Source: Pleurotus ostreatus/Saccharomyces cerevisiae fusant (taxonomy: Eukaryota > Opisthokonta). Taken from it: a stretch of DNA of 64,000 nt. Within the stretch, counting starts at the first letter, position 1, and every line of letters starts with the position of its first letter. The position numbers were made by a program, and so were the translations under genes. A model generated the notes under the pieces. It was not told the DNA's origin. It made no database searches and worked only from the letters and a program-made list of their open reading frames with translations. Shown here piece by piece: positions 1-64,000 of this stretch. The stretch is from contig JAMQCK010000049.1 of assembly GCA_024196135.1 (NCBI GenBank), forward strand, positions 1 through 64,000. Direction: 5' to 3'.

Positions 1-2148
1 GAAGACTCCGAATGGGTGATCGGTCTCCCCGACCCCGAGAATCAGACGGTCGCAGATCTTCTACTAGACGTGCGTCCGTCCGTCGCATTTCGCTCCATCG
101 TACTGACCTTCCTCTTGCCCAGAACTGCAAGAAGGTCATCTGGAGCATGCATCACACCATGCGTACCGATGCTCGCCGGCGCTTTACCTTTGGAATCACC
201 TTTGCAGACACCGAAGTTCGCCTCTGGCATTTCAACCGCGCCGTCATCGTCGCGAGCAATTCTTTTCATCTCAACACGGTAAGGCGCACGCTTTCGCCGC
301 TAGAGTGCTCTGTTGAGATTCTGTGTCTAGGACGCCAAGCTCCTCATCGACGTGTACTCTCGGTTCGCGTTCGCCACTCGCGAAGAGCTTGGCTACGATC
401 TCTCGATGGAGCGCCTCTCCTCCGATCCAGACCCTTCCCCCGATCGTACGAATAGCAAGCGCTGGAATAATCAGTACCGCATCGTGGTCTGCGGCGAGTC
501 CTACATCACCCTCAGGACCCTTGCCAATCAGGGTGCTGAGAATGGGTTCGGGAGCTGCACGCGGGTGTTCCGCGCGTACAAGGAGGGCGACAAGTTGATC
601 GACGCGGACAAACGGCAGTACTACGCCATCAAGGACAACTGGTTGGAGCGGGGTCGGCGCACCGAATACGAGATCTACAAAGACATCATGCAGCGCATCG
701 AGGCGCACGACTGGCAGGGGCGGTACAGCGCAGCGCCTGCCTCGCGTATGGACTACGCGGATTACAACAAGACTCAGAGTAAAAATGTGGATCCTTTGTA
801 CGGGCTTACTGCGGAAGAGCGTAAGCAGTTCTTCGTCAAGGTCATCGCGAGCGAGGAGGTCAAGGCTCACGGTGTTCCCGACGATACGCATGACGTGATC
901 GGCAGACATTGCAGCTTTCCCAAAGAGGGTCGAAAGTATCTTATGGTGTGTGACCGCGCGAAGCTGCACGTCAATCGACAATCGGTGCTGTCCGGCGTCT
1001 CTGGGAATGCGCACAAGACCGGGTATGGCGAGGACGACGAGGGTCGGTTCGATGGTGTGATTCCCGCTACACGGCATCACCGGACTGTCATGGAGGAAGC
1101 GATGAAGCTCCTCGATCTTCCTAATATCAAGACGATTTTTGAGACCGTGAAGGACGCCTCTTATGGTCAGCACCTTTTTTCTGAAGCAACGCACAGTGCT
1201 CTGACCGATTTTCAGCACTCTTCATCTTGCACTCCATCGGAATGCTGTTCAGGGATGTTAGCCCTGGCAATATCCTGCGCAGGAAGAAGGAAGTACCTGG
1301 CAGAGGCGTCCTTGCCGACCTTGAGTACGTCAAGTGTGTCACGGAGACGCAGTCTCATGGCACGCGAACTGTAGGTGATCTTTTGTCCGACAATGCTTTC
1401 TCTGACGTCTCGGCAGGGAACTGCAGACTTCTGTGCGGTGGAAGTTGCCAGCGGCCTTTTTCTGATTCCAGAAAAAACAGCTTCGCCGACCATTCTCCCC
1501 GACGACAACGACGGCGATCAGCCGTCTGCCCCTGTCCCTATCGCTGGCCCCGAATTACAACAGGATGACTGGAGGTTTCGTGACGTTCACGACCTCGAGT
1601 CAATCTTCTGGCTCATCCTCTGGCTGCTTCTTCGGTATGACACCAACGAACAGATACCTACCGAGTACGACCCCTTGCCGAAACGCAAAGCGTACAACAA
1701 GATCTTCCCCCATTACAGGTTCGAGAACAAACCTGAACGGGTAGCCGTCCTTACGATGGATCCGGCCCTCGACAAGGTGCTCGCCTTACTACCACCCTCG
1801 TGGACATCGGCCCTCAGGAACGCTCTTCGCCACTTTCGCACTGCACTCATGGAAGTTTACGAGGGGCCGAAGCGCCAGCCCCTGCCTCAGACCCTGTGGG
1901 CCTTGGTCTATGTAACGTGCGCGCGAGGCGAGCTCATAGAGGGCTCGTTCACCGGTTTATTCGAGGGGAATTCGCGCGAGACGCACAAGCGCAAGCGGGT
2001 GGCGCACAGGGAGGAAACTCAAGCTGTCGGCACTACAACTTCGGCTCATCGCGACATCGGCGTATCATCGGCTTCCGCCGGTACCGGTTCAGAGCGTCTT
2101 ACAGTGCCGCAGCCCAAGCGGAAGAAGGGCGTCGCTGCGACGAGCTAA
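1..2148 (+). CDS. FunK1-type fungal protein kinase A (5' end outside window)
   Basis: Fungal-specific FunK1 kinase (Pkinase_fungal family), cut at its 5' end by the window edge. Visible exons are 1-69, 123-278, 331-1165, 1216-1370 and 1417-2148; the four GT-AG introns are 46-53 bases and all keep phase. Recognition comes from family blocks shared with the two other copies here: RRFTFGITFADTEVRLWH, DVYSRFAFATREELG, RIVVCGESYIT, FETVKDASY, the catalytic-loop block LFRDVSPGNILRR (RD then N, as in HRD...N), and the distal FRDVHDLESIFWLILWLLLR. The C-terminus is basic (PKRKKG), a possible nuclear signal. Kinase activity and substrates are inferred only from family membership. Copy B follows head to tail about 480 bases downstream, which suggests tandem duplication. 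Stop is at 2146-2148. Confidence 0.88.
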
Positions 2149-2631
2149 TGGGCAGTCGTGGCGTTTCGCGCGACCCGATTCAACGCGCGTATCGGCTGAG
2201 GATCTGGTATCGCGCAGGGGGAGGTTGAAGAAGGGTTTGGGGGAAGGTCGAGCGTTGGCCCTTTGAGAGGGAATTGTTCATGATATGCAATCATGTATGC
2301 TGTCGTCGCGATGCTTAGCTTTGTTTGTGCGGATGCTATGCGATCTTCTACTAATACTTCGACTTGTGGGGTATGCGGATGCTTGACAAGGCCCGCCAGC
2401 CATTGTTGTACGGAATGGGGTTGGCAACATGTGATCTCCACATGGTGAGGATCAGTCGGAAATCGTGTGCGTGGCCCATCATTCGGACCTCGACCCACCT
2501 TGCCTTCGTCTTCCATCTCCAAACTTGAATTTCAGCTCGCCTTGCACGCGTTCACCATTCAACGTAGTAAAGGGCTAAACTCCGAGTATAAACACTGTCA
2601 CCCGCAAACAAAGAAAGCTCAGCCAGGACGA
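2149..2631. other. Intergenic spacer between FunK1 A and B
   Basis: 483 bases between two tandem kinase genes. I see no open frame with family resemblance. It must hold the 3' end of A and the promoter of B; GAGTATAAACACTG near 2583-2596 is a candidate TATA element about 45 bases before the start codon of B. Confidence 0.5.
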
Positions 2632-5410
2632 ATGGCAGTCACCCGCGAAACAGTCTGCGCGAAGATGGGCTCCGTGCCCGAGATCCCGCTGGCAGACTTC
2701 TTCTCCCACTTTATGCCCTCACAGAAGCTCGACGCAGTGCAGCTAGAAGCCGTGTTATACAAGCTCACGCAAGAGTGGCACGTTCACAAAGACTTTCCTC
2801 CGGAGACATGTGCAAGGAAGAAGTCTCGGGTGGCTATTTGGGCCACGGACAATGCTCCCCTCGGCTTCGATGATCAGCGCGGGACTTTCTGGACCGACTA
2901 CGTTCTTGCGCCGGCCGAGCTGTCGGGAAGCGCGAGAGTGGTCTACGACGACCTCGTCGCCATACACGGGCAGATAGTCCAATGCTGTCTAGAGGTGGAC
3001 GAAGGCAAGAGACTCAAGCAGATTACAACGCTGAAAAACAATGCTACACGTAGCCTGGATGGCAATGAACTGCCTTTGTCTGTGCCAGATGGCGCTCACC
3101 GGCTCTTGACCGACCTCGGCGAAGAGTTCGACTGGCACGACATCGTTATCGCCGAGGAATACACGCACCTTAGGGATTGCGCCCGCTCTGGGCTCTGGGA
3201 TGTCGACATGGCGGAGGACGTAGAGGAGCCGCGCCAGACAGCGACGCAACAAAAGCTAGAGGTGCGTTGATCATGCCGCTCACCTTTCCTCTGCTGAACT
3301 CCATTGCAGAATGCGAAGAAAGTCATCTGGAGCATGCACCAAATCATCTGTACGGATTCCCGACGTCGCTTCACTTTCGGAATAACCATCGCGAATACCG
3401 AGGTTCGCCTCTGGCATTACGGCCACGCCGTTGTCGTCGTCAGCAAGCCCTTCGACCTGAACGTGAACGCCAAGACCCTGATCGACGTCTACTCACGCTT
3501 CGCCTTCGCCGCGCACGAAGAGCTCGGCTTCGACCCCAAGATCGAACTCATCCGGTTCCCCACTCCTCCCCTCGGACCTAAGCCGCCACACCAGTATAGA
3601 ATCACTATCTGCGGATACCACTACATCACCGTCAACACCATCTCGAACCAATCTGCGGAAAACGGCATCGGACGCTGCACGAGGGTGTGGGCAGCGTATC
3701 GGGAAGGGGAGGACGAGAATCAGCTATACGCCATCAAGGACAGCTGGCTCGAGGCGGGTCGCGAGACGGAATACGATATATACCAGGATCTCATGCGGGC
3801 AATCGACGCGTACGACTGGGAGCGATGCTGCCATAAGCGCATCAAGAGGAAGAAGCTCAGACGCTACCAGGGCACGGAGCCTATCGACCCGCGATATAGC
3901 CTGTCGAAGGAGGAGCGCAAGGCGTTCTTCATCCCGATGTATGAGGGGGGGAAGGTCGAGATTGCGCCAGGTGTTCTCGACAATACGGAGAAGGTGATTG
4001 GGAGGGGCTACGTTTTTCCTCAGCCCAAGGACCGTATGATGTACTCGGTTCATGAGCACGCGGTGCTCGCGGCATCGCAAGGCTCGAATTCGGGTCTGAT
4101 CTTTGTTGCCCATCCTCCGGCTGACTTCGTCGACTATCCGAGATGGTACAAAGGGCGATTTCTCAAGGAGATCCACGCGCGAGAGCATCATCGCCTAGTG
4201 ATGGCAATAAGCGAGAAGTTGCTGGAACTCAGGGAGGCCAAATCCATATTCTCAACGATAAAGGACGCTTCATACGGTGCGTACTTTGGACATGCCATAC
4301 ATCGGGGTCTGACAAAGCTCGCAGCGCTCTTCATCCTTCATATGATGGGCTACGTGTACCGCGACGTCAGCGCCGGCAACATCCTACAATATAGGGGACA
4401 AGGCGTGCTCACAGACCTCGAGTACGTGGCGCCGGCGGCTACATTGCAGACGGACAATATGCGAGTGGTATGTACTGATATTATGGTCTCGCAATCATTA
4501 GCTTATCCTATTCCAGGGTACACCGAACTTCACCGCGGTAGAGGTCGTTGACGGCGAGTTTCTGCGCGAGCCTCCCATCAAGGGTGGCATAAGGTCGATC
4601 CTCTGTCGCACCAAGCACCTAGGGCACGCCCAAGCAACTCAAAGCAGCAATCTCTCATCTGAGGATGATGACAACTACTTGGAGGCCGACCTCGACACCC
4701 ACAGCGAATCTGGCCCTGTCTGGCGATTCCGTGAAGCGCACGACCTGGAATCCATCTACTGGCTGGTCCTTTTCATCCTCTTCGGACCCACCCGACTCGA
4801 CGGCCTCCCGCCCAACTACAAGCCTAGCGCGCAATTCGACCGCTTCAACTCGATGTTTCCCCATCATTTCTTCTCGACCTCCATTGAGCGCGTCGGCGTA
4901 CTCAAATTCGACCGTCATCTCGTTGCCGCCCTTCAGTTACTTCCGTCCGGATGGCGCAAAACAATGAGCGCATATCTGAGGGAGGTGCGCAACCTATTGC
5001 AGAAGATCTACGAAGCATGCCAGGGGAAGCCGCCGCCTTCGACAACCTGGTTTTTCGTCCATGAGATGTGCGCGGCGGGAGAGCGTATCGAGGGCGGCCT
5101 GGCTCCGATCGCCAAGGAGACACGTTCGGACGTCGTTGTCCGTGTTACGAGGCCATCGGGAAGGTCAGCGGAGACACAAGCGCCAAAATTCCCCGGCAGT
5201 CGGGCAAGAAAGCGCGCGCACGACGAGATTGACGGCGGCGTGGTAGAAGTGTGCAGGTCAGCGCGCTTTGTCAAGCCGCTTGCCGAGATAAACACGGCAG
5301 ATACTCTCGCAGGATCTACGACAAAAGGAGAATCTTCTGCAACGGCAAATAGCACTCAGCGCACCAAGGACGCTGAGGCGCAGTTGTACTGTATCACACT
5401 GGGTCTTTGA
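2632..5410 (+). CDS. FunK1-type fungal protein kinase B (complete)
   Basis: Complete FunK1 kinase, about 893 residues, from three exons: 2632-3261, 3310-4467 and 4517-5410. The ATG at 2632 was chosen because the first residues (KMGSVPEIPLADFFSHFMPSQ) align with the start of copy C (RLGAVPRLPLSDFIRHFLPEQ). Kinase landmarks: RRFTFGITIANTEVRLWH, STIKDASYG, catalytic loop YRDVSAGNIL near 4357-4386 and FREAHDLESIYWLVLFILFG. Copies A and C have two introns in the central region that B lacks (after the RLWH block and after DASYG), so B seems to have lost them. The last residues (LYCITLGL) and the stop are read from the terminal repeat of a MITE-like element that starts at 5389, so the natural C-terminus has been replaced. 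Function is inferred from the family only. Confidence 0.9.
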
Positions 5411-5450
5411 CTCTTTCCGTGAATCCGCGCAAACCCCCGGTGAACCCCCC
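5389..5450 (+). repeat. Left terminal inverted repeat of MITE-like element
   Basis: Inverted partner of 5732-5793. Its first bases are translated as the final codons of FunK1 B (…CITLGL, stop TGA at 5408-5410). Confidence 0.82.
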
Positions 5451-5731
5451 TTCAAGATGGTCGATTTTGCCCGGTAAAAAGGCCAGGTTATATTTTCGAT
5501 TTCCCTCTATCGAATGGTGCCAGTTTGAGTAGGCTTTCTGGGCGGAACGAGTGTAGCTGGCGGGAGAGAACGTTGACACGTGGCCTGATGCCATCAAGCT
5601 CAGTTCGGGGCTCTGTTCTCGCTTTTTCCTCATTCCTTTCCCATTTCCTGCCACAAAAGTGCCACCGTTCGAAAGCTAGACATCGAATACACCTTCTTAT
5701 CTTTTTTCCGAAAGAAAAAAGCTCGACAGAA

Positions 5732-5793
5732 GGGGGGTTCACGGGGAGTTTGCGCGGATTCACGGAAAGAGTCAAAGACCCAGTGTGATACAG
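5732..5793 (-). repeat. Right terminal inverted repeat of MITE-like element
   Basis: Inverted copy of 5389-5450, ending in GTGTGATACAG followed by the TA target-site copy at 5794-5795. Confidence 0.82.
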
Positions 5794-5795
5794 TA

Positions 5796-7535
5796 AGGGG
5801 ATGCGATCTGTCCATTGGCGGAGATGCAGACTGCTTTGAGCAGTTTTCTTACCTTATGCGCTCGAGCGCTGAATATATATGTATCGACCCTGTATGCTAC
5901 AATCGTGATGCCTAGCTTCGGTAGCTCGTAGAGTACAATGACCTTTATGAGTGAAGAGTTTCGTTGACTCGTCGTCAATAGGATGGAGAGTACGCGAAGC
6001 GCAGTGAAAGCCGCCAAGATCAAGCCCACTCTCCGCCTTCATCATGAGTGACGCCCACTCCTTACCACAGTATCGCGTAGCTTAGTTTGTCACATTTCAA
6101 AGCTCGAAATGCCCCTGTACAGCGCGTCGGCCTTCTCGGAGTGCTGATGCTTATTCCGACCAAGTCGAACGTGGTCACGTGCTTCGGGACCGATGCTTCG
6201 GCTGTTGCCGAGGTGCGGCATCAGAGAGCGAAAGTGAGCGAGTGGGTGAGGATGAGCATGATGGTAGAGGTGAAATGTGGGGGAGGAAGGGATAAGATGA
6301 CGAGAAGAAGAGATAAGATGTCGGTAAGCCGGGTTAGGAAGACAAGGAGAAGCGAGAGTACTCAACTCATTGATTGAGGAGTGCTGAGGGTTTTGAATGT
6401 GAGAAGGGAACAGTATGTGAGGGAGGAAGAAAGTGAAATAGCGTGTCCGGACGAAGACGCAGGGAAAGAAGTGGGCGAACGAGGGGGTTTACTACCCCGG
6501 CGAGAGCGAGCTCGCGAAGGCCGAGAAGTCAGTGGTATTGTATGTACGCAAAGGCATTGAACTGTAGTAATTGAGAGCATACAGAGAAAAGTTGGCCGGA
6601 GATGGTGGCGCGACTGGTTCCATAGGTGCAGTTTTGAATACGGTCGAGACGCTGCGTGCTCAACATAGCGGCGAACCCGCGAGATGCCTTCTCGCATACA
6701 CTTCCGGTGTCGTCAATTGAGGCGGGCTGGTCATGGGACGCGCTCTCGGGATTCGAAGAGCGAATACGGGGGATTTGAAGAGCTCTTGTATTGCATGTGT
6801 GGCCAAATATCAGGTGCGTCCCGACAGATATCTCCTTCCGCAAGAAGGGCAAGATTTGTTGAAGAAAGGCGCTAGAAAATAAGGAGAATATTGCAGCGCG
6901 GAGAACGAGCACGGAGATAGCAGAAAGTTGACTTGAGGGTGGCGGCAGAGACATGCAGACGGAGTACCGGAGGCAAGAGGAGGCAACGCTGCGGTTTGCT
7001 GGGGACGAAGGAGTTGTAGGAGGGTCAGAAGTGCTGGTTATGGCAGGTAGAAGTTGAGCGTAGGGATGTCGAATGGGGCGAAACCGACGGACGCGGCGCG
7101 CGTGGACGGCGTCGAGAAGAGATGCGCGCTGTGATTGTCGAGAGGCGGGGGGAGTCGAGGCGCGAACGGTATGCGAAGACCGCGGGCACGTAAAGCGCAG
7201 CATACGGCCAAGAACGCAATCAGAGGCGAGGGGATAGCCGAGGTCGACGAGAGGGACCCTCCCAGCGGGATTTCGAGCGTCGCGATTGAGTGGGGGATAG
7301 CGTTTGCGGGAAGCAAGGCACGGGCGGCAGTCGCGAGGGCGGGCTGTCGACGTCGAACGCGTTACACATGGGACGATGGGGTGCAGGTCGCGATCGCCGG
7401 CTGCGCGCCTAGCGCATCGGCTGGGCGCACGAGATGCCGCCTGGGCTGGCGAAAATCGCGCGATGGGGATAGCGGAATAGGAAAAGGGGGGCGCGCACGC
7501 AGGAAATCAGAAATCAGGAGAGGCGGCGGGGATCG
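5796..7535. other. Long spacer without a supported gene
   Basis: 1.7 kb between the MITE-like element and the large methyltransferase gene. It contains open frames on the minus strand (about 6362-7316) but none has recognisable motifs, family resemblance or a convincing chain of spliceable exons. From about 7050 the sequence becomes CpG-rich, which fits an upstream region for the gene at 7.5 kb. Confidence 0.5.
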
Positions 7536-10500
7536 ATGACGTCCGCCGCCTTCTTTTGGTCGATCATCCGCGTTCGCTGTCACCCGGCCAGCCCGCCCGC
7601 CCGAATCCCAACTCGACCTCGTACATACACGACACGACGGAGGCCGCGACGGCGGCGACGACGCGCATACACCCACAGACTATCCGTGCGCACCGCTCCT
7701 CTGCCAGTCTAGACCGCGCTGACACGACGTGCAGACACGACACGACCGACCGACTAGCCCACCATTATCCCATACACGCGCCCCGCACACCTCACCCGGC
7801 CGCGCTCATACTCCAACCTCCTCAAGCGGGACGGGGAAGCGCAGCCGCCGGACGAGGAGCGCTCAGCACACGCTAGCCAGTCGACACACACTACCCAGGA
7901 GATACCACACGCGACGCAACCACCACCCCTCCCCCAGTCGCCCTCCCAGCAAACACCGCGCCAGAGCGCATTCGCAAACCCGGCGGGCTCCGCGCGCCCA
8001 CCAAGACGCGTCTCCTTTTCGTCCCCGCTCCCCTCCCCAGCTTCGGGAGCGACATTCAGCTCGGGCGGTTCGGGCGCGACGCTCACGGGCGCGACCGCGT
8101 CGATCATCTCACCACCAACTTCGCCGAGTTTGCTGGCTTCACCGACATCCCCTAACCTCGCCTCTCCGCCCTCCTCACCCACTATACCACCCAGGTCGCC
8201 AGTACTATCACCCTCCTCCCCTCCCCCGCGCCCGCTGCGCTCTCCAGCACGCGCGAGTACACTGTTCAGCTCCTCTTCGACTTCTTTGCTCGGCGCGCTC
8301 ACCGGCTCGCGCTCGAATTCCGTATCTACCTCGCGTCCAAGCACCTCCACCGGCACCCCCACCCGCCCAAGGGCTTCGAGCCGCACGCGCCCCAAGACTG
8401 CAAGCGGCGCGATGAGTTCACCGAAGGATGAGGTGGATAAGGCGTGGCCCGGAAGTGCGGGACCCTCACATACGGGCAGTTCTGGTACGTCTTGCTCCCT
8501 CATTTGCTTTCCTAATAATTAGCTCTTCCGACTACCTCTTTTCGAGTTCTTCTCCGCTTCTCCTACCCCTCCCTGTTCATCGAACCCCTCGTTTTCCCTA
8601 TTGCCCTCATATATGCGCCTTCGATCAATGTCTACTCCCTCCACATCTTCAGCCGACCCTCAAGCTGAGCCCCATCTGCAGCTATCCCCCACCATACCAA
8701 CATTCAGCACGCAGGACCTCCGCCCGCCTCTCCCGCGCGCAGGCGGACAACAAGCATGCTGACGCGCCGACCTTCCGCAACGCGCTTGCCCGCGCCACCT
8801 CCCCCACCGAGGCGGATGGACACCATAAGAGCATCCACCTTCGATCCCTCGGAGCCGCGCGATAGCACGTCTTCGACCTCGACCTCCTCGACCGCGACTT
8901 CGACTGGCGCGACCCACAGCCACGACGGCCACTCGGTGCATACACACGGGTCGCAGCAGAGCCTCTCGTCTGTACAAAGTCAGGCATCAGGGCGTACCAA
9001 CAGCTCTTCCTCGTCTGCGCATACCCAGAGCTCGCAGCACAATCACTCTACTCCTTCACTCTCCCTTCCTCCACTCTCGCTCCCTCCATTGTCTTTCGAC
9101 CCCTCGATGCACGACTCGGCGTGGCACACCTCAGGCGATTCGGCGGACTACACCCCGCGCGCGGGCCAACACGCCGACTACCCCTCCTCGGCCTTGAACG
9201 ACCACGATTACCCACATTCCGCGCACCCGGATTTCGCTAGGCATGAGTTCGCTAGTCGCGATCAGCATGAGCATCCGGATTATTCTCTCCCGCCTTCCGC
9301 GCACGCCCACATCCCGCAGGCGTACGACCCCGCGCGCGACGTCACGCCAGCCATCACACGGTCCGTGACGCTGCCGGAGTCGCATCTGAGCGCCGCGACG
9401 CATAGTCAGAGGCCGGTGCGGCAGTTGACGAGGGAGAGGGAGGAGCTGTGTCCGTGGGAAGCGTTCGAGGATGAGGCGGAGGATGATGAGCATGGGTTGG
9501 GTGGGAGGGGCCCGGTGGTGGAGGATGATCAGCCGCATGAGGCGTTAGCGCAGTCTACGTCTGCTATGCCTCACGCCTCCATCGCGCATCCGACACCCAT
9601 TCCAAGCGCCCCCTCTCGCCGTCGCGATACGGACGCGCCCAAGTCGCGGCCGAAGAGCGTACTGGGTACGATGGGGCTAAGGAGGGTGAGCGCGGGCGGT
9701 GTCGGGATCGGCAAGTCGAACTCGAGCGGTTCGAGTAGGGGTCTCGCCATCGGTACAGGGAAGACCTCTCTTGGTATAGGGAAAAGCAACTCCTCGGGGT
9801 CAAGCAAGGGCGTTAGCCTAACCAAGCGAGGTACGCTGAAGAGCAAGAGCAAGTTGCCGGCTGATGGGGACCGCGACCACCACGACGCCAGTCACGGTTC
9901 GCACGGAAAACACCCCGACGGTTCGCACGGGAAACACCCCGACGGTTCGCACGGAAAACACCCCGACCTTGCCCACCCCGGCGGCCCCTCCGCCGCCCAA
10001 CCATCCACCTACCTCGCCCTCCTCGCGGACAAGGGCCGCGGGAAGGCCCTCGAGCGGGCCGTCGTGGAAAACCCCTCGCCATATGGGTCGACCTTCGTCG
10101 TGGAGAGGGGCGCGCAGGGTGGGTCGTTCGTGGTGGAATCGAGGCTGGCGGCGGGGGAGGGGAGAAGCGGATTTGTGGTGCAGTCGAGGCCGACTACGGG
10201 CGGGTCGACGACGACGCAAGAGAGTACGGAGCCACGCATCGCAGCCGGCGGCTCTCGCAGCGCCGCGGGTGGTATGCGGGTTACCTCGCACGCGAACCCG
10301 GCCGCGTTTATGCATCCATCGACGTCGACTTTGGGCTCGTACATGACCGCTTCCTCATCGACCTCGCCAGGCGTCACCGCGCCCGGAGCGAGCACATTGT
10401 CCTTGGCACCCTCAACCGCTTCGTCTGTCAACTCGCCCGTGTCGCCGACCGTGCTGCCTGTAGGAGGGTCAAGGAGCCGCGTGCGGGGCGTGCCGAGTGT

Positions 10501-13500
10501 GGGCGATTTGGCGATGACGGCGTCCTCTAGCTCGTCGTCCGCGCCAACGCCTACCGCGAACTCACCGGGTGAAGGACAAGGGCCGTCGAGCGCGGGCGGC
10601 AGCAACCCCGCGAGCGCGCTTAAAAGGGAGGAGGTCGTACCCTGGGAGGTGAGTGATCTGACTGGATCTCAGTGGATGCGAGGCTGAGAAGTGCTGGCGT
10701 AGTTCGAAGGGGTGCCGAGCGAGAGCGATGATGGGGTGAGTGCTCGGGTTGCCTTCGTGGTTCTGTGTTATCTTCGTGTGCTCTCTCCCGCTGTGCTTCG
10801 ATCCTCGCTATTCCTCGGTCTTGCTGTTGGCCCCTTGCTCTCTTAGCTGCGCCGTCGTTCTGGTCTAAAAATCGTCCGTGTTGTGTCTTAATTTATTTCA
10901 CTGTTCGTGTCGTTGTTCTTCTACTATTGATTTATTGTCCTGCTCTTTGCATAATTCTTCCCTACGAACATACTGACATTTCCTCCGCAGTTCGACTCCA
11001 GGACAGACGAGGAGGGCGTATCCCCGCCTCGCGCTTCCACCTCCTCACGGTCAGGTCACGGCCACGGTCATAGACATGGGCACGCATATACCGCGTCCAA
11101 GGGGTCGGAAATCCCTCGACGCGATTCAGAAAAGCACGCTCATGGGCGCGATCACGGTCCCGCAGACCTCTCGGGCATCCTTTGGCACCCACTCGACGCG
11201 CTCAAGAGCAGGCGGGGCGAGCATCGCGAGCAGCGGCAGGACGATGGCAGACACCCTGCGGATACCAAGCATCGCCCTGCGGCGCACTCGCGAGAGCTCA
11301 CGCCGCGCGAGTTGTTTTCAGGATTGTCATTCGCGCCCGAGCCGGCGCCCACGTATGCGTTCGGGCAAACACAGACGCCAACGCAGGCGCACTCGCTTGG
11401 CTCACCAACTCAAACACAGTCGCTTGGCTCACCTACGCAAGCCTCACCTACCCTGGCGTCACCCACACGCCCTGGTGTGCTGAGGCCGCAGCCTACGTAC
11501 GCGTACGCGCGCCCGGACGGTGGGTACACGGTGTCCGAGCTGGGTGTTACAGGCTTAGCAGGCCAAAGCGTGTCTACGCTGAGCTCGCGGCCACCTACAG
11601 TGCGTCTGGGTAACGCGGAAACAGCATCTCGCTTCGGGGACCAGGCTGGCAAAGTACCGCTTGTCGATCCTACACCCGTGTACCCGTCCTTCACGGCGGC
11701 AAAGAAGCCATTGTCTGCACCACCGGTCAAGCGGACGACCTCGCCAATCCTGCGAAGGACGTCCCCGATCTTGCGCCGGACGTCGCCGACTGCACGCGCT
11801 ACCTCACCGGGGTCTATGGCGAGCTCGATGACCCCGGGCGCGCTCGCGAGCACGATCAAGCGCATCGGGTCGCCCGTTGCGAAGATCGTCTCACCGATAG
11901 CGAGGGTTGCGGGCGACTCGCCACCTTTGAGGATGGGCGGCTCACCGCCAAGTGGTGCACGGAACTCGCCGCCCTCGGGAGCGCGAAACTCCCCACCGCT
12001 GAGGGTCGGGCATTCGCCGCCGCTGAGAGCCGGCAGCTCCCCTCCGGCGACAATGAGACGCTCAGCGTCACCCATCCCCAGGCGAGGATCACCGCTGGCG
12101 CGGGTAGACGCAGGTTCAGGGGAGATGCCGGGCGCGAAGTCAGTGCCCGCGGCACCTACGACGTACTCGCCTGTGGCGGCGCCAATTCCACGGTCTGCGT
12201 CTGCTGCCCCTGCACTGCGATCGTCATCGGCAGCGCCGGCGATGCGGACAATGGCGGCGATGCTGAGGGGCTCGGGAAAGAAGGGTAAGTGCTTTCGTCG
12301 GGTTCTCAGCGAGACTGAAGGCTCATGCTCGTACAGGCACTCCTGTACCACCGATTTCGACGCAGGCACCGCCATCAGCGTATGCGACGTCTCTGGGCGT
12401 GCATGCACCCTCTATGGGGCCTTCGACATCCGAGTCATCCACGCTCGCGTCGTCTTTGGCTCAACTGTCCGCAACTTCCCTCTCGCAGTTGTCTTCGGCG
12501 TCGCTGGCGCAGCTCTCCGAAACTCTCGCCCACTCCGAGTCGTCCGCGGGCCATGGCTCAACGTCGACGGGATCGATTCAGCATGCGCAGCTGCAGGCCC
12601 TGCATCTAGCGAATGCGCCTCCAGTACGCTCACCCGGCGTGCATCCGGATGTGCAGTATGCGAAGGCGTTGGTGCAGCGTCGAAAGAGCACAGGGACGGA
12701 GCACAGGCGCGGCGCGAGCGGGGGCGAGGTCCTGCGCGGCCCGAACGGGGAAGTGTTGAGAGTCCCCGGTGAGAGCGCTTACAGCTGGGGCTGGGGGAGG
12801 AAGGGGAGCAAGAAAGATGCAGACAAGAAGGGGAAAGCGAGAGAGGGGGATGAGGTCAGACGCGAGGAAAGTCTCCGCAGCGGGTCGTCGCACGGCAAGT
12901 CGCAGGAAGGCGCCCCAGGCTCCCGCCGCGACGAGGGCTCTCATGCCCGGATGTGGGACGGCGTCGCGGGCGGTCTCGTCGGAGGTGGTGGCAGTACCAA
13001 CGTAGGCCGCAAGCCCGGCGAGGGAATGTGGCAGGCCGGCGAGACGTGGTACGGCGATGAGCCTGTGTTTCTGGCGGACGGCCGTATGTTGATGCCGGAT
13101 GGGAGTGCGCTCCCAGTGGACGAGAAGGGGCGGGTGCTGCCTCCTGACAACACTCCGCCCATACCGAGTGGTCCGACCCGCGTCGTGCTGCCTGATGGAC
13201 GAGTGCTAGTGGCAGATGTCGGGCAAGAGAGCGACGGGCGAAGAGTGGTGGTGATGCCGGATGGGCATGTGTATGGGTCAGGTGCGCGTGGGCGGGTGCT
13301 GCCGACGGATGAGAGGGGCGTACTGGTCGCGGATGGCGCGCATGGGAGGATGATTGTGGATATTGGAGGGGTGCCGAAGGCGGTGGCGGGAGGGAGTAGC
13401 AGTTCGGGGAGGGCGAGAAGCTCAGAGGGGCTGGAGGGTGAGTTGCGTGAATGCATTTGCTACATGTTTCTGACGACCTCGATGTAGCGCTTTCTGACCT

Positions 13501-16380
13501 GGACAGCGACAATGGGCGATTCAACACGACGGATCGGACTATACTGCAGGAATTGCGCCGCAACCAAAGTGCACGGGAGGCAGAGTTCGTCATCAAGGGT
13601 ATGTTGGACTCCTGGTACAAGTATACGTGTCTGCAACTCATGAATTCTGCGCAGGCCTACCGCAACATCCGCAAAAGCATCACCCTTATCCACGAGATCA
13701 GGTGCCGTACCCGCGCAGTTACGAGCGCGAGGTCCTGGATTTGTGAGCGAACAATAGCACTGATGGTGCTCGCGGACTAACAAGGTCATTTACAGGGATG
13801 TATGGGAGAACTTGTTCTGTCACCAGCTCACTGGGAGCAATACGTGGCATGTCTTCGAAGAGCCAAGCGAGGCGGTCGATCACTCTGGCGAGAAAGACGG
13901 CGCGAATGTCGAGCCGTCAACAGACTCGACCACCGACCCGAAACCAACGGACACGTCAGCCTCCAAGTCGGAGGTCGGCGCGGATACTCTGCTCAAAGGC
14001 GATATTCGACGGAACCCTATCCCTGCAAAAGTGTACGTTCGTCACATCGTACATCCTCCCTCTGCTAATGGTGCTTCAAGTCTCGACATCGGATGCGGCA
14101 CTGGGACCTGGGTTCTCAACTGTGCCAGCCTGTGGAAGGACACGCACTTTGTCGGTCTCGACGTCGTTCCGTTGCATCCCAGCGCTCCGGCCGAACTCGC
14201 CGGACGCGTAACGTGGGTTCAAGCGAACTTCCTCGAGGGTTTGCCGTTCCCGAATGACGAGTTCGACTACGTGCACGTCAAGCGGATTGCGCTCGGCGTG
14301 CCGGAGGATCGATGGGATGCGTTGTTCGAGGAGATCACACGGGTGATGAAACCAGGCGCACCATTCGAGGTGATTAGTGCTTCCCAGCCGAACTCCGAAG
14401 TAAAGCTGATGTGTCTATCGAAGATGGTCGAAGAGGATCTGTTCTTCCCCGGAATGCAGCCAGAGGAGGAGTCAAGCGCAGAGAGCGACAAGGATGATAT
14501 CTTGGTGGAAGAGGACGCGCAGTCTGCGAACGACGGAGACGAAGATGCGCGCTCCTCGATTGAGAGCATCACTTTCGCGGACACGCCGGAGGGTGACGCG
14601 GACAATGCTGACGACAAAAGACCTTCGCACGGCATCGGGGAGTCCACGCCAGAGGACGAAGGCGACACACCGGCGAAGAAGGAAAAGACGCCGGATGTGG
14701 ACGCTTCCCAGGACGTACTTCATCTTCTCGACACGGCTCTGTCGCCGGTCGTAGAGCAAGAGATGCAACGAGCGGCAGAAGGCTCGGTTCCTGCAGCCGT
14801 TGGACGTTCACGTAGCCCGACAACAGAGTCACAACCTCGGCCATCCCTTACGGAGAGCATGTCGTCGCAAGTGACCGCTGTTCCGCTTCCGAGCCCAACG
14901 CAACCGCGGCACTATCAGCAGCCTGCGAGCGTGGGCGGCCGTGGCCTCAGCCATCGAGCGCGCACGTTGACCAACAGCTCGATTCCTGTGGCTGTCGGCT
15001 CTGGATCCCGCTTCGTCGAAGGCGGCATGGCGAGCCTTGCGGAGGTCGTCGACGATTTTGGCGCACAAGCGCCAGGCGGTCTGACCGCGGAGGGCGTTGA
15101 GCTTGGTGCTGTTCTGGACACGCGGTACGACCCTCGGGCCAGGTCCGGGCGCTCCTTTGACATTGCGCGGGGAGGCCGAGCGCGGTCTGTTGATCTTCAC
15201 CAGCGCGTATCGATGGAAACTACGACGCTGAGCGAGGACATCCCACCAAACCCGCGAGACCATTCTGTGCTCGAGCACATCTACACCGAGATGCATGCAT
15301 CGCGATTTGTGAACCTTGCGCCGTTGTCATTGCTGGCAAATACGCTGCGCTTGCACTTCGAAGGTATGACACATCTACTGGTAGTCGATGTATGTGTTGA
15401 TTTAGCCCCTAGACGTGCGATCCCATCCGCCTTTGGAGTTCTCGTTCCCGCCGAGGCCGCCTCCGCCAGCCGAGGACAACAGCTCTGACGATTCGCTCTC
15501 GGACTCTGATGACGAGGGACCCAGCTCGCGCCATACGAGAGGCAGCAGGTCATCTCAGCCGGAGCCCCAAATGGAGGAGAGCAATCGCATCCTCACCACC
15601 CAAAATATCGTACGGCACGACTCGCAGTTAGTCACCTTCGACGAATCGCGGTTCACCAGCTTCAGCGGCCCGCAAAGACAGAACATCTTCCGTTTCCACG
15701 AAGGCCTTTCCAACTCGCGACAACGGCTAGGGCGAGTGCCTTCCCTCAACATGCATCTGGACGTCCGTTGCTTGAATCTGCACCTGGCTCTGCGTGCCGC
15801 GGAGATCCGAGCATGCGCTGAGCCGATGTGGGAGTGGGTGCAAGAGTACCAAGCAAAACGGCGGGCACTGCAGCGCTCTCGATCCCGCGCATCGCTCGCT
15901 GCGCTATCGGACATGGGTCAGCGTGGGCCCGAGGACGAGGTGGCCATGTTGGCCCGTGAGGACTTCGACGAGCTACTCGCGCGTTTCGAGATGGACATGC
16001 GCGACCGTTGCGGCTTGGGATATGCCCTCGAGTCCCGCTTCGGGTGGCCGGCCGCAGCGAGTGCACCCAGTCCGGAGCGGAAGGCGTTCGACATGGCGTG
16101 CGAACGATACGAGAAGTGGCGCGCTCAGCAGGACAAGCGAGAAGAGGCGGCGCGACGGGCGCGGGCGTCAGTCACGTCGCGGCGGGGGTCCATGAGCCCG
16201 GTGCTGCAGCGGAGCGGGAGTGCGCGGTCGGCGTCGAGGGATGTGGGGAAGATATCCGGCACATCACGCGAGCCTAGGTCGTCCGGTGCGAGCTCAGCCT
16301 TCGGAGACAGGCGGCAGAAGCGGCAGGTGAGCCGCGCGCTCTGCGTGTTCGTTGGGTGGAAGGCCGAGGATAAAAGATAG
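7536..16380 (+). CDS. Giant low-complexity protein with SAM-dependent methyltransferase domain
   Basis: Roughly 2,640-residue protein assembled from exons 7536-7685, 7758-8484, 8715-10648, 10703-10735, 10991-12284, 12337-13437, 13488-13598, 13655-13742, 13796-14032, 14081-15363 and 15413-16380; every junction is GT-AG and keeps phase. The first exon and ATG (7536) are uncertain; coding is convincing from about 7800. The first 1,750 residues are Ser/Pro/Gly-rich. Around 13060-13370 there are short repeats built on PDG/DGR (VVLPDGRVLVADV, VVMPDGHVYG) that look like beta-turn repeats. The methyltransferase domain follows: motif I LDIGCGTGTW at 14082-14111 (about residue 1893), then FVGLDVVPLHP and the RVMKPGAPFEVI block at about 14340-14375. 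An acidic insert and a helical C-terminal part end the protein. Substrate unknown. The final exon might end in another splice at 16327 (GTGAGC). Confidence 0.8.
9896..9967 (+). repeat. Three 24-bp coding repeats (Gly-Ser-His-Gly-Lys-His-Pro-Asp)
   Basis: Three nearly identical 24-base units (GGTTCGCACGGAAAACACCC and on) in frame inside the methyltransferase gene, encoding GSHGKHPD three times. A typical slippage-prone minisatellite in a disordered part of the protein. Confidence 0.8.
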
Positions 16381-16811
16381 AGGGGATGATATTCCCCGTG
16401 TGCGGATCACTATCTTATGGATTCATTTTATTCCCTATTTCATTCCGTGTTCCTCATACCCATGTTTGTTCTTTCTGTTCACATACCGGGATATGTCTAC
16501 ACATATACTGTCTACTAGCCTGGTGTCAGTTCACCCTACAGCTCCTTGCTTGCATCTTTTTCTTGCTTTTGTGCATCTCTCATCATCTACGCTCGCTCGT
16601 TCATTCCTGCTACTTGTCTATCTCCTGTATTTGTTCTGTTCATCGCGCGTGTTGATTTACGTACAGTATCCTATGGACAGTCGTCTCTCGGCTCTATACA
16701 TAGAAACTCATTTGAACATCCGCTTAACCAGTGTTCGTGGCAACGTACGCTCAAGATACAGTACATCAGCCGTACGTACGCCTCCGCGTCGCCTGCCCAT
16801 GGGGACGACCA
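16381..16811. other. Spacer, converging 3' ends
   Basis: About 430 AT-richer bases between the methyltransferase stop and the stop of the FunK1 C 3' fragment on the other strand. No gene seen; expected to hold both 3' ends. Confidence 0.5.
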
Positions 16812-17345
16812 CTACGATGGATACCCCTTGGTGTAAACAGCCTTCTTCCGCTTTGGCTGTCGCTCCGTGAGACGCTCTGCATCGGTCCACTCAGACTCGA
16901 AGACGGTCCCCTCGACCTCCTCGTGCGTCCGCTTGCTCCCCGTGCCGCTTGCTATCTCGCTCATGCTGTTGGCTATGGTCTCTTCCCTCTCAACCGCTTT
17001 ACACGGCCACGGGCCGTGCTTGTCGAAGACTGCGTTCATCATCTCCTCGTACACCGGAGGCACAAACCTGCCCGAAATCCACTCGCCCATCGCACACGTC
17101 AGATAAGTCATCGTCCACAGCGTCGGAGGCAGAGGCTTGTTACGAGCCCTGTACACGTCCCACAACTCCTCGCGAAGTATCGCCACCGCGCCTGCCATGT
17201 ATTTGTTCCACTCCCGAGGTAGCGTGCTGAGCGCCTGCTCGAGGAAATTGGCATCGGCGAGGGCGCGGAACCTTGCGGGGGAGTTGTAGAAGGTATGCGG
17301 GAAGATCTTCGCGTAGAGATCATTGGAGTTCCTTTCAAGGTCGTA
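16812..17345 (-). pseudogene. 3' fragment of FunK1 kinase C, cut off by the Helitron
   Basis: Minus-strand open frame from 17345 down to the stop at 16812. It starts YDLERNSNDLYAKIFPHTF, which aligns with the distal part of copy A (EYDPLPKRKAYNKIFPHYRF), continues with PPTLWTMTYLTCAMGEWISG (A: LPQTLWALVYVTCARGELIEG) and ends in a basic tail. It has no start of its own. Its first codon, TAC (17345-17343), is in the same phase as the last host codon, GAA (25153-25151), of the 5' part across the Helitron. It is therefore the missing last 178 codons, stop included, of the kinase at 25151-27377. Confidence 0.93.
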
Positions 17346-17477
17346 TCTACAATACAATTGAAGGGTGGGTATGACGTATGCGGGGTACAAACCACGTGGT
17401 GGCTGTGTGCTCGCCTGTGTACTCTCCCTCTCAAGATACATCCTGGGCTAGTCTGGGATGAGTGGCAGTGGGCGTCG

Positions 17478-17703
17478 CACCCCAGCTTTCGTGGGAAGAA
17501 GTTTGACGGTTCCGCGACGTCGGCCATCTCCGAAAGCCTCGAAATGGCTGAAGACCTTCCGTTTAGCTTTGGGTCGGCCTCCCGACTTGCTCGTCATCGC
17601 GCTCACTTACACGCCGATTTTGGTCATGTTGGGCCTTGTTGGGCGCGTCGGAACCGCGAGATGTCGTTCACCTGTCAAGAAAGTTCCCACGAAAGCTGGG
17701 GTG
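17478..17703. repeat. 226-bp inverted-repeat element inside the Helitron
   Basis: CACCCCAGCTTTCGTGGGAA at 17478-17497 is perfectly inverted at 17684-17703. Weaker inversion continues inward (GACGGTTCCGCG against CGGAACCGCG). The 20-base perfect arms on a 226-bp body look like a nested MITE or a large foldback. No clear target-site duplication was found, so it may instead be a structural part of the Helitron 5' region. Confidence 0.6.
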
Positions 17704-18230
17704 TGAAGCCCCGCGTCACTCGTTCCAGACTCTATTGTCAGAACGACGGATACTCTTCTGAAAACTAGAGTCGGGTCCCGAGACTAATCCTGGGCCTCAT
17801 CCGTTTAGTAGCTTGACCTCACGAACGGCTCGCACTGAGCTTCGCAGGTGCTAGCTGTCACATCTTCCGAAGCACATGTCTGTCACACACGCAAGCCTAG
17901 ACCATCGGCGGTTGCGGAATGACGTCAGCATCCCATCTCGGCGCCCACGTCAACGGAAGTGCCTTGCCTGCTCTTGCCTCTTACCTTCACCATCCTCATC
18001 GTACCTGCACTTGGTGCTTTTCCATCTAATCTGTCACAGTACCTTGCAATGTAGCCCTTTTCTAATCCTCATATTAGCTGATGCCTCTCTGATCGTTGTG
18101 CCCGAGTTGCTTCTGGCAAGGTCGGTCGCCTGATGTCGAGTCTGACTTACTACAACAGCGACAACGCCGTAACAAGCGGTACTCAGCGACCGGCGTTACC
18201 GGCCCAGATGCCGAACAGACATACGAATCT

Positions 18231-18257
18231 TGGGTGCTCTGTCACGTGGAGCACCCA
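18231..18257. repeat. Perfect 9-bp hairpin in Helitron 5' region
   Basis: TGGGTGCTC (18231-18239) and GAGCACCCA (18249-18257) are perfectly complementary around a 9-base loop that contains CACGTG. It lies about 200 bases upstream of the Rep/helicase start and could be a regulatory or replication structure. Function not known. Confidence 0.5.
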
Positions 18258-18454
18258 GAATCTGCAGGTCTGAACAACGCGCGATGACATCAGCGTTGCT
18301 TCTGCTGCTATCCGGTTGTTCGGGCCGGACTGTTCGATCGACGCCCGGGAATATCCGTTGGTCAAGCTTGCTTTCCTCTTCCCTCTGTCCCAAGCGCGCG
18401 CACCTCGGTTGTCTTCACACTGTCGTTACTCCTATAACTTTATTCATTCTTTTA

Positions 18455-21400
18455 ATGACCATCACTCCTTTGCAAAACTCGCATAATGCCCTCGAAGCGG
18501 AGTCGTGGCGGGCCATCATGCGGCATCAACTTCGCCGCGCACAGCTGGGAACGGACTATGGTGCGTTCCCACACCTGATTATGCCTGCGTACATAGTGCT
18601 CAATCAGCCTCTTCACAGACTACCAGCCTCAGTACCCCTCATCGTTCCCGGAGAGTCAGAGACGGGATTTTGGGAGCAGGGATCTACATCGGGCTCCCCG
18701 CGTACCTTCCCTTCTTGCCCACAGTGCGTCGATCCCGCATCTGTTCATGAGACACTGTACTAAAGGCCTCTGCTAGATGCTCAGGTCCGAGCACCTTATG
18801 GCCAGACATGGATAACCAGACGATGCCTAGGTCAACGTGCTCGACGTGCGCGGGAACGTGCTCAACGTCTGGAGCAAGCTGAAGGAGAGGCCGCCGGACT
18901 ACTACCACAGCAGCATCATAGTGCCAGTCGTGCATGTACGCCATCACCAGACCAGACATTCCAATGGCATAATACCAGTCGTGATCACCCTCCTCATGCT
19001 GAAGATGGCGAGCTTGAAGAGTTTGGCTTTGAGCGTCTGCAAGATCGTGCGAGAGGCGGGCAGAGACCCTTCCTGTCCGAGCATCATCGCCAACACACTC
19101 CAGACGTCGAGGACAGAGCATCAGAACATGAAGAACAGCAGGGTGGGCAACAGCAGCCAGATGCTGATCCAAGTGCTGGCGACGAAGGTACGTCTGTTTG
19201 TAGCTGACCTTGAGAAGACGAACTCATATGGCTACCAGAAGACCCAGAAGATCACACCAGCGAGAGTGGCGATGAAGATGAGGAACAACGGCGTGTCAAC
19301 CAGGTCATGCGCGACCCTGCCTTCTGCAGCGCACGGGGCTCCTATGTTGAGCCTGCTGCACGCCATGATCTAGGGCGTATGGTGGTTCGATGTGGCTCCT
19401 GCAACGCGTTACATTGGCCATCGGAGAAGCTCAAGAAATCTCCGCAGCGTACTCCGCGCTTTGGGCTCTGCTGCAACAGCGGGAAGGTCAAGCTTCCTGT
19501 GCTGCGTGCACCTCCTCCACTTCTTCGCGGTCTCCTTGAAGGAGATGATGCAGTCTCGCGCAACTTCCGTGCTGATATCCGGCAGTACAACATGGCGTTG
19601 GCATTCACCTCTCTTGGTGTCAATGCAGACGAAGGCATCAATGCATCTGGACGAAGTGGATATGTATACCGCATTCATGGCGAGCTCTACCATCGTTCGG
19701 GTGCACTCGAAAATGCGGATGGAACAAGGCCGGTCTACTCGCAGCTGTACATATACGATCCTCGCATCGCGCTTGACCATCGCCGTTGCCGCAACGAGAA
19801 CCTGGACCCTCGACTTCTGGCTATGCTCGACATCATGCTTCGACAGGTCAACCCCTATGCGCACATCTACTTGCGGGCTTATGAGATTCTCAGCGAAGAA
19901 GGCTCAGCTCCTGACGCCTGGATCCGTTTGCGCGTTACGCCGGGCTGTGATAGACGACGGTACAATGAGCCGACGGCAGAAGAAGTCGCAATGATTCTGC
20001 CCGGAGACAGCTCTGCGAATGAGAAGCGCGACATCGTCATCTACAAGCGGCTTCCAGAGGGTCAGCGGCAGCTTTTCCGTATAAGCGAGTGCCACGCTGC
20101 ATATGCGCCGCTGCACTACGTTCTGCTCTTCCCGTATGGGGAGTACGGATGGTATCCCGAGCTTGAACTACAGAAGTCCAATGCTCAGCCACACCACCAA
20201 ACCCGCCGCTCCCGTCGCTCCCACCGCTCCAACAATGAGCGCAACCGCCTTACCCAGATGCGCTTCACATCATTTCGCTTGCAGGTTCGACCAAACGAGT
20301 ACAACACCATACTACGTGGCGGGCGCCTCTTTCAGCAGTATGTGGTAGACATGTGGGCCTCGACAGAGCAGAACCGCCTGGATTTCTTGCGCTACCATCA
20401 GGCACAACTCCGCGCTGACCTCTATAATGGCGTGGAGGATGCGCTGGCGGAGGGAGAAGTCAATCTGGACTCTATCGGCCAAAAGATTATCCTTCCATCC
20501 TCATTTACCGGCGGACCTCGGTACCTCCAGCAGCGCTACCAGGACGCGATGGCTGTTGCGCGGTACTATAAGAAGGTCGACATCTTCCTCACGATGACCG
20601 CGAACCCAAAGTGGCCTGAGGTGACGCGCGAGCTCCTACCAGGACAGACGGCGTTCGATCGACCCGACCTCATTGCGCGTGTCTTCAAGCTCAAGCGTGA
20701 TGCACTCATCGACTACATCTACAAGCAAGGCGTCTTTGGAGTGGCTGCTGCCTACGTCTACTCCACGGAATTTCAGAAGCGCGGCCTACCTCACGTCCAT
20801 CTCCTCATCATCCTACAAGAGCCATGGAAGCTCAACTCACCCGAGTCCATTGACGCCGTCATCCGCGCAGAGTGGCCTGACCCTGTCACTGAGCCGCTCC
20901 TCTTTGAGACTGTGTTCACGTGTATGGTTCACGGCCCATGCGGGGCTGCAAACCCACATGCTCCTTGCATGGAGAACGGTCGCTGCACGAAGTTCTACCC
21001 AAAGGACTTCCAGGAGGCCACGACGCTCACTGACGATGGGGTTCCTCTGTATCGCCGCCGTGACGATGGGCGGAAGTTCATCGTTAACGGTCATATTGTC
21101 GACAATCGCCACATCGTCCCATATCCTCCACGTCTTTGCGCTGAATTCAACTGCCATATCAACTGCGAATGCGTCTTCTCCTTCAAGTCGATGAAGTACC
21201 CCTTCAAGTATATTCACAAGGGAGGGGACCGCGCTACAATGGAGTACGAGATTGACGAGATCAAGTACTACGTAGACGGACGCTACATCGCGGCGGCAGA
21301 GGCGTGCTTTCGGTCATTCGACTTCCATCTCTACGACCAAAAGCCGGGCGTGACTCGCCTCCAGATTCACCTCCCAGGCCAGCATGTTGTCGTGTTCAAT

Positions 21401-23604
21401 CCTCGCGATGGCAGGGAAGCAGTGCTACGCCAGGTTCGCAGCCAGCGAACAACCCTGACGGCATTCTTCGAGGCGAATGCAAATCAAGGTCCTCTTGGGC
21501 AGGCTGCGCGCCAACTGACCTATCAAGAGTTCCCTCAGAAGTTTGTATGGAAGCAGGACAAGAAGAAGTGGACGCTGCGCAAGCAAGGCTTCTCAATTGG
21601 ACGGATGTACTTTGTGTCACCAACCGCCGGTCAGTTTCTCCTCATAGCCTTACTGAGTCATTCTTATGGATCTCAGGTGAACGGTTCTATCTCCGCAGCC
21701 TTTTGACCGTCGTCAAAGGTCCCACATCATTCGAGGACTTGCGAACCTTTTGCGGAATCACGTACGGTACCTTTCGTGATGCTTGCATTGCGCGTGGCCT
21801 GCTCGAGGACAATGGCGAGTGGCGCATGTGCCTTGCAGATGCGTGCCAGATGCAGACGGGTCACCGCTTACGGCGGCTCTTTGCGACCATGCTGTTGTTC
21901 TGTGGACCGTCTCAACCTGAGCGTCTATGGCAGGAATTTTGGCCCCATATCTGCGATGACCTTCCTTACCGCCTACGCTGCGCGGGCCTGGCTAACCCAA
22001 CCGAAGAGGATGTTCATGACTACGGCCTTCATCTACTCGAGCGCCTTCTGCATGAGTCAGGTCACTCCCTCGCTGACTTCCCTGCAATGCCCTCACCCGT
22101 GCGGCAGTGGTACAACATCACCGAGAATACGCTCATTGCCGAGCAGCTCAACTATTCAGCGAGCGCAGAACGCCAAGCCGCTATGTCAGCGATTGCGCGC
22201 ATGCAGAACAACACCGACCAGATGAACGCCCTACGAGAAATCCTTACCGCCATCCACAATCGCCAACCTGCTGCCTTCTTTGTTGATGGTCCCGGGGGAA
22301 CCGGGAAGACATTCCTCTACAACACCATAGCTCATGCACTGCGCGCAGACCAGCAGATTGTGCTCTGCACTGCTTCCTCTGGAATCGCATCCTTACTACT
22401 GCGCGGAGGCCGTACTGCCCACTCGACATTCAAGATCCCGATAACCAGCCTCTGCGAGACGTCTACCTGCTCTATCCGTGCCAACACCCTTCGGGGTGAT
22501 CTACTGCGTGCAACATCGGCAATCATCTGGGATGAGGCACTCATGCAGCATCGCTACACAATCGAGGCGCTTGACCGTACACTGCGGGATGTATGCAATT
22601 GCGATGAGGTCTTTGGTGGGAAGGTCATTATCTTCGGCGGCGACTTCCAACAAACGCTTCCTGTCATTCCGAAAGGGACGAAGGAAGACATTCTCGACGC
22701 ATCCCTTCCTCGCTCGCACCTTTGGCCTTCTATCCGCATTCTACAGCTTCGCGTTAACATGCGCCTCGAGCAGAGAGAGCAGGATTTTGCGCGTTGGTTG
22801 CTTGACATTGGTCACGGTGCCACTGTCGATCAGAATGGGATGGTCGCCCTCCCTGAGAGCATGCGGGTTACATCTCTGCATGATCTCATGAGCGCCATCT
22901 ACCCGGACATAATGGACGGCTTTGTTCCTGATCCCCGTTACTTCACCGACCGCATCATCCTCGCAGCCCGCAACAACGACGTTGGCGACCTCAATGACAT
23001 CCTGCTTGACCGCATGCCGGGCGAGCCATTCGTCTATCACAGCGCAGACAGTGTTGCTCGCGAGGAGGGTGCAGATGGTCATGAATACAACGACGTCCCC
23101 CCCGAGTACCTTCGATCGCTCGATACAAGCAGCTTACCGCCAGGAGAGCTGCGAATGAAGATCGGCTGTCCGCTCATCCTCCTTCGAAACTTGAGTCCAA
23201 GCGAAGGACTTTGCAATGGAACACGCGTCACTCTGCTACGCTCCTCTCACCGCGTCCTCGAAGTCCGCATCCTTGGTGGCGACCATGATGGAGAAGTTGC
23301 CCTAATCCCCCGCATCACCCTCATCCCGTCAGTCAGCCCGACTACTGGCTTCACCTTCCAGCTCCGCCGTCGCCAATTTCCTGTTCGCCTTGCTTTTGCC
23401 ATTAGCATCAACAAGGCGCAAGGTCAATCTGTTCGACACGTTGGTATTGACCTCCGCACCCCCGTCTTCACGCACGGGCAGTTGTATGTTGCTCTCTCTC
23501 GAGCCACCTCCGCCCACCGTGTCAAGGTGCTGCTCCCGCACGACGAGCCCGAGTGTCGGACGAAGAATATCGTCTATTCGGAAATATTCCAGGATATTCC
23601 ATGA
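18455..23604 (+). CDS. Helitron Rep/helicase transposase
   Basis: Rolling-circle transposase of about 1,646 residues. Exons: 18455-18560, 18619-18723, 18777-19187, 19239-21629, 21677-23604 (phases all consistent). The N-terminal exons are my reconstruction: a basic, coiled-coil-like stretch (RARRARERAQRLEQAEGE) and an acidic stretch. Then come the zinc-finger-like VVRCGSCNALHW...FGLCCNSGKV, the Rep nuclease with the HUH motif in GLPHVHLL (near 20790) and the paired catalytic tyrosines in KYPFKYIHK (near 21195-21215). After the 47-base intron at 21630-21676 is the Pif1-type helicase: Walker A DGPGGTGKTFLY (about 22285-22320), IIWDEALM, IFGGDFQQTLPV and the late motif KAQGQSVRHVGIDL. No stop or frameshift was seen, so the enzyme looks intact and the element possibly autonomous. 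Confidence 0.95.
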
Positions 23605-23769
23605 ATTCTTCCATGCTTCTGGACTCACTCCGCGGCTGCGCATCATGGACTCGAATATTCTACACCACTTCTCCCCTACTATATAACCATCTAAGTCTTT
23701 CCTCCCTGCCAGCACCTTACAATTCACCTCTAAGCTACTCTTCATCCTTCACTGTGTTCACTTCTCTTC

Positions 23770-24956
23770 ATGTCGTCTACTACGTCGTCTGCCTGCATTG
23801 TTGGCATGTGCGGCCTCGAGAATCCCCGTCCTGCTCCGGGGGGAGGTTGGGGAATTCTCTTCGATGCTGTATTCCAGATCACGCCGGGTACCGTCATCGT
23901 CGGCGTCTTCCGCTACTTCAACAAGGAGAACCGTGCATTTTCTGATGCCGGTCGTTACTTTGTACATGCGAATGTGAGTCTCTATTGTGATCTTCCTATT
24001 TCTTTTGCTGATGCCATGTCTCATGCGCAGTTCGCGGCGATGAACCAGCACGTCAACTTTGAGGAGCTCAAATCTGACGTGGTTGAAGAGCCTGCTGATG
24101 TCTCCTTCATTGGAGACATTGAATTTGTGAGTTTCTCTCCATCGTTGGCACTTGATGTGAGTTCTCATTTCTTCAGCTTCGTCCCGTCCAGGTCGAGGAT
24201 GGAGAGTGGGCTCACAGGCCAATAATCCACGCCTCCGGTCGTGTCGCAAAGTCCAACCGTGACACATCGGCGTTCGAGGTGACTGTGACGCAATACACCT
24301 CATTCCTCAAGAATCGTCGTGGCAACTCTACAATCACCATCCAGGCCATCATCCCCGACTCACCGCGCTACCCAAATGGTCGTAAGCCCATCCCCCACAA
24401 CAACACGTTCATCCACTTTCATGGCCATCTCGGACGCGTCTACAAGAACCTTGATGGCTTTACAACGGCGGTGTCTATTGACGTTGAAGATATTGCCTTC
24501 CTTGGCCAGGCATCGACTTCAATCGAAGCCAATCCCGGTGTGTATCAATGGCCTCCAGGGTGATCCCTCCGACTCACGTTGCTATCTACAGTGAGCTCTC
24601 CATCGCCTGCTTCCGCGAAGAAGCGCAAGTTCAAGACGGCGTTCACCGACACGGACGACGTCAGTGAGGGCGGATCCGCGAAGAAGCGCGCCCCTTCTAC
24701 GCCACTGAACACGGTTCAGGGAGGGCACGGTCACAACAACGCTGTAAACACCAGTCCTCTCACTCCTACACCTGTTAGTCGCTCGGGAACGCCAGCTCCG
24801 CTTTCTCTTTCAACGCCCTGTGCTCCATGTTCGTCCAAGTCCCCTTGCCTAGCAGCACTGTTACCTATGCTGACACATTCTGCTACAGCGGAGTCTGCTG
24901 ACGCTAGCCGCCCTCTTACCCGCCGCCGCGCTGCTGCTGAGCGTGCGCACGAGTAG
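23770..24956 (+). CDS. Second Helitron gene: beta-rich protein with basic C-terminus, possible ssDNA-binding
   Basis: About 336 residues from exons 23770-23973, 24031-24126, 24192-24537 and 24592-24956, all phase-consistent. It starts 165 bases after the transposase stop and lies wholly within the Helitron. The N-terminal two thirds look beta-rich (GWGILFDAVFQITPGTVIVG, FEVTVTQYTSF, STITIQAIIPDS, TAVSIDVEDIAFLGQ); the C-terminus is Ser/Thr/Pro-rich with KKRKFK and KKRAP, likely nuclear signals. I cannot name a Pfam family. Plant Helitrons often carry RPA70-like single-strand DNA-binding proteins, so an OB-fold helper is a reasonable inference, but it could also be a captured host gene of another kind. 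A further 66-base intron near 24825-24890 is possible; the frame is open either way. Confidence 0.8.
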
Positions 24957-25150
24957 ATTCACAAAGATTCGTGTACATACCCTAAGGTCTAATCTTACTT
25001 GCTATCTTTACGGACCTTATATTGTCGTACTTGATACTTCGAACTCTAACCGCGTACTATTCTCTTGCTATTATAACCCGATGCGAGCGTGACAATCAAC
25101 ATTGATCGTGTTTCTTGAGTTCATTCGTAGCACCACGGGCTATCTGCTAG
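24957..25150 (+). other. Helitron 3' end
   Basis: 194 bases from the stop of the second gene to the CTAG terminus at 25147-25150. The last 30 bases, read on the minus strand, form the artificial C-terminus and stop of the broken FunK1 C. Confidence 0.8.
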
Positions 25151-27377
25151 TTCTAAAGAAACCGGGCCATAGGTGTCATGCCGGAGCAGCACCCAGAGGA
25201 TTAGCCAGAAGACCGACTCGAGATCGTGCACGTCACGAAATTTCCAGGCGAGACGACTGTCAGGGGATCGAGGCGGAGGGGTTGAAGTTGCCTTCGGTTC
25301 ATCCGGATCGCGAAATGCCCGTTTAGCGTTATTGCGCAGAGGCTGCCCAACAAGGAACTCGCCGAGGACGACCTCTAGAGCGCAAAAATCCGGCGTGCCC
25401 TTTCGCATCGTTAGTAGGGTTGTGAAGAACGGGGCAGGAGAAGGACATGCAGTTCGCTTGGTGCACAAAGCCGTGTCGTCGACGCTTCTGACGGACTCCA
25501 AGTCTGCGAGGACGCCACGGCCGTTGGGACGACGGAGGATGTTGCCAGGACTCACATCCCCGTAAACCAGGCCAACGGAGTGTAATAGGAAGAGCGCTGG
25601 AATATGCGTCAGTCTTTCTACGAGAAAGAATGGCAGGCGAAATTCAAGTAAAACTCACCGTAGGAAGCGTCCTTCACGGTCGCGAACACCGACTTGATCT
25701 CGGGATTATCGAGAAGTCCTTGCCCCTCTTCCATGACGATGCGATGATGCTGCAAAGCCGGTATATCACGCAGGAAGCGACCCTCGTTCTGTACTGGCAA
25801 GCCTGTCTCCATTCCGTGCTTATACATGACGACGCCGCAGAGCACCGGGTCTTCGCCGACATGCATTATCGCGCGCTCGCAGACAGAGTAGACCTTGCGA
25901 TTCCCGACAGGAAAGTTGTAGCCCCTGCCAATCACCTCATGCGTATCGTCGACGCCGCCGCCGACATTGACCTTCTCGCCAGAGACCACCTTCACGAAGA
26001 ACTTCTTGCGCTCCTCGACACTGAGCCCATACATTGGGTCCGCGGACTTGGTCGAGTCCGAGTTCGCCTCGAGCTGCAGAAGGTCCATGATGCTTGTTGG
26101 CGCTGCATCGTGTAGACCCTGCCAGTCATGCTCTTCGAAGCGCCTCATGATGTCTTCGTAGATCTTGTACTCGGTACGCTTGTAGGATTCCAGCCAGCAG
26201 TCCTTGATCACGTAGAATGTTCGTTGGTCCACATCTATCGACGCGTCGCTCTCCTTGTACGCTCGACACACGCGCGTGCATTTGCCGAGCCCGCGTTCGG
26301 CGGCATGATTTGCGAGAGCATCGACGGTAATGTATGTCTCGCCGCAGACAATGATGCGGTACTGGTCCAACGGCGGTTGGTCAGGGTACAAGGACGGGTA
26401 CAAGGACGGGTAGTTGCGGTGCAGCTCGATGTTGGGGTCGAACCCGAGTTCTTCAAGCGTCGCGAAGGCAAATCGGGAGTAGACGTCGACCAAGACTTGC
26501 GCGTCCTGTAGATAAATATCGTCAATGAAAGGGGGACCGCACAAGAAGAGCGGGACAGGACAACTTACGGTGTTGAGGTCGAATGGCTCGCTGACGACGG
26601 CGACCGCACGGTTGAGATGCCATAAGCGGACTTCGGTATCCGCAAAAGTAATGCCGAACGTAAAGCGCCGACGATGGTCTGTGCGTAGGATCTGGTGCAT
26701 GCTCCAAAGGACCTTCTTCGACTTCTGAGGGTGTATCAGCAAGTGAAAGGCGGCGCGGAAGTGAAGGGTGGGCTCACGGCGATGCTTTTGTCGATGGACA
26801 TTGGACTCGCTCGCCAAGTCGAGGCCTGGCGCCCACGATTCCTCATGTGATCATGCTCCTCAACGACGACGACGTTGTGCCAGTCGAATATGCCGTCTTG
26901 CTCAGCAATCAGTTGGTGCACGGCGCCAGGCAGCAGCCACTGCGCCTCTTCGCTTTCAGTCTTGAGCCTCTCACAGCTCTGAAGCGTCAACGTCTGCTTG
27001 AGCTCATCGTTCACCTCTGAGCAGCACTGCACGATCTTCCCATGAAAGTCGACTAGATCACCGTAGGTGCCTTTCTCGGCGTCGAGGCAGTGAGGCGATG
27101 ACCGCTCACAGTCGTTTTGTCTCGAGAGTCCACCATCGCCCGCCTCGGCAGATGCACGCCTCGATCCCCGTTTCTGCGAGCCACGCTGCTTCATGTTGGC
27201 ATCCTCCTCTTTGATATGCTCGCTAGTCCTCGATGTCTGCTTAAGCATCGTCATCACTTGCTCAGACTGCTTTTCGGTCAGCTTCTGTTCAGGCAGAAAG
27301 TGGCGGATGAAGTCGCTAAGAGGCAGACGAGGAACAGCGCCTAAGCGCTCGCAAAAAGCATCGCAGTCGCTTTCCAT
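25121..27377 (-). pseudogene. FunK1-type kinase C, 5' part, truncated by the Helitron
   Basis: FunK1 kinase read from ATG 27377: exons 27377-26778, 26724-26569, 26505-25659, 25596-25451 and 25399-25151, then the Helitron. Translation runs nine codons into Helitron DNA (LADSPWCYE) and stops at 25121-25123, so the distal FunK1 region is lost. Family blocks: RRFTFGITFADTEVRLWH, DVYSRFAFATLEELG, FATVKDASYG, DVSPGNILRRPNG, FRDVHDLESVFWLILWVLLR. Two oddities: the loop reads VYGDVSPGN, with Gly where the other copies have the HRD-type Arg, and the intron at 25450-25400 starts with GC rather than GT (GCATGT...AG; 51 bases, so reading through it also keeps frame). The 3' remainder is at 16812-17345. 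Excising the Helitron gives a virtual protein of about 843 residues. Called a pseudogene because of the break; the truncated form may still be expressed. Confidence 0.9.
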
Positions 27378-27543
27378 GCCGTCCTAAGGGCCTAGGGAAG
27401 GCGTGCTGCCAGGATAAACAAGTGATGCAGATGCAGAGAGGCCTAGAAGGTGCTTCAAACGCGGGGGAACGTGGAGAAAATGAGAGTCAGGAATGAAGGT
27501 GGAAGGCGGAAGCAAGGCACGGCGAGGTCTAAGCGGAAGCGGC

Positions 27544-27569
27544 GACCATGCTTTGATCAAAGCATGGTC
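27544..27569. repeat. Perfect 26-bp palindrome
   Basis: GACCATGCTTTGA (27544-27556) is followed immediately by its exact reverse complement TCAAAGCATGGTC (27557-27569), with no loop. It lies 167 bases upstream of the FunK1 C start, between that gene and the divergent gene at 28076. It could be a dimeric transcription-factor site or a cruciform. No known motif is recognised. Confidence 0.75.
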
Positions 27570-27922
27570 CGGCCAATCATTACCATATGGAGATGGTCCG
27601 AGCGCGGGCCCTTACCGGTCTTCCTCGACTTTCCCACCTTGCGCGTGAGCGTGGGCCTAATCTGGTCAGTACGCATGAGTAATGGGAGATACCACTTGGC
27701 ATCGTATAAGCGCCGGATTGCGGCAGGTCAAGGCGTGCCATGAAGCGTGCACTTTGGATTGGTTGCGAAGCACCTTCGAAGCGTTGCGCACGGTCCTCCC
27801 CTGGTCCATCCGTCAACAGCTTGGACCCAAGCTCAATTGTTATCAGCGCCAGATGGTTACGAGTGCTGGCCATAATTCCCACCGTCAGTCACCGTGGGAC
27901 TGTCTATTGTTCGGCCTGGGAC

Positions 27923-27928
27923 TATAAG
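27923..27928 (+). promoter_or_regulatory. Candidate TATA box for the gene at 28076
   Basis: CTATAAGAAG about 150 bases upstream of the chosen ATG, in a spacing that fits fungal promoters with a 5' leader. Confidence 0.4.
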
Positions 27929-28075
27929 AAGTGGTGGGTCGGTTGCGGGATACTCACAGCCATCTCTACCCCTCAGCTACCCACCAAGCCTGCCTTCCCG
28001 GTAGCTTTCACTGTCGCATCGCCAGTTCCTCACCTACAAAACACGTCCCTCAAGCACTCTACTCTCCTCACAACC

Positions 28076-28723
28076 ATGCCGACCTCCGACTCCATGTGGG
28101 CACCACACAACGCGGACAAACGCGATACGTGGTTTGGCGCTAAGCGCGCCCAGTCGAAGAGCACGATGAGTCCAGGAAAGCCAGCCTTGCCTCGCGACAC
28201 GACGAACAACCCGAAGCCGCTCCGTAACCCTGAAGATGCTCCGATGACCACAAGCATCCAGCCTCCGATGACTAGTGGGGCTTACCAGTCGATGTGGGCG
28301 CCACACAACGCCGACAAGCGCGCCGAGTGGCTAGATCAAGGGCGTCCGTCTGTTAGAGACGAGACAAGCTCGCCTTCGGTCCGCAAGGAAAGTATGAGTG
28401 TATTTGTAGCAAGCGAAGCAAGGCTCCTGCAGACCGCCCTGTACGAGGCGCTGGATACCTCCCCGCCGGGAGAGAGCATCGCTGTCCAAGAGACCAAGAC
28501 TCTTTCCCATGGTTCAGCGCTGGACGGATCGGAGGACGTGCCTAATCTGGCCAAAGGTTTTGCCATCCGTGGAGCTAGCGCCAATGGAGAGAAGGTCGTC
28601 GAGGCCTCGGAAGAGAGTGGTGAACCTCGTACGCCTCGCAGGGCTAAGAAAATCAAGAGACACACGGCGTCCGAGAACGCGCCGTGGGGGAGATGGGATC
28701 ACGACCAATTCAAGAGCATGTAG
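28076..28723 (+). CDS. Hypothetical protein with duplicated SMWAPHNADKR motif
   Basis: Single-exon open frame of 215 residues. I chose ATG 28076 because a TATA-like element lies upstream and the frame before it has no protein-like character. The motif SMWAPHNADKR occurs twice, at about 28091-28123 and 28288-28320, each followed by a Trp-containing segment (DTWFGAKRAQ, AEWLDQGRPS). The rest is Ser/Pro-rich and probably disordered, with a basic patch TPRRAKKIKRH near the end. No family recognised and no signal peptide. A start further upstream in the same frame is possible but less likely. Confidence 0.55.
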   Translation: MPTSDSMWAPHNADKRDTWFGAKRAQSKSTMSPGKPALPRDTTNNPKPLRNPEDAPMTTSIQPPMTSGAYQSMWAPHNADKRAEWLDQGRPSVRDETSSPSVRKESMSVFVASEARLLQTALYEALDTSPPGESIAVQETKTLSHGSALDGSEDVPNLAKGFAIRGASANGEKVVEASEESGEPRTPRRAKKIKRHTASENAPWGRWDHDQFKSM

Positions 28724-29452
28724 AGGGGCTATAGCCATCGAAGAAAGGGGGAATTAGCGAAGGGTCTCGCGGCGTGAGGCTTGTAGGCGATCTGGGAGAG
28801 GTGGATAACATAGCCTGGAAGATCAGCAATATGTACCAAGCCTTATATTTCTCAGCTAAATCGATCGAAGAACATGCCTCTCAGGTGCTCAGGTAAGGAT
28901 GAGGGCCTCGAAGATGACTGTCGAAGATATGCGGTTTCGGGTATTGCCGGCGCTCATCCACCGTCACAACGTGTCACGGGCGCACCCTTGGCTTTCGACT
29001 CTCATAGTCAATGTGCAATCCTGTATCACGTCGTCATATCAGACATCAGGAGCGGATGGACTGCGGTACTTAGCAAAGGGTGATCACTGTAAGCGACCAC
29101 GATTCTGCGAGGCTTAACGCATATCTGCCGCCACTCATGCGCTTCTCCCGATACGGGCTCGGGACCCAACCCGTTGGGTTGCATCTTGTACCTCCAGACC
29201 GTCCTCTACTTCGCATGTTGCGGCAGTCCTACGATTAGACTGCGACCTGGACGCTCTGACTTCACTGATGATAGTCAGCACTCGAAATTAGCCGACAGTT
29301 CTCAATGAATCGTTGTTCACCTCGCCATCTTCGGTACTGCCCATCTTCATGTGCAGCTCAGGATAGCTACCGCCTCGGGATGCATATATGCAAAAAGCCG
29401 CCCAGTGGCTCAGCATTGACTTACAACTTTTGCCTCTACAACTTCGACAACT
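28724..29452. other. Intergenic spacer
   Basis: 730 bases; nothing recognised beyond what must be the promoter of the NmrA-like gene at 29453. Confidence 0.5.
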
Positions 29453-30833
29453 ATGGCCCGCATCGCGACCGTCTTCCTCGCTACAGGTGTTCAAGGTAAG
29501 GCTCCTCGATCCATCTCCGTCTACTGCCGCCGTACATTCTCCCACCATGCTGATTCTCTTTGGCCTCATAGGTACCTCCGTCGTGCAAGCGCTGCTCAAG
29601 GACGGCACCTTCAAGCCTCGCGCTGTGACACGCAATGCTAACTCCGACGCCGCGCGTTCCCTCGCTGCACTCGGCGCCGATGTCGTCGAGGCCGCATTCG
29701 ACGACAAGGAGGCTCTTAAGCGCGCTGTATTTGGTGCCGAATGCGTTTTCCTGGTCAGTCCGCCGTCGCGCAATTATATCACCTATCGCCGAATTGCTTT
29801 TTCCGCGCGAACATGACCTGTCTTTACGCATTGCTGACATGGTCCCTTACCTATAGGCTACCATTCCTACTCCAGGGAATCTGCCTGAGCTCGCGCAGGG
29901 GAGAAACGTCATTGAAGCCTGCAAAGAAGCCGGCGTGAAGTTTGTTGTCCTGAGGTACGACCTTTGTGCGGAAAACGACATCACTCTCGCTCAACCCAAC
30001 GTGCAGCTCCCTTCCGAGCCTGAAAGAGCTATCGCACGGAAAGTACACTCATGCGTTGCACTTCGACCGTGCGTGATCAGCTTTTCAACGGCTCGAGCAT
30101 ACTGATGACCATATAATAGACAAGGCGGCTCTTCAGAAGGACCTCGAAAACTCCGGGATCCCCTGCGCATCTGTCTGCCCCGGCTCTTTCCTCGAGAACA
30201 TCTCGCGCGGGTAAGTCCACATTGCCGCCCATCGCACCGCCCTACTACTAGCTTACCCTCTCAGCATGCTCGGCTGCCCCTTCGAAGAGACGGAGACGCA
30301 CTACATCCTCCACACCCGTGAGGTCGCCGGCCTCCCTGTCGTGCAGACGTGGACCGGTCGCGACATGGGGCGCGCCGTGGTAGCGCTGTTTACGCAGTAC
30401 GATACGCGCGGGCCCGAGATTCTGAAGCAGACCTTCGTGCTAGGCTGCCAGCGCGCTACGACGGAGGAGACGGCGGCTGAACTGGCTAAAGGTACGGTGG
30501 TTGCGACGTGCAGGAAATGCGAGTCGAAGCGCTCACCGTCATTCTTCAGGCCTAGGCAAGCCCGTCGAGGTGCAGCGCCTCGGAGCGTTTGGAATCCCGC
30601 CTATTGATGAGATGGTACGTATCTTCGTCTTTGTCCCACAAGTGATCTTGGGAACTCAACTTGACCAACTTCGACAGTGGGCTGCTTCGGCCGAGTTCGA
30701 CTGGTACCCTGGCGTCGATGTCCCGGACAAGCGCCTGGCTGCGCTGGGCGTCGAGGTAGGTACCATCGAAGGTTTTGGACGCGAGGTGCTGAAGGGAGCG
30801 CGTGTGGAAGCGAGAACCGCGGCGTTTCATTGA
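29453..30833 (+). CDS. NmrA-like NAD(P)-binding protein, copy 1
   Basis: NmrA-family Rossmann-fold protein of about 307 residues, the kind that acts as an oxidoreductase or a redox-sensing regulator; substrate not known. Exons: 29453-29495, 29572-29753, 29857-29954, 30007-30068, 30120-30210, 30265-30491, 30550-30614, 30678-30833, all phase-consistent. The dinucleotide-binding start is VFLATGVQGTSVVQALL, with an Arg that fits NADP binding in PRAVTRNANS. Further family blocks: DVVEAAFDDKEALKRA, LKELSHGKYTHALHFD, CASVCPGSFLEN, PVVQTWTGRDMGRAVVALF. Three more copies are in this window (31538-32862, 47944-49227, 55044-56536). This copy and copy 4 keep an intron inside the GVQ|GTS motif that copies 2 and 3 lack. 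Confidence 0.9.
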
Positions 30834-31151
30834 GCGGGTGCGCAGTCAGATAATTGAAAGCGGCGCCAGCGCGGGGGAGCCGCGAAATCGAAATTAGCCC
30901 TCTATGAGAGTGCATTCACATTGCATGAGAGCCTGTACAATATTCTTCTATGCCAATGGATTCCTGCCGCTCGTCCGAGGAGGCTTCGAACCCGACACGT
31001 GTATCGGGAGAACGCGTGTGATGCATGTTGACTTTGATCCTGACCACGAGCACTCAACATCGCAGGTTTTTACTCAGGCCCTCCCAACTCACGGCGCCGA
31101 CAAGGTCCACTGACATATATTATCATATTCACCCCTTTGAGCACCTTCATC

Positions 31152-31452
31152 ATGTCGGTCGAGCTGCCCTCGCCGGCCAAGAACGATGCTGCTGCCTTCG
31201 TGCTAAATTCCGCCCAAGCAAGAACATCATTATCATTGCAGGTACAGGGTTGTCTGCCGCATTAGGTAATCTTGGCTCGTTTGAGTCGCCATACACCTTT
31301 TCCTGCGCCTGGTCCAATATTCCTTTCAATTCGCACACATGTGACCACAACAAGGCCTTTCTCCGGGGTGAGATGGAGCTCGTACTGAGCAGTCATCTGC
31401 AGGCATACCCACCTTCCGAGATGGCGGTGCCATGTGGCGCTCACTCAACGCA
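31152..31452 (+). pseudogene. Relic of a sirtuin gene (exon 1 and part of exon 2)
   Basis: ATG at 31152 begins a stretch closely matching exon 1 of the sirtuin at 49422-51053. Both encode the end SKNII(I/V)IAG(T/A)GLSAA followed by a GT donor (31267 here). One base is missing near 31199 (GCCTTCGTG against GCCTTTCGTG), which breaks the frame. After an intron-like gap, 31402-31452 matches the start of exon 2 ([16 protein letters not shown] against [16 protein letters not shown]); homology then stops. The orientation towards NmrA copy 2 repeats, inverted, the arrangement of NmrA copy 3 and the intact sirtuin. Confidence 0.85.
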
Positions 31453-31537
31453 GGATGGGCGGCTTGGTACGCGCAGGCGTCTTATACACTCGCATCCTTG
31501 GATACATACACAAAATCTTATACACCGACACCCCGCA

Positions 31538-32862
31538 CTACACCTTAAAGAGCTCGCCAGTCACGCCTTTGGGGGCGCTCTTGAGCACAGTGCGAGCGAA
31601 CTCCGCGATGGTCCCGATCTGGACGCCGAGCGCCTCGAGACGCTTGTCGGGGACGTCAACGCCGGGGAACCAGTCGAATTCCACCGTGGCGGCAAACTAT
31701 CGCGGCGTCAGCATCAGTGGAGCGCGACAGAGATACAGTGGCGCGCGAGAGATGCAGACCCCGCCCGCAGACGTACCACGTCGTCCACGGCGGGGATCCC
31801 AAGCTTGCCGCGGCGCCTGACTTCGACGGGTTTGCCTAGGCCTGCGAGGGGTGCGTTAGAGGGCGACTATGCAAAAATGGTGGACAGCATCATTTAGTCT
31901 ATCTATACGCACCCTCCGCCAGCTCCGCCGCGACCTCCTCCGTCGTCGCGCGCTGGCACCCGAGCACGAACGTCTGGTGGTCGATCTCCGCCGCGCGCGT
32001 CGTACTGCGTGAATAAGGCCGTCACCGCCAGCCCCATGTCGCGGCCGATCCACGTCTGGATGAGGCGGCAGCCCTCGGGCTCGTAGGTGTTGTAGATGTA
32101 CGCCGTCTCGGTCTCCTCGAAGGGGCAGCCGAGCAGGCTGTGTGCGCAAGGGGAGTCCTGGTAAGCGGAGGGGGAAAATAGGCGGTCCATGGCCACACAC
32201 GCACCCACGGGTCAGGTTCTCGAGGAAGCCTCCGGGGCAGATGGAAGCGCAGGCGATGCCGGAGCTTTCGAGGTACTTCTGTATCAAGGCCTTGTCTGCA
32301 ATGGGCGGGATCAGCATGCTAGGACACTCAGGGAGGCATGGGGCGTACTTTCGAAATGCATAGCGCTGGAGTACTTGCCGCCCGACAGCTCCTTTACACT
32401 CGGGAGGGTGCTATCGAGCAGAGTGATTACTACGCAAGGCGCACACGCGATCTGAGAGGGAGTTGCGCACCTAAACGCGATGAACTTGACCCCGGCTTCC
32501 TTGCTAGCGTCTATGATGTTCATACCCTGGGTGAGCTCGGGCACGCCTCCTTGGGTGGGCTTGGTGACCTACGAAGCGACGAGCCAATGATCAGCAAAAC
32601 TATTGACATGATAACCTCGAGCGACTGCAATACGCACGAGGAATACGCATTCCGCGCCAGTCACGGCGCGCTTGATGGCCTCCTTGTCGTCGTAGGTAGC
32701 CTCGACGACTTCCGCGCCCAGAGCGGCGAGAGCACGCGCGGCGTCCGAGTTCGCATTGCGCGTCACCGCGCGGGGGGTGAAGGTGCCGTCTTTGATTAGG
32801 GCTTGGACGGCGGAGGTGCCCTGGACACCGGTGGCCAGGAAGACGGTGGCGATGCGGGACAT
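31538..32862 (-). pseudogene. NmrA-like copy 2, frameshifted
   Basis: Same family and exon plan as the copy at 47944: exons 32862-32638, 32568-32471, 32410-32349, 32295-32205, 32137-31913, 31841-31777, 31696-31538. Exon sizes are identical to copy 3 (225, 98, 62, 91, 65, 159) except the fifth, which is 225 instead of 227. The two missing bases fall in the FTQYDARG segment (CAGTACGACGCGCGCGG), and the frame afterwards reads Arg/Gly-rich nonsense to a stop in the next intron. The later exons are otherwise preserved (GLGKPVEVRR, DWFPGVDVPDKRLEALGV), so the lesion looks recent. It could be a sequencing error in a GC-rich run. Confidence 0.85.
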
Positions 32863-32895
32863 GCTTGCTGGTGCCGAGTGGGGGTGAAGGTCCAT

Positions 32896-32912
32896 TGAGG
32901 GCCCTTATATAC
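32896..32912 (-). promoter_or_regulatory. TATA-containing promoter block of NmrA copy 2
   Basis: On the minus strand GTATATAAGGGCCCTCA, 34 bases before the ATG. The identical 17 bases precede NmrA copy 3 at 47868-47884, which supports recent duplication including the promoter. Confidence 0.7.
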
Positions 32913-33546
32913 GGCATATCTTCTCATACCGCTATTCAGTCGCCTACAGCCTCGGAATGATTCCATGGCCGCTTACGCGCGTCTACGGCAGTTGAAGTCG
33001 AGCGCTCAGGACACAAAGTAACTTTGCAGCGAGATTGAGGGAGCAACGCGAGGAGAGTGACAGGTTGGGTAATCTTTATGAGGCCGCCAGCGATGTGTAT
33101 GAGAGCGCCAACATTGATGAGAATGGTCACGGCACGCATTGACAAGTGTATTTCTACCCACCCTCAGCATTTGTGTTCCGCGATCGTTCCGTGCGTCCTA
33201 GCGCAAGCCGCCGAGAGGTCTACGGATGTGCGGCATATCAATGATGAGGGACCTGATGTTCGTCAGTACTCTTGCGTATACTCGATAACATCAACTTAAG
33301 CAGCCTCGACAGCTGTGCCCTGATGAGGACGGTCGGAGCAGTTGAACTCTGGAATTACACGTGACCTGCTCGCATTGATCCGGCGGCAATTTCGTTCGCA
33401 CGGCTTACGTCAGCGCTCAATTCGGACTTGTTCAGTTCCCATTCGAACCCCTTCAGGCCATTGGGCCCTCGCAGCGCACTCCACTGTCAGTTTGATTTTC
33501 TGTGTAGTCTCGTTCATGTCAGCTCAAACACTATGCCAGAAGCAGA
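32913..33546. other. Intergenic spacer
   Basis: About 630 bases between the divergent NmrA copy 2 and the cyclin gene. No gene recognised. Confidence 0.5.
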
Positions 33547-35150
33547 ATGGAACCCACACCAAGACCACCGCTTTCCTCGTCCAAGTACCACTTGCCGTAC
33601 TTCAGCCCGTCCGAGGTCGCCATACTCTCTGCAAAGCAGCGCGGAAAATTCTCCCAACATCAGGAAGAGAGACAGCGGCAGAATGCGTGCTCTTTTTTGG
33701 AGGCGATGGGCGGGAGGATTGGATTGTGAGTGGAGTCTCCTGCATTGAACCCTTGAAGCTCGATGGTGGTGCCTGTGCGCCTGACGTTGTAGTGTTTGCG
33801 CTTGGCGCTCGTTCACTTGTGCTCACCGCCGGCACAACTGCGCTGGAATCTGGCATCCTTGCACACGCTGACCAGACGACCAGCCCGCGAAAGACGATAG
33901 CCATGGCTCAGCTGCTGTACCATCGCTTCCACCTGTTCTTCCCGCTGAAGGACTTCATATACACGGTAAGCGTCTCTTATGCTGACCGACGTGTTTTCCT
34001 AAAATGAAAACGTCGCCTAATCCCTTTCATTAGGATGTCGCCCTCGCTGCCCTCTTCGTATCCACGAAAATGCAGGATACCCTGAAGAAGCCACGAGACC
34101 TCCTCGCCGTGTCTTACGCAGTTCGCTTCCCCGAACTGGCCGCGAAGACAAAGCACCCGACGGGCGAGATTGATATTGACACGATGGACCCAGCGGTAAG
34201 CTTCTCCAGTCTATGATAGCAGCTCGATACTGCCAGGTAGATTGGCTGTGATCACGGGACTGACCTCGCGCAGATTGTCGAGCAGGATCGGCAGAAGCTG
34301 CTCGCTATCGAGCGGCTGCTTCTGGAGACGATCTGCTTCAATTTTACGTCGCGGCTCTGCTTCCCTTATGTGATCAAGATCGCCAAACGGCTTTCGGGTG
34401 AGTATCCCTTCTGCTGCATCGTTGTTAACCGCCTCTGACGATGTGCCAGCGTCGAAGAAGGTCGCTCAGCTGGCGTGGCGGTTGTCAATTGATAGGTGAA
34501 CGGACTTTTTTGTAGAGAGCGACATTCTGCTAACTTTCGCCAGTCACCGCACTCTCATCCCGCTCCAGTACCCACCACACACGGTGGCGATGGGCAGCAT
34601 ATACGTTGCCGCGCTCCTATCTTCATTCGAACAATCCCAGGACGACGACTCCGCCGGCGTGACCAGCAGCCGCGACATCGCGCAAATGCTGCATGAGCAC
34701 GGCGCCTGGGAAGCCTCATTCCAGTGCCAGGTCGACGATCTCGAAGGTGATCATCCACTTCCTCTTCACCTTTACCTCTTCACCTTCTACCAGCAAATGC
34801 TCAACCACCCACTAGCCATCGCCCACGCCCTAATCGACCTCATCGGCCAAGGGCTCCAAAACCCCGCCACAAAGCCCTCCCCGCGCACGCCCTCCTCGCC
34901 CTCCTCTACCGCGCCCGGTGGTAAAACGAGTTCAGTCAAAGCCACCCCGCGCCTCTACGACGCCGACCAGCTCCTCCGGCTCAAGATCAAGCTGCGCGAG
35001 ACCGAGCACGAGCCGCGCGCGCGGAACCCGATCGGGCGGGCGGATCCGACGGCGGGGCATAGGAGCGATGATATCGCGATGCTGGGGCGGAATGAGGGGA
35101 CGGTGAGGTTTATGTTCGGGCCGCCGGCGGTGGTGGGTGGGGGGTCGTGA
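33547..35150 (+). CDS. Cyclin, CTD-kinase subunit type (Ctk2/cyclin K-like)
   Basis: Cyclin-box protein of about 376 residues; cyclins of this type activate a Cdk9/Ctk1-like kinase that phosphorylates the RNA polymerase II C-terminal domain. Exons: 33547-33725, 33884-33965, 34034-34195, 34274-34397, 34450-34495, 34544-34746, 34816-35150. ATG 33547 is chosen because it opens the frame YFSPSEVAILSAKQRGKFS that splices in phase into the cyclin core RKTIAMAQLLYHRFHLFFP and DVALAALFVSTKMQDTLKK, a classic cyclin-box segment. Further core blocks: ERLLLETICFNF, KVAQLAWRLSID, MGSIYVAALLSSFEQ. The last intron (34747-34815, 69 bases) can also be read through in frame. The C-terminus is Ser/Pro-rich and then charged. 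Assignment to Ctk2 rather than another transcriptional cyclin is by overall resemblance. Confidence 0.82.
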
Positions 35151-35643
35151 AGGTGTATGTAGGGGTAGGATAGGGTTGTTAGTGAGAGATGCATTGTTCG
35201 AGGGTGTCAAAAACTACATTGAGGGGCATATGTATGCTAGTATCGTCAGTCCGTCAAGTCCTTCGTGTCCGTGAACGACTTCCCCGACTCGTTGCTTCAT
35301 ATCGTCAACGCAATTACTGTCCTTCCGATAATTTCAAACGCCGTCTCCACGCGACGGCTTGCAGAAGTGCTATCAACTAATCAGTCGTCAGCACAACTTC
35401 AGAAAGGTCCAACTCACATTCAACCTCGTCGCATGCAGGGGCTTATGCGTTTGCGTCCGGCAGTTCCACCCGTACCAGCAGTCCTCAGTTGGTATTGTCT
35501 CACCGGCTGCGAACGGTGTCAGTACTTTGCAATCATGACCGGAAAGAGCGGCAATCATGGGCAGGAAGAGAGCACGCGGGCACAGAGAGGGGACCGAACT
35601 TGCGGTCACAAAGAGGAGACCGAACTTGTAAGCAGAAAGAGTA
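35151..35643. other. Spacer between converging genes
   Basis: About 490 bases between the cyclin and F-box gene stops. Two imperfect copies of a CAAAGAGG/GACCGAACTTG unit lie near 35580-35630. No gene recognised. Confidence 0.5.
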
Positions 35644-37856
35644 TCAGGACGCACCATTCCTCTTCCTCTCGAGCCACCATTGTGGCAAGAACTCGGAGAT
35701 GACGTCCTTCAGGCATTCGGCACACAAGGCGCTTGACGTGGACAGCCCGTCCCAGGGGCGGCACAGCGACGATGAAGCCGTTGAGGATGAGGCCGCCGGT
35801 TGGTCTATCGCTGCGGCACCCGACGCGCTTCCCTCGTCATCGTCTACCGCCTCGGCCCACTCTTCGAGGCTCAAGCTTTGGGAGATTACTGGCGCAGGTG
35901 CAGGGGCGACCACAGTCGAAGGAGCCGGGGCCACGGGCGTCGAGGCTGCTAGGGGCGTCGAGAATGCGAAGATCTCCTTGAGAAAGGCGCCGTAGTCGAA
36001 GGAAGCCGCGCCCCCGAAGTATTCCCAAATCTTGTGTCGCTCGGTGAAGTGATGGCCGAGGCGGCCCTGAGGGACAGTCAGTTAGAAGGTTTATTGGGAA
36101 GAGAAGGGGAGGTTGGGAAGAAAAGGGGAGGTTGGGAAGAGAAGGGGAGGTTGGGAAGAGAAGGGGAGGTTGGGAAGAGAAGGGGAGTCGACAACAAGGG
36201 AAAGGAAAGTGGAAGGCAATGGAAAGGGACTCCATGGGATAGTGTGTGGGATGGTGCGTGTGGAAGTGCGTGGAATGTGGCGAGGGATAGCACGCGAGAA
36301 GACCTAAGAGACCCCTACCTTGAATAAGCGTGGCAGCTCGCGGTGGTTCAGCCCTTCCACGCCGAACAGGGCGTCGTAGTCTGTGCGATACAGTCAGTGG
36401 TCTGCTCAGCGTCATCAGTATACGAAGTGTCGAACGTACTTGTCTCATCGTACAGCTCCAAGCCCTTCATGGTGCGGCAGCGATCACAAGTCGCATGCTC
36501 GTCGGGTATGCTGTCCAAGATCGCCCTCCAATGGTTACTCCTGTACTCGGCCTGTAGGGGGGAGCGGAGTTAGCCGTCAATTTACGGAGAATAGTATACT
36601 TTGATCGATGGGGAAATCCAAAGGAAAAGGGCAGAGATCCGTAGAATCCGAAAAAAGAGAAGCCATATAGTCCGAAAAAGAGAACACGCACCTTCCTTGC
36701 CCCCATGATCAGCGCAATAGGCTGGCTGAGGAACCCACAGAACGCCATATCGGACACACCCGAGTCGATGACCGAGTAGGCGTCGTCTTCTATGGGAGAG
36801 AAGCTGCGCGCTTCGTAGCATTCCAGGGCCGCGAGGGGTCCACAGGAGAGGAAGAAGTCGTGAAAGTTTTCTAGGTAGGTGCGGTGAGTTAGTGAGTTGG
36901 TTTCGCGCTGCGTATGCCCTATCGAGGATAGCGGCACTGCGCGCTGAAGGAAAACTTACCTATAGAGAGGATGTCATGTTGCATCGGCGCCGCTTCTCTG
37001 CGCACGCAGTATGACAATGCAGTGATAAAGTCCGCCACCGCTTGTATCTCGCGCAGGTCGTCCGTGCTGTATTGATCCAGAAAATCCTGATGCTTTTCGT
37101 ATATCTGAGAGCGAAGCATGTGAGAACAACACAATACAGACATCAGAGAATATATGCCTCGTCGATGCTTTTACCGTCGTGGTCTTCGGTCTCCCAATAT
37201 TCGTCGGCACAGCCGTAGAGGAGGCAGTAGAGCATGAGTCGGTATACTCCTCGCCGGAAGCGAAGGGATTCTAGGTTCGTCAGCTGAGGGCCAGTGGGCG
37301 CGCGAGTCTTGTGTCTAGCACAATGTCAGCGAGTCCGAACCAAACAAGTAGCGATTGGTAGAAAGGAATGCTCGAAATGCACCACGCCAAATGGAGCACG
37401 AGATGAACTTACCTTCTGGTGAAGATTGTCTCTAGACGAGAAACCTTCTTTGAGTACTCATAGATGAGCTTCTTCTCTCGTATATCCAGTCGGGCTGGCT
37501 CGTTCGTCTCGGGGAAGGCGTCTTTCCGCTCTTCAACTTCGCCCGTAAGGTCCTCGGATAGCTCATAGCGAGCTGTCCTCAGCGCCTGAGGAATGGCCGG
37601 TCCCACGACATTTGTGGCAACCGCGTATTCGATCTACGAGTACGCCACTCATTAGAATGGAGGCAAACGATAGACCACAAAGGCCACATACTTGCACGGG
37701 GTAAGTGTTGAAGATGCGGTAGAAGGCTTTGCAGGAGCATATTGCGTTATGAAGTGACTTGAAGTCGGGAAGTTGGCAGAGGATGAGCTGGAGGATGTCG
37801 TCGTCCAAGGGGAGAGACGTGAAGTGGCGCATTGTGGTCAAGCGGACAGGTATCAT
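35644..37856 (-). CDS. F-box-type protein
   Basis: Exons (minus): 37856-37692, 37633-37413, 37314-37175, 37104-36960, 36870-36692, 36551-36440, 36380-36319, 36066-35644. The N-terminus FTSLPLDDDILQLILCQLPD...LHNAICSCKAFYRIF has the F-box pattern (Leu-Pro start, then helices), suggesting an SCF ubiquitin-ligase adaptor. A helical region follows (RFRRGVYRLMLYCLLYG, DFLDQYSTDDLREIQAVADFI), then a Cys-pair segment (HATCDRCRTMKGLELYDE) and an acidic, Ser/Ala-rich C-terminus ending WWLERKRNGAS. The junction of exon 3 and exon 4 does not keep phase with canonical sites: exon 3 ends one base into a codon (GAC G|GTAAAA) while exon 4 (CAG|ATA TAC GAA) reads in phase 0. This is a one-base conflict, perhaps an unusual donor, an indel or an error. 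Start could be 37856 or the Met at 37832. Confidence 0.7.
36095..36186 (+). repeat. Purine-rich 19-bp minisatellite in an intron of the F-box gene
   Basis: About five copies of GGGAAGAGAAGGGGAGGTT (19 bases), one with a G-to-A change, within the intron between the last two exons. Confidence 0.85.
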
Positions 37857-38296
37857 GCCCGTGTGCAGGGTCGAAATGAGTTAGCAGAGACACGCAAGAT
37901 ATTCGTGTCAAGAGTACAGCAGCAAAGATTGAGGCGGAAGATGGTGGTAAGAGCCAAGGCGCGACGGCCTCGCCGCCCCATTGTTCGAGTCCCTCGGAGC
38001 CGAGGACAGGGGCTTCGGATCACCGCGCCGGAGCCGCGTGACTCACTGCAAGTTGAACTTGTCACAATTCGTAACACCTGGCCTGACTCTTTCTAGACTG
38101 ACTCCGAAGCTGTGGCCACTATCCGACTCACGGGTAGAGCACTGCTTAGTACTAGTGTACAGCTCTGACTCCGATAACTCCCATTAAACCACGCACAGCG
38201 CGGCGAACTAGCAATACATCAAAGACCACAGGCCGAAAACAAGACGAACTCCCAGAGCTAGTACCCCCTATATACACACTGACGCAACCTGTACGC
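37857..38296. other. Intergenic spacer
   Basis: 440 bases between the F-box gene start and the cupredoxin stop. No gene recognised. Confidence 0.5.
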
Positions 38297-39098
38297 CTAC
38301 AGGTACAGCGACAGAATGCCACCCAGTGCGAGGGATGCAGTAAGCCAGCCGTAGGATGTTGCCCACACAGCGCTGACAGCGCCATTGTTCGCGGTGGCGC
38401 CGGACATGGTGGTGTTCGTGGTAACTGAGGGCACGTAGTCTGGGTTCTCCGCTGAGCCGGGGGTGACCTGCTTGGCGGTGCCCTATCACAAGGAACATCA
38501 GAACCGTCCATCGCCACACAAAAGCAGCATGCTCACCTGGAAGTCAGCAAAGGTCTTGTCCGCAGTCGGGTTGACGGCGAAGACCATGCCTCGCGGGCAG
38601 TGACCGGTTTGGCCGCAGAAGAACCACAGTGGCGTCGATGCGTTGTTGACCTGGACAAGAGTTGTCAGAAAGCGTTCAAGATGCAAGGATAGTATTGAGG
38701 CGCACCGTGATAGTGTAGTGAAGCCGATCGCCGCCGCCTGCGTTCTGCACGTCCTGGTACCCCGAGTCTACGCCACCCTCTCTGCTCGCAAAGTCAGCCC
38801 CAATCCAAGTGGCACAGCAGGTTCGAGCACGTACTTGGCCTTGCAGGGCTCGTCGAACGTGCTCTGCGTCAAGGTGTGATTGCCAGAGAGGCTGCAGCTC
38901 CGATCAGTACTACGAATGTGGCTGAAGCATGAGGACGCACAAATGGAAGGTGATCGTGTCCCCATTCTGCACGCCAGTGAGGGACGACGGGTTGAAGTTG
39001 AGCGCCGCGTTCTCGCCGACCGCGACGTCGAAGTCCTTGGCCAGCGCGCACGAGAAGAAGAGGGCCGTGATGTAGAGAAGAACGAGGAAGAATTGCAT
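38297..39098 (-). CDS. Secreted cupredoxin-like protein with C-terminal membrane anchor
   Basis: 196-residue extracellular protein of the fungal serine-rich/cupredoxin type. Exons (minus): 39098-38941, 38891-38835, 38781-38706, 38650-38537, 38482-38297; all junctions keep phase. It starts with a signal peptide (MQFFLVLLYITALFFSCALA). The copper-site pattern is complete: His in FLSGNHTLTQS, then Cys, His and Met in WFFCGQTGHCPRGMVF, as in small blue-copper and phytocyanin-like proteins. The C-terminus is Ser/Thr-rich and ends in a hydrophobic segment (GWLTASLALGGILSLYL), typical of a GPI-anchored cell-surface protein. A role in redox or copper handling at the cell wall is inferred from the family. 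Confidence 0.9.
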
Positions 39099-39205
39099 TG
39101 TGAAGGAAAGAATGGGGAAGACAGGCAGGCGGCAGCGAGCAGGGAAGAAGAGTCAACGAGTGGAACGCGTAAAGCTTGAACTTGAAAGAAGATGAAGACG
39201 AGCCT

Positions 39206-39213
39206 GTATATAA
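39206..39213 (-). promoter_or_regulatory. TATA box of the cupredoxin gene
   Basis: Minus strand CCCTTATATACAGG, about 110 bases upstream of the ATG at 39098. Confidence 0.55.
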
Positions 39214-40406
39214 GGGAGGGGACGGAGGTCAGCGCAGCACGGACAAAGAGAGTAATGCTTGGCACGCACACAGCTCTAACACGCGAAGAAGAAACAAAGA
39301 AGGGGACAGGACTAGCCTGCAACTGCCAAAACGCCTAAACCTGGGCGACGGACGGAGCGGGGGGACCGTGGTGCGCACAGCCCGTGCAGTGACGGTGCGA
39401 TGCTTATATACGACTGCGACGGGATGCTGAGATACGACGTCGTAATCGCCCTAATCGCTCGAGCGCGTTGCGGGTACCCGGAGGACGATCAGTGATGGTT
39501 GCATCCGCGCCTTGGCCTGCGATTGGCGCTGCCTCGGTGTAGCGTATGAATCGTGTGGGGAGTGAGGGTCCGAAGCGCGAAGTGCACACAACAATTGAGT
39601 CTTCATAGCTCTCTCATCTTCCGGGATCTCATGTCGGGTCGATGTCGGACGGTAGGGGTGCTATGGAGGATGGTTCGTAGCTGCTCATTGGACGCTCTCT
39701 GCGCAGGGAGGACATCAGGGGCTAAGACAGGAGATGTCCGTGAGAGTGCCGAGGATGTGATGCGCGCGTGGCGACCGCTTTCGCTTGGCATCAGTGATGA
39801 CTCCGATGCCTATTTTGTGGACACACAACACCAAACTTCAGCAAGCGAAAAATTCATTCTACTTACACTTTTATCTTCACGACCCACCAAAACATCCTCC
39901 TTCACACATAGGAACTGTACATTGGACATGCGATAACACGTATAAGGACATCAAGTACGTAGATCATCTAGATCGTCGCAGCCATGAGCGAGAAATGCGT
40001 AGCACGTCAGAACATTTCGTGATCCTAGATGAGACTGGATGTGATTCAGAGGCAGAACACTCAGAACGATGAGTATGAAAAGGTCAGGTCAGGATGAGAA
40101 GGTCGTCAATAACATCATGAAATAATCGATAGCGCGATGGTGGATGAGGTTAAATAGAATGCAGCGATGCGTGCGTGCAGTGCGACAGACCATGGAAAGC
40201 AAGCGGCAGCAGAGGAGGAAGAGAGGACATAGAAGAGCATGGAGCATAGAGAAGGAAGGAAGGGACGGGAAAGAGAGGCAAGACGAGAGTATGAACGGAG
40301 AGGAAGAGAGTCCGACAGAAGAAAGCGGCAGAGATGAAAGAGGTATCTGGAGTTTGGAGGTTTTTCTGAGTATGGTTTCGACGTGTTGAGGGGTACAGAG
40401 CGATGC
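39214..40406. other. Intergenic region without a supported gene
   Basis: About 1.2 kb between the cupredoxin promoter and the kinase stop. Open frames are short and show no motifs. Confidence 0.5.
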
Positions 40407-43400
40407 TCAGGCAGCGATCTTGGACAGCCGACGCGAGACGGTCTTGCCAGGTACGAGGTTCTTGAGCGCACGGCGCACGGACAAGCCCATCTTGTTGGTC
40501 TCGTCTTTGAGCGCCGTTGACCCAATGCCCGCGCCGATGTGCATGCCCAGCTCGTCCACCGACCCCACTCGGGAGGTGTCCTCGCTCGAGACCGGCGGCG
40601 GCATAGCCACCCGGCGCACGGACGCGAAGACGCGGTGGTCGGTCTTCTTGATCCCGCGCGAGCTGACCGTGTTGCTGACCGGCCGACGCGCGTCGCTCTG
40701 GTAGCCCTTGCCCAACCGCGTCACGCCGGACGACGACATGAGGAATCGGTCGTAGACCTGCTCGACGCGCTTCCTGCATGGCGTGTCCGGGAGAGGGTCC
40801 GGCGTGCGCGACTGACGAGCGGGGTACGGCTCGACGTGCAGGGGTGACGACGTCAGTTCGTCGAAGGACTTGTGACGGCGACCTTCGAAGCTCGTATGCA
40901 GCTCGAGCTCGGGCGTGTTGACAAAGACACTGCGATCCAGGACGTCCGCCAGCTTGGGCGAGAGCTGAGGCTGATTTGCAACAGCTAGAGCGAAAGTTAG
41001 CGCAAGTTCCTGGAATAGAGGCCATCAAGCTCACCTTCTCGCTCAAGCTCGAGCTCAAGCTTCGCAAGAGGCGCAATCCGCCTCTGGAAGAGGTCACCCT
41101 GCGATTTGGACTTCTCCTTCCTCGACAACGGCGACTCATTGACCTGGTCCATCGTCTCCGAGACAGTCGCCCTCCGCTGCCGCGAGGGCGTCACGATCTC
41201 CGGCACCACCAACACAGACCGCGAGCGCTCGTTGACCGTCTGCGAGTGACCTGGAGCGGACGCTGCCATCGATGCCATAGACGTGGCTAGCGAGTTTCGC
41301 TTCGTGTTCGCCGCGCCTTCCTCAGGTCCATCCGCGAAGATCTGGTACGCGGCCGGAATCTTGCGCGGCATCCTCGACGAGCGTTGTGTGTAGTGCGTCG
41401 AGCCGGACCGCGACGCTGGCGACAGCGGCATCGGTGGCAAAGGCTCCACACGTTCGGCCTCAAACTTGAGCTTTGCATCCTGGACGACCTCTGCAAGGAC
41501 GTCAGCCGATGCTCAAACGCACAAGTCTTCAACTCACTCTCGACGTTACGCATCCAAATCGTCATTCTGTCGGTATGATTATCGGCCGCTACACGCTCAC
41601 TAGCCAGCGCGTTCTTCACAACTGGCAGCGACGAGTTGGCTGCAAACGGCGTCAGCGAAAGACCTTCACACATGCACATTGCACCCACCTGCACTACCAA
41701 AGACATCATCCTCTTCTGACTGACGGCCACGAGGCTCAAAGTCGTCAGAGTCCAGCGTCAAGGCGGACGTGTTCTTGCTCGAGCCGAAGCGGAAGGTCCT
41801 GTCTGAAGGGTACGTGAGCTACATATCCCAGCCCCACTCGAGCCTACACTCACCAATAGACCTCTTGAAGCTATGCGTCAAGCTATGAAACGCCGAATCA
41901 CTCGGCTTCCTCGAGTGTCGCCTAATGAAGATCGGCTCCGCTGCTGCAAACCCATCAGTAAAGCCCATCCCTTCACCACCATCCTAGCCCCACTCACCCG
42001 CCGCAAACGACTGGCTGATAATATTCGACGCGTCATCATCCCCCTCTGAAAAGATAAACGTCTCATTCGGGTTCGACCTCGCCCTCTCCCCCTCATTCTC
42101 CTTATCCGACTCCCCCTGCCCAAACTCCCCGATACCCAACATCTCCTTCTCCTTCTTCTCCTCCTGAATCTGCTCGTCGCGCTCCCGCTCCAACTCCTCC
42201 AGTCTTGCCATCTCGCGCAGGCGCTCCTTCTCGCGCTCCCACTCGCGCATGCGATCTTTCACGGAGCCCTTCTTCTCGTGCTGGGGCCTCTCGTGCTCGC
42301 GCCGCTTCGGGCTGCTGCCGTTCTCGGTGTTGTGCGCGGCAGTCGCGCTAGTGTTGTGCGCCGTGCTCGCGCTGAGGACGGCGCTCGTGTTCCCACTGAG
42401 CACACCGCTGCTATTCCCGCTCGTATTCTCCACATTCCTCCGCGCGCTCGTCACGTCGCCGAGCACGCGCGCCGGCTTCGCGTTCGTCTTTTGTCCCGTC
42501 GGGGTCGTTGGCGGGCCGTTCTGCAGCTTGTTGCCCGAGGCCGCGTTCTGCAGCTTGTTGCTAGAGGCCGCGTTCTGCAAGCGATTGCGCGACGCGGTGC
42601 CATTGCGCGACTGAAGGGGCTTGCGGTCCATGAAGGACGAGAGCGAGGCCGCTGCAGACCCGCTAGGGGAAACCGGCGGCGACTGCTTGATAGGCGATAG
42701 CTCGACGGGGACGCGCTTGCGGTGAGGGACGACTGGGGCGGGATGGATAGTCAGAAACGGTAGCCAGTCGAAAGCAGTACACGCGACGAACGCACCCTTC
42801 GCGACCTTCGGCTGCGACTTGGCCCGCTGCAGCGAGCGGTGGCTCGGCGACTCCGCCAAACTGGGCGAGCTATTCGCGTTCTCCTTCGCCGCGGACGACT
42901 TGCTCCATGATACCGGCTTGACCGGTGTCTCGTACGCAATGGAGTTGTCACTCGCCGACCTCCGGTGCGGGTGCGCGTCCGCCGCCCAGTACGGGTCCTC
43001 CAGCGCCGCGCTCGCCGTGCAGCGCAGGTCCGCGTTTGGGGACATCATCCGCCGCAGGAGCTTCTCCATCCCGCGCGACATCTTCCACGTGCCGATCCAC
43101 TTGCCGCGGAGCTATAGGGCGAAACATACACGCGTTAGCCTGCCGTTTGTGAAACCCTTGACGGCGAGAGAAAGGGAAGGAAACGACAACAAGAAGGAAA
43201 CGACAACAAGAAGGAAACGACAACAGAAAGGAACACGTACCGTACGCGCCCAATACCGCTCGAGCTCCTCCGTTGTTGAGAACTGCTCGGTGTCGGAGTT
43301 CTCGAAGGGCGTGCGGCCGGAGAGGATCTCGAAGAAGGTGACGCCGAGCGACCAGACGTCGGATTTGCGCGTGTCGTGGGGCAGTCCGCGTGCGCGCTCG

Positions 43401-44429
43401 GGGGAGAGGTACTGGGAGGGGGAGGTCAGAAGGGGGAGAGAAGGGATGGAAGGTGTGAAGGGTTGGGAGGCTAGAAGCGATGGGGGAAGGAAGGAGGGAA
43501 GGGTAGGCTTACCTCGGGCGTTCCATACGAAATGTTGCTGAGGAAGGCTTTGCGCGATTCTAGCCGGTACTGCTCGGCGAAGCCGAAGTCGACTAGAACG
43601 GGCACGTTCTTCTCGGATAGCAAGATGTTCGCAGGCCTGTGAGGGGATGGGTATGAGTTTGGGAAGTACAATGAAGGGAAGTGACTAACTTGATGTCGTT
43701 GTGAACAATGCCGCGCTTGTGGAGGTATTCCACACCGGACAGGAGGGACTTGAACCATAACCGGGCTTTGGGCTCGGCGACTTCGACGGGTACGAGTGTT
43801 GGCAGGTACTCCCTGAATACGTAAGGCGTCAGTACTTCTCCAACAAGCGCCGGTACAAGCGCTACGCGCCCTGACGACGCGCTGCGGGGAAGGACACGCA
43901 CATCGTGATTAAGGCATAGGACGGAGTGACGACAAAGGAGTAGAACGGGACGATGGACGGATGCAAATCCGGCTTGAGGGAGCGAACAATCTTCATTTCG
44001 TTCCATCTGGTGGACAGAACATGTCAGTTGAACGTCAAACTCAACAACAAACGTAGACTACGCACAGCGACTTCACCCGCGCCGCCGTCTCCGCCGTCCG
44101 CTTCTCATTCTCGTCCTTCTTCCTGTGCACGAGCTTTACTGCCATCCGGCTGCTCTGAAGTCGTGAGAGCTCGTCCGCGCCCGGTGCCCTCGGGTTGTGT
44201 CGCGGCTTGCACAACCATACGCTGCCCCAGTTCCCGAAGCCAATCTATACGAGCACAAACGCGTTAGCCCTACACTCCAACACGCACAAGTCGCGTCCTT
44301 CCGCGCTAACAAACAACCCACCTCCTCGATGAACTGCAACTTGTCCGCGAGCACCTTGTCCGTTGTGTGGAATACGTCGTTCGCATCGGGCTGGGGCTGG
44401 GGACCCTGCGCCGGCTGGGATAGGTCCAT
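40407..44429 (-). CDS. Ser/Thr protein kinase with long disordered tail
   Basis: About 1,066 residues from 13 phase-consistent exons (minus): 44429-44322, 44244-44066, 44006-43902, 43812-43690, 43636-43513, 43411-43241, 43111-42796, 42732-41998, 41943-41854, 41802-41689, 41639-41538, 41490-41035, 40984-40407. The kinase domain is at residues 37 to about 330: glycine loop GFGNWGSVW (38-46), Lys73 in MAVKLV, catalytic loop HNDIKPANILL (168-178, with Asn in place of the HRD Arg), VDFGF (Asp188), activation segment end GTPEYLSPERA, and DVWSLGVTFFEILSG. The remaining 700 residues are Ser/Pro/Asn-rich with a charged helical segment (EWEREKERLREMARLEEL), another coil (LAKLELELERE) and a conserved-looking C-terminus (VRRALKNLVPGKTVSRRL). 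Resemblance to CaMK/LKB1-type kinases is only general. Substrates unknown. Confidence 0.88.
43169..43230 (+). repeat. 18-bp tandem repeat in a kinase intron
   Basis: About three copies of GAAGGAAACGACAACAA in the intron between exons 6 and 7 of the kinase gene. Confidence 0.75.
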
Positions 44430-45739
44430 GGCGGAGGGAAAACGATAGAAATACAGAAAGCAAGCAACACCGAAAGCAACGCGACCGACGAATCCAAGAA
44501 GGCTCCGCGGACCTTTCAACGGAACCAAAACACGCCATAACAAATCACGGTCACGTGCAAGACGCGTCCTGACAGCGGGGCTAATTTCGTCGGACAATCC
44601 CGGCGGGGTAGGGGGAACTGCTCTCTGGCTCGCGACAAGGACCATAGCTAACCTCAGCTTAGCCATTTCACAGCAGTCTTATCCTTGCGAAAGGGTTGGG
44701 GCCAGCCAGTTGCGGAAGTATAGATACTGCTCGTGACAGCGCTTCGCATAAGGAACTTTGAATAAATTCAGGGTGTCAGTGCTACTGGCCTGCTTTACAC
44801 CCTCTACTAAGGATGCAACATTGGCGTAATTTACGGTCGTATGCTACGGACATGCTACGGAAATCCATCAGCGTAGGATGAGCTCATTGACAATAGAAAC
44901 ACTGCAGGGAGGATGCTTGATTGGGATGGTCGGGCGGGTGGTAGTGCGTGGGTTTGAGGATAGAGCGAGTCTCACCGCCAACGTTATGGTGGGACGTCGG
45001 ACGGTACTTCCTCAACAGTATGTTCAGTGCCAAGCTACGTATCTCGTCAGCGCGTGCGATCACGAAGCAGCTCAAGTGCACCGTGAGCATGCATGGATTT
45101 CCCCCTCCGACATCTTCCCCTCGCAAGCCCTGGTTTGCGCCTTTTGCAGACCTTTTCGCGTCGGTATCGCAACATGGAAAGGCTAAAGTTCGATCAGGCT
45201 TCCTGGAGAGAAGGGAGGACACCTGCATGGTGATCCCTTTGTCCGCAGCGCCATCGTGTACTGTTACGCTAGCCGTATCCGATTTAGCACCGTCCGTCGC
45301 AGACCCACGTACACGGCGGCCTTCTGGTGGGCTATGCAACGTCAAGCACGGAGGGAACAGCCAGTCGGAGGGCAGCAGCACGTCCGCCAGCAGGCTCACA
45401 GCCCGGAGAAGATGCTGGAACGGCCGGACGTTCCAGAAAGCCAAGGATAGAGACGATCGGGGCGTGGCTTCCGCCCCCCTCCCGATAGCCCGGAGACCCC
45501 GAGGTGGGTAGGCGACGATGGGTTCAGAAGCGCTGCCCCCAGCGTGCGCATCCATGATAGCCGCAGCGCGATGCAGAAAAGGTCGCCATTCTCGAGCGGG
45601 GAAGAAGGACGTGGACGAATCGACGGCTTGCGCGCCTCCATTCATGATCGCGTGCTCGGAGCACGCGACGGCCAGGAACGTCGATCGAGCCCCGCCTGTG
45701 CACGCGGGACTGTTTGCCCGTGTTGTTCTGCTCGGAGGC
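44430..45739. other. Intergenic region without a supported gene
   Basis: 1.3 kb between divergent genes. A 253-codon open frame on the minus strand (44884-45645) is present but has no motif and looks like chance in GC-rich DNA. Confidence 0.5.
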
Positions 45740-45747
45740 TATATAAA
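45740..45747 (+). promoter_or_regulatory. TATA box of the Kre9-like gene
   Basis: TATATAAA in GGCTATATAAACCCC, about 160 bases before the first possible start codon (45909). Confidence 0.55.
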
Positions 45748-45908
45748 CCCCAGGCTGAGCATCGCGACGTTCCCCCGTCGGCTTGCTTGTTCACGTTCTC
45801 GCCGCATCCCGCCGTTTCCAAGTGCGTAGCCCACAGCTGTAAAGGCGATCCCCTGCTGAACTCGCGTTGTAGACAGTCACTCGCTAAACGGACACCTCAA
45901 CGTCCACC

Positions 45909-46856
45909 ATGCGCAACTTTGCTAGGTGCGTACGGGTTGCATGCTCGCCTACTTCTCGGCGGAGCACTCTCGCACAGCATGCTGACACGCCTCATCAGCA
46001 TCCTCGCCTTTGTCGCCGCCGTTTCGGCCCTCTCGATCAATGTCCCGGACGACCCCACGTCCAGCGGCGAGGTCACCATTACCTGGGACGCAACCAGCAG
46101 TGACGAGTAAGTGTCACCCTCGAAGATCCCTCCAAGCACACAACCGCAACATTGCGCGCATCTACTCGCCTTCCCACCCCAAGCCTTCGAAGTCATGCGA
46201 CCGCGCTGTACCCACTCTTCCACGCGCCCTCACGACGCTTCGCCACTCATCTCGCTTCCACTTCCTCTCCTTCAATCACCACGCGCTCCTCGTGCTAACA
46301 GTTTTCCAGCACGTTCAGCTTGTACTTGACGAACGAGGCGTTCCACAACACCTTCGCCATCGCCAACAATGTTGACCCGTCCTGGGGCGAGATCACCCTC
46401 CAGCTCCCCGTCGTCCCCGTCGGCGACGGCTACACCATCATCGCCACTAACATCGGCAACATCGACGATGTCTACGCGAGCTCCGCTGGCTTCGCCGTTG
46501 CCCCCGCGACCTCGACCTCCGCGTCCTCGGAGGCCTCTACCACCAGCGGCGTCTCGAGCGGCGTTTCCACGGGTATCACGGTGTACGTATTCGAACCCAT
46601 CGGCTGAGGGTGAGTGGATGCTGACATCCCTGCAGAACCACCTTCCCGTCGACGACGTCGAGCTTCGGCCACCGCGTCGAGCTCAGGCTCGGCCTCCTCG
46701 TCCGGCTCGCGTTCGTCGACCGCGTCGTCCTCTGGCTCGTCGGCGAGCTCGACGCAGTTCAACGGCGACGACAACGCCGCTGCGGGCCTCCGCACGCCCG
46801 CCACCGGCATCGTCGCCGCGGTCTTCGCTGCCGTGGCTGCGCTCCCCTTCCTCTAA
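45909..46856 (+). CDS. Secreted Kre9/Knh1-like, Ser-rich GPI-anchor-type protein
   Basis: Exons as read: 45909-45925, 45978-46106, 46310-46582, 46636-46856; a start at ATG 45979 without the first exon is equally possible. Signal peptide: LTRLISILAFVAAVSALS. The mature part has the Kre9/Knh1 N-terminal-domain pattern, a single beta-sandwich: INVPDDPTSSGEVTITWDAT, SLYLTNEAFHN, ITLQLPVVPVGDGYTIIATN. Proteins of this type sit at the fungal cell surface and some take part in beta-1,6-glucan assembly. A Ser/Thr-rich spacer and a hydrophobic C-terminus (TGIVAAVFAAVAALPFL) suggest a GPI anchor. Frame problem: the last exon starts in frame as TTFPSTTSS, but the Ser-rich tail and anchor are in the next frame, as if one extra base lay near 46673 (GAGCTTCGG). 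An earlier donor at 46572 (GTATCA) would restore the frame but gives an unlikely Arg run. Confidence 0.72.
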
Positions 46857-47845
46857 GGGAGTCACCACCCTTCGTGCGAGGGAGCGGCGTCTCACTCGCG
46901 CGAACCCTTACATCGTCATGGGACTGTGACTGGCTGTAATGGACTTCTGTTGTGTTAGCGACATTTGTTGGCCCGTATAGCGACATTTTGCGCGACTAGC
47001 GATATTGCCTTCGTGCACTGGCGATCCTCGCCAGTGCCTGTCTGCGTGCAACTTGTGACTTTGGACTTTACCCTTTTATCTCTTTTACCAGAGCTGCATA
47101 TGTACCTACATCTTTCTCTGGGCTTCGTTTTACGATATGACGGACTGGCGATACATCTACGCATTCGAGTAATTCCAGTGCAATGCGGTCTCTTTGCGAG
47201 AGGATTGGGGGTGAGAGAGGGCGTCGGAAAAGGTCGGCGATGCTTTTCTGGGCTGTTAGGGCGCAAGTCCCTCGAGAAGGGGAGTTGCATGGATTGTGAC
47301 GGTCTGGGAGAGAGGCCTCAGGCTTGCAGTAAGTAACATAGGCGAGTACCTGTCAGTGGTCTCAAGCAGTCTCAAGCAAGTCGCAAGGTCAGGACTCAGG
47401 TTTTATGGTCGAGTACATGGCACGTGCGCCGGCAGTTGCCGATCACGGTCGCAAGCCGCGATGCCACCAAAAAAACTCGATGTCCACCTTCATCGGGACA
47501 CAATCATTGAGCCTGTTCATACCTATTCCATCCCCTGTCTCATCGAGCATACACATCCGATGCGCCGCACCTTTCGGAGAAGATGCGCGACTCAGTGCAG
47601 GATGCGCGGGAACGTCGCGGAACGTAGCCGCCGGGTAGGGATGCGCTGCTCCTGTTTTCATTGAGGCGGGCACTGGCTATTCTGATCGATATAGGCGCCT
47701 TCACACGCATTAGAGGCGTACTCATCTGCATTACTCAGCCCTTCCGCTTTGCTTGAAACGTTTCCTGATCCTCCCTGCCAGCTCGCTGCGCCTCCTGGAA
47801 TTGCTCCGTCGACGCGCGTATGCACCCATGGAACGATTCCGAGGC
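46857..47845. other. Intergenic region
   Basis: About 1 kb; no gene recognised. Confidence 0.5.
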
Positions 47846-47884
47846 TATATATAAGAGGAGAGGCCCGGTATATAAGGGCCCTCA
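47846..47884 (+). promoter_or_regulatory. Two tandem TATA boxes upstream of NmrA copy 3
   Basis: TATATATAAG at 47846-47855 and GTATATAAGG at 47868-47877. The second belongs to a 17-base block (47868-47884) identical to one before NmrA copy 2. The ATG is at 47944. Confidence 0.65.
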
Positions 47885-47943
47885 TCGTTCCCATTCTTTC
47901 TTCATCACACTTCTACACTCCTCCTCACTCAACATCAGCCACA

Positions 47944-49227
47944 ATGTCCCGCATCGCCACCGTCTTCCTCGCCACTGGGGTCCAGGGCACCTCCGCCGTG
48001 CAAGCTTTGATCAAGGATGGCACCTTCAAGCCTCGCGCGGTGACGCGCAATGCGAACTCGGATGCGGCGCGCGCCCTTGCTGCGTTGGGTGCTGAAGTGG
48101 TTGAAGCGACGTACGACGACAAGGAGGCTATCAAGCGCGCTGTTACTGGCGCGGAATGCGTGTTTCTTGTGCGTATCCAACTCCATCTGAACTATCGTTT
48201 GTGTAGTTTGACTGATAACTTACTGTGCGCTACATAGGTCACTATGCCCAGCCAGGGAGGCGTGCCCGAGGTTACACAGGGTACCAACATCATAGACGCC
48301 AGCAAGGAAGCTGGTGTCAAGTTCATTGCTTTCAGGTGAGCACCAGTGGATACTTTGCGTGCGCTGCCATGCATACTCACGCGAATCAACAGCACACTGC
48401 CAAGTCTGAAGGAGATCTCGGGTGGCAAGTACCCCCACGCTCTGCATTTCGACAGTACGTCTTTTGCCTCCCTGTGATTTGGAAAGATACTAGTACTGAC
48501 GCTTCACCTCGCAGATAAGGCCTTGATCCAGAAGTACCTCGAGAACTCTGGTATCGCCTGCGCCTCCATCTGCCCCGGAGGCTTCCTCGAGAACCTCACT
48601 CGCGGGTAAGTTTGCATCACCAACCTCGCTGTACCTCTCCTTTGCTGATCCCCTTACCCCTCACAGCCTCCTCGGCTGCCCCTTCGAAGAGCAGGCAGAC
48701 AAGTACATCTTCAACACCCGCGAGCCCGAGGGCTGCAAGCTCATCCAAACCTGGACCGGCCGCGACATGGGGCTCGCGGTGACCGCGCTGTTCACGCAGT
48801 ACGAGACACGCGCAGCGGAGATCGACCACCAGACGTTTGTGCTGGGGTGCCAGCGCGCGACGACGGAGGAGACGGCGGCGGAGTTGGCGAAGGGTGAGTG
48901 GGGGTTGGATGAGCTGTGGGTGGTTGGGCTGTTGCTGATAGGGAACTTGTAGGCTTGGGCAAACCCGTCGAAGTGAAGCGTCTTGGGAAGATGGGGATCC
49001 CGCCTGTAGACGACATGGTACGCGGATGTCGTGTCCGATGTACTGTTCAATTGCTGACCTTGCGATAGTGGGCCGCGACGGCGGAGCTCGACTGGTTCCC
49101 TGGCGTCGACGTTCCCGACAAGCGTCTGGAAGCGCTCGGTGTCAAGGTCGGAACGATCGAGGAGTTCGCCAGGACCGTGCTCAAGAATGCGCCCAAGGGG
49201 GTTACTGGTAAGGCATTCGGAAAGTAG
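47944..49227 (+). CDS. NmrA-like NAD(P)-binding protein, copy 3 (intact)
   Basis: 308 residues, NmrA-type Rossmann fold. Exons 47944-48168, 48238-48335, 48393-48454, 48515-48605, 48667-48893, 48953-49017, 49069-49227, all phase-consistent. Binding motif VFLATGVQGTSAVQALI with PRAVTRNANSDAARALAALG; later VTMPSQGGVPEVTQGTNIID, CASICPGGFLENLTRG, LIQTWTGRDMGLAVTALF, FVLGCQRATTEETAAELAKG. It lacks the first intron of copies 1 and 4. Closest relative in the window is the frameshifted copy 2: same exon sizes, same promoter block. Convergent with the sirtuin gene at 49422. Likely a cytosolic NADP-dependent oxidoreductase or redox sensor; substrate not known. Confidence 0.92.
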
Positions 49228-49421
49228 ACGAAGGATGTACCACAATGTATATCGGGGAGCACAATTGTATAACATGCATATGCCCGACGTACCGGTTCGT
49301 GAGTGCGCGATTCGTTTATCCTTGGGAATGAGCCCCGAGCAACGGTACTACTCACATTCTCTAAGGCAACGTTTGCCTGCCGTCCTCGATGATAATACTC
49401 GTATTCCCTTTGTACGCTCGC

Positions 49422-51053
49422 TCACTCCACCACCTTCCCATCAGCGAGCTCCGCGAACAACTCTGGCAAAACCTCCTCGCATCCGCCCCGAAATATGAAG
49501 TCTGCACGCTCGTCCGCCTCGCTGGGCTCGCGATTAAAGATCGCGACAGTCCCGCCATGGCGGTGGACGCGGTATGCATAAGTCGAGGCAGGACGGACCT
49601 GTAGGGTACGTCAGTACCTGCTCAACAACTTCCAAACCACACCCATTCAAAACGCCACCCATTCAAACCCACACCCATCCCAAAGCCACGCCTACTCCGT
49701 ACCACAACTACACAAAACCACACCCCTTCAAAACCACACCTATCCAAACCCCCAACTCACCGTCGCCGACGTCCCCACCACCAGACACATATCCGCCTTG
49801 AACACCAAACTATTAATCTCGTCCAAAAAGTACGGCATCTCCCCGAACCACACCACCCCCGGGCGCGCGAGGGCGCCGCACGCGCGGCAGCGGGGGAGGG
49901 ACGCGGGTGGGATCTCGGTGACCTGCCGTCCGGCGTCCGTAACGTCTGTAAAGCCAGCTTCCGCTTCTCCCAATGGGATACACAAGGGGGACGAGCGGTC
50001 CTCCTCGACGTGTCCGCAAGAAGGGTCGACGCATCGCACGTCGAAGAGGCGGCCGTGCATCTCGAGGATGGAGCGGGGGAAGACGGGGGGTGGCGCGCGG
50101 CGGGGTTTGAGGGGTCTGCTTGCGGCGGATTTGGAGGTGGACGCGGCGGATTTGGCACTGGACGCGGGCGGGGCAGACGTAGAGATTTGTGCATCGGAAC
50201 TTGGAGTCGAGGACTCTGCGGTCCGCACACTCGCCTCCACATCTGCCGCATCGGATTCGGACGAAGCGGGCGCCAGAGGCTTTGGTGCGGGTTCAGCCCT
50301 CGCCCTACGGGCATCCGAAGGGTTCGCCAGCTCTTCGAGCGCTTGCACAGAAAGACGATCCACATTCTGCGTGATGAGGTGGAAGGACTTGGCCTGGGGG
50401 GCGACCTTCTTGAGCTCTGTGGGGATCGACATCTTTGCGAGGATCTTGTGCGCAGGGTTGGGTTTGGCGGAGAGCGCTCTGTAGGATGGTCAGTACGCTG
50501 AAGATGAACAGCGAGGAAAGAGGAGGAGGATCAATTGCAGAAACAAGGAAGTCAGATATCAGGGAGGCAACTCAACCGATGCCACATGAAGTGCATATCT
50601 CAGGAGCGCTTGGAGGGTCGATGATGCCATCAAATACAACGAATTCTCACTCACGTTGTTCGCCTATAGTGGTAGAACTGCCACACCAGCGCCGGATTTG
50701 CCTCAAATGCCACCGGCGTGGCCAATGCCTGCGCATTCAGCGAGCGCCACATGCCACCGCCATCCCGGAAGGTGGGAATGCCTAGGAGGTAATTGTAAGT
50801 ACTGGGCCGAGCACAATTACGATTAGAGACGGAGGGAGCGTTTCGTGGACGGAGCGGTCGAATCACAAAGGGTTTGGGCTGCGATTCAGACACGGAACGC
50901 AGCTCATGGTGTATGACCCGCGGAATAAGCAGACCTACCCGACGCAGCAGACAGTCCAGCACCTGCAATGACAATAATGTTCTTGCTCGCGCGGAACTTG
51001 GCACGAAAGGCCTCTGCGTCGTCTTTGGCTGGTGATGGTTGGTCGGCAGACAT
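49422..51053 (-). CDS. Sirtuin, NAD-dependent protein deacylase (SIRT5-like)
   Basis: 378 residues from exons (minus) 51053-50939, 50781-50655, 50478-49761, 49598-49422, all phase-consistent. Sir2 family motifs in order: [15 protein letters not shown] (31-45), TQNVD (117-121), the catalytic His in LEMHG (222), zinc Cys pairs (CVDPSC and CRAC), VVWFGEMP and [19 protein letters not shown] near the end. The class resembles SIRT5-type deacylases. Between TQNVD and the catalytic His is an extra Ala/Ser/Pro-rich insert of roughly 80 residues (about 133-215), not part of the usual fold. It removes acyl groups from lysines using NAD+; the location is not evident from the sequence. A truncated relic of the same gene lies at 31152-31452. 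Confidence 0.92.
49625..49756 (+). repeat. CA-rich degenerate repeat in sirtuin intron 3
   Basis: Degenerate units such as CAAAACCACACCC and CACCCATTCAAA repeated through most of the 162-base intron. Confidence 0.6.
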
Positions 51054-52373
51054 GGCGAGGGAAGAGCAGATAGGATAGTGTGGTTATCAGAGTACGGCAG
51101 TGAGAGGTAAAGCTAGAGTTGAGATAAAGAGCCGGCGTGAACAGGGGAGGGCTGAGAGGAGGCTTGCAGTGACGGGTCGTGGCCAAAGTCAACTTCAACA
51201 TGCATCACACGCGTCGCTTCCGGGACACGTGCGGGACTCGGAGGCTCCGTGGGTTCGAATCTCGTCTCTTCCCCATCGCTTTCGCTCCTGAAAGCCTCTT
51301 CAACCGTTCGACTTCAGTCGGCCCTGAAGCCCATTGCATATGATATAGTATAGATCTCTGAAGAATCGGGGCTGTTTCGATTGTATATAATAGAGCAGGG
51401 CGACTTTGGACACGGAAATGATGTCAACTTCGTCAACTTTGCCTACACACCTACTCGTCTATGCCTGCTCGTCTGGATGAACAACCTGGATTGCGGTCCA
51501 AGGCGGGTCGCCGGGATGAGACCGCGAGCGGCGGCCGGTGGGAAGCCGGACCGCGTGACTCTTGGCCGCAAGCACGGGCCTGCCACGAGGGACTGAGTAC
51601 AGAACCGAGTACAAAAAGAAAATCAGTACGTAGGGAATGACAGAGAGAAAAGAAAGATAAATCGTAAGAAGGGAGGAGGGTGGGAGAAAAGCAAACGAGC
51701 AGCTGCAATGACTGCGAGCCTGCTGTGAGTGACGGTAGGTACGAAGCGAGACGAGAAAAGTACCAAGGCGCGCGGCGCCTAAGAGGAGGGAAGCACGTGT
51801 TCCTCGCGTGCATAGATTACGGTCAAAGGAGCTTTGACCGCCTTATCTTCGAGCTCGTTCATCTTGACGAGTGCACACAGTGCTAGCAATGAGATGGTGT
51901 ACATCATACCATCCAGTCATGCATGTGTCGCTCCATGATTTTCTCTTGCAGTCATTTTATGAACCGCAGGGGCTACCCTACGCTGGTCCTTCCCGGCTCT
52001 ATGATTGTACTGGTTGCTCGCGGCCTTTGACTTCACCGATGGGCTGGAACAGCACAGTAGCGAGAGGAAGTGATCCAGTCAGAAGTATTCAGAGCGTCTG
52101 AGAAGCATGCTCATCGAAGGATGCAGGCTGATGGTTCTTGAGCAGCGCGGGGGCAGTCTTGTACATTGTGCTGGGCCTCGGGATTGCGAGAAAAGCCTCA
52201 TTGGGGGTCGACGACGGAAACAAGGTGATAAGTCGCATGGGCTGAGGGATCAATCGAGCATGGACGTATACAGGCCGACACGAATATCAGACGTCTAAGT
52301 AAGCACTGGAGATGAATATAAGCGTCTGACCGTCTTGCGCCTGGGACGATCGGCATACCTGCACTTCTCCCTA
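51054..52373. other. Intergenic region without a supported gene
   Basis: 1.3 kb between the sirtuin start and the ISD11 stop. The only structure noted is the inverted repeat at 51820-51840. A tRNA-like B-box (GGGTTCGAATCTC near 51250) has no fitting A-box or acceptor stem. Confidence 0.5.
51820..51840. repeat. Perfect 9-bp inverted repeat
   Basis: CGGTCAAAG (51820-51828), spacer GAG, CTTTGACCG (51832-51840). Could be a protein-binding site or hairpin; isolated in intergenic DNA. Confidence 0.5.
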
Positions 52374-52773
52374 TTAGTTGACGCCGCGCTCCCGGATGGT
52401 CTCGTCCCCCTGCGTCTCTTCCTCCGCGCTCTTCATCCCCTTCTTCGCGTTCTCGTCCTCGACTGCCAACCGCCAGCCACCGTATAACTGGTTCACGATC
52501 GCGCTTCGTCTCAAGACGGCAAGCTCCTTTACAGCCTCTGAGTACTGCTTCGATAGCGCGCTGGTGTCATCCGTCTCCTACAACATTGAGGTCAGAAGGG
52601 CTAGGGTCTGGATGGTAAAGAATACACACCTGCATCGCACGGAAGTTCTCGCGCGCCCTCCTCAAGAAGTAGTTGCGGAAGTTGTACGAGCTGAAGGAAT
52701 TGGAGACGCGCAGGGTAGAGTGGTATAGAGACAGGATGGCGTGCTTAGACGGGGCTGCTGCGGCGGGGGACAT
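52374..52773 (-). CDS. ISD11: LYR-motif protein, ISD11/LYRM4-like
   Basis: 115 residues from two exons (minus): 52773-52630 and 52577-52374. The LYR family segment is ILSLYHSTLRVSNSFSSYNFRNYFLRRARENFR, which matches ISD11/LYRM4 closely in the order Ser-Leu-Tyr...Phe...Tyr-Asn-Phe-Arg-x-Tyr-Phe-x-Arg. The second exon continues the helical bundle (QYSEAVKELAVLRRQSAIVNQLY). ISD11 is a small mitochondrial protein that stabilises the cysteine desulfurase Nfs1 and is essential for iron-sulfur cluster assembly. Length fits the family, with a charged C-terminal extension. Confidence 0.9.
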
Positions 52774-53038
52774 CGTGAAGAACTCGCTGCTGCGATAGTC
52801 GTGAGGGGAGGAGAAGAGACGACGATGGTGGGAGTGGCTGACTGCAAGCTGACTGACAGGGAAATGGTCGGCCGGTGTCAAACGGGCGGCTGACGTCAAC
52901 CCGTGCCGCGATCATCTCCGGTCCGAACAGCCGAACCCCGCATCCGAGGGCGGCGTTCGACTTACCACCATCGCCTGACAGTCACATTGGCCTGATAAGC
53001 GCCCGCCAGCTGAGCATTGTCTTTTGTACTTGACCCTC

Positions 53039-54564
53039 ATGCGAATGGCGAATTTGAAGTCTCTTTTACGCGTCGCGGTCGTCCAGTTTAATCCTAAGGT
53101 GCGGGAGATCGCCAGTGCGGGGCGGCCGTGCAGCTGCTAACGATGGCGATACTTCGCAGATCGGCCAAGTGCAAGCGAACATCGCTCGCGTACGAGAGCT
53201 ATGCGGAAAGTGTGCATGAACGACTTTCGATATCCGACTTTATGTTGAGCCTGCCTGATCGTCAGGCTTGAGCCCCAATCCGTTGACCTCGTATGCCTAC
53301 CAGAGATGGCCTTCACCGGTGCGTTTACATTACACACACCCGCTTGCAACATCTATCTCCCACTCATACACTCCTATACCGCAGGCTACGTCTTTGACGG
53401 TCCTACCTCCATCAAGCCCTACCTCGAACGCCCCCACACCGGTCCCACCTCCCGCTTCTGCGCCGAGCTTGCCTTACGCCTCCGCTGCTACGTCGTCGCC
53501 GGCTTTCCCGAGCTGCTCCTTCCCGAAGAGCTAGAACGTATCGGGAAGGACGCAGGAGACAAGGTCGGCGCGAATGCCGCGGTGATCTATGATCCTGAGG
53601 GCGAACGCGTGGGCGACTATAGGAAGACGAATCTGTTCGAGACGGACCAGTCGTGGTCGATTCCGGGTAAGTTGCCACCTCTCATCCTCCTATACTCTTT
53701 CCCCCACTTTCTTCCCCACTCCCCCCACCTCTTCCTCTGTCCCTCCCCACACCTCCTTCCCCCACCCCCAATACCACCCCTCCTCCCACTCACTAACCAC
53801 TCACCCTCCCTCCAGGCACTGGCTTCGCCACCTTCCCCCTCCCAGCCCCCCTCCGCCGCCTCACCCTCGGCATCTGCATGGACCTCAACGCGCAGCCGCC
53901 CGCGCTCTGGTCCGTCGCCGAGGGGCCGTACGAGATTGCGGAGCATGCGAGGAGGGAGGGCTCGGGGCTGTTGGTGTTGTTGAATAATTGGCTGGATTCG
54001 GGTGAGTGGTTTTTTTTTTCATTTCTCGGAAGTTGCGTGCTGTCGATGGAGTAGCAGCAGAATCTGAGAGATCGGTGACGATTGTTCCGAGAGCCTGACG
54101 CTAACAGACCCTCCAGGCGAAGAACTCGAGGAAGAGAAGGACTGGCGCACGATGAACTTCTGGGCCGCGCGGCTGAGGCCGCTGTGGCAGAAGGAGGATG
54201 GGTCGGATTCGGTGGGGGAGGAGAGCGGGAGTGAGAACGATGAGAGCGGGAGCGAAGATGAGGCGGAGAGAAAGAAGACCGTCGTGGATGGGAAGAGGAC
54301 CATCGTAGTAATATGCAATCGGACGGGGGAGGAGAATGGTACGTGACAGTCTTTCGAACGAATCCAACGACTCTGCCGTGCGACGCCCCGCTTCAGGAAT
54401 CAAACCTACGAGTATCCACGCTGATTACCGTTGTAGGAAAAACCTTCGCCGGCTCCTCCTGCCTCTTCGACATGCGCCGCGGCTCGGGCAAGCCTCGACT
54501 CGTGGACGCACTGAGCCGAACAGAAGAAGGCGTGCGGGTGTGGAATATCCCGATAGATGAGTAG
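53039..54564 (+). CDS. NTA1: Protein N-terminal amidase (Nta1-like, carbon-nitrogen hydrolase)
   Basis: 326 residues, exons 53039-53098, 53160-53209, 53266-53318, 53385-53666, 53816-54001, 54117-54338, 54437-54564, all phase-consistent. The nitrilase-superfamily triad is visible: Glu50 in LPEMAFTGY, Lys135 in YRKTNLFETD, Cys169 in LGICMDLN. The WNxPxD-like end and the LGICMDLNAQP block point to Nta1 rather than other nitrilases. Nta1 deamidates N-terminal Asn and Gln, feeding proteins into the Arg/N-degron pathway. An acidic insert (GSENDESGSEDEAE) lies near residue 240. Start at 53039; the Met at 53045 is an alternative. Confidence 0.92.
53667..53815 (+). other. Pyrimidine-rich intron of NTA1
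   Basis: 149 bases almost wholly C and T on the plus strand, longer than most introns here; GT-AG borders. Confidence 0.7.
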
Positions 54565-55043
54565 ATGTGCATGGAAATTGGCAAGGCGAACTATGGTGCC
54601 CTCCACTCAATTGATTCGAGCTTCAATCAGGCTGGCAGGATTCATGCCTACCTTGACGCGACGAAGCGAGCTCATTATGCGTGACACACCGTGAGTCACC
54701 CCTACTCAGCTTTGTCAGCCCCATCCAGCCAAGCCAGTTGCGAAACAGTCCCGAACGGAGGGTGGTCATGGTCTTGTCAGCGTCTACGCAATATGCTCTG
54801 ACTTCGTTGCCTTATGCGGAGGGTGGTATGGACCCACATCTTAGCTTTGGCGACTGCTAGTCTACGTGTGGACATGGTTCTGCATAAGCGCCAAGTATCA
54901 TCCTCCAAAGCGACGCGTCGCCCACTCACATGCTTCCGAGGGCCACGTACGTTCGCTCCGCTATAAGAGGGCTAACATGCAGGGTTTGGCTTCGTTAAAC
55001 ATCCTCATCCTCACTCTCATCCTATCGATTTAGCACCGTGACC
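54565..55043. other. Intergenic spacer
   Basis: 480 bases; no gene. CTATAAGAGG at 54961 is a candidate TATA box for the NmrA copy at 55044. Confidence 0.5.
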
Positions 55044-56536
55044 ATGTCCCGCATTGCCACTGTCTTCCTCGGAACGAGTCTGCAAGGTAGGTTACCAAAT
55101 CCTCACCCTTCTCACCTTCCATACACTTCCTCTCTCCCCCTTTATTTTCCCTCTTATTCCCTCTCACCTCCCCTAACAAATCTTACCACTACACTCCTAC
55201 CACCCCACAACCGCACTAACCACCCCCCTCCCCAGGCTCCTCCGCCATCGACGCCCTCCTCGCCGACGGTACCTTCACCCCGCGCGCCGTCACGCGGAAC
55301 GCCAGCTCCGCCGCCGCGAAAGCGCTCGCGGCGCGCGGCGTGCAGATCGCGGAGGCGAGGCTTGATGATAGGGAGGCGGTTATGAGGGCGGTGGAGGGGG
55401 CGGAGGTGGTGTTTTTGGTGAGTGGGGGAAGGTTCTCTGCGCAAAGGGAAGGTTCTCTTCGCAAAGGGAAGGTTCTCTTCGCAAAGGCGGTGTTTTTCAG
55501 GCATCGGGCAGTGTTGCTGAGGCGTGAGGATCGCAAGTGCGATGATAACTGACGGCAAGCACATCAGGTCACCATGCCCTTCAGCGACGTGCCGGAGGTG
55601 ACGCAGGGAGTCAATGTCATCGACACTAGCAAGGAGGCTGGAGTTAAGTTTATTGTGCTCAGGTGCGTATCAGTAATTCTACTACCTACTTTAGAACCCT
55701 GCGCTAAGCCAGGACCTCTCCAGCTCCCTGCCCAGCATCAGCGAGTTCTCGCACGGCAAGTACACGCATGCGGTCGAGTTCGATGGTGAGTTCTTCTGTT
55801 GCTGGTACAGGGAGCCTGGGCGGGTATCGGGAGATTGAGCTGACGTACACGACCTGCTAGACAAAGACACCATCCGGCAGTACCTAGAGAAGTCGGGGAT
55901 CCAGTGCGCCACGATATACCCGGGAAACTTTATGGAGAACTTTCCTCGTGGGTGCGTTGGATACGTAGCCCATTTCTTCTTCCCCTCCTCTCCCTCCCTT
56001 CCCCCTCTATCCTTCCCTCAAATTTGATTATATATCTAACGCCACCACAGCGTCCTCGACTGCCCCTTCGAAAAGACCCCCACCGGCTACATCCTCAACA
56101 CCCGCGAACAACAAGGCACGCGCTGCGTTCAAGTTTGGATTAGACACGACATGGGTCAAGCCGTAGTAGCGCTGTTCAAGAACTACCAGACGCGCCTCGC
56201 GGAATTTGATAAGCAGGCGTTTGTACTCGGGAGTGTACGCGCGACAATTGAGGAGGTGGCGGCGGAGTTTGCGAAGGGGCTGGGGAAGCCGATCGAGCTC
56301 AGAAGGCATGGGAATTTTGGAGATGTGGCGGCGGATGATATCGTGAGCAATTGTGCTTCGAGGAAAGCAGGAGGTTCTGACGCGTTGACATGCAGTACGA
56401 CGCGCTCAAGGAGTTCGACATATTTCCGGGGATCGAGATCCCGGACCCGCGCCTCACGGCCCTCGGTGTGAAGGCAGGGACCCTCGAGGAGTTCGCTCGA
56501 ACGGTCCTTCGTGAGCATGTAGAAAAGTATCAGTAG
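55044..56536 (+). CDS. NmrA-like NAD(P)-binding protein, copy 4 (diverged)
   Basis: About 301 residues. Exons 55044-55086, 55236-55417, 55568-55662, 55724-55785, 55861-55951, 56051-56342, 56396-56536, all phase-consistent. The start is SRIATVFLGTSLQGSSAIDALL: Thr-Ser instead of Thr-Gly in the nucleotide-binding loop, so cofactor binding may be altered. Further blocks: PRAVTRNASSAAAKALAARG, VTMPFSDVPEVTQGVNVIDT, FSHGKYTHAVEFD, CVQVWIRHDMGQAVVALF. It keeps the first intron (as copy 1) but has lost the intron before GLGKP that the three others have. It lies right after NTA1. It is the most divergent of the four, so older than the copy 2/copy 3 duplication. Function inferred only from family. Confidence 0.88.
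55429..55490 (+). repeat. Three ~20-bp repeats in an intron of NmrA copy 4
   Basis: Units of GGTTCTCTTCGCAAAGGGAA repeated, the first with GCGC for TCGC, ending in GGCGG. Confidence 0.75.
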
Positions 56537-57274
56537 TCATTTAGTTAGTGAAGTCAGTTTACATTCATAAACTGTTGTCCTGAACGACCAGTCGCCTCAA
56601 GTTCAACCGTGGGAAGAAGGTCCGGTTCCGAATTTTCACACGTGACCCCGTTCGATCTTCTCTACTTTAAACTTACCGTCATCTGTTGGACCGAGCGTCT
56701 GCAGGTTGGGCAGATTCAAGCTTTCGCTCTAGGGCTACATCTCGTCACTGTCACGCTGCGCACCAATCGGAGCCCGCTTCTACGCCCCTTTCACCAAGAA
56801 CAATCTTAGAGCGAGCCAACAATGAGTATGGCGTCTAGTCCAGCCCAGTGGCGCGCACCATGACGGGTCCAACGGGTGATACCGCCACTGCGAGGGTCTT
56901 ATGGCCACGCAGTGGCCGCGCGAATGAGGGTGCACAGGCAAAGGATGTATCGAAGAAGTACGAGGTTCGTCTGCCACTGTCCTTATATGTAGTCCTTGGG
57001 CTCTTTCAAGCGTCTTGATGGTGGTACGTTGCTTGACCATCTCTGATGCTGGAACGCGCTTATAAGCTTGGACAGGAGGCTTTGCAGCTGGAAAGACAGT
57101 ATGCGACTGTGATACCTGAAGGCTACGCGCTCACCGATGGTCGTGAGAGCTCGTCATCCGCACTCCAAGCTCGCCCTACAGTGCACGCGTGACTGGACTT
57201 AGCAACCCGTACCGTCTCACGTAGTCCGTCTTTCATCGCTGACGAGAATACACTAGGCCGAAAGATAGGTGTAG
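56537..57274. other. Intergenic region
   Basis: 740 bases; no gene recognised. Confidence 0.5.
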
Positions 57275-57281
57275 TATATAA
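57275..57281 (+). promoter_or_regulatory. TATA box of the caspase-fold gene
   Basis: TATATAAGG, about 90 bases upstream of the ATG at 57369. Confidence 0.6.
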
Positions 57282-57368
57282 GGTTCCAACGAGAAGGGCT
57301 GTCGACTAGCTCCGTGCTGATTACTTCCGCATCCCTCTGGCAAGCCTCTCGTCCTACTCCCCGACATC

Positions 57369-59210
57369 ATGCATGTCTATAACGGCAAGATTACCTGGCT
57401 TCAGCGCGCTGAGAACGAGTGTATAACTTTCGTTTTCCCTGCCGGTCTCGCGCTGAAGGACCCCGTCTGCGCGTACTGGCAGTGGTCCGACACAGCGAAA
57501 ACAAATGTTCACCAGGTGAGCTCAGAATGATATTTACCAGGCCTTCTCTCATGCTTTCGACAGTATGGCACCATCGACCGCGTTAGGAAGACCGCCACGG
57601 AGTACAAGATCACCATCACCCTCACGGACTTCCTCTTCGACGCGCAGTTCACTGCCGACTTCAAGTCCATGACCATTAAGATGTACACCGCCACCGACGC
57701 CACGACATCGTCGACGACGACGCTGCAGCGCTACACATCCCTTCTCACCACCGTCCCCTCGACCAAGGTCTACACCGGCAAGTTCGACTGGTGGATCCAC
57801 GCTGTGAACGAGATGATGACCCTCGTTCTGCCCAATGGCATCTCCAACGGCGCGCCCGTCGGCCTCTACTTCCAGTTCACCGTCAACAACCAGAACAGGC
57901 CCAAGACGCAGTACTGTGTCAACTCAACGGTCTACGACGTGCAGGCCTCCGCAGGGCAAATCAAGGCGTCGTTCGACGGGAGTTACTATAAGTTTGATGC
58001 GATTATCTACCCTGGGACAGGGAATGCGAAGGTGGTCATGAAGGAGAATACGACGAATGCGACGTTCGATCTGTTGCAGCACGACTGGAGGCAGGCTCAT
58101 CGTAAGAAGGTATGCGTGTTCATCTCCCTGCGGCGGTCACCAAATGCACTAACCATTCATCTAGGCTCTCATCGTCCGCTACGGCACGGGCACCGACAAC
58201 GGCATCTCCCTCCTCCGCGACACCCTCACTACCGACCTCGACTTCGACGTCAGCGACGTCCAGATGCTCTACTACAACTCCGAGCCCGCCACCGGGCCCG
58301 CGGTGGTCTCCGACGGGCAGTGCGCGCCCACCGCCGCGTGCTTCAAGTACACGCTGGCCGCCTTCCTCTCGAGCGCGGAGGCGGGCGACGTGCGCTTCCT
58401 GTACCTCGACACGCTCGGGGCCATCCGTCCTGACGGGGATGCGGACGAGGAAAGTGGTATAATTCTGGCGGCGAACGAGCAGGGGACGGAGAAAGAGACG
58501 ATCTACAACAATTCGCTGGCGTCGGTTATTCGCAATGTGAGTGACTTGTTGGTGACAGAGTGTAATCTTTGCATGGCTGACGGCTTGGGCAGAACCTCAA
58601 GGACGGGGTGAACCTCACCATCCTCACCTCGTCTTGCTTGGGCGTGGAAATGATGGGCACGAACACCATCGCCACAGGTGGCATAATCCTGGCCGCGTGC
58701 CACGAGACGCAGTCCAACATCAAGTCCCTGCGGGTCGGCGGCAACCAAGTCGATCCGTGGATGTACGCCATTATCGCTGTCATCAAGAAGCAGGTGCGTA
58801 TCCCTTTTCTCCTCTGATCACCTCCTTCGCTAACGCGCCTCCCCCGCTAATCCCCCTACCCCACCTAGATCAAAGACCAGCGCAGCTTCCCCAGCTACTA
58901 CTCCCTCTACAACAGCGCTAAGAAGTTCATTCAAGCCCAGCTCCAGCGCTCGCCGTCAGCCTCCAGCTCCGACCGCTCGCCTTCCAGCTCACCCAAGTAC
59001 CTGGGCGCCAGCGCCGACGAGCTCAGCCCGACCAAGCGCGGGGACGAGGGCGCGAGCAACCAGGATCCGCAGCTCATCTTCACGAAGGGATATATCAACC
59101 CGTACGAGGAGCGGTTCTTGTTCCCCTTTGTGGCCCCGCGGGGCGGGCAGCAAGATGGTCCGGGGGTCGTGCGCTTCCCGAGGGACGAGTATCCCACGGG
59201 CGCGCTGTAG
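57369..59210 (+). CDS. Caspase/metacaspase-fold protein lacking the catalytic His
   Basis: 535 residues, exons 57369-57515, 57564-58109, 58165-58536, 58593-58793, 58869-59210, all phase-consistent. Residues 1 to about 225 look beta-rich (GKITWLQRAENECITFVFPAG; EYKITITLTDFLF) and are not recognised. From about 232 the order matches a metacaspase p20/p10 core: ALIVRYGTGTDNGISLLRDTL (start strand plus ligand-helix), SSAEAGDVRFLYLDTLGAIR (position of the FFHYSGHGG block, but no His), DGDADEESGIILA, VNLTILTSSCLG (position of the DSCHSG Cys, Cys370), GGIILAACHETQ (like the metacaspase ISACRDDQ strand). A charged C-terminal tail follows (LIFTKGYINPYEERFLFPF). With DTLG in place of GHG it is probably a pseudoenzyme or scaffold. 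Remote homology is my judgement from motif order. Confidence 0.7.
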
Positions 59211-59382
59211 GAGGGAGGGGCGAACCCGAATTCGCACATGGGGTAGGTGAAAAGCTGTCTGAACGACGAAATCGTGTATCTTGATGTACTTGTTCTCTAG
59301 CACTTCAATCTTACTTTGCTTGGTTTCCCATGGTAAATCCCATCTGAAACTCGATACGGTAGCACGCTTGGAGCACGCAGAA
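59211..59382. other. 3' flank of the caspase-fold gene and LINE insertion point
   Basis: 172 bases; no gene. The host DNA next to the LINE poly(A) end (…GGAGCACGCAG at 59371-59381) should contain the target-site duplication, whose partner is outside the window. Confidence 0.5.
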
Positions 59383-59406
59383 TTTTTTTTTATTTTTATT
59401 TTTTTT
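59383..59406 (-). repeat. A-rich tail of the LINE
   Basis: 24 bases of T (with two A) on the plus strand, i.e. a poly(A)-like tail at the 3' end of the minus-strand element. Confidence 0.85.
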
Positions 59407-59644
59407 AGTGGATGCGTTTAGGTAGCCGAGGAATAATCAAGCAAGTCATGCGACGAGCTACATATCCCCCACAACGGACGAGCGTCCGCTTAGCCCGCAA
59501 AGTTGTTCGGGGAACCATGAGACCCCGAGAGCCGCGAAAAAACCGTATTCCTGATTCCACTCCGAGGAAATGCCTTTAGGCACAGCGTGTGGGACTCCAA
59601 GAGAAGACCACGGGTGAGCGCCCTCCATCCTGGCCTCCTACCTC

Positions 59645-62600
59645 TCACCCGCAGCCTCTCTTAATACCCACTAAAACCCCGGTGTCCCCGACCCACGCGG
59701 GGGGAAGGCTCTGGTAGCCCTCTATTACGGGCTTCCATGTGGCGTTTACCACGCCAGGATCAAGCGCTCGCTTCTCGAGGCTCTTGCATGTTGAGTGCCG
59801 GTCATCGGTGAGACGGTTCTCAATCGCGGCGTACCACCTACGTTCCACCTCCTCGGTGGCGAACTCTCTATTTTCATTGCGGATCACCCTTTCGCACCTG
59901 ATTGCCCAGATAAACCTCACCGATTCTGACATGATGATAGCCCATAGGCGGTTCAGTCCCGGGATCGGGCGCCCCTTCGCGTTTCGATGCGGGAGGCAGC
60001 CAGCAGTTACGACGGTTCCCAGTGAGACCATTGGCCAGTCACGTTTGGTAAGTCGCCATAGCTGTTCTGCCAGCGTCCAGACCCTCGCCTGACCTTCGAA
60101 TTCGCAGTCGAATAGAATGTGGTGCATAGTCTCAATAGAACCGCACTTTGCGCACTCTCCGTGTCTTCTCTGGTCTTCGTTGAAGCTATCTTTGAGCCAG
60201 TATGTGCCTACCTTGTACCCGTCGTGTGTGAGCATCCACAGGAAGTATTGCGCTTCCAAGGAGATGGCTGGGTTTCGTATTGCCCTCCATACATTCTCGC
60301 GCGTGAGTTTGATACCAAAAGCATCTTCCGCGTCGGACAGGATCTGGGTGAGATTGAGCTCCGTCTGCCGCCGCGGCTCACTCTTTTCCTCCTTTCGTGC
60401 TCTTATTGCCTTGTAGGCTAGTGACTGCGTCAGCGCGGCCAGTTTGGCTCCCGTGACTCGGAATTGTGGGGGTATCGAGGGGTCGACCACGTCCGGCTCA
60501 TCCTTTCGTGCTCCATCGCCAGCCAACTGGTCTGCTCTCTCGTTCCCGGCGTGTCCCGCGTGTCCTTTAACCCATTTGAATCTGGTATGTGTATACCTGG
60601 CTCGTAAGCGGGCAACTGTGGCGCGCGTCAGCCCAGCATTCGCCTTGTCGATGTATCCGGTATCTTCGTGTCTTGAAAGCCATTTGGTGAGTTCCTCGAG
60701 CGTCCACTTCCAGTCCGTCACGATGCTCAACTTGCTGTCCGCAGGCACAACTTCGGAGGCGGCTTTTGCTGCCAGCATTTCCCCTGTTTGGTTGGACTGC
60801 TCCAGTGCGATTGGGAGGCGCAAACTCAGATCTCCGAGGGTGTTAGAGGAGAAGGAAACACCCGCTCCTGCCCGAGCGTCGCGCGCGCCATTGTTTATGC
60901 AAGAGCCATCCGTTGCCGCTTCTACCTCGGCCACCCCTTCCCCGAACTCGGTGGGAATGCTGAGTTTCTCATTGCATACGTTTCCGCACGTGAAGATTCG
61001 AAATGCATCGCTAACATGACCATGTGTGGTCACGCGTCGGTCGAAGTTCGTCCAGTCTGCCTCCTTCCGTGGTGCTAACATCTCTTCGTAGTCTTCAGGA
61101 TGCTCCCCTCGAGGGTCCCATTTTGGAGGAAGCGTGTCCAGGAAGGTCTCCGCCCGGCGGTAGCAGTCGTCTGGACCAAGACACCCAGCGTCTTGCCTCA
61201 TTTCGGTGCAGGCTTCGCAGGGGCAGCTATTATCGCCCAGACGGTGCGTCGGTTCGCTCCTTTTGACCGCCATGCGCTCAAAATCGCCCACAGTCATCAA
61301 TCGATGCCTATTCTTCAAGCAAATGGTCGCATGGGACTGTACTGCCAGTCTCCGTATGCGTGGGTCCGCCTCGCAGTGGTACCACATCACCATCTCGCGC
61401 AGGATATCCCGGCTGAAAGCAAGGCCTTCTACACGGAGACCCCACTTCTCAGCAGCTTCCGTGAGGTTCCGCATGAAGCGCGGTACTTTGTGTTTGTATG
61501 GCTTCCAAGTTTGCATGAAGGTGTTGACCCGCAGTGCAGGGTCTTTGGGGATCATTGCACGAGGCGTGAAAATGGCGAAAAGCGCGTCCACGTAAAAGGC
61601 CCAGGTTGGCCGCTGCTCCGATAAGTATTCCTTGAGCCATATCACGTTTATGGCTAGGTTCCGCGCCTCTAGGTCAACTATTTTCCGTCCCCCGCTTGCG
61701 TAAGGCTGGTGCAGTTGTTCAAGAGCGACTGTAGGGTGCTCATTCCCCTTCCATAGGAAATTCCGTGCTATGGCTCTTAGCCGTTGTAAAACGCGTTCGG
61801 GCATCCCTTGTACTTCCGCCAGGAATTGCGTCATTCCCGCCGCAGTGAACTGGACAATGTGGCGCCTGCCTTCCAGGGTCGTGTGCGCGTGTCCCCAGCG
61901 CTCAAGGGCGGCACACACCTTGTCAAGTATAGGTGCCCAGACTCCACCGTCGTCGATTCCGTTTCCGAAGAAAGCACCCAGAATCCTGACCACGCTTCCT
62001 TCAACAGCAACTCGTACATTTGGTGGGTAATTTCGCCACCTCCCGGTCGCCTTATATGCCGCGATGAACTCTTCGCGAAACCGTGCCGATCCGACCGGTA
62101 TAATCTCCGTCTTCTGTATGTTGAAACGCGCCTTAGCTGCCATACACCAGGTGCGTAGCAGTCTATCCAGCGTCGAATAGTCATCGAACTCTGACAGGAA
62201 GGCCGAGGTATCGTCCGCAAACAACCGCACCTTCAGCCGCTCGAGCTGGCCAGGGATCTCGAAGCCCCGAATTTCCGACTTCCGTATCATTGCTGAGAGG
62301 GGCTCAATCGCAAGATCAAAAAGAAGGCAGGACAGCGGGTCGCCCTGGCGGACGCCTCGAAAAACGCGGTATGGTTTGCTTAGGATCCCGTTGATCATGA
62401 CTGATGTCTCCGCCTTCGCGTATAAGGACTGAACAATGAAGATGAACGATGGCGGGAGGCCAAAGTGTTCGAGCACGCGCCACAGATAGTCGTGGGCGAT
62501 TTTGTCGTATGCTTTCTCTTGATCAAGAGAAACAATCGTGCCATTTGACTCAGTCGCCTCAGCCCAGTGTATGATCGCTCTCGCGAGCTGTGTGTGGTCT

Positions 62601-64000
62601 TTGAGGTGCCGCCCCGGGACAAAGCCCGCTTGCGATGGGTGTATGAGGTCCGGCGCCGCCCTCGCCAGTCGGATGGATAGTATCTTGGTGAGTAGCTTGT
62701 AGTCCGTGTTCAGGAGTGTGATCGGCCTGTAGTTGGAGATCTTAGAACGCTCGTTCTTCTTGTACAGGGGACACATCCATCCCCGCGCGAATTCGGCCTT
62801 CTCGCACGTCCCGAAGCGTTGGATGTCATTAAATGCCGCTTGTAGAAGGAGTAGCGCGTCGAATGCTTGGCGGTCAGGGTACTGACTGTCCTCGCAATAC
62901 CGTGCATGTAGGGACTTCCAGAACTCGTATGGCAGGCCATCCACGCCAGGGGCCGAGGAGTTCTTGGAGAATCTCAAGGCAAGCTCGACCTCATCATAGG
63001 ATAATGCGCTGCCCAGCTCTTCGGCCTGTTCCGCCGTTACCCTCACATCGCCCAAGCTGTCAAGGGCCTCGCGTATGCATCGTTCTCGATCTTCAGTCGG
63101 AAACTCGCCGGGTTGGTCGCGTTGCAGGTCACGGTGGTACTTCCTGGCTAAGTCCGCCATCCTCGCCGAGTCGTGCTCATAAATAGGGTCCCCCGCAGCC
63201 GTGAATTCCCCCTCTCGCTCGAGGGTGTGAATGAGGTCCCGTGGCTTCGCCTCCTTATTCAACGCGGTCAGAACCTTTGTGGGTAGCTCACGATTGGCCT
63301 TGTATTTGGTACGCATTTTAGCCTTGACCAATTGCACCCTGTGCCTCTCCAGCTTCTGAAGCTGAATCTTAAGTTCTGCTATTCTTGCCAGCTTCTCTCC
63401 GTCTGGAGGGCCGTCCTTCAAGGTGTCGTCTAGTGTCCGTTGGGTTTGGCTGATTTTCTGTTGCAGTCCCGGGACGAGAGTTTTCTGCCGTTCCCGCGCC
63501 TTCTTGGATATATCATCCTTGAAACGGCGCAATATTGTCTGTGCGTTGTGCTCTTCCGTTCGCCCCTGACCCCCTTGCAAAGCCGTGAGTTCATTGATTG
63601 CCTGAATTCCGCGCTTCTTCATGAATTCCTTCATCTCCCTGTCCTTCAGCAGGTATTCCGGTAGCCTCCAGCGACCGTCTCCTACGAGTGGGGACTTTTC
63701 CGTGGTGATCATCACAGACACTAGGCTATGGTCCGTCTTGAGGCTCGCCTCCTCAACTTTCCATTGCCGCGCAGTCCGGAAAACTTCGTCGTTACAGTAT
63801 ATTCTATCAAGACGTGACAGTTGTGTACCCGTCGGCGCGTGTCGGACGAAGGTGTAGCTCAAGCTGTCCTGGTATGTCGCTCTCCAGCCGTCCGTGATCT
63901 TCAGACCCAAGGTCTGCTTTAGATTGTCAAGCTCCTCAACCGAGCAGTCAAAAGGGGCCCTCCGTCGTTGAGCTCGGCGTGTTTGCGAAGGGCCAGCGCC
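59645..64000 (-). CDS. LINE ORF2: endonuclease (C-terminal part), reverse transcriptase, RNase H
   Basis: Open without interruption from the window edge to the stop at 59645 (over 1,440 codons), so apparently intact. In order: end of the APE-type endonuclease (SRLDRIYCNDEVF...SLKTDHSLVSVMI); RT with YRPITLLNTDYKLLTKILS, QAGFVPGRHL, VSLDQEKAYDKIAHDYLW, GVRQGDPLSCLLFDLAIEPL and the catalytic FADD (complement of about 62211-62222); RNase H with Asp in ATDGSCINNGA, Glu in TGEMLAAKAASE, Asp in VTDWKWTLEEL and ADQLAGDG; a CAKCGSIETMHHILFDCE knuckle of the zf-RVT kind; and a C-terminal helix region. It copies LINE RNA into DNA at nicked target sites. Partial at the 5' end because of the window border. 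Confidence 0.94.
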   Translation of the reverse strand, partial: GAGPSQTRRAQRRRAPFDCSVEELDNLKQTLGLKITDGWRATYQDSLSYTFVRHAPTGTQLSRLDRIYCNDEVFRTARQWKVEEASLKTDHSLVSVMITTEKSPLVGDGRWRLPEYLLKDREMKEFMKKRGIQAINELTALQGGQGRTEEHNAQTILRRFKDDISKKARERQKTLVPGLQQKISQTQRTLDDTLKDGPPDGEKLARIAELKIQLQKLERHRVQLVKAKMRTKYKANRELPTKVLTALNKEAKPRDLIHTLEREGEFTAAGDPIYEHDSARMADLARKYHRDLQRDQPGEFPTEDRERCIREALDSLGDVRVTAEQAEELGSALSYDEVELALRFSKNSSAPGVDGLPYEFWKSLHARYCEDSQYPDRQAFDALLLLQAAFNDIQRFGTCEKAEFARGWMCPLYKKNERSKISNYRPITLLNTDYKLLTKILSIRLARAAPDLIHPSQAGFVPGRHLKDHTQLARAIIHWAEATESNGTIVSLDQEKAYDKIAHDYLWRVLEHFGLPPSFIFIVQSLYAKAETSVMINGILSKPYRVFRGVRQGDPLSCLLFDLAIEPLSAMIRKSEIRGFEIPGQLERLKVRLFADDTSAFLSEFDDYSTLDRLLRTWCMAAKARFNIQKTEIIPVGSARFREEFIAAYKATGRWRNYPPNVRVAVEGSVVRILGAFFGNGIDDGGVWAPILDKVCAALERWGHAHTTLEGRRHIVQFTAAGMTQFLAEVQGMPERVLQRLRAIARNFLWKGNEHPTVALEQLHQPYASGGRKIVDLEARNLAINVIWLKEYLSEQRPTWAFYVDALFAIFTPRAMIPKDPALRVNTFMQTWKPYKHKVPRFMRNLTEAAEKWGLRVEGLAFSRDILREMVMWYHCEADPRIRRLAVQSHATICLKNRHRLMTVGDFERMAVKRSEPTHRLGDNSCPCEACTEMRQDAGCLGPDDCYRRAETFLDTLPPKWDPRGEHPEDYEEMLAPRKEADWTNFDRRVTTHGHVSDAFRIFTCGNVCNEKLSIPTEFGEGVAEVEAATDGSCINNGARDARAGAGVSFSSNTLGDLSLRLPIALEQSNQTGEMLAAKAASEVVPADSKLSIVTDWKWTLEELTKWLSRHEDTGYIDKANAGLTRATVARLRARYTHTRFKWVKGHAGHAGNERADQLAGDGARKDEPDVVDPSIPPQFRVTGAKLAALTQSLAYKAIRARKEEKSEPRRQTELNLTQILSDAEDAFGIKLTRENVWRAIRNPAISLEAQYFLWMLTHDGYKVGTYWLKDSFNEDQRRHGECAKCGSIETMHHILFDCEFEGQARVWTLAEQLWRLTKRDWPMVSLGTVVTAGCLPHRNAKGRPIPGLNRLWAIIMSESVRFIWAIRCERVIRNENREFATEEVERRWYAAIENRLTDDRHSTCKSLEKRALDPGVVNATWKPVIEGYQSLPPAWVGDTGVLVGIKRGCG

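Follow-up and report, generated by a model that had tools for sequence, protein, structure and literature searches.

A Helitron family with a fixed 3' motif and a predicted tandem OB-fold gene, one member of which very probably interrupts a FunK1 kinase gene in a genome resembling that of Schizophyllum commune

The described Helitrons closest to the element reported here include HELPO1 of Pleurotus ostreatus; S. commune Loenen is among those reported to carry relatives of its capB gene, oriented in the same way as RepHel (PMC4289320). For Helraiser, the hairpin is reported to signal termination without being strictly necessary, deletion of the palindrome leaving ~35% of colony-forming activity (8.8% when corrected for copy number) and raising read-through (PMC4778049). 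Some Helitrons carry homologues of RPA; the plant Helitron clade of these comprises monocots and dicots only, and further homologues are given for Helitrons of zebrafish and sea anemone and for Drosophila Helentrons (PMC4683698). For the FoHeli elements of Fusarium, no RPA-like gene is reported (PMC5148889).

The window analysed in the present study is a stretch of 64,000 bp (contig C713, positions 1-64000) from a genome of 40.05 Mb in 1,277 contigs. Of the proteins found, the closest are from Schizophyllum commune, and the genome is most likely that of a strain of this species, judging by sequence similarity. The features of the locus are listed in Table 1.

Table 1. Features of the interrupted FunK1 gene and of the Helitron within it (window coordinates)
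Feature	Position	Strand	Basis or remarks
Host FunK1 gene, 3' part	16812..17345	-	177 codons + stop
Helitron, 7,805 bp	17346..25150	+	Antisense to kinase; ends common to 5 others; PF14214 and PIF1
5' terminus TCTACAATACAA	17346..17357	+	6/6 elements
Conserved subterminal block ACAAACCACGTGG	17387..17399	+	6/6 elements; starts at element base 42 (base 37 in C849)
MITE 9-bp target duplication ATCCTGGGC, left copy	17440..17448		
Nested MITE, 338 bp, short terminal inverted repeats TAGTCT...AGACTA	17449..17786		6 other copies
MITE 9-bp target duplication, right copy	17787..17795		
RepHel, Rep part	19259..21629	+	PF14214 at 20267-20809; extent from alignment to C849 element; positions of N-terminal exons not fixed
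RepHel intron, 47 nt, inferred	21630..21676	+	GT-AG; joins two frames where C849 frame continues
RepHel, PIF1 helicase part and stop codon	21677..23604	+	PF05970 E=4e-72, PF21530 E=1.4e-14; 77% identical to C849
Accessory gene, 341 aa, predicted tandem OB-fold	23770..24956	+	Splicing, homologues, dN/dS, structure models, genome-wide search
Accessory gene introns, inferred	23974-24030, 24127-24176, 24538-24591	+	
3' terminus CGGGCTATCNNCTAG	25136..25150	+	In 40 Mb, motif + T found 6 times forward, never in reverse or in control; no hairpin by rule tested
Host FunK1 gene, 5' part	25151..27377	-	PF17667 E=2.6e-16 on host fragment; frame reading
Host FunK1 introns, inferred	26725-26777, 26506-26568, 25597-25658	-	Inferred GT-AG

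The FunK1 gene and the insertion site

The preliminary description placed a Helitron of 7,805 bp between two parts of one kinase gene and joined these parts in frame; its coordinates and bases were confirmed, and both the unity of the gene and the identity of the element found support in what follows. When the flanks were joined by script, the host bases at the join read GTA/TTC and the minus-strand translation GPVSLE/YDLERN, in frame. Read from 27377 down to 16812 without the element and three inferred GT-AG introns, the script-joined sequence gives 860 stop-free residues, the join falling after residue 683. The Pkinase_fungal domain (PF17667) was recovered from the host fragment at E=2.6e-16 and, at E=1.7e-32, from P0011, an S. 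commune homologue, which places the gene in FunK1. P0011 is 80% identical to the joined protein and reads VSLECDLERN at the join, ungapped. Copy A, at 1399-2136 of the window, aligns in one piece at 43% identity with residues 80-339 of a joined query of 345 residues, crossing the join at 168/169. The joined protein gave 18 matches, seven of which (P0011-P0016 and P0018) were aligned across this position, and all seven cross it without a gap; 17 residues upstream of the join are missing in five of them, perhaps owing to a fourth intron there that leaves the join itself unaffected. The support for an empty site is at the protein level, from homologues that read through the join.

On this evidence, together with the Rep-helicase content and recurring ends of the element, we hold with high confidence that a Helitron inserted without target duplication, in antisense orientation, into a FunK1 gene of an S. 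commune-like genome, where it separates codons 683 and 684. The two kinase parts might instead derive from different FunK1 genes, joined by rearrangement or tandem duplication, as the presence of copies A and B in the same window could suggest, but this is very improbable: relative to P0011 the join is in frame with no residue gained or lost, the other FunK1 copies of the genome match the joined protein at ≤43% over long stretches and ≤56% over short ones, and the kinase breakpoints are element ends that recur elsewhere. The division of the assembly into 1,277 contigs could likewise point to an unrelated Helitron placed in the kinase gene by an assembly artefact, a reading that we regard as extremely improbable, given that both junctions are element ends fixed independently by other copies and that the element is internal to a 128-kb contig. 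Because none of the FunK1 matches in this genome is as close to the split gene as P0011, the latter comes from another genome; it may be allelic to the split gene or closely paralogous to it.

Following the insertion, the kinase frame enters the element for nine codons (LADSPWCYE) and then meets a stop, cutting the protein after residue 683 of 860. In P0011 the Pfam kinase match ends at residue 647 and the join follows residue 660, so that the cut lies 13 residues beyond the match. The truncated kinase would be without the final 177 residues, a stretch beyond the Pfam match, and loss of FunK1 function through the insertion is likely. Taken alone, the insertion disrupts a gene in a clear but unremarkable way and adds one more case of a known kind of event; no paper joining Helitrons and FunK1 was found in a literature search that covered few subscription journals.

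Three FunK1 genes lie within the 64-kb window, copies A and B at 331-5410 and the split gene at 16812-27377. A 67-nt inverted repeat (5387-5453 and 5729-5795, 97% complementary, arms 275 nt apart) is situated at the end of copy B. The S. commune matches to the joined protein include pairs with neighbouring numbers (EV121DRAFT_281620/281621 and EV122DRAFT_223919/223920), which suggests that FunK1 clusters are also present in other strains of this species.

Ends of the element family

Element bases 1-71 recur from base 1, at 96-97% identity, on contigs C933, C569 and C1234, and bases 1-70 on C85, with unlike sequence upstream of the four starts. These four elements are short (616, 2,064, 617 and 608 bp, respectively) and all are without RepHel; that on C569 (50427-52490) is enlarged by a nested insert of ~1.44 kb. 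A second coding element of 7,413 bp with the same end motifs is located at C849:9114-16526. The genome search for further copies with the same termini yielded five, all six elements beginning with TCTACAATACAA and ending with CGGGCTATCNNCTAG. The 3' motif followed by T, CGGGCTATCNNCTAGT, occurs six times in forward and never in reverse orientation in 40.05 Mb, a reversed-pattern control gives none, and each of the six sites pairs with a same-strand TCTACAATACAA, delimiting elements of 608-7,805 bp. At two mismatches the 3' pattern showed no excess (133 vs 165 in the control), and the 10-base 5' motif by itself is mildly enriched (51 vs 25 in the control).

The canonical ends TC...CTAG (5' TC, 3' CTRR) were found in all six elements, and the A/T insertion typical of canonical Helitrons was observed with the boundary T ambiguous by one base. 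The base after the element is T in six of six, no target duplication was detected in the 10-base flanks of the six elements, and the base before is A in five (T at C1234) rather than the T of Helitron2/Helentron insertions, for which PMC5148889 lists TTTT/T or C, or TT. The ends proposed earlier hold in part: they recur in five other elements, but the final block in common is CGGGCTATCNNCTAG and not CTGCTAG, and they are fixed by other copies but exact only to one base, because T is both the first base of the element and the host base that follows the element, and may be assigned to either with the same join. Together, the six elements fix the termini of this Helitron family with an uncertainty of one base. 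A subterminal palindrome, CCACGTGG, at 17392-17399 is conserved in six of six elements and may be a protein-binding site.

The 3' ends carry no recognisable hairpin. None of the six elements passes the HelSearch stem rule as given in PMC4289320, which an artificial control passes, as do 4-7% of shuffles. For the last 80 nt and the last 40 nt of the six elements, folding does not surpass that of shuffled sequences (z -0.11 to 1.13 and -0.93 to 1.42, respectively), perfect stems near the 3' ends are ≤5 bp, and a relaxed rule returned one weak stem, in the window copy alone (shuffle rate 0.44). Since the Helraiser hairpin is not an absolute requirement, its lack here does not exclude activity, and we regard the element as a variant working like a canonical Helitron, though the hallmark of the subterminal hairpin fails in all six, a point absent from the preliminary description; CGGGCTATC may substitute for it. 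The stem rule by which HELPO was found (PMC4289320) would miss the family described here.

The MITE, 103 bp from the 5' end, entered the Helitron later. Its target duplication is exact over 9 bp in six of the seven copies examined in this genome and 8 bp long in one. Diverged repeats 64-89% alike are present elsewhere in the window (29571-30493, 47986-48895 and 55235-56279, with 31907-32883 inverted relative to 47923-48899); a frame at 47695-48237 matches NmrA, and they are perhaps a dispersed NmrA-like gene family.

RepHel and the accessory gene

The RepHel of the window contains the Rep domain PF14214 (E=1.2e-60) and the PIF1 domain PF05970 (E=4e-72), as in canonical Helitrons. The HUH-like motif GLPHVH, together with YPFKY, is present in the translation. 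Between the window and C849 elements 1,093 of 1,416 RepHel residues are identical, with a dN/dS of 0.071 that is rough at a near-saturated dS of 2.33. PF14214 was found at 23 places in the genome, with >200 bits on C849, C713 and C452 and ≤134.4 bits at the other 20. These weaker Helitron_like_N loci represent another group of large Helitron-like proteins, markedly unlike the first, 16 of the 20 lying in single open frames of 2,182-2,916 aa (C299, C1128, C563, C1151 and others). In a tree of 29 rows, comprising the three RepHel loci of this genome and 26 of 120 listed matches (532 in all) and rooted at the midpoint only, the three loci cluster together with support 100/99. Exchange with plants, considered for the plant RepHel matches of 47-50% identity, was not supported: the six plant rows group in a single clade (100/100) that is separate from those of named fungi.

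An accessory gene, whose product has a core of about 210 residues, follows RepHel in the window element and in its sister on C849, and probably does so in the third element (C452), where the match is not significant genome-wide (E=0.11; further weak rows were C147 at 0.038 and C1234 at 0.16). Searches of PDB sequences and Pfam gave no match for its product, with no PDB sequence at E<=10 that would indicate homology to tandem-OB single-strand-binding proteins (SSBs) of the Deinococcus-Thermus type and no Pfam match at E<=10 for any of ten family members. The first structure model was poor (pLDDT 40.7); a second run with 10 sequences gave a usable model as the best of five, the others reaching 38.0-51.5. 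Its structural matches are 10-14% identical with Foldseek TM-scores of 0.42-0.54; of the seven full-length VIA matches, six are to tandem-OB proteins that bind ssDNA, and the viral matches include phage SSBs and LEF-3. The dN/dS of the gene indicates constraint, the ratios being rough with dS near saturation (1.5-2.3 across comparisons).

We give about an even chance to the reading, based on structure models, that some basidiomycete Helitrons carry a tandem-OB ssDNA-binding protein without detectable RPA sequence relation, as a working part and not a passenger, in a family with a fixed 3' motif instead of a hairpin, one that hairpin-based programs for Helitron detection would overlook. Helitrons are known to capture genes, and PMC4289320 describes genes so placed as captured, with their function unknown, so that the accessory gene could be a captured host gene, a passenger like the Pleurotus cap genes. 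This seems unlikely for a gene that is constrained over a divergence at which silent sites are near saturation, that keeps its place after RepHel in a sister and probably a third element, and that has no match at E<=0.001 outside Helitrons in this genome; according to PMC4289320 itself, the cap genes also have no copies outside Helitrons. It is rather unlikely, too, that the OB folds serve RNA or protein binding and not ssDNA coating, in view of the ssDNA-binding proteins that predominate among the full-length matches and of the viral SSBs.

If the accessory protein does bind single strands, fungal Helitrons would have a strand-coating protein unlike the RPA homologues of plant and some animal Helitrons, part of the published gene capture would be transposon machinery, and 'captured genes' such as the Pleurotus capB may have to be reinterpreted. 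With its missing hairpin and predicted SSB, the family is a variant worth testing. Judged by title and the start of the abstract, no paper on an OB-fold protein of this kind in Helitrons was found, and a search on Helitrons with RPA or ssDNA binding and fungi returned plant work only.

Comparison with described Helitrons

The insertion is best explained by a Helitron of a basidiomycete Rep-helicase lineage, in which Rep would nick and transfer one strand, the PIF1 helicase would unwind the duplex and the predicted tandem-OB protein would coat the released single strand. The fixed motif CGGGCTATCNNCTAG would mark the element end as the hairpin does in other Helitrons, and a circle intermediate, if formed, would carry the head-to-tail junction CTAG/TCTACAATAC. 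The same machinery probably mobilises the four short elements.

The FoHeli elements are likewise fungal Helitrons, with features of their own in asymmetric terminal inverted repeats and ends of TCAG...ATTTT or TGCCT...CTCCTGT (PMC5148889). Plant Helitrons with RPA-like genes share an extra gene of single-strand-binding type, which there is an RPA homologue, whereas here it has no Pfam match and a predicted fold closest to two-OB bacterial SSBs (PMC4683698). Helraiser/Helibat agrees in the TC...CTAG ends, the A/T target and RepHel, but is described with a palindrome of 19 bp situated 11 nt before the 3' end (PMC4778049); the present family has a fixed 3' motif, and no palindrome was found. HELPO1 resembles the element in its RepHel of ~1,400 aa with introns (HELPO1.1 and 1.2), in a length of ~7.1 kb, in 5' T[C/G], 3' CTRR and A/T insertion, and in having, downstream of RepHel, a gene whose function is unknown; it differs in the subterminal hairpin reported there, none having been found here, and in that its downstream gene was termed captured, whereas that of the present element is a predicted tandem-OB protein (PMC4289320). 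Judged by the published description of HELPO, the accessory gene may correspond to capB.
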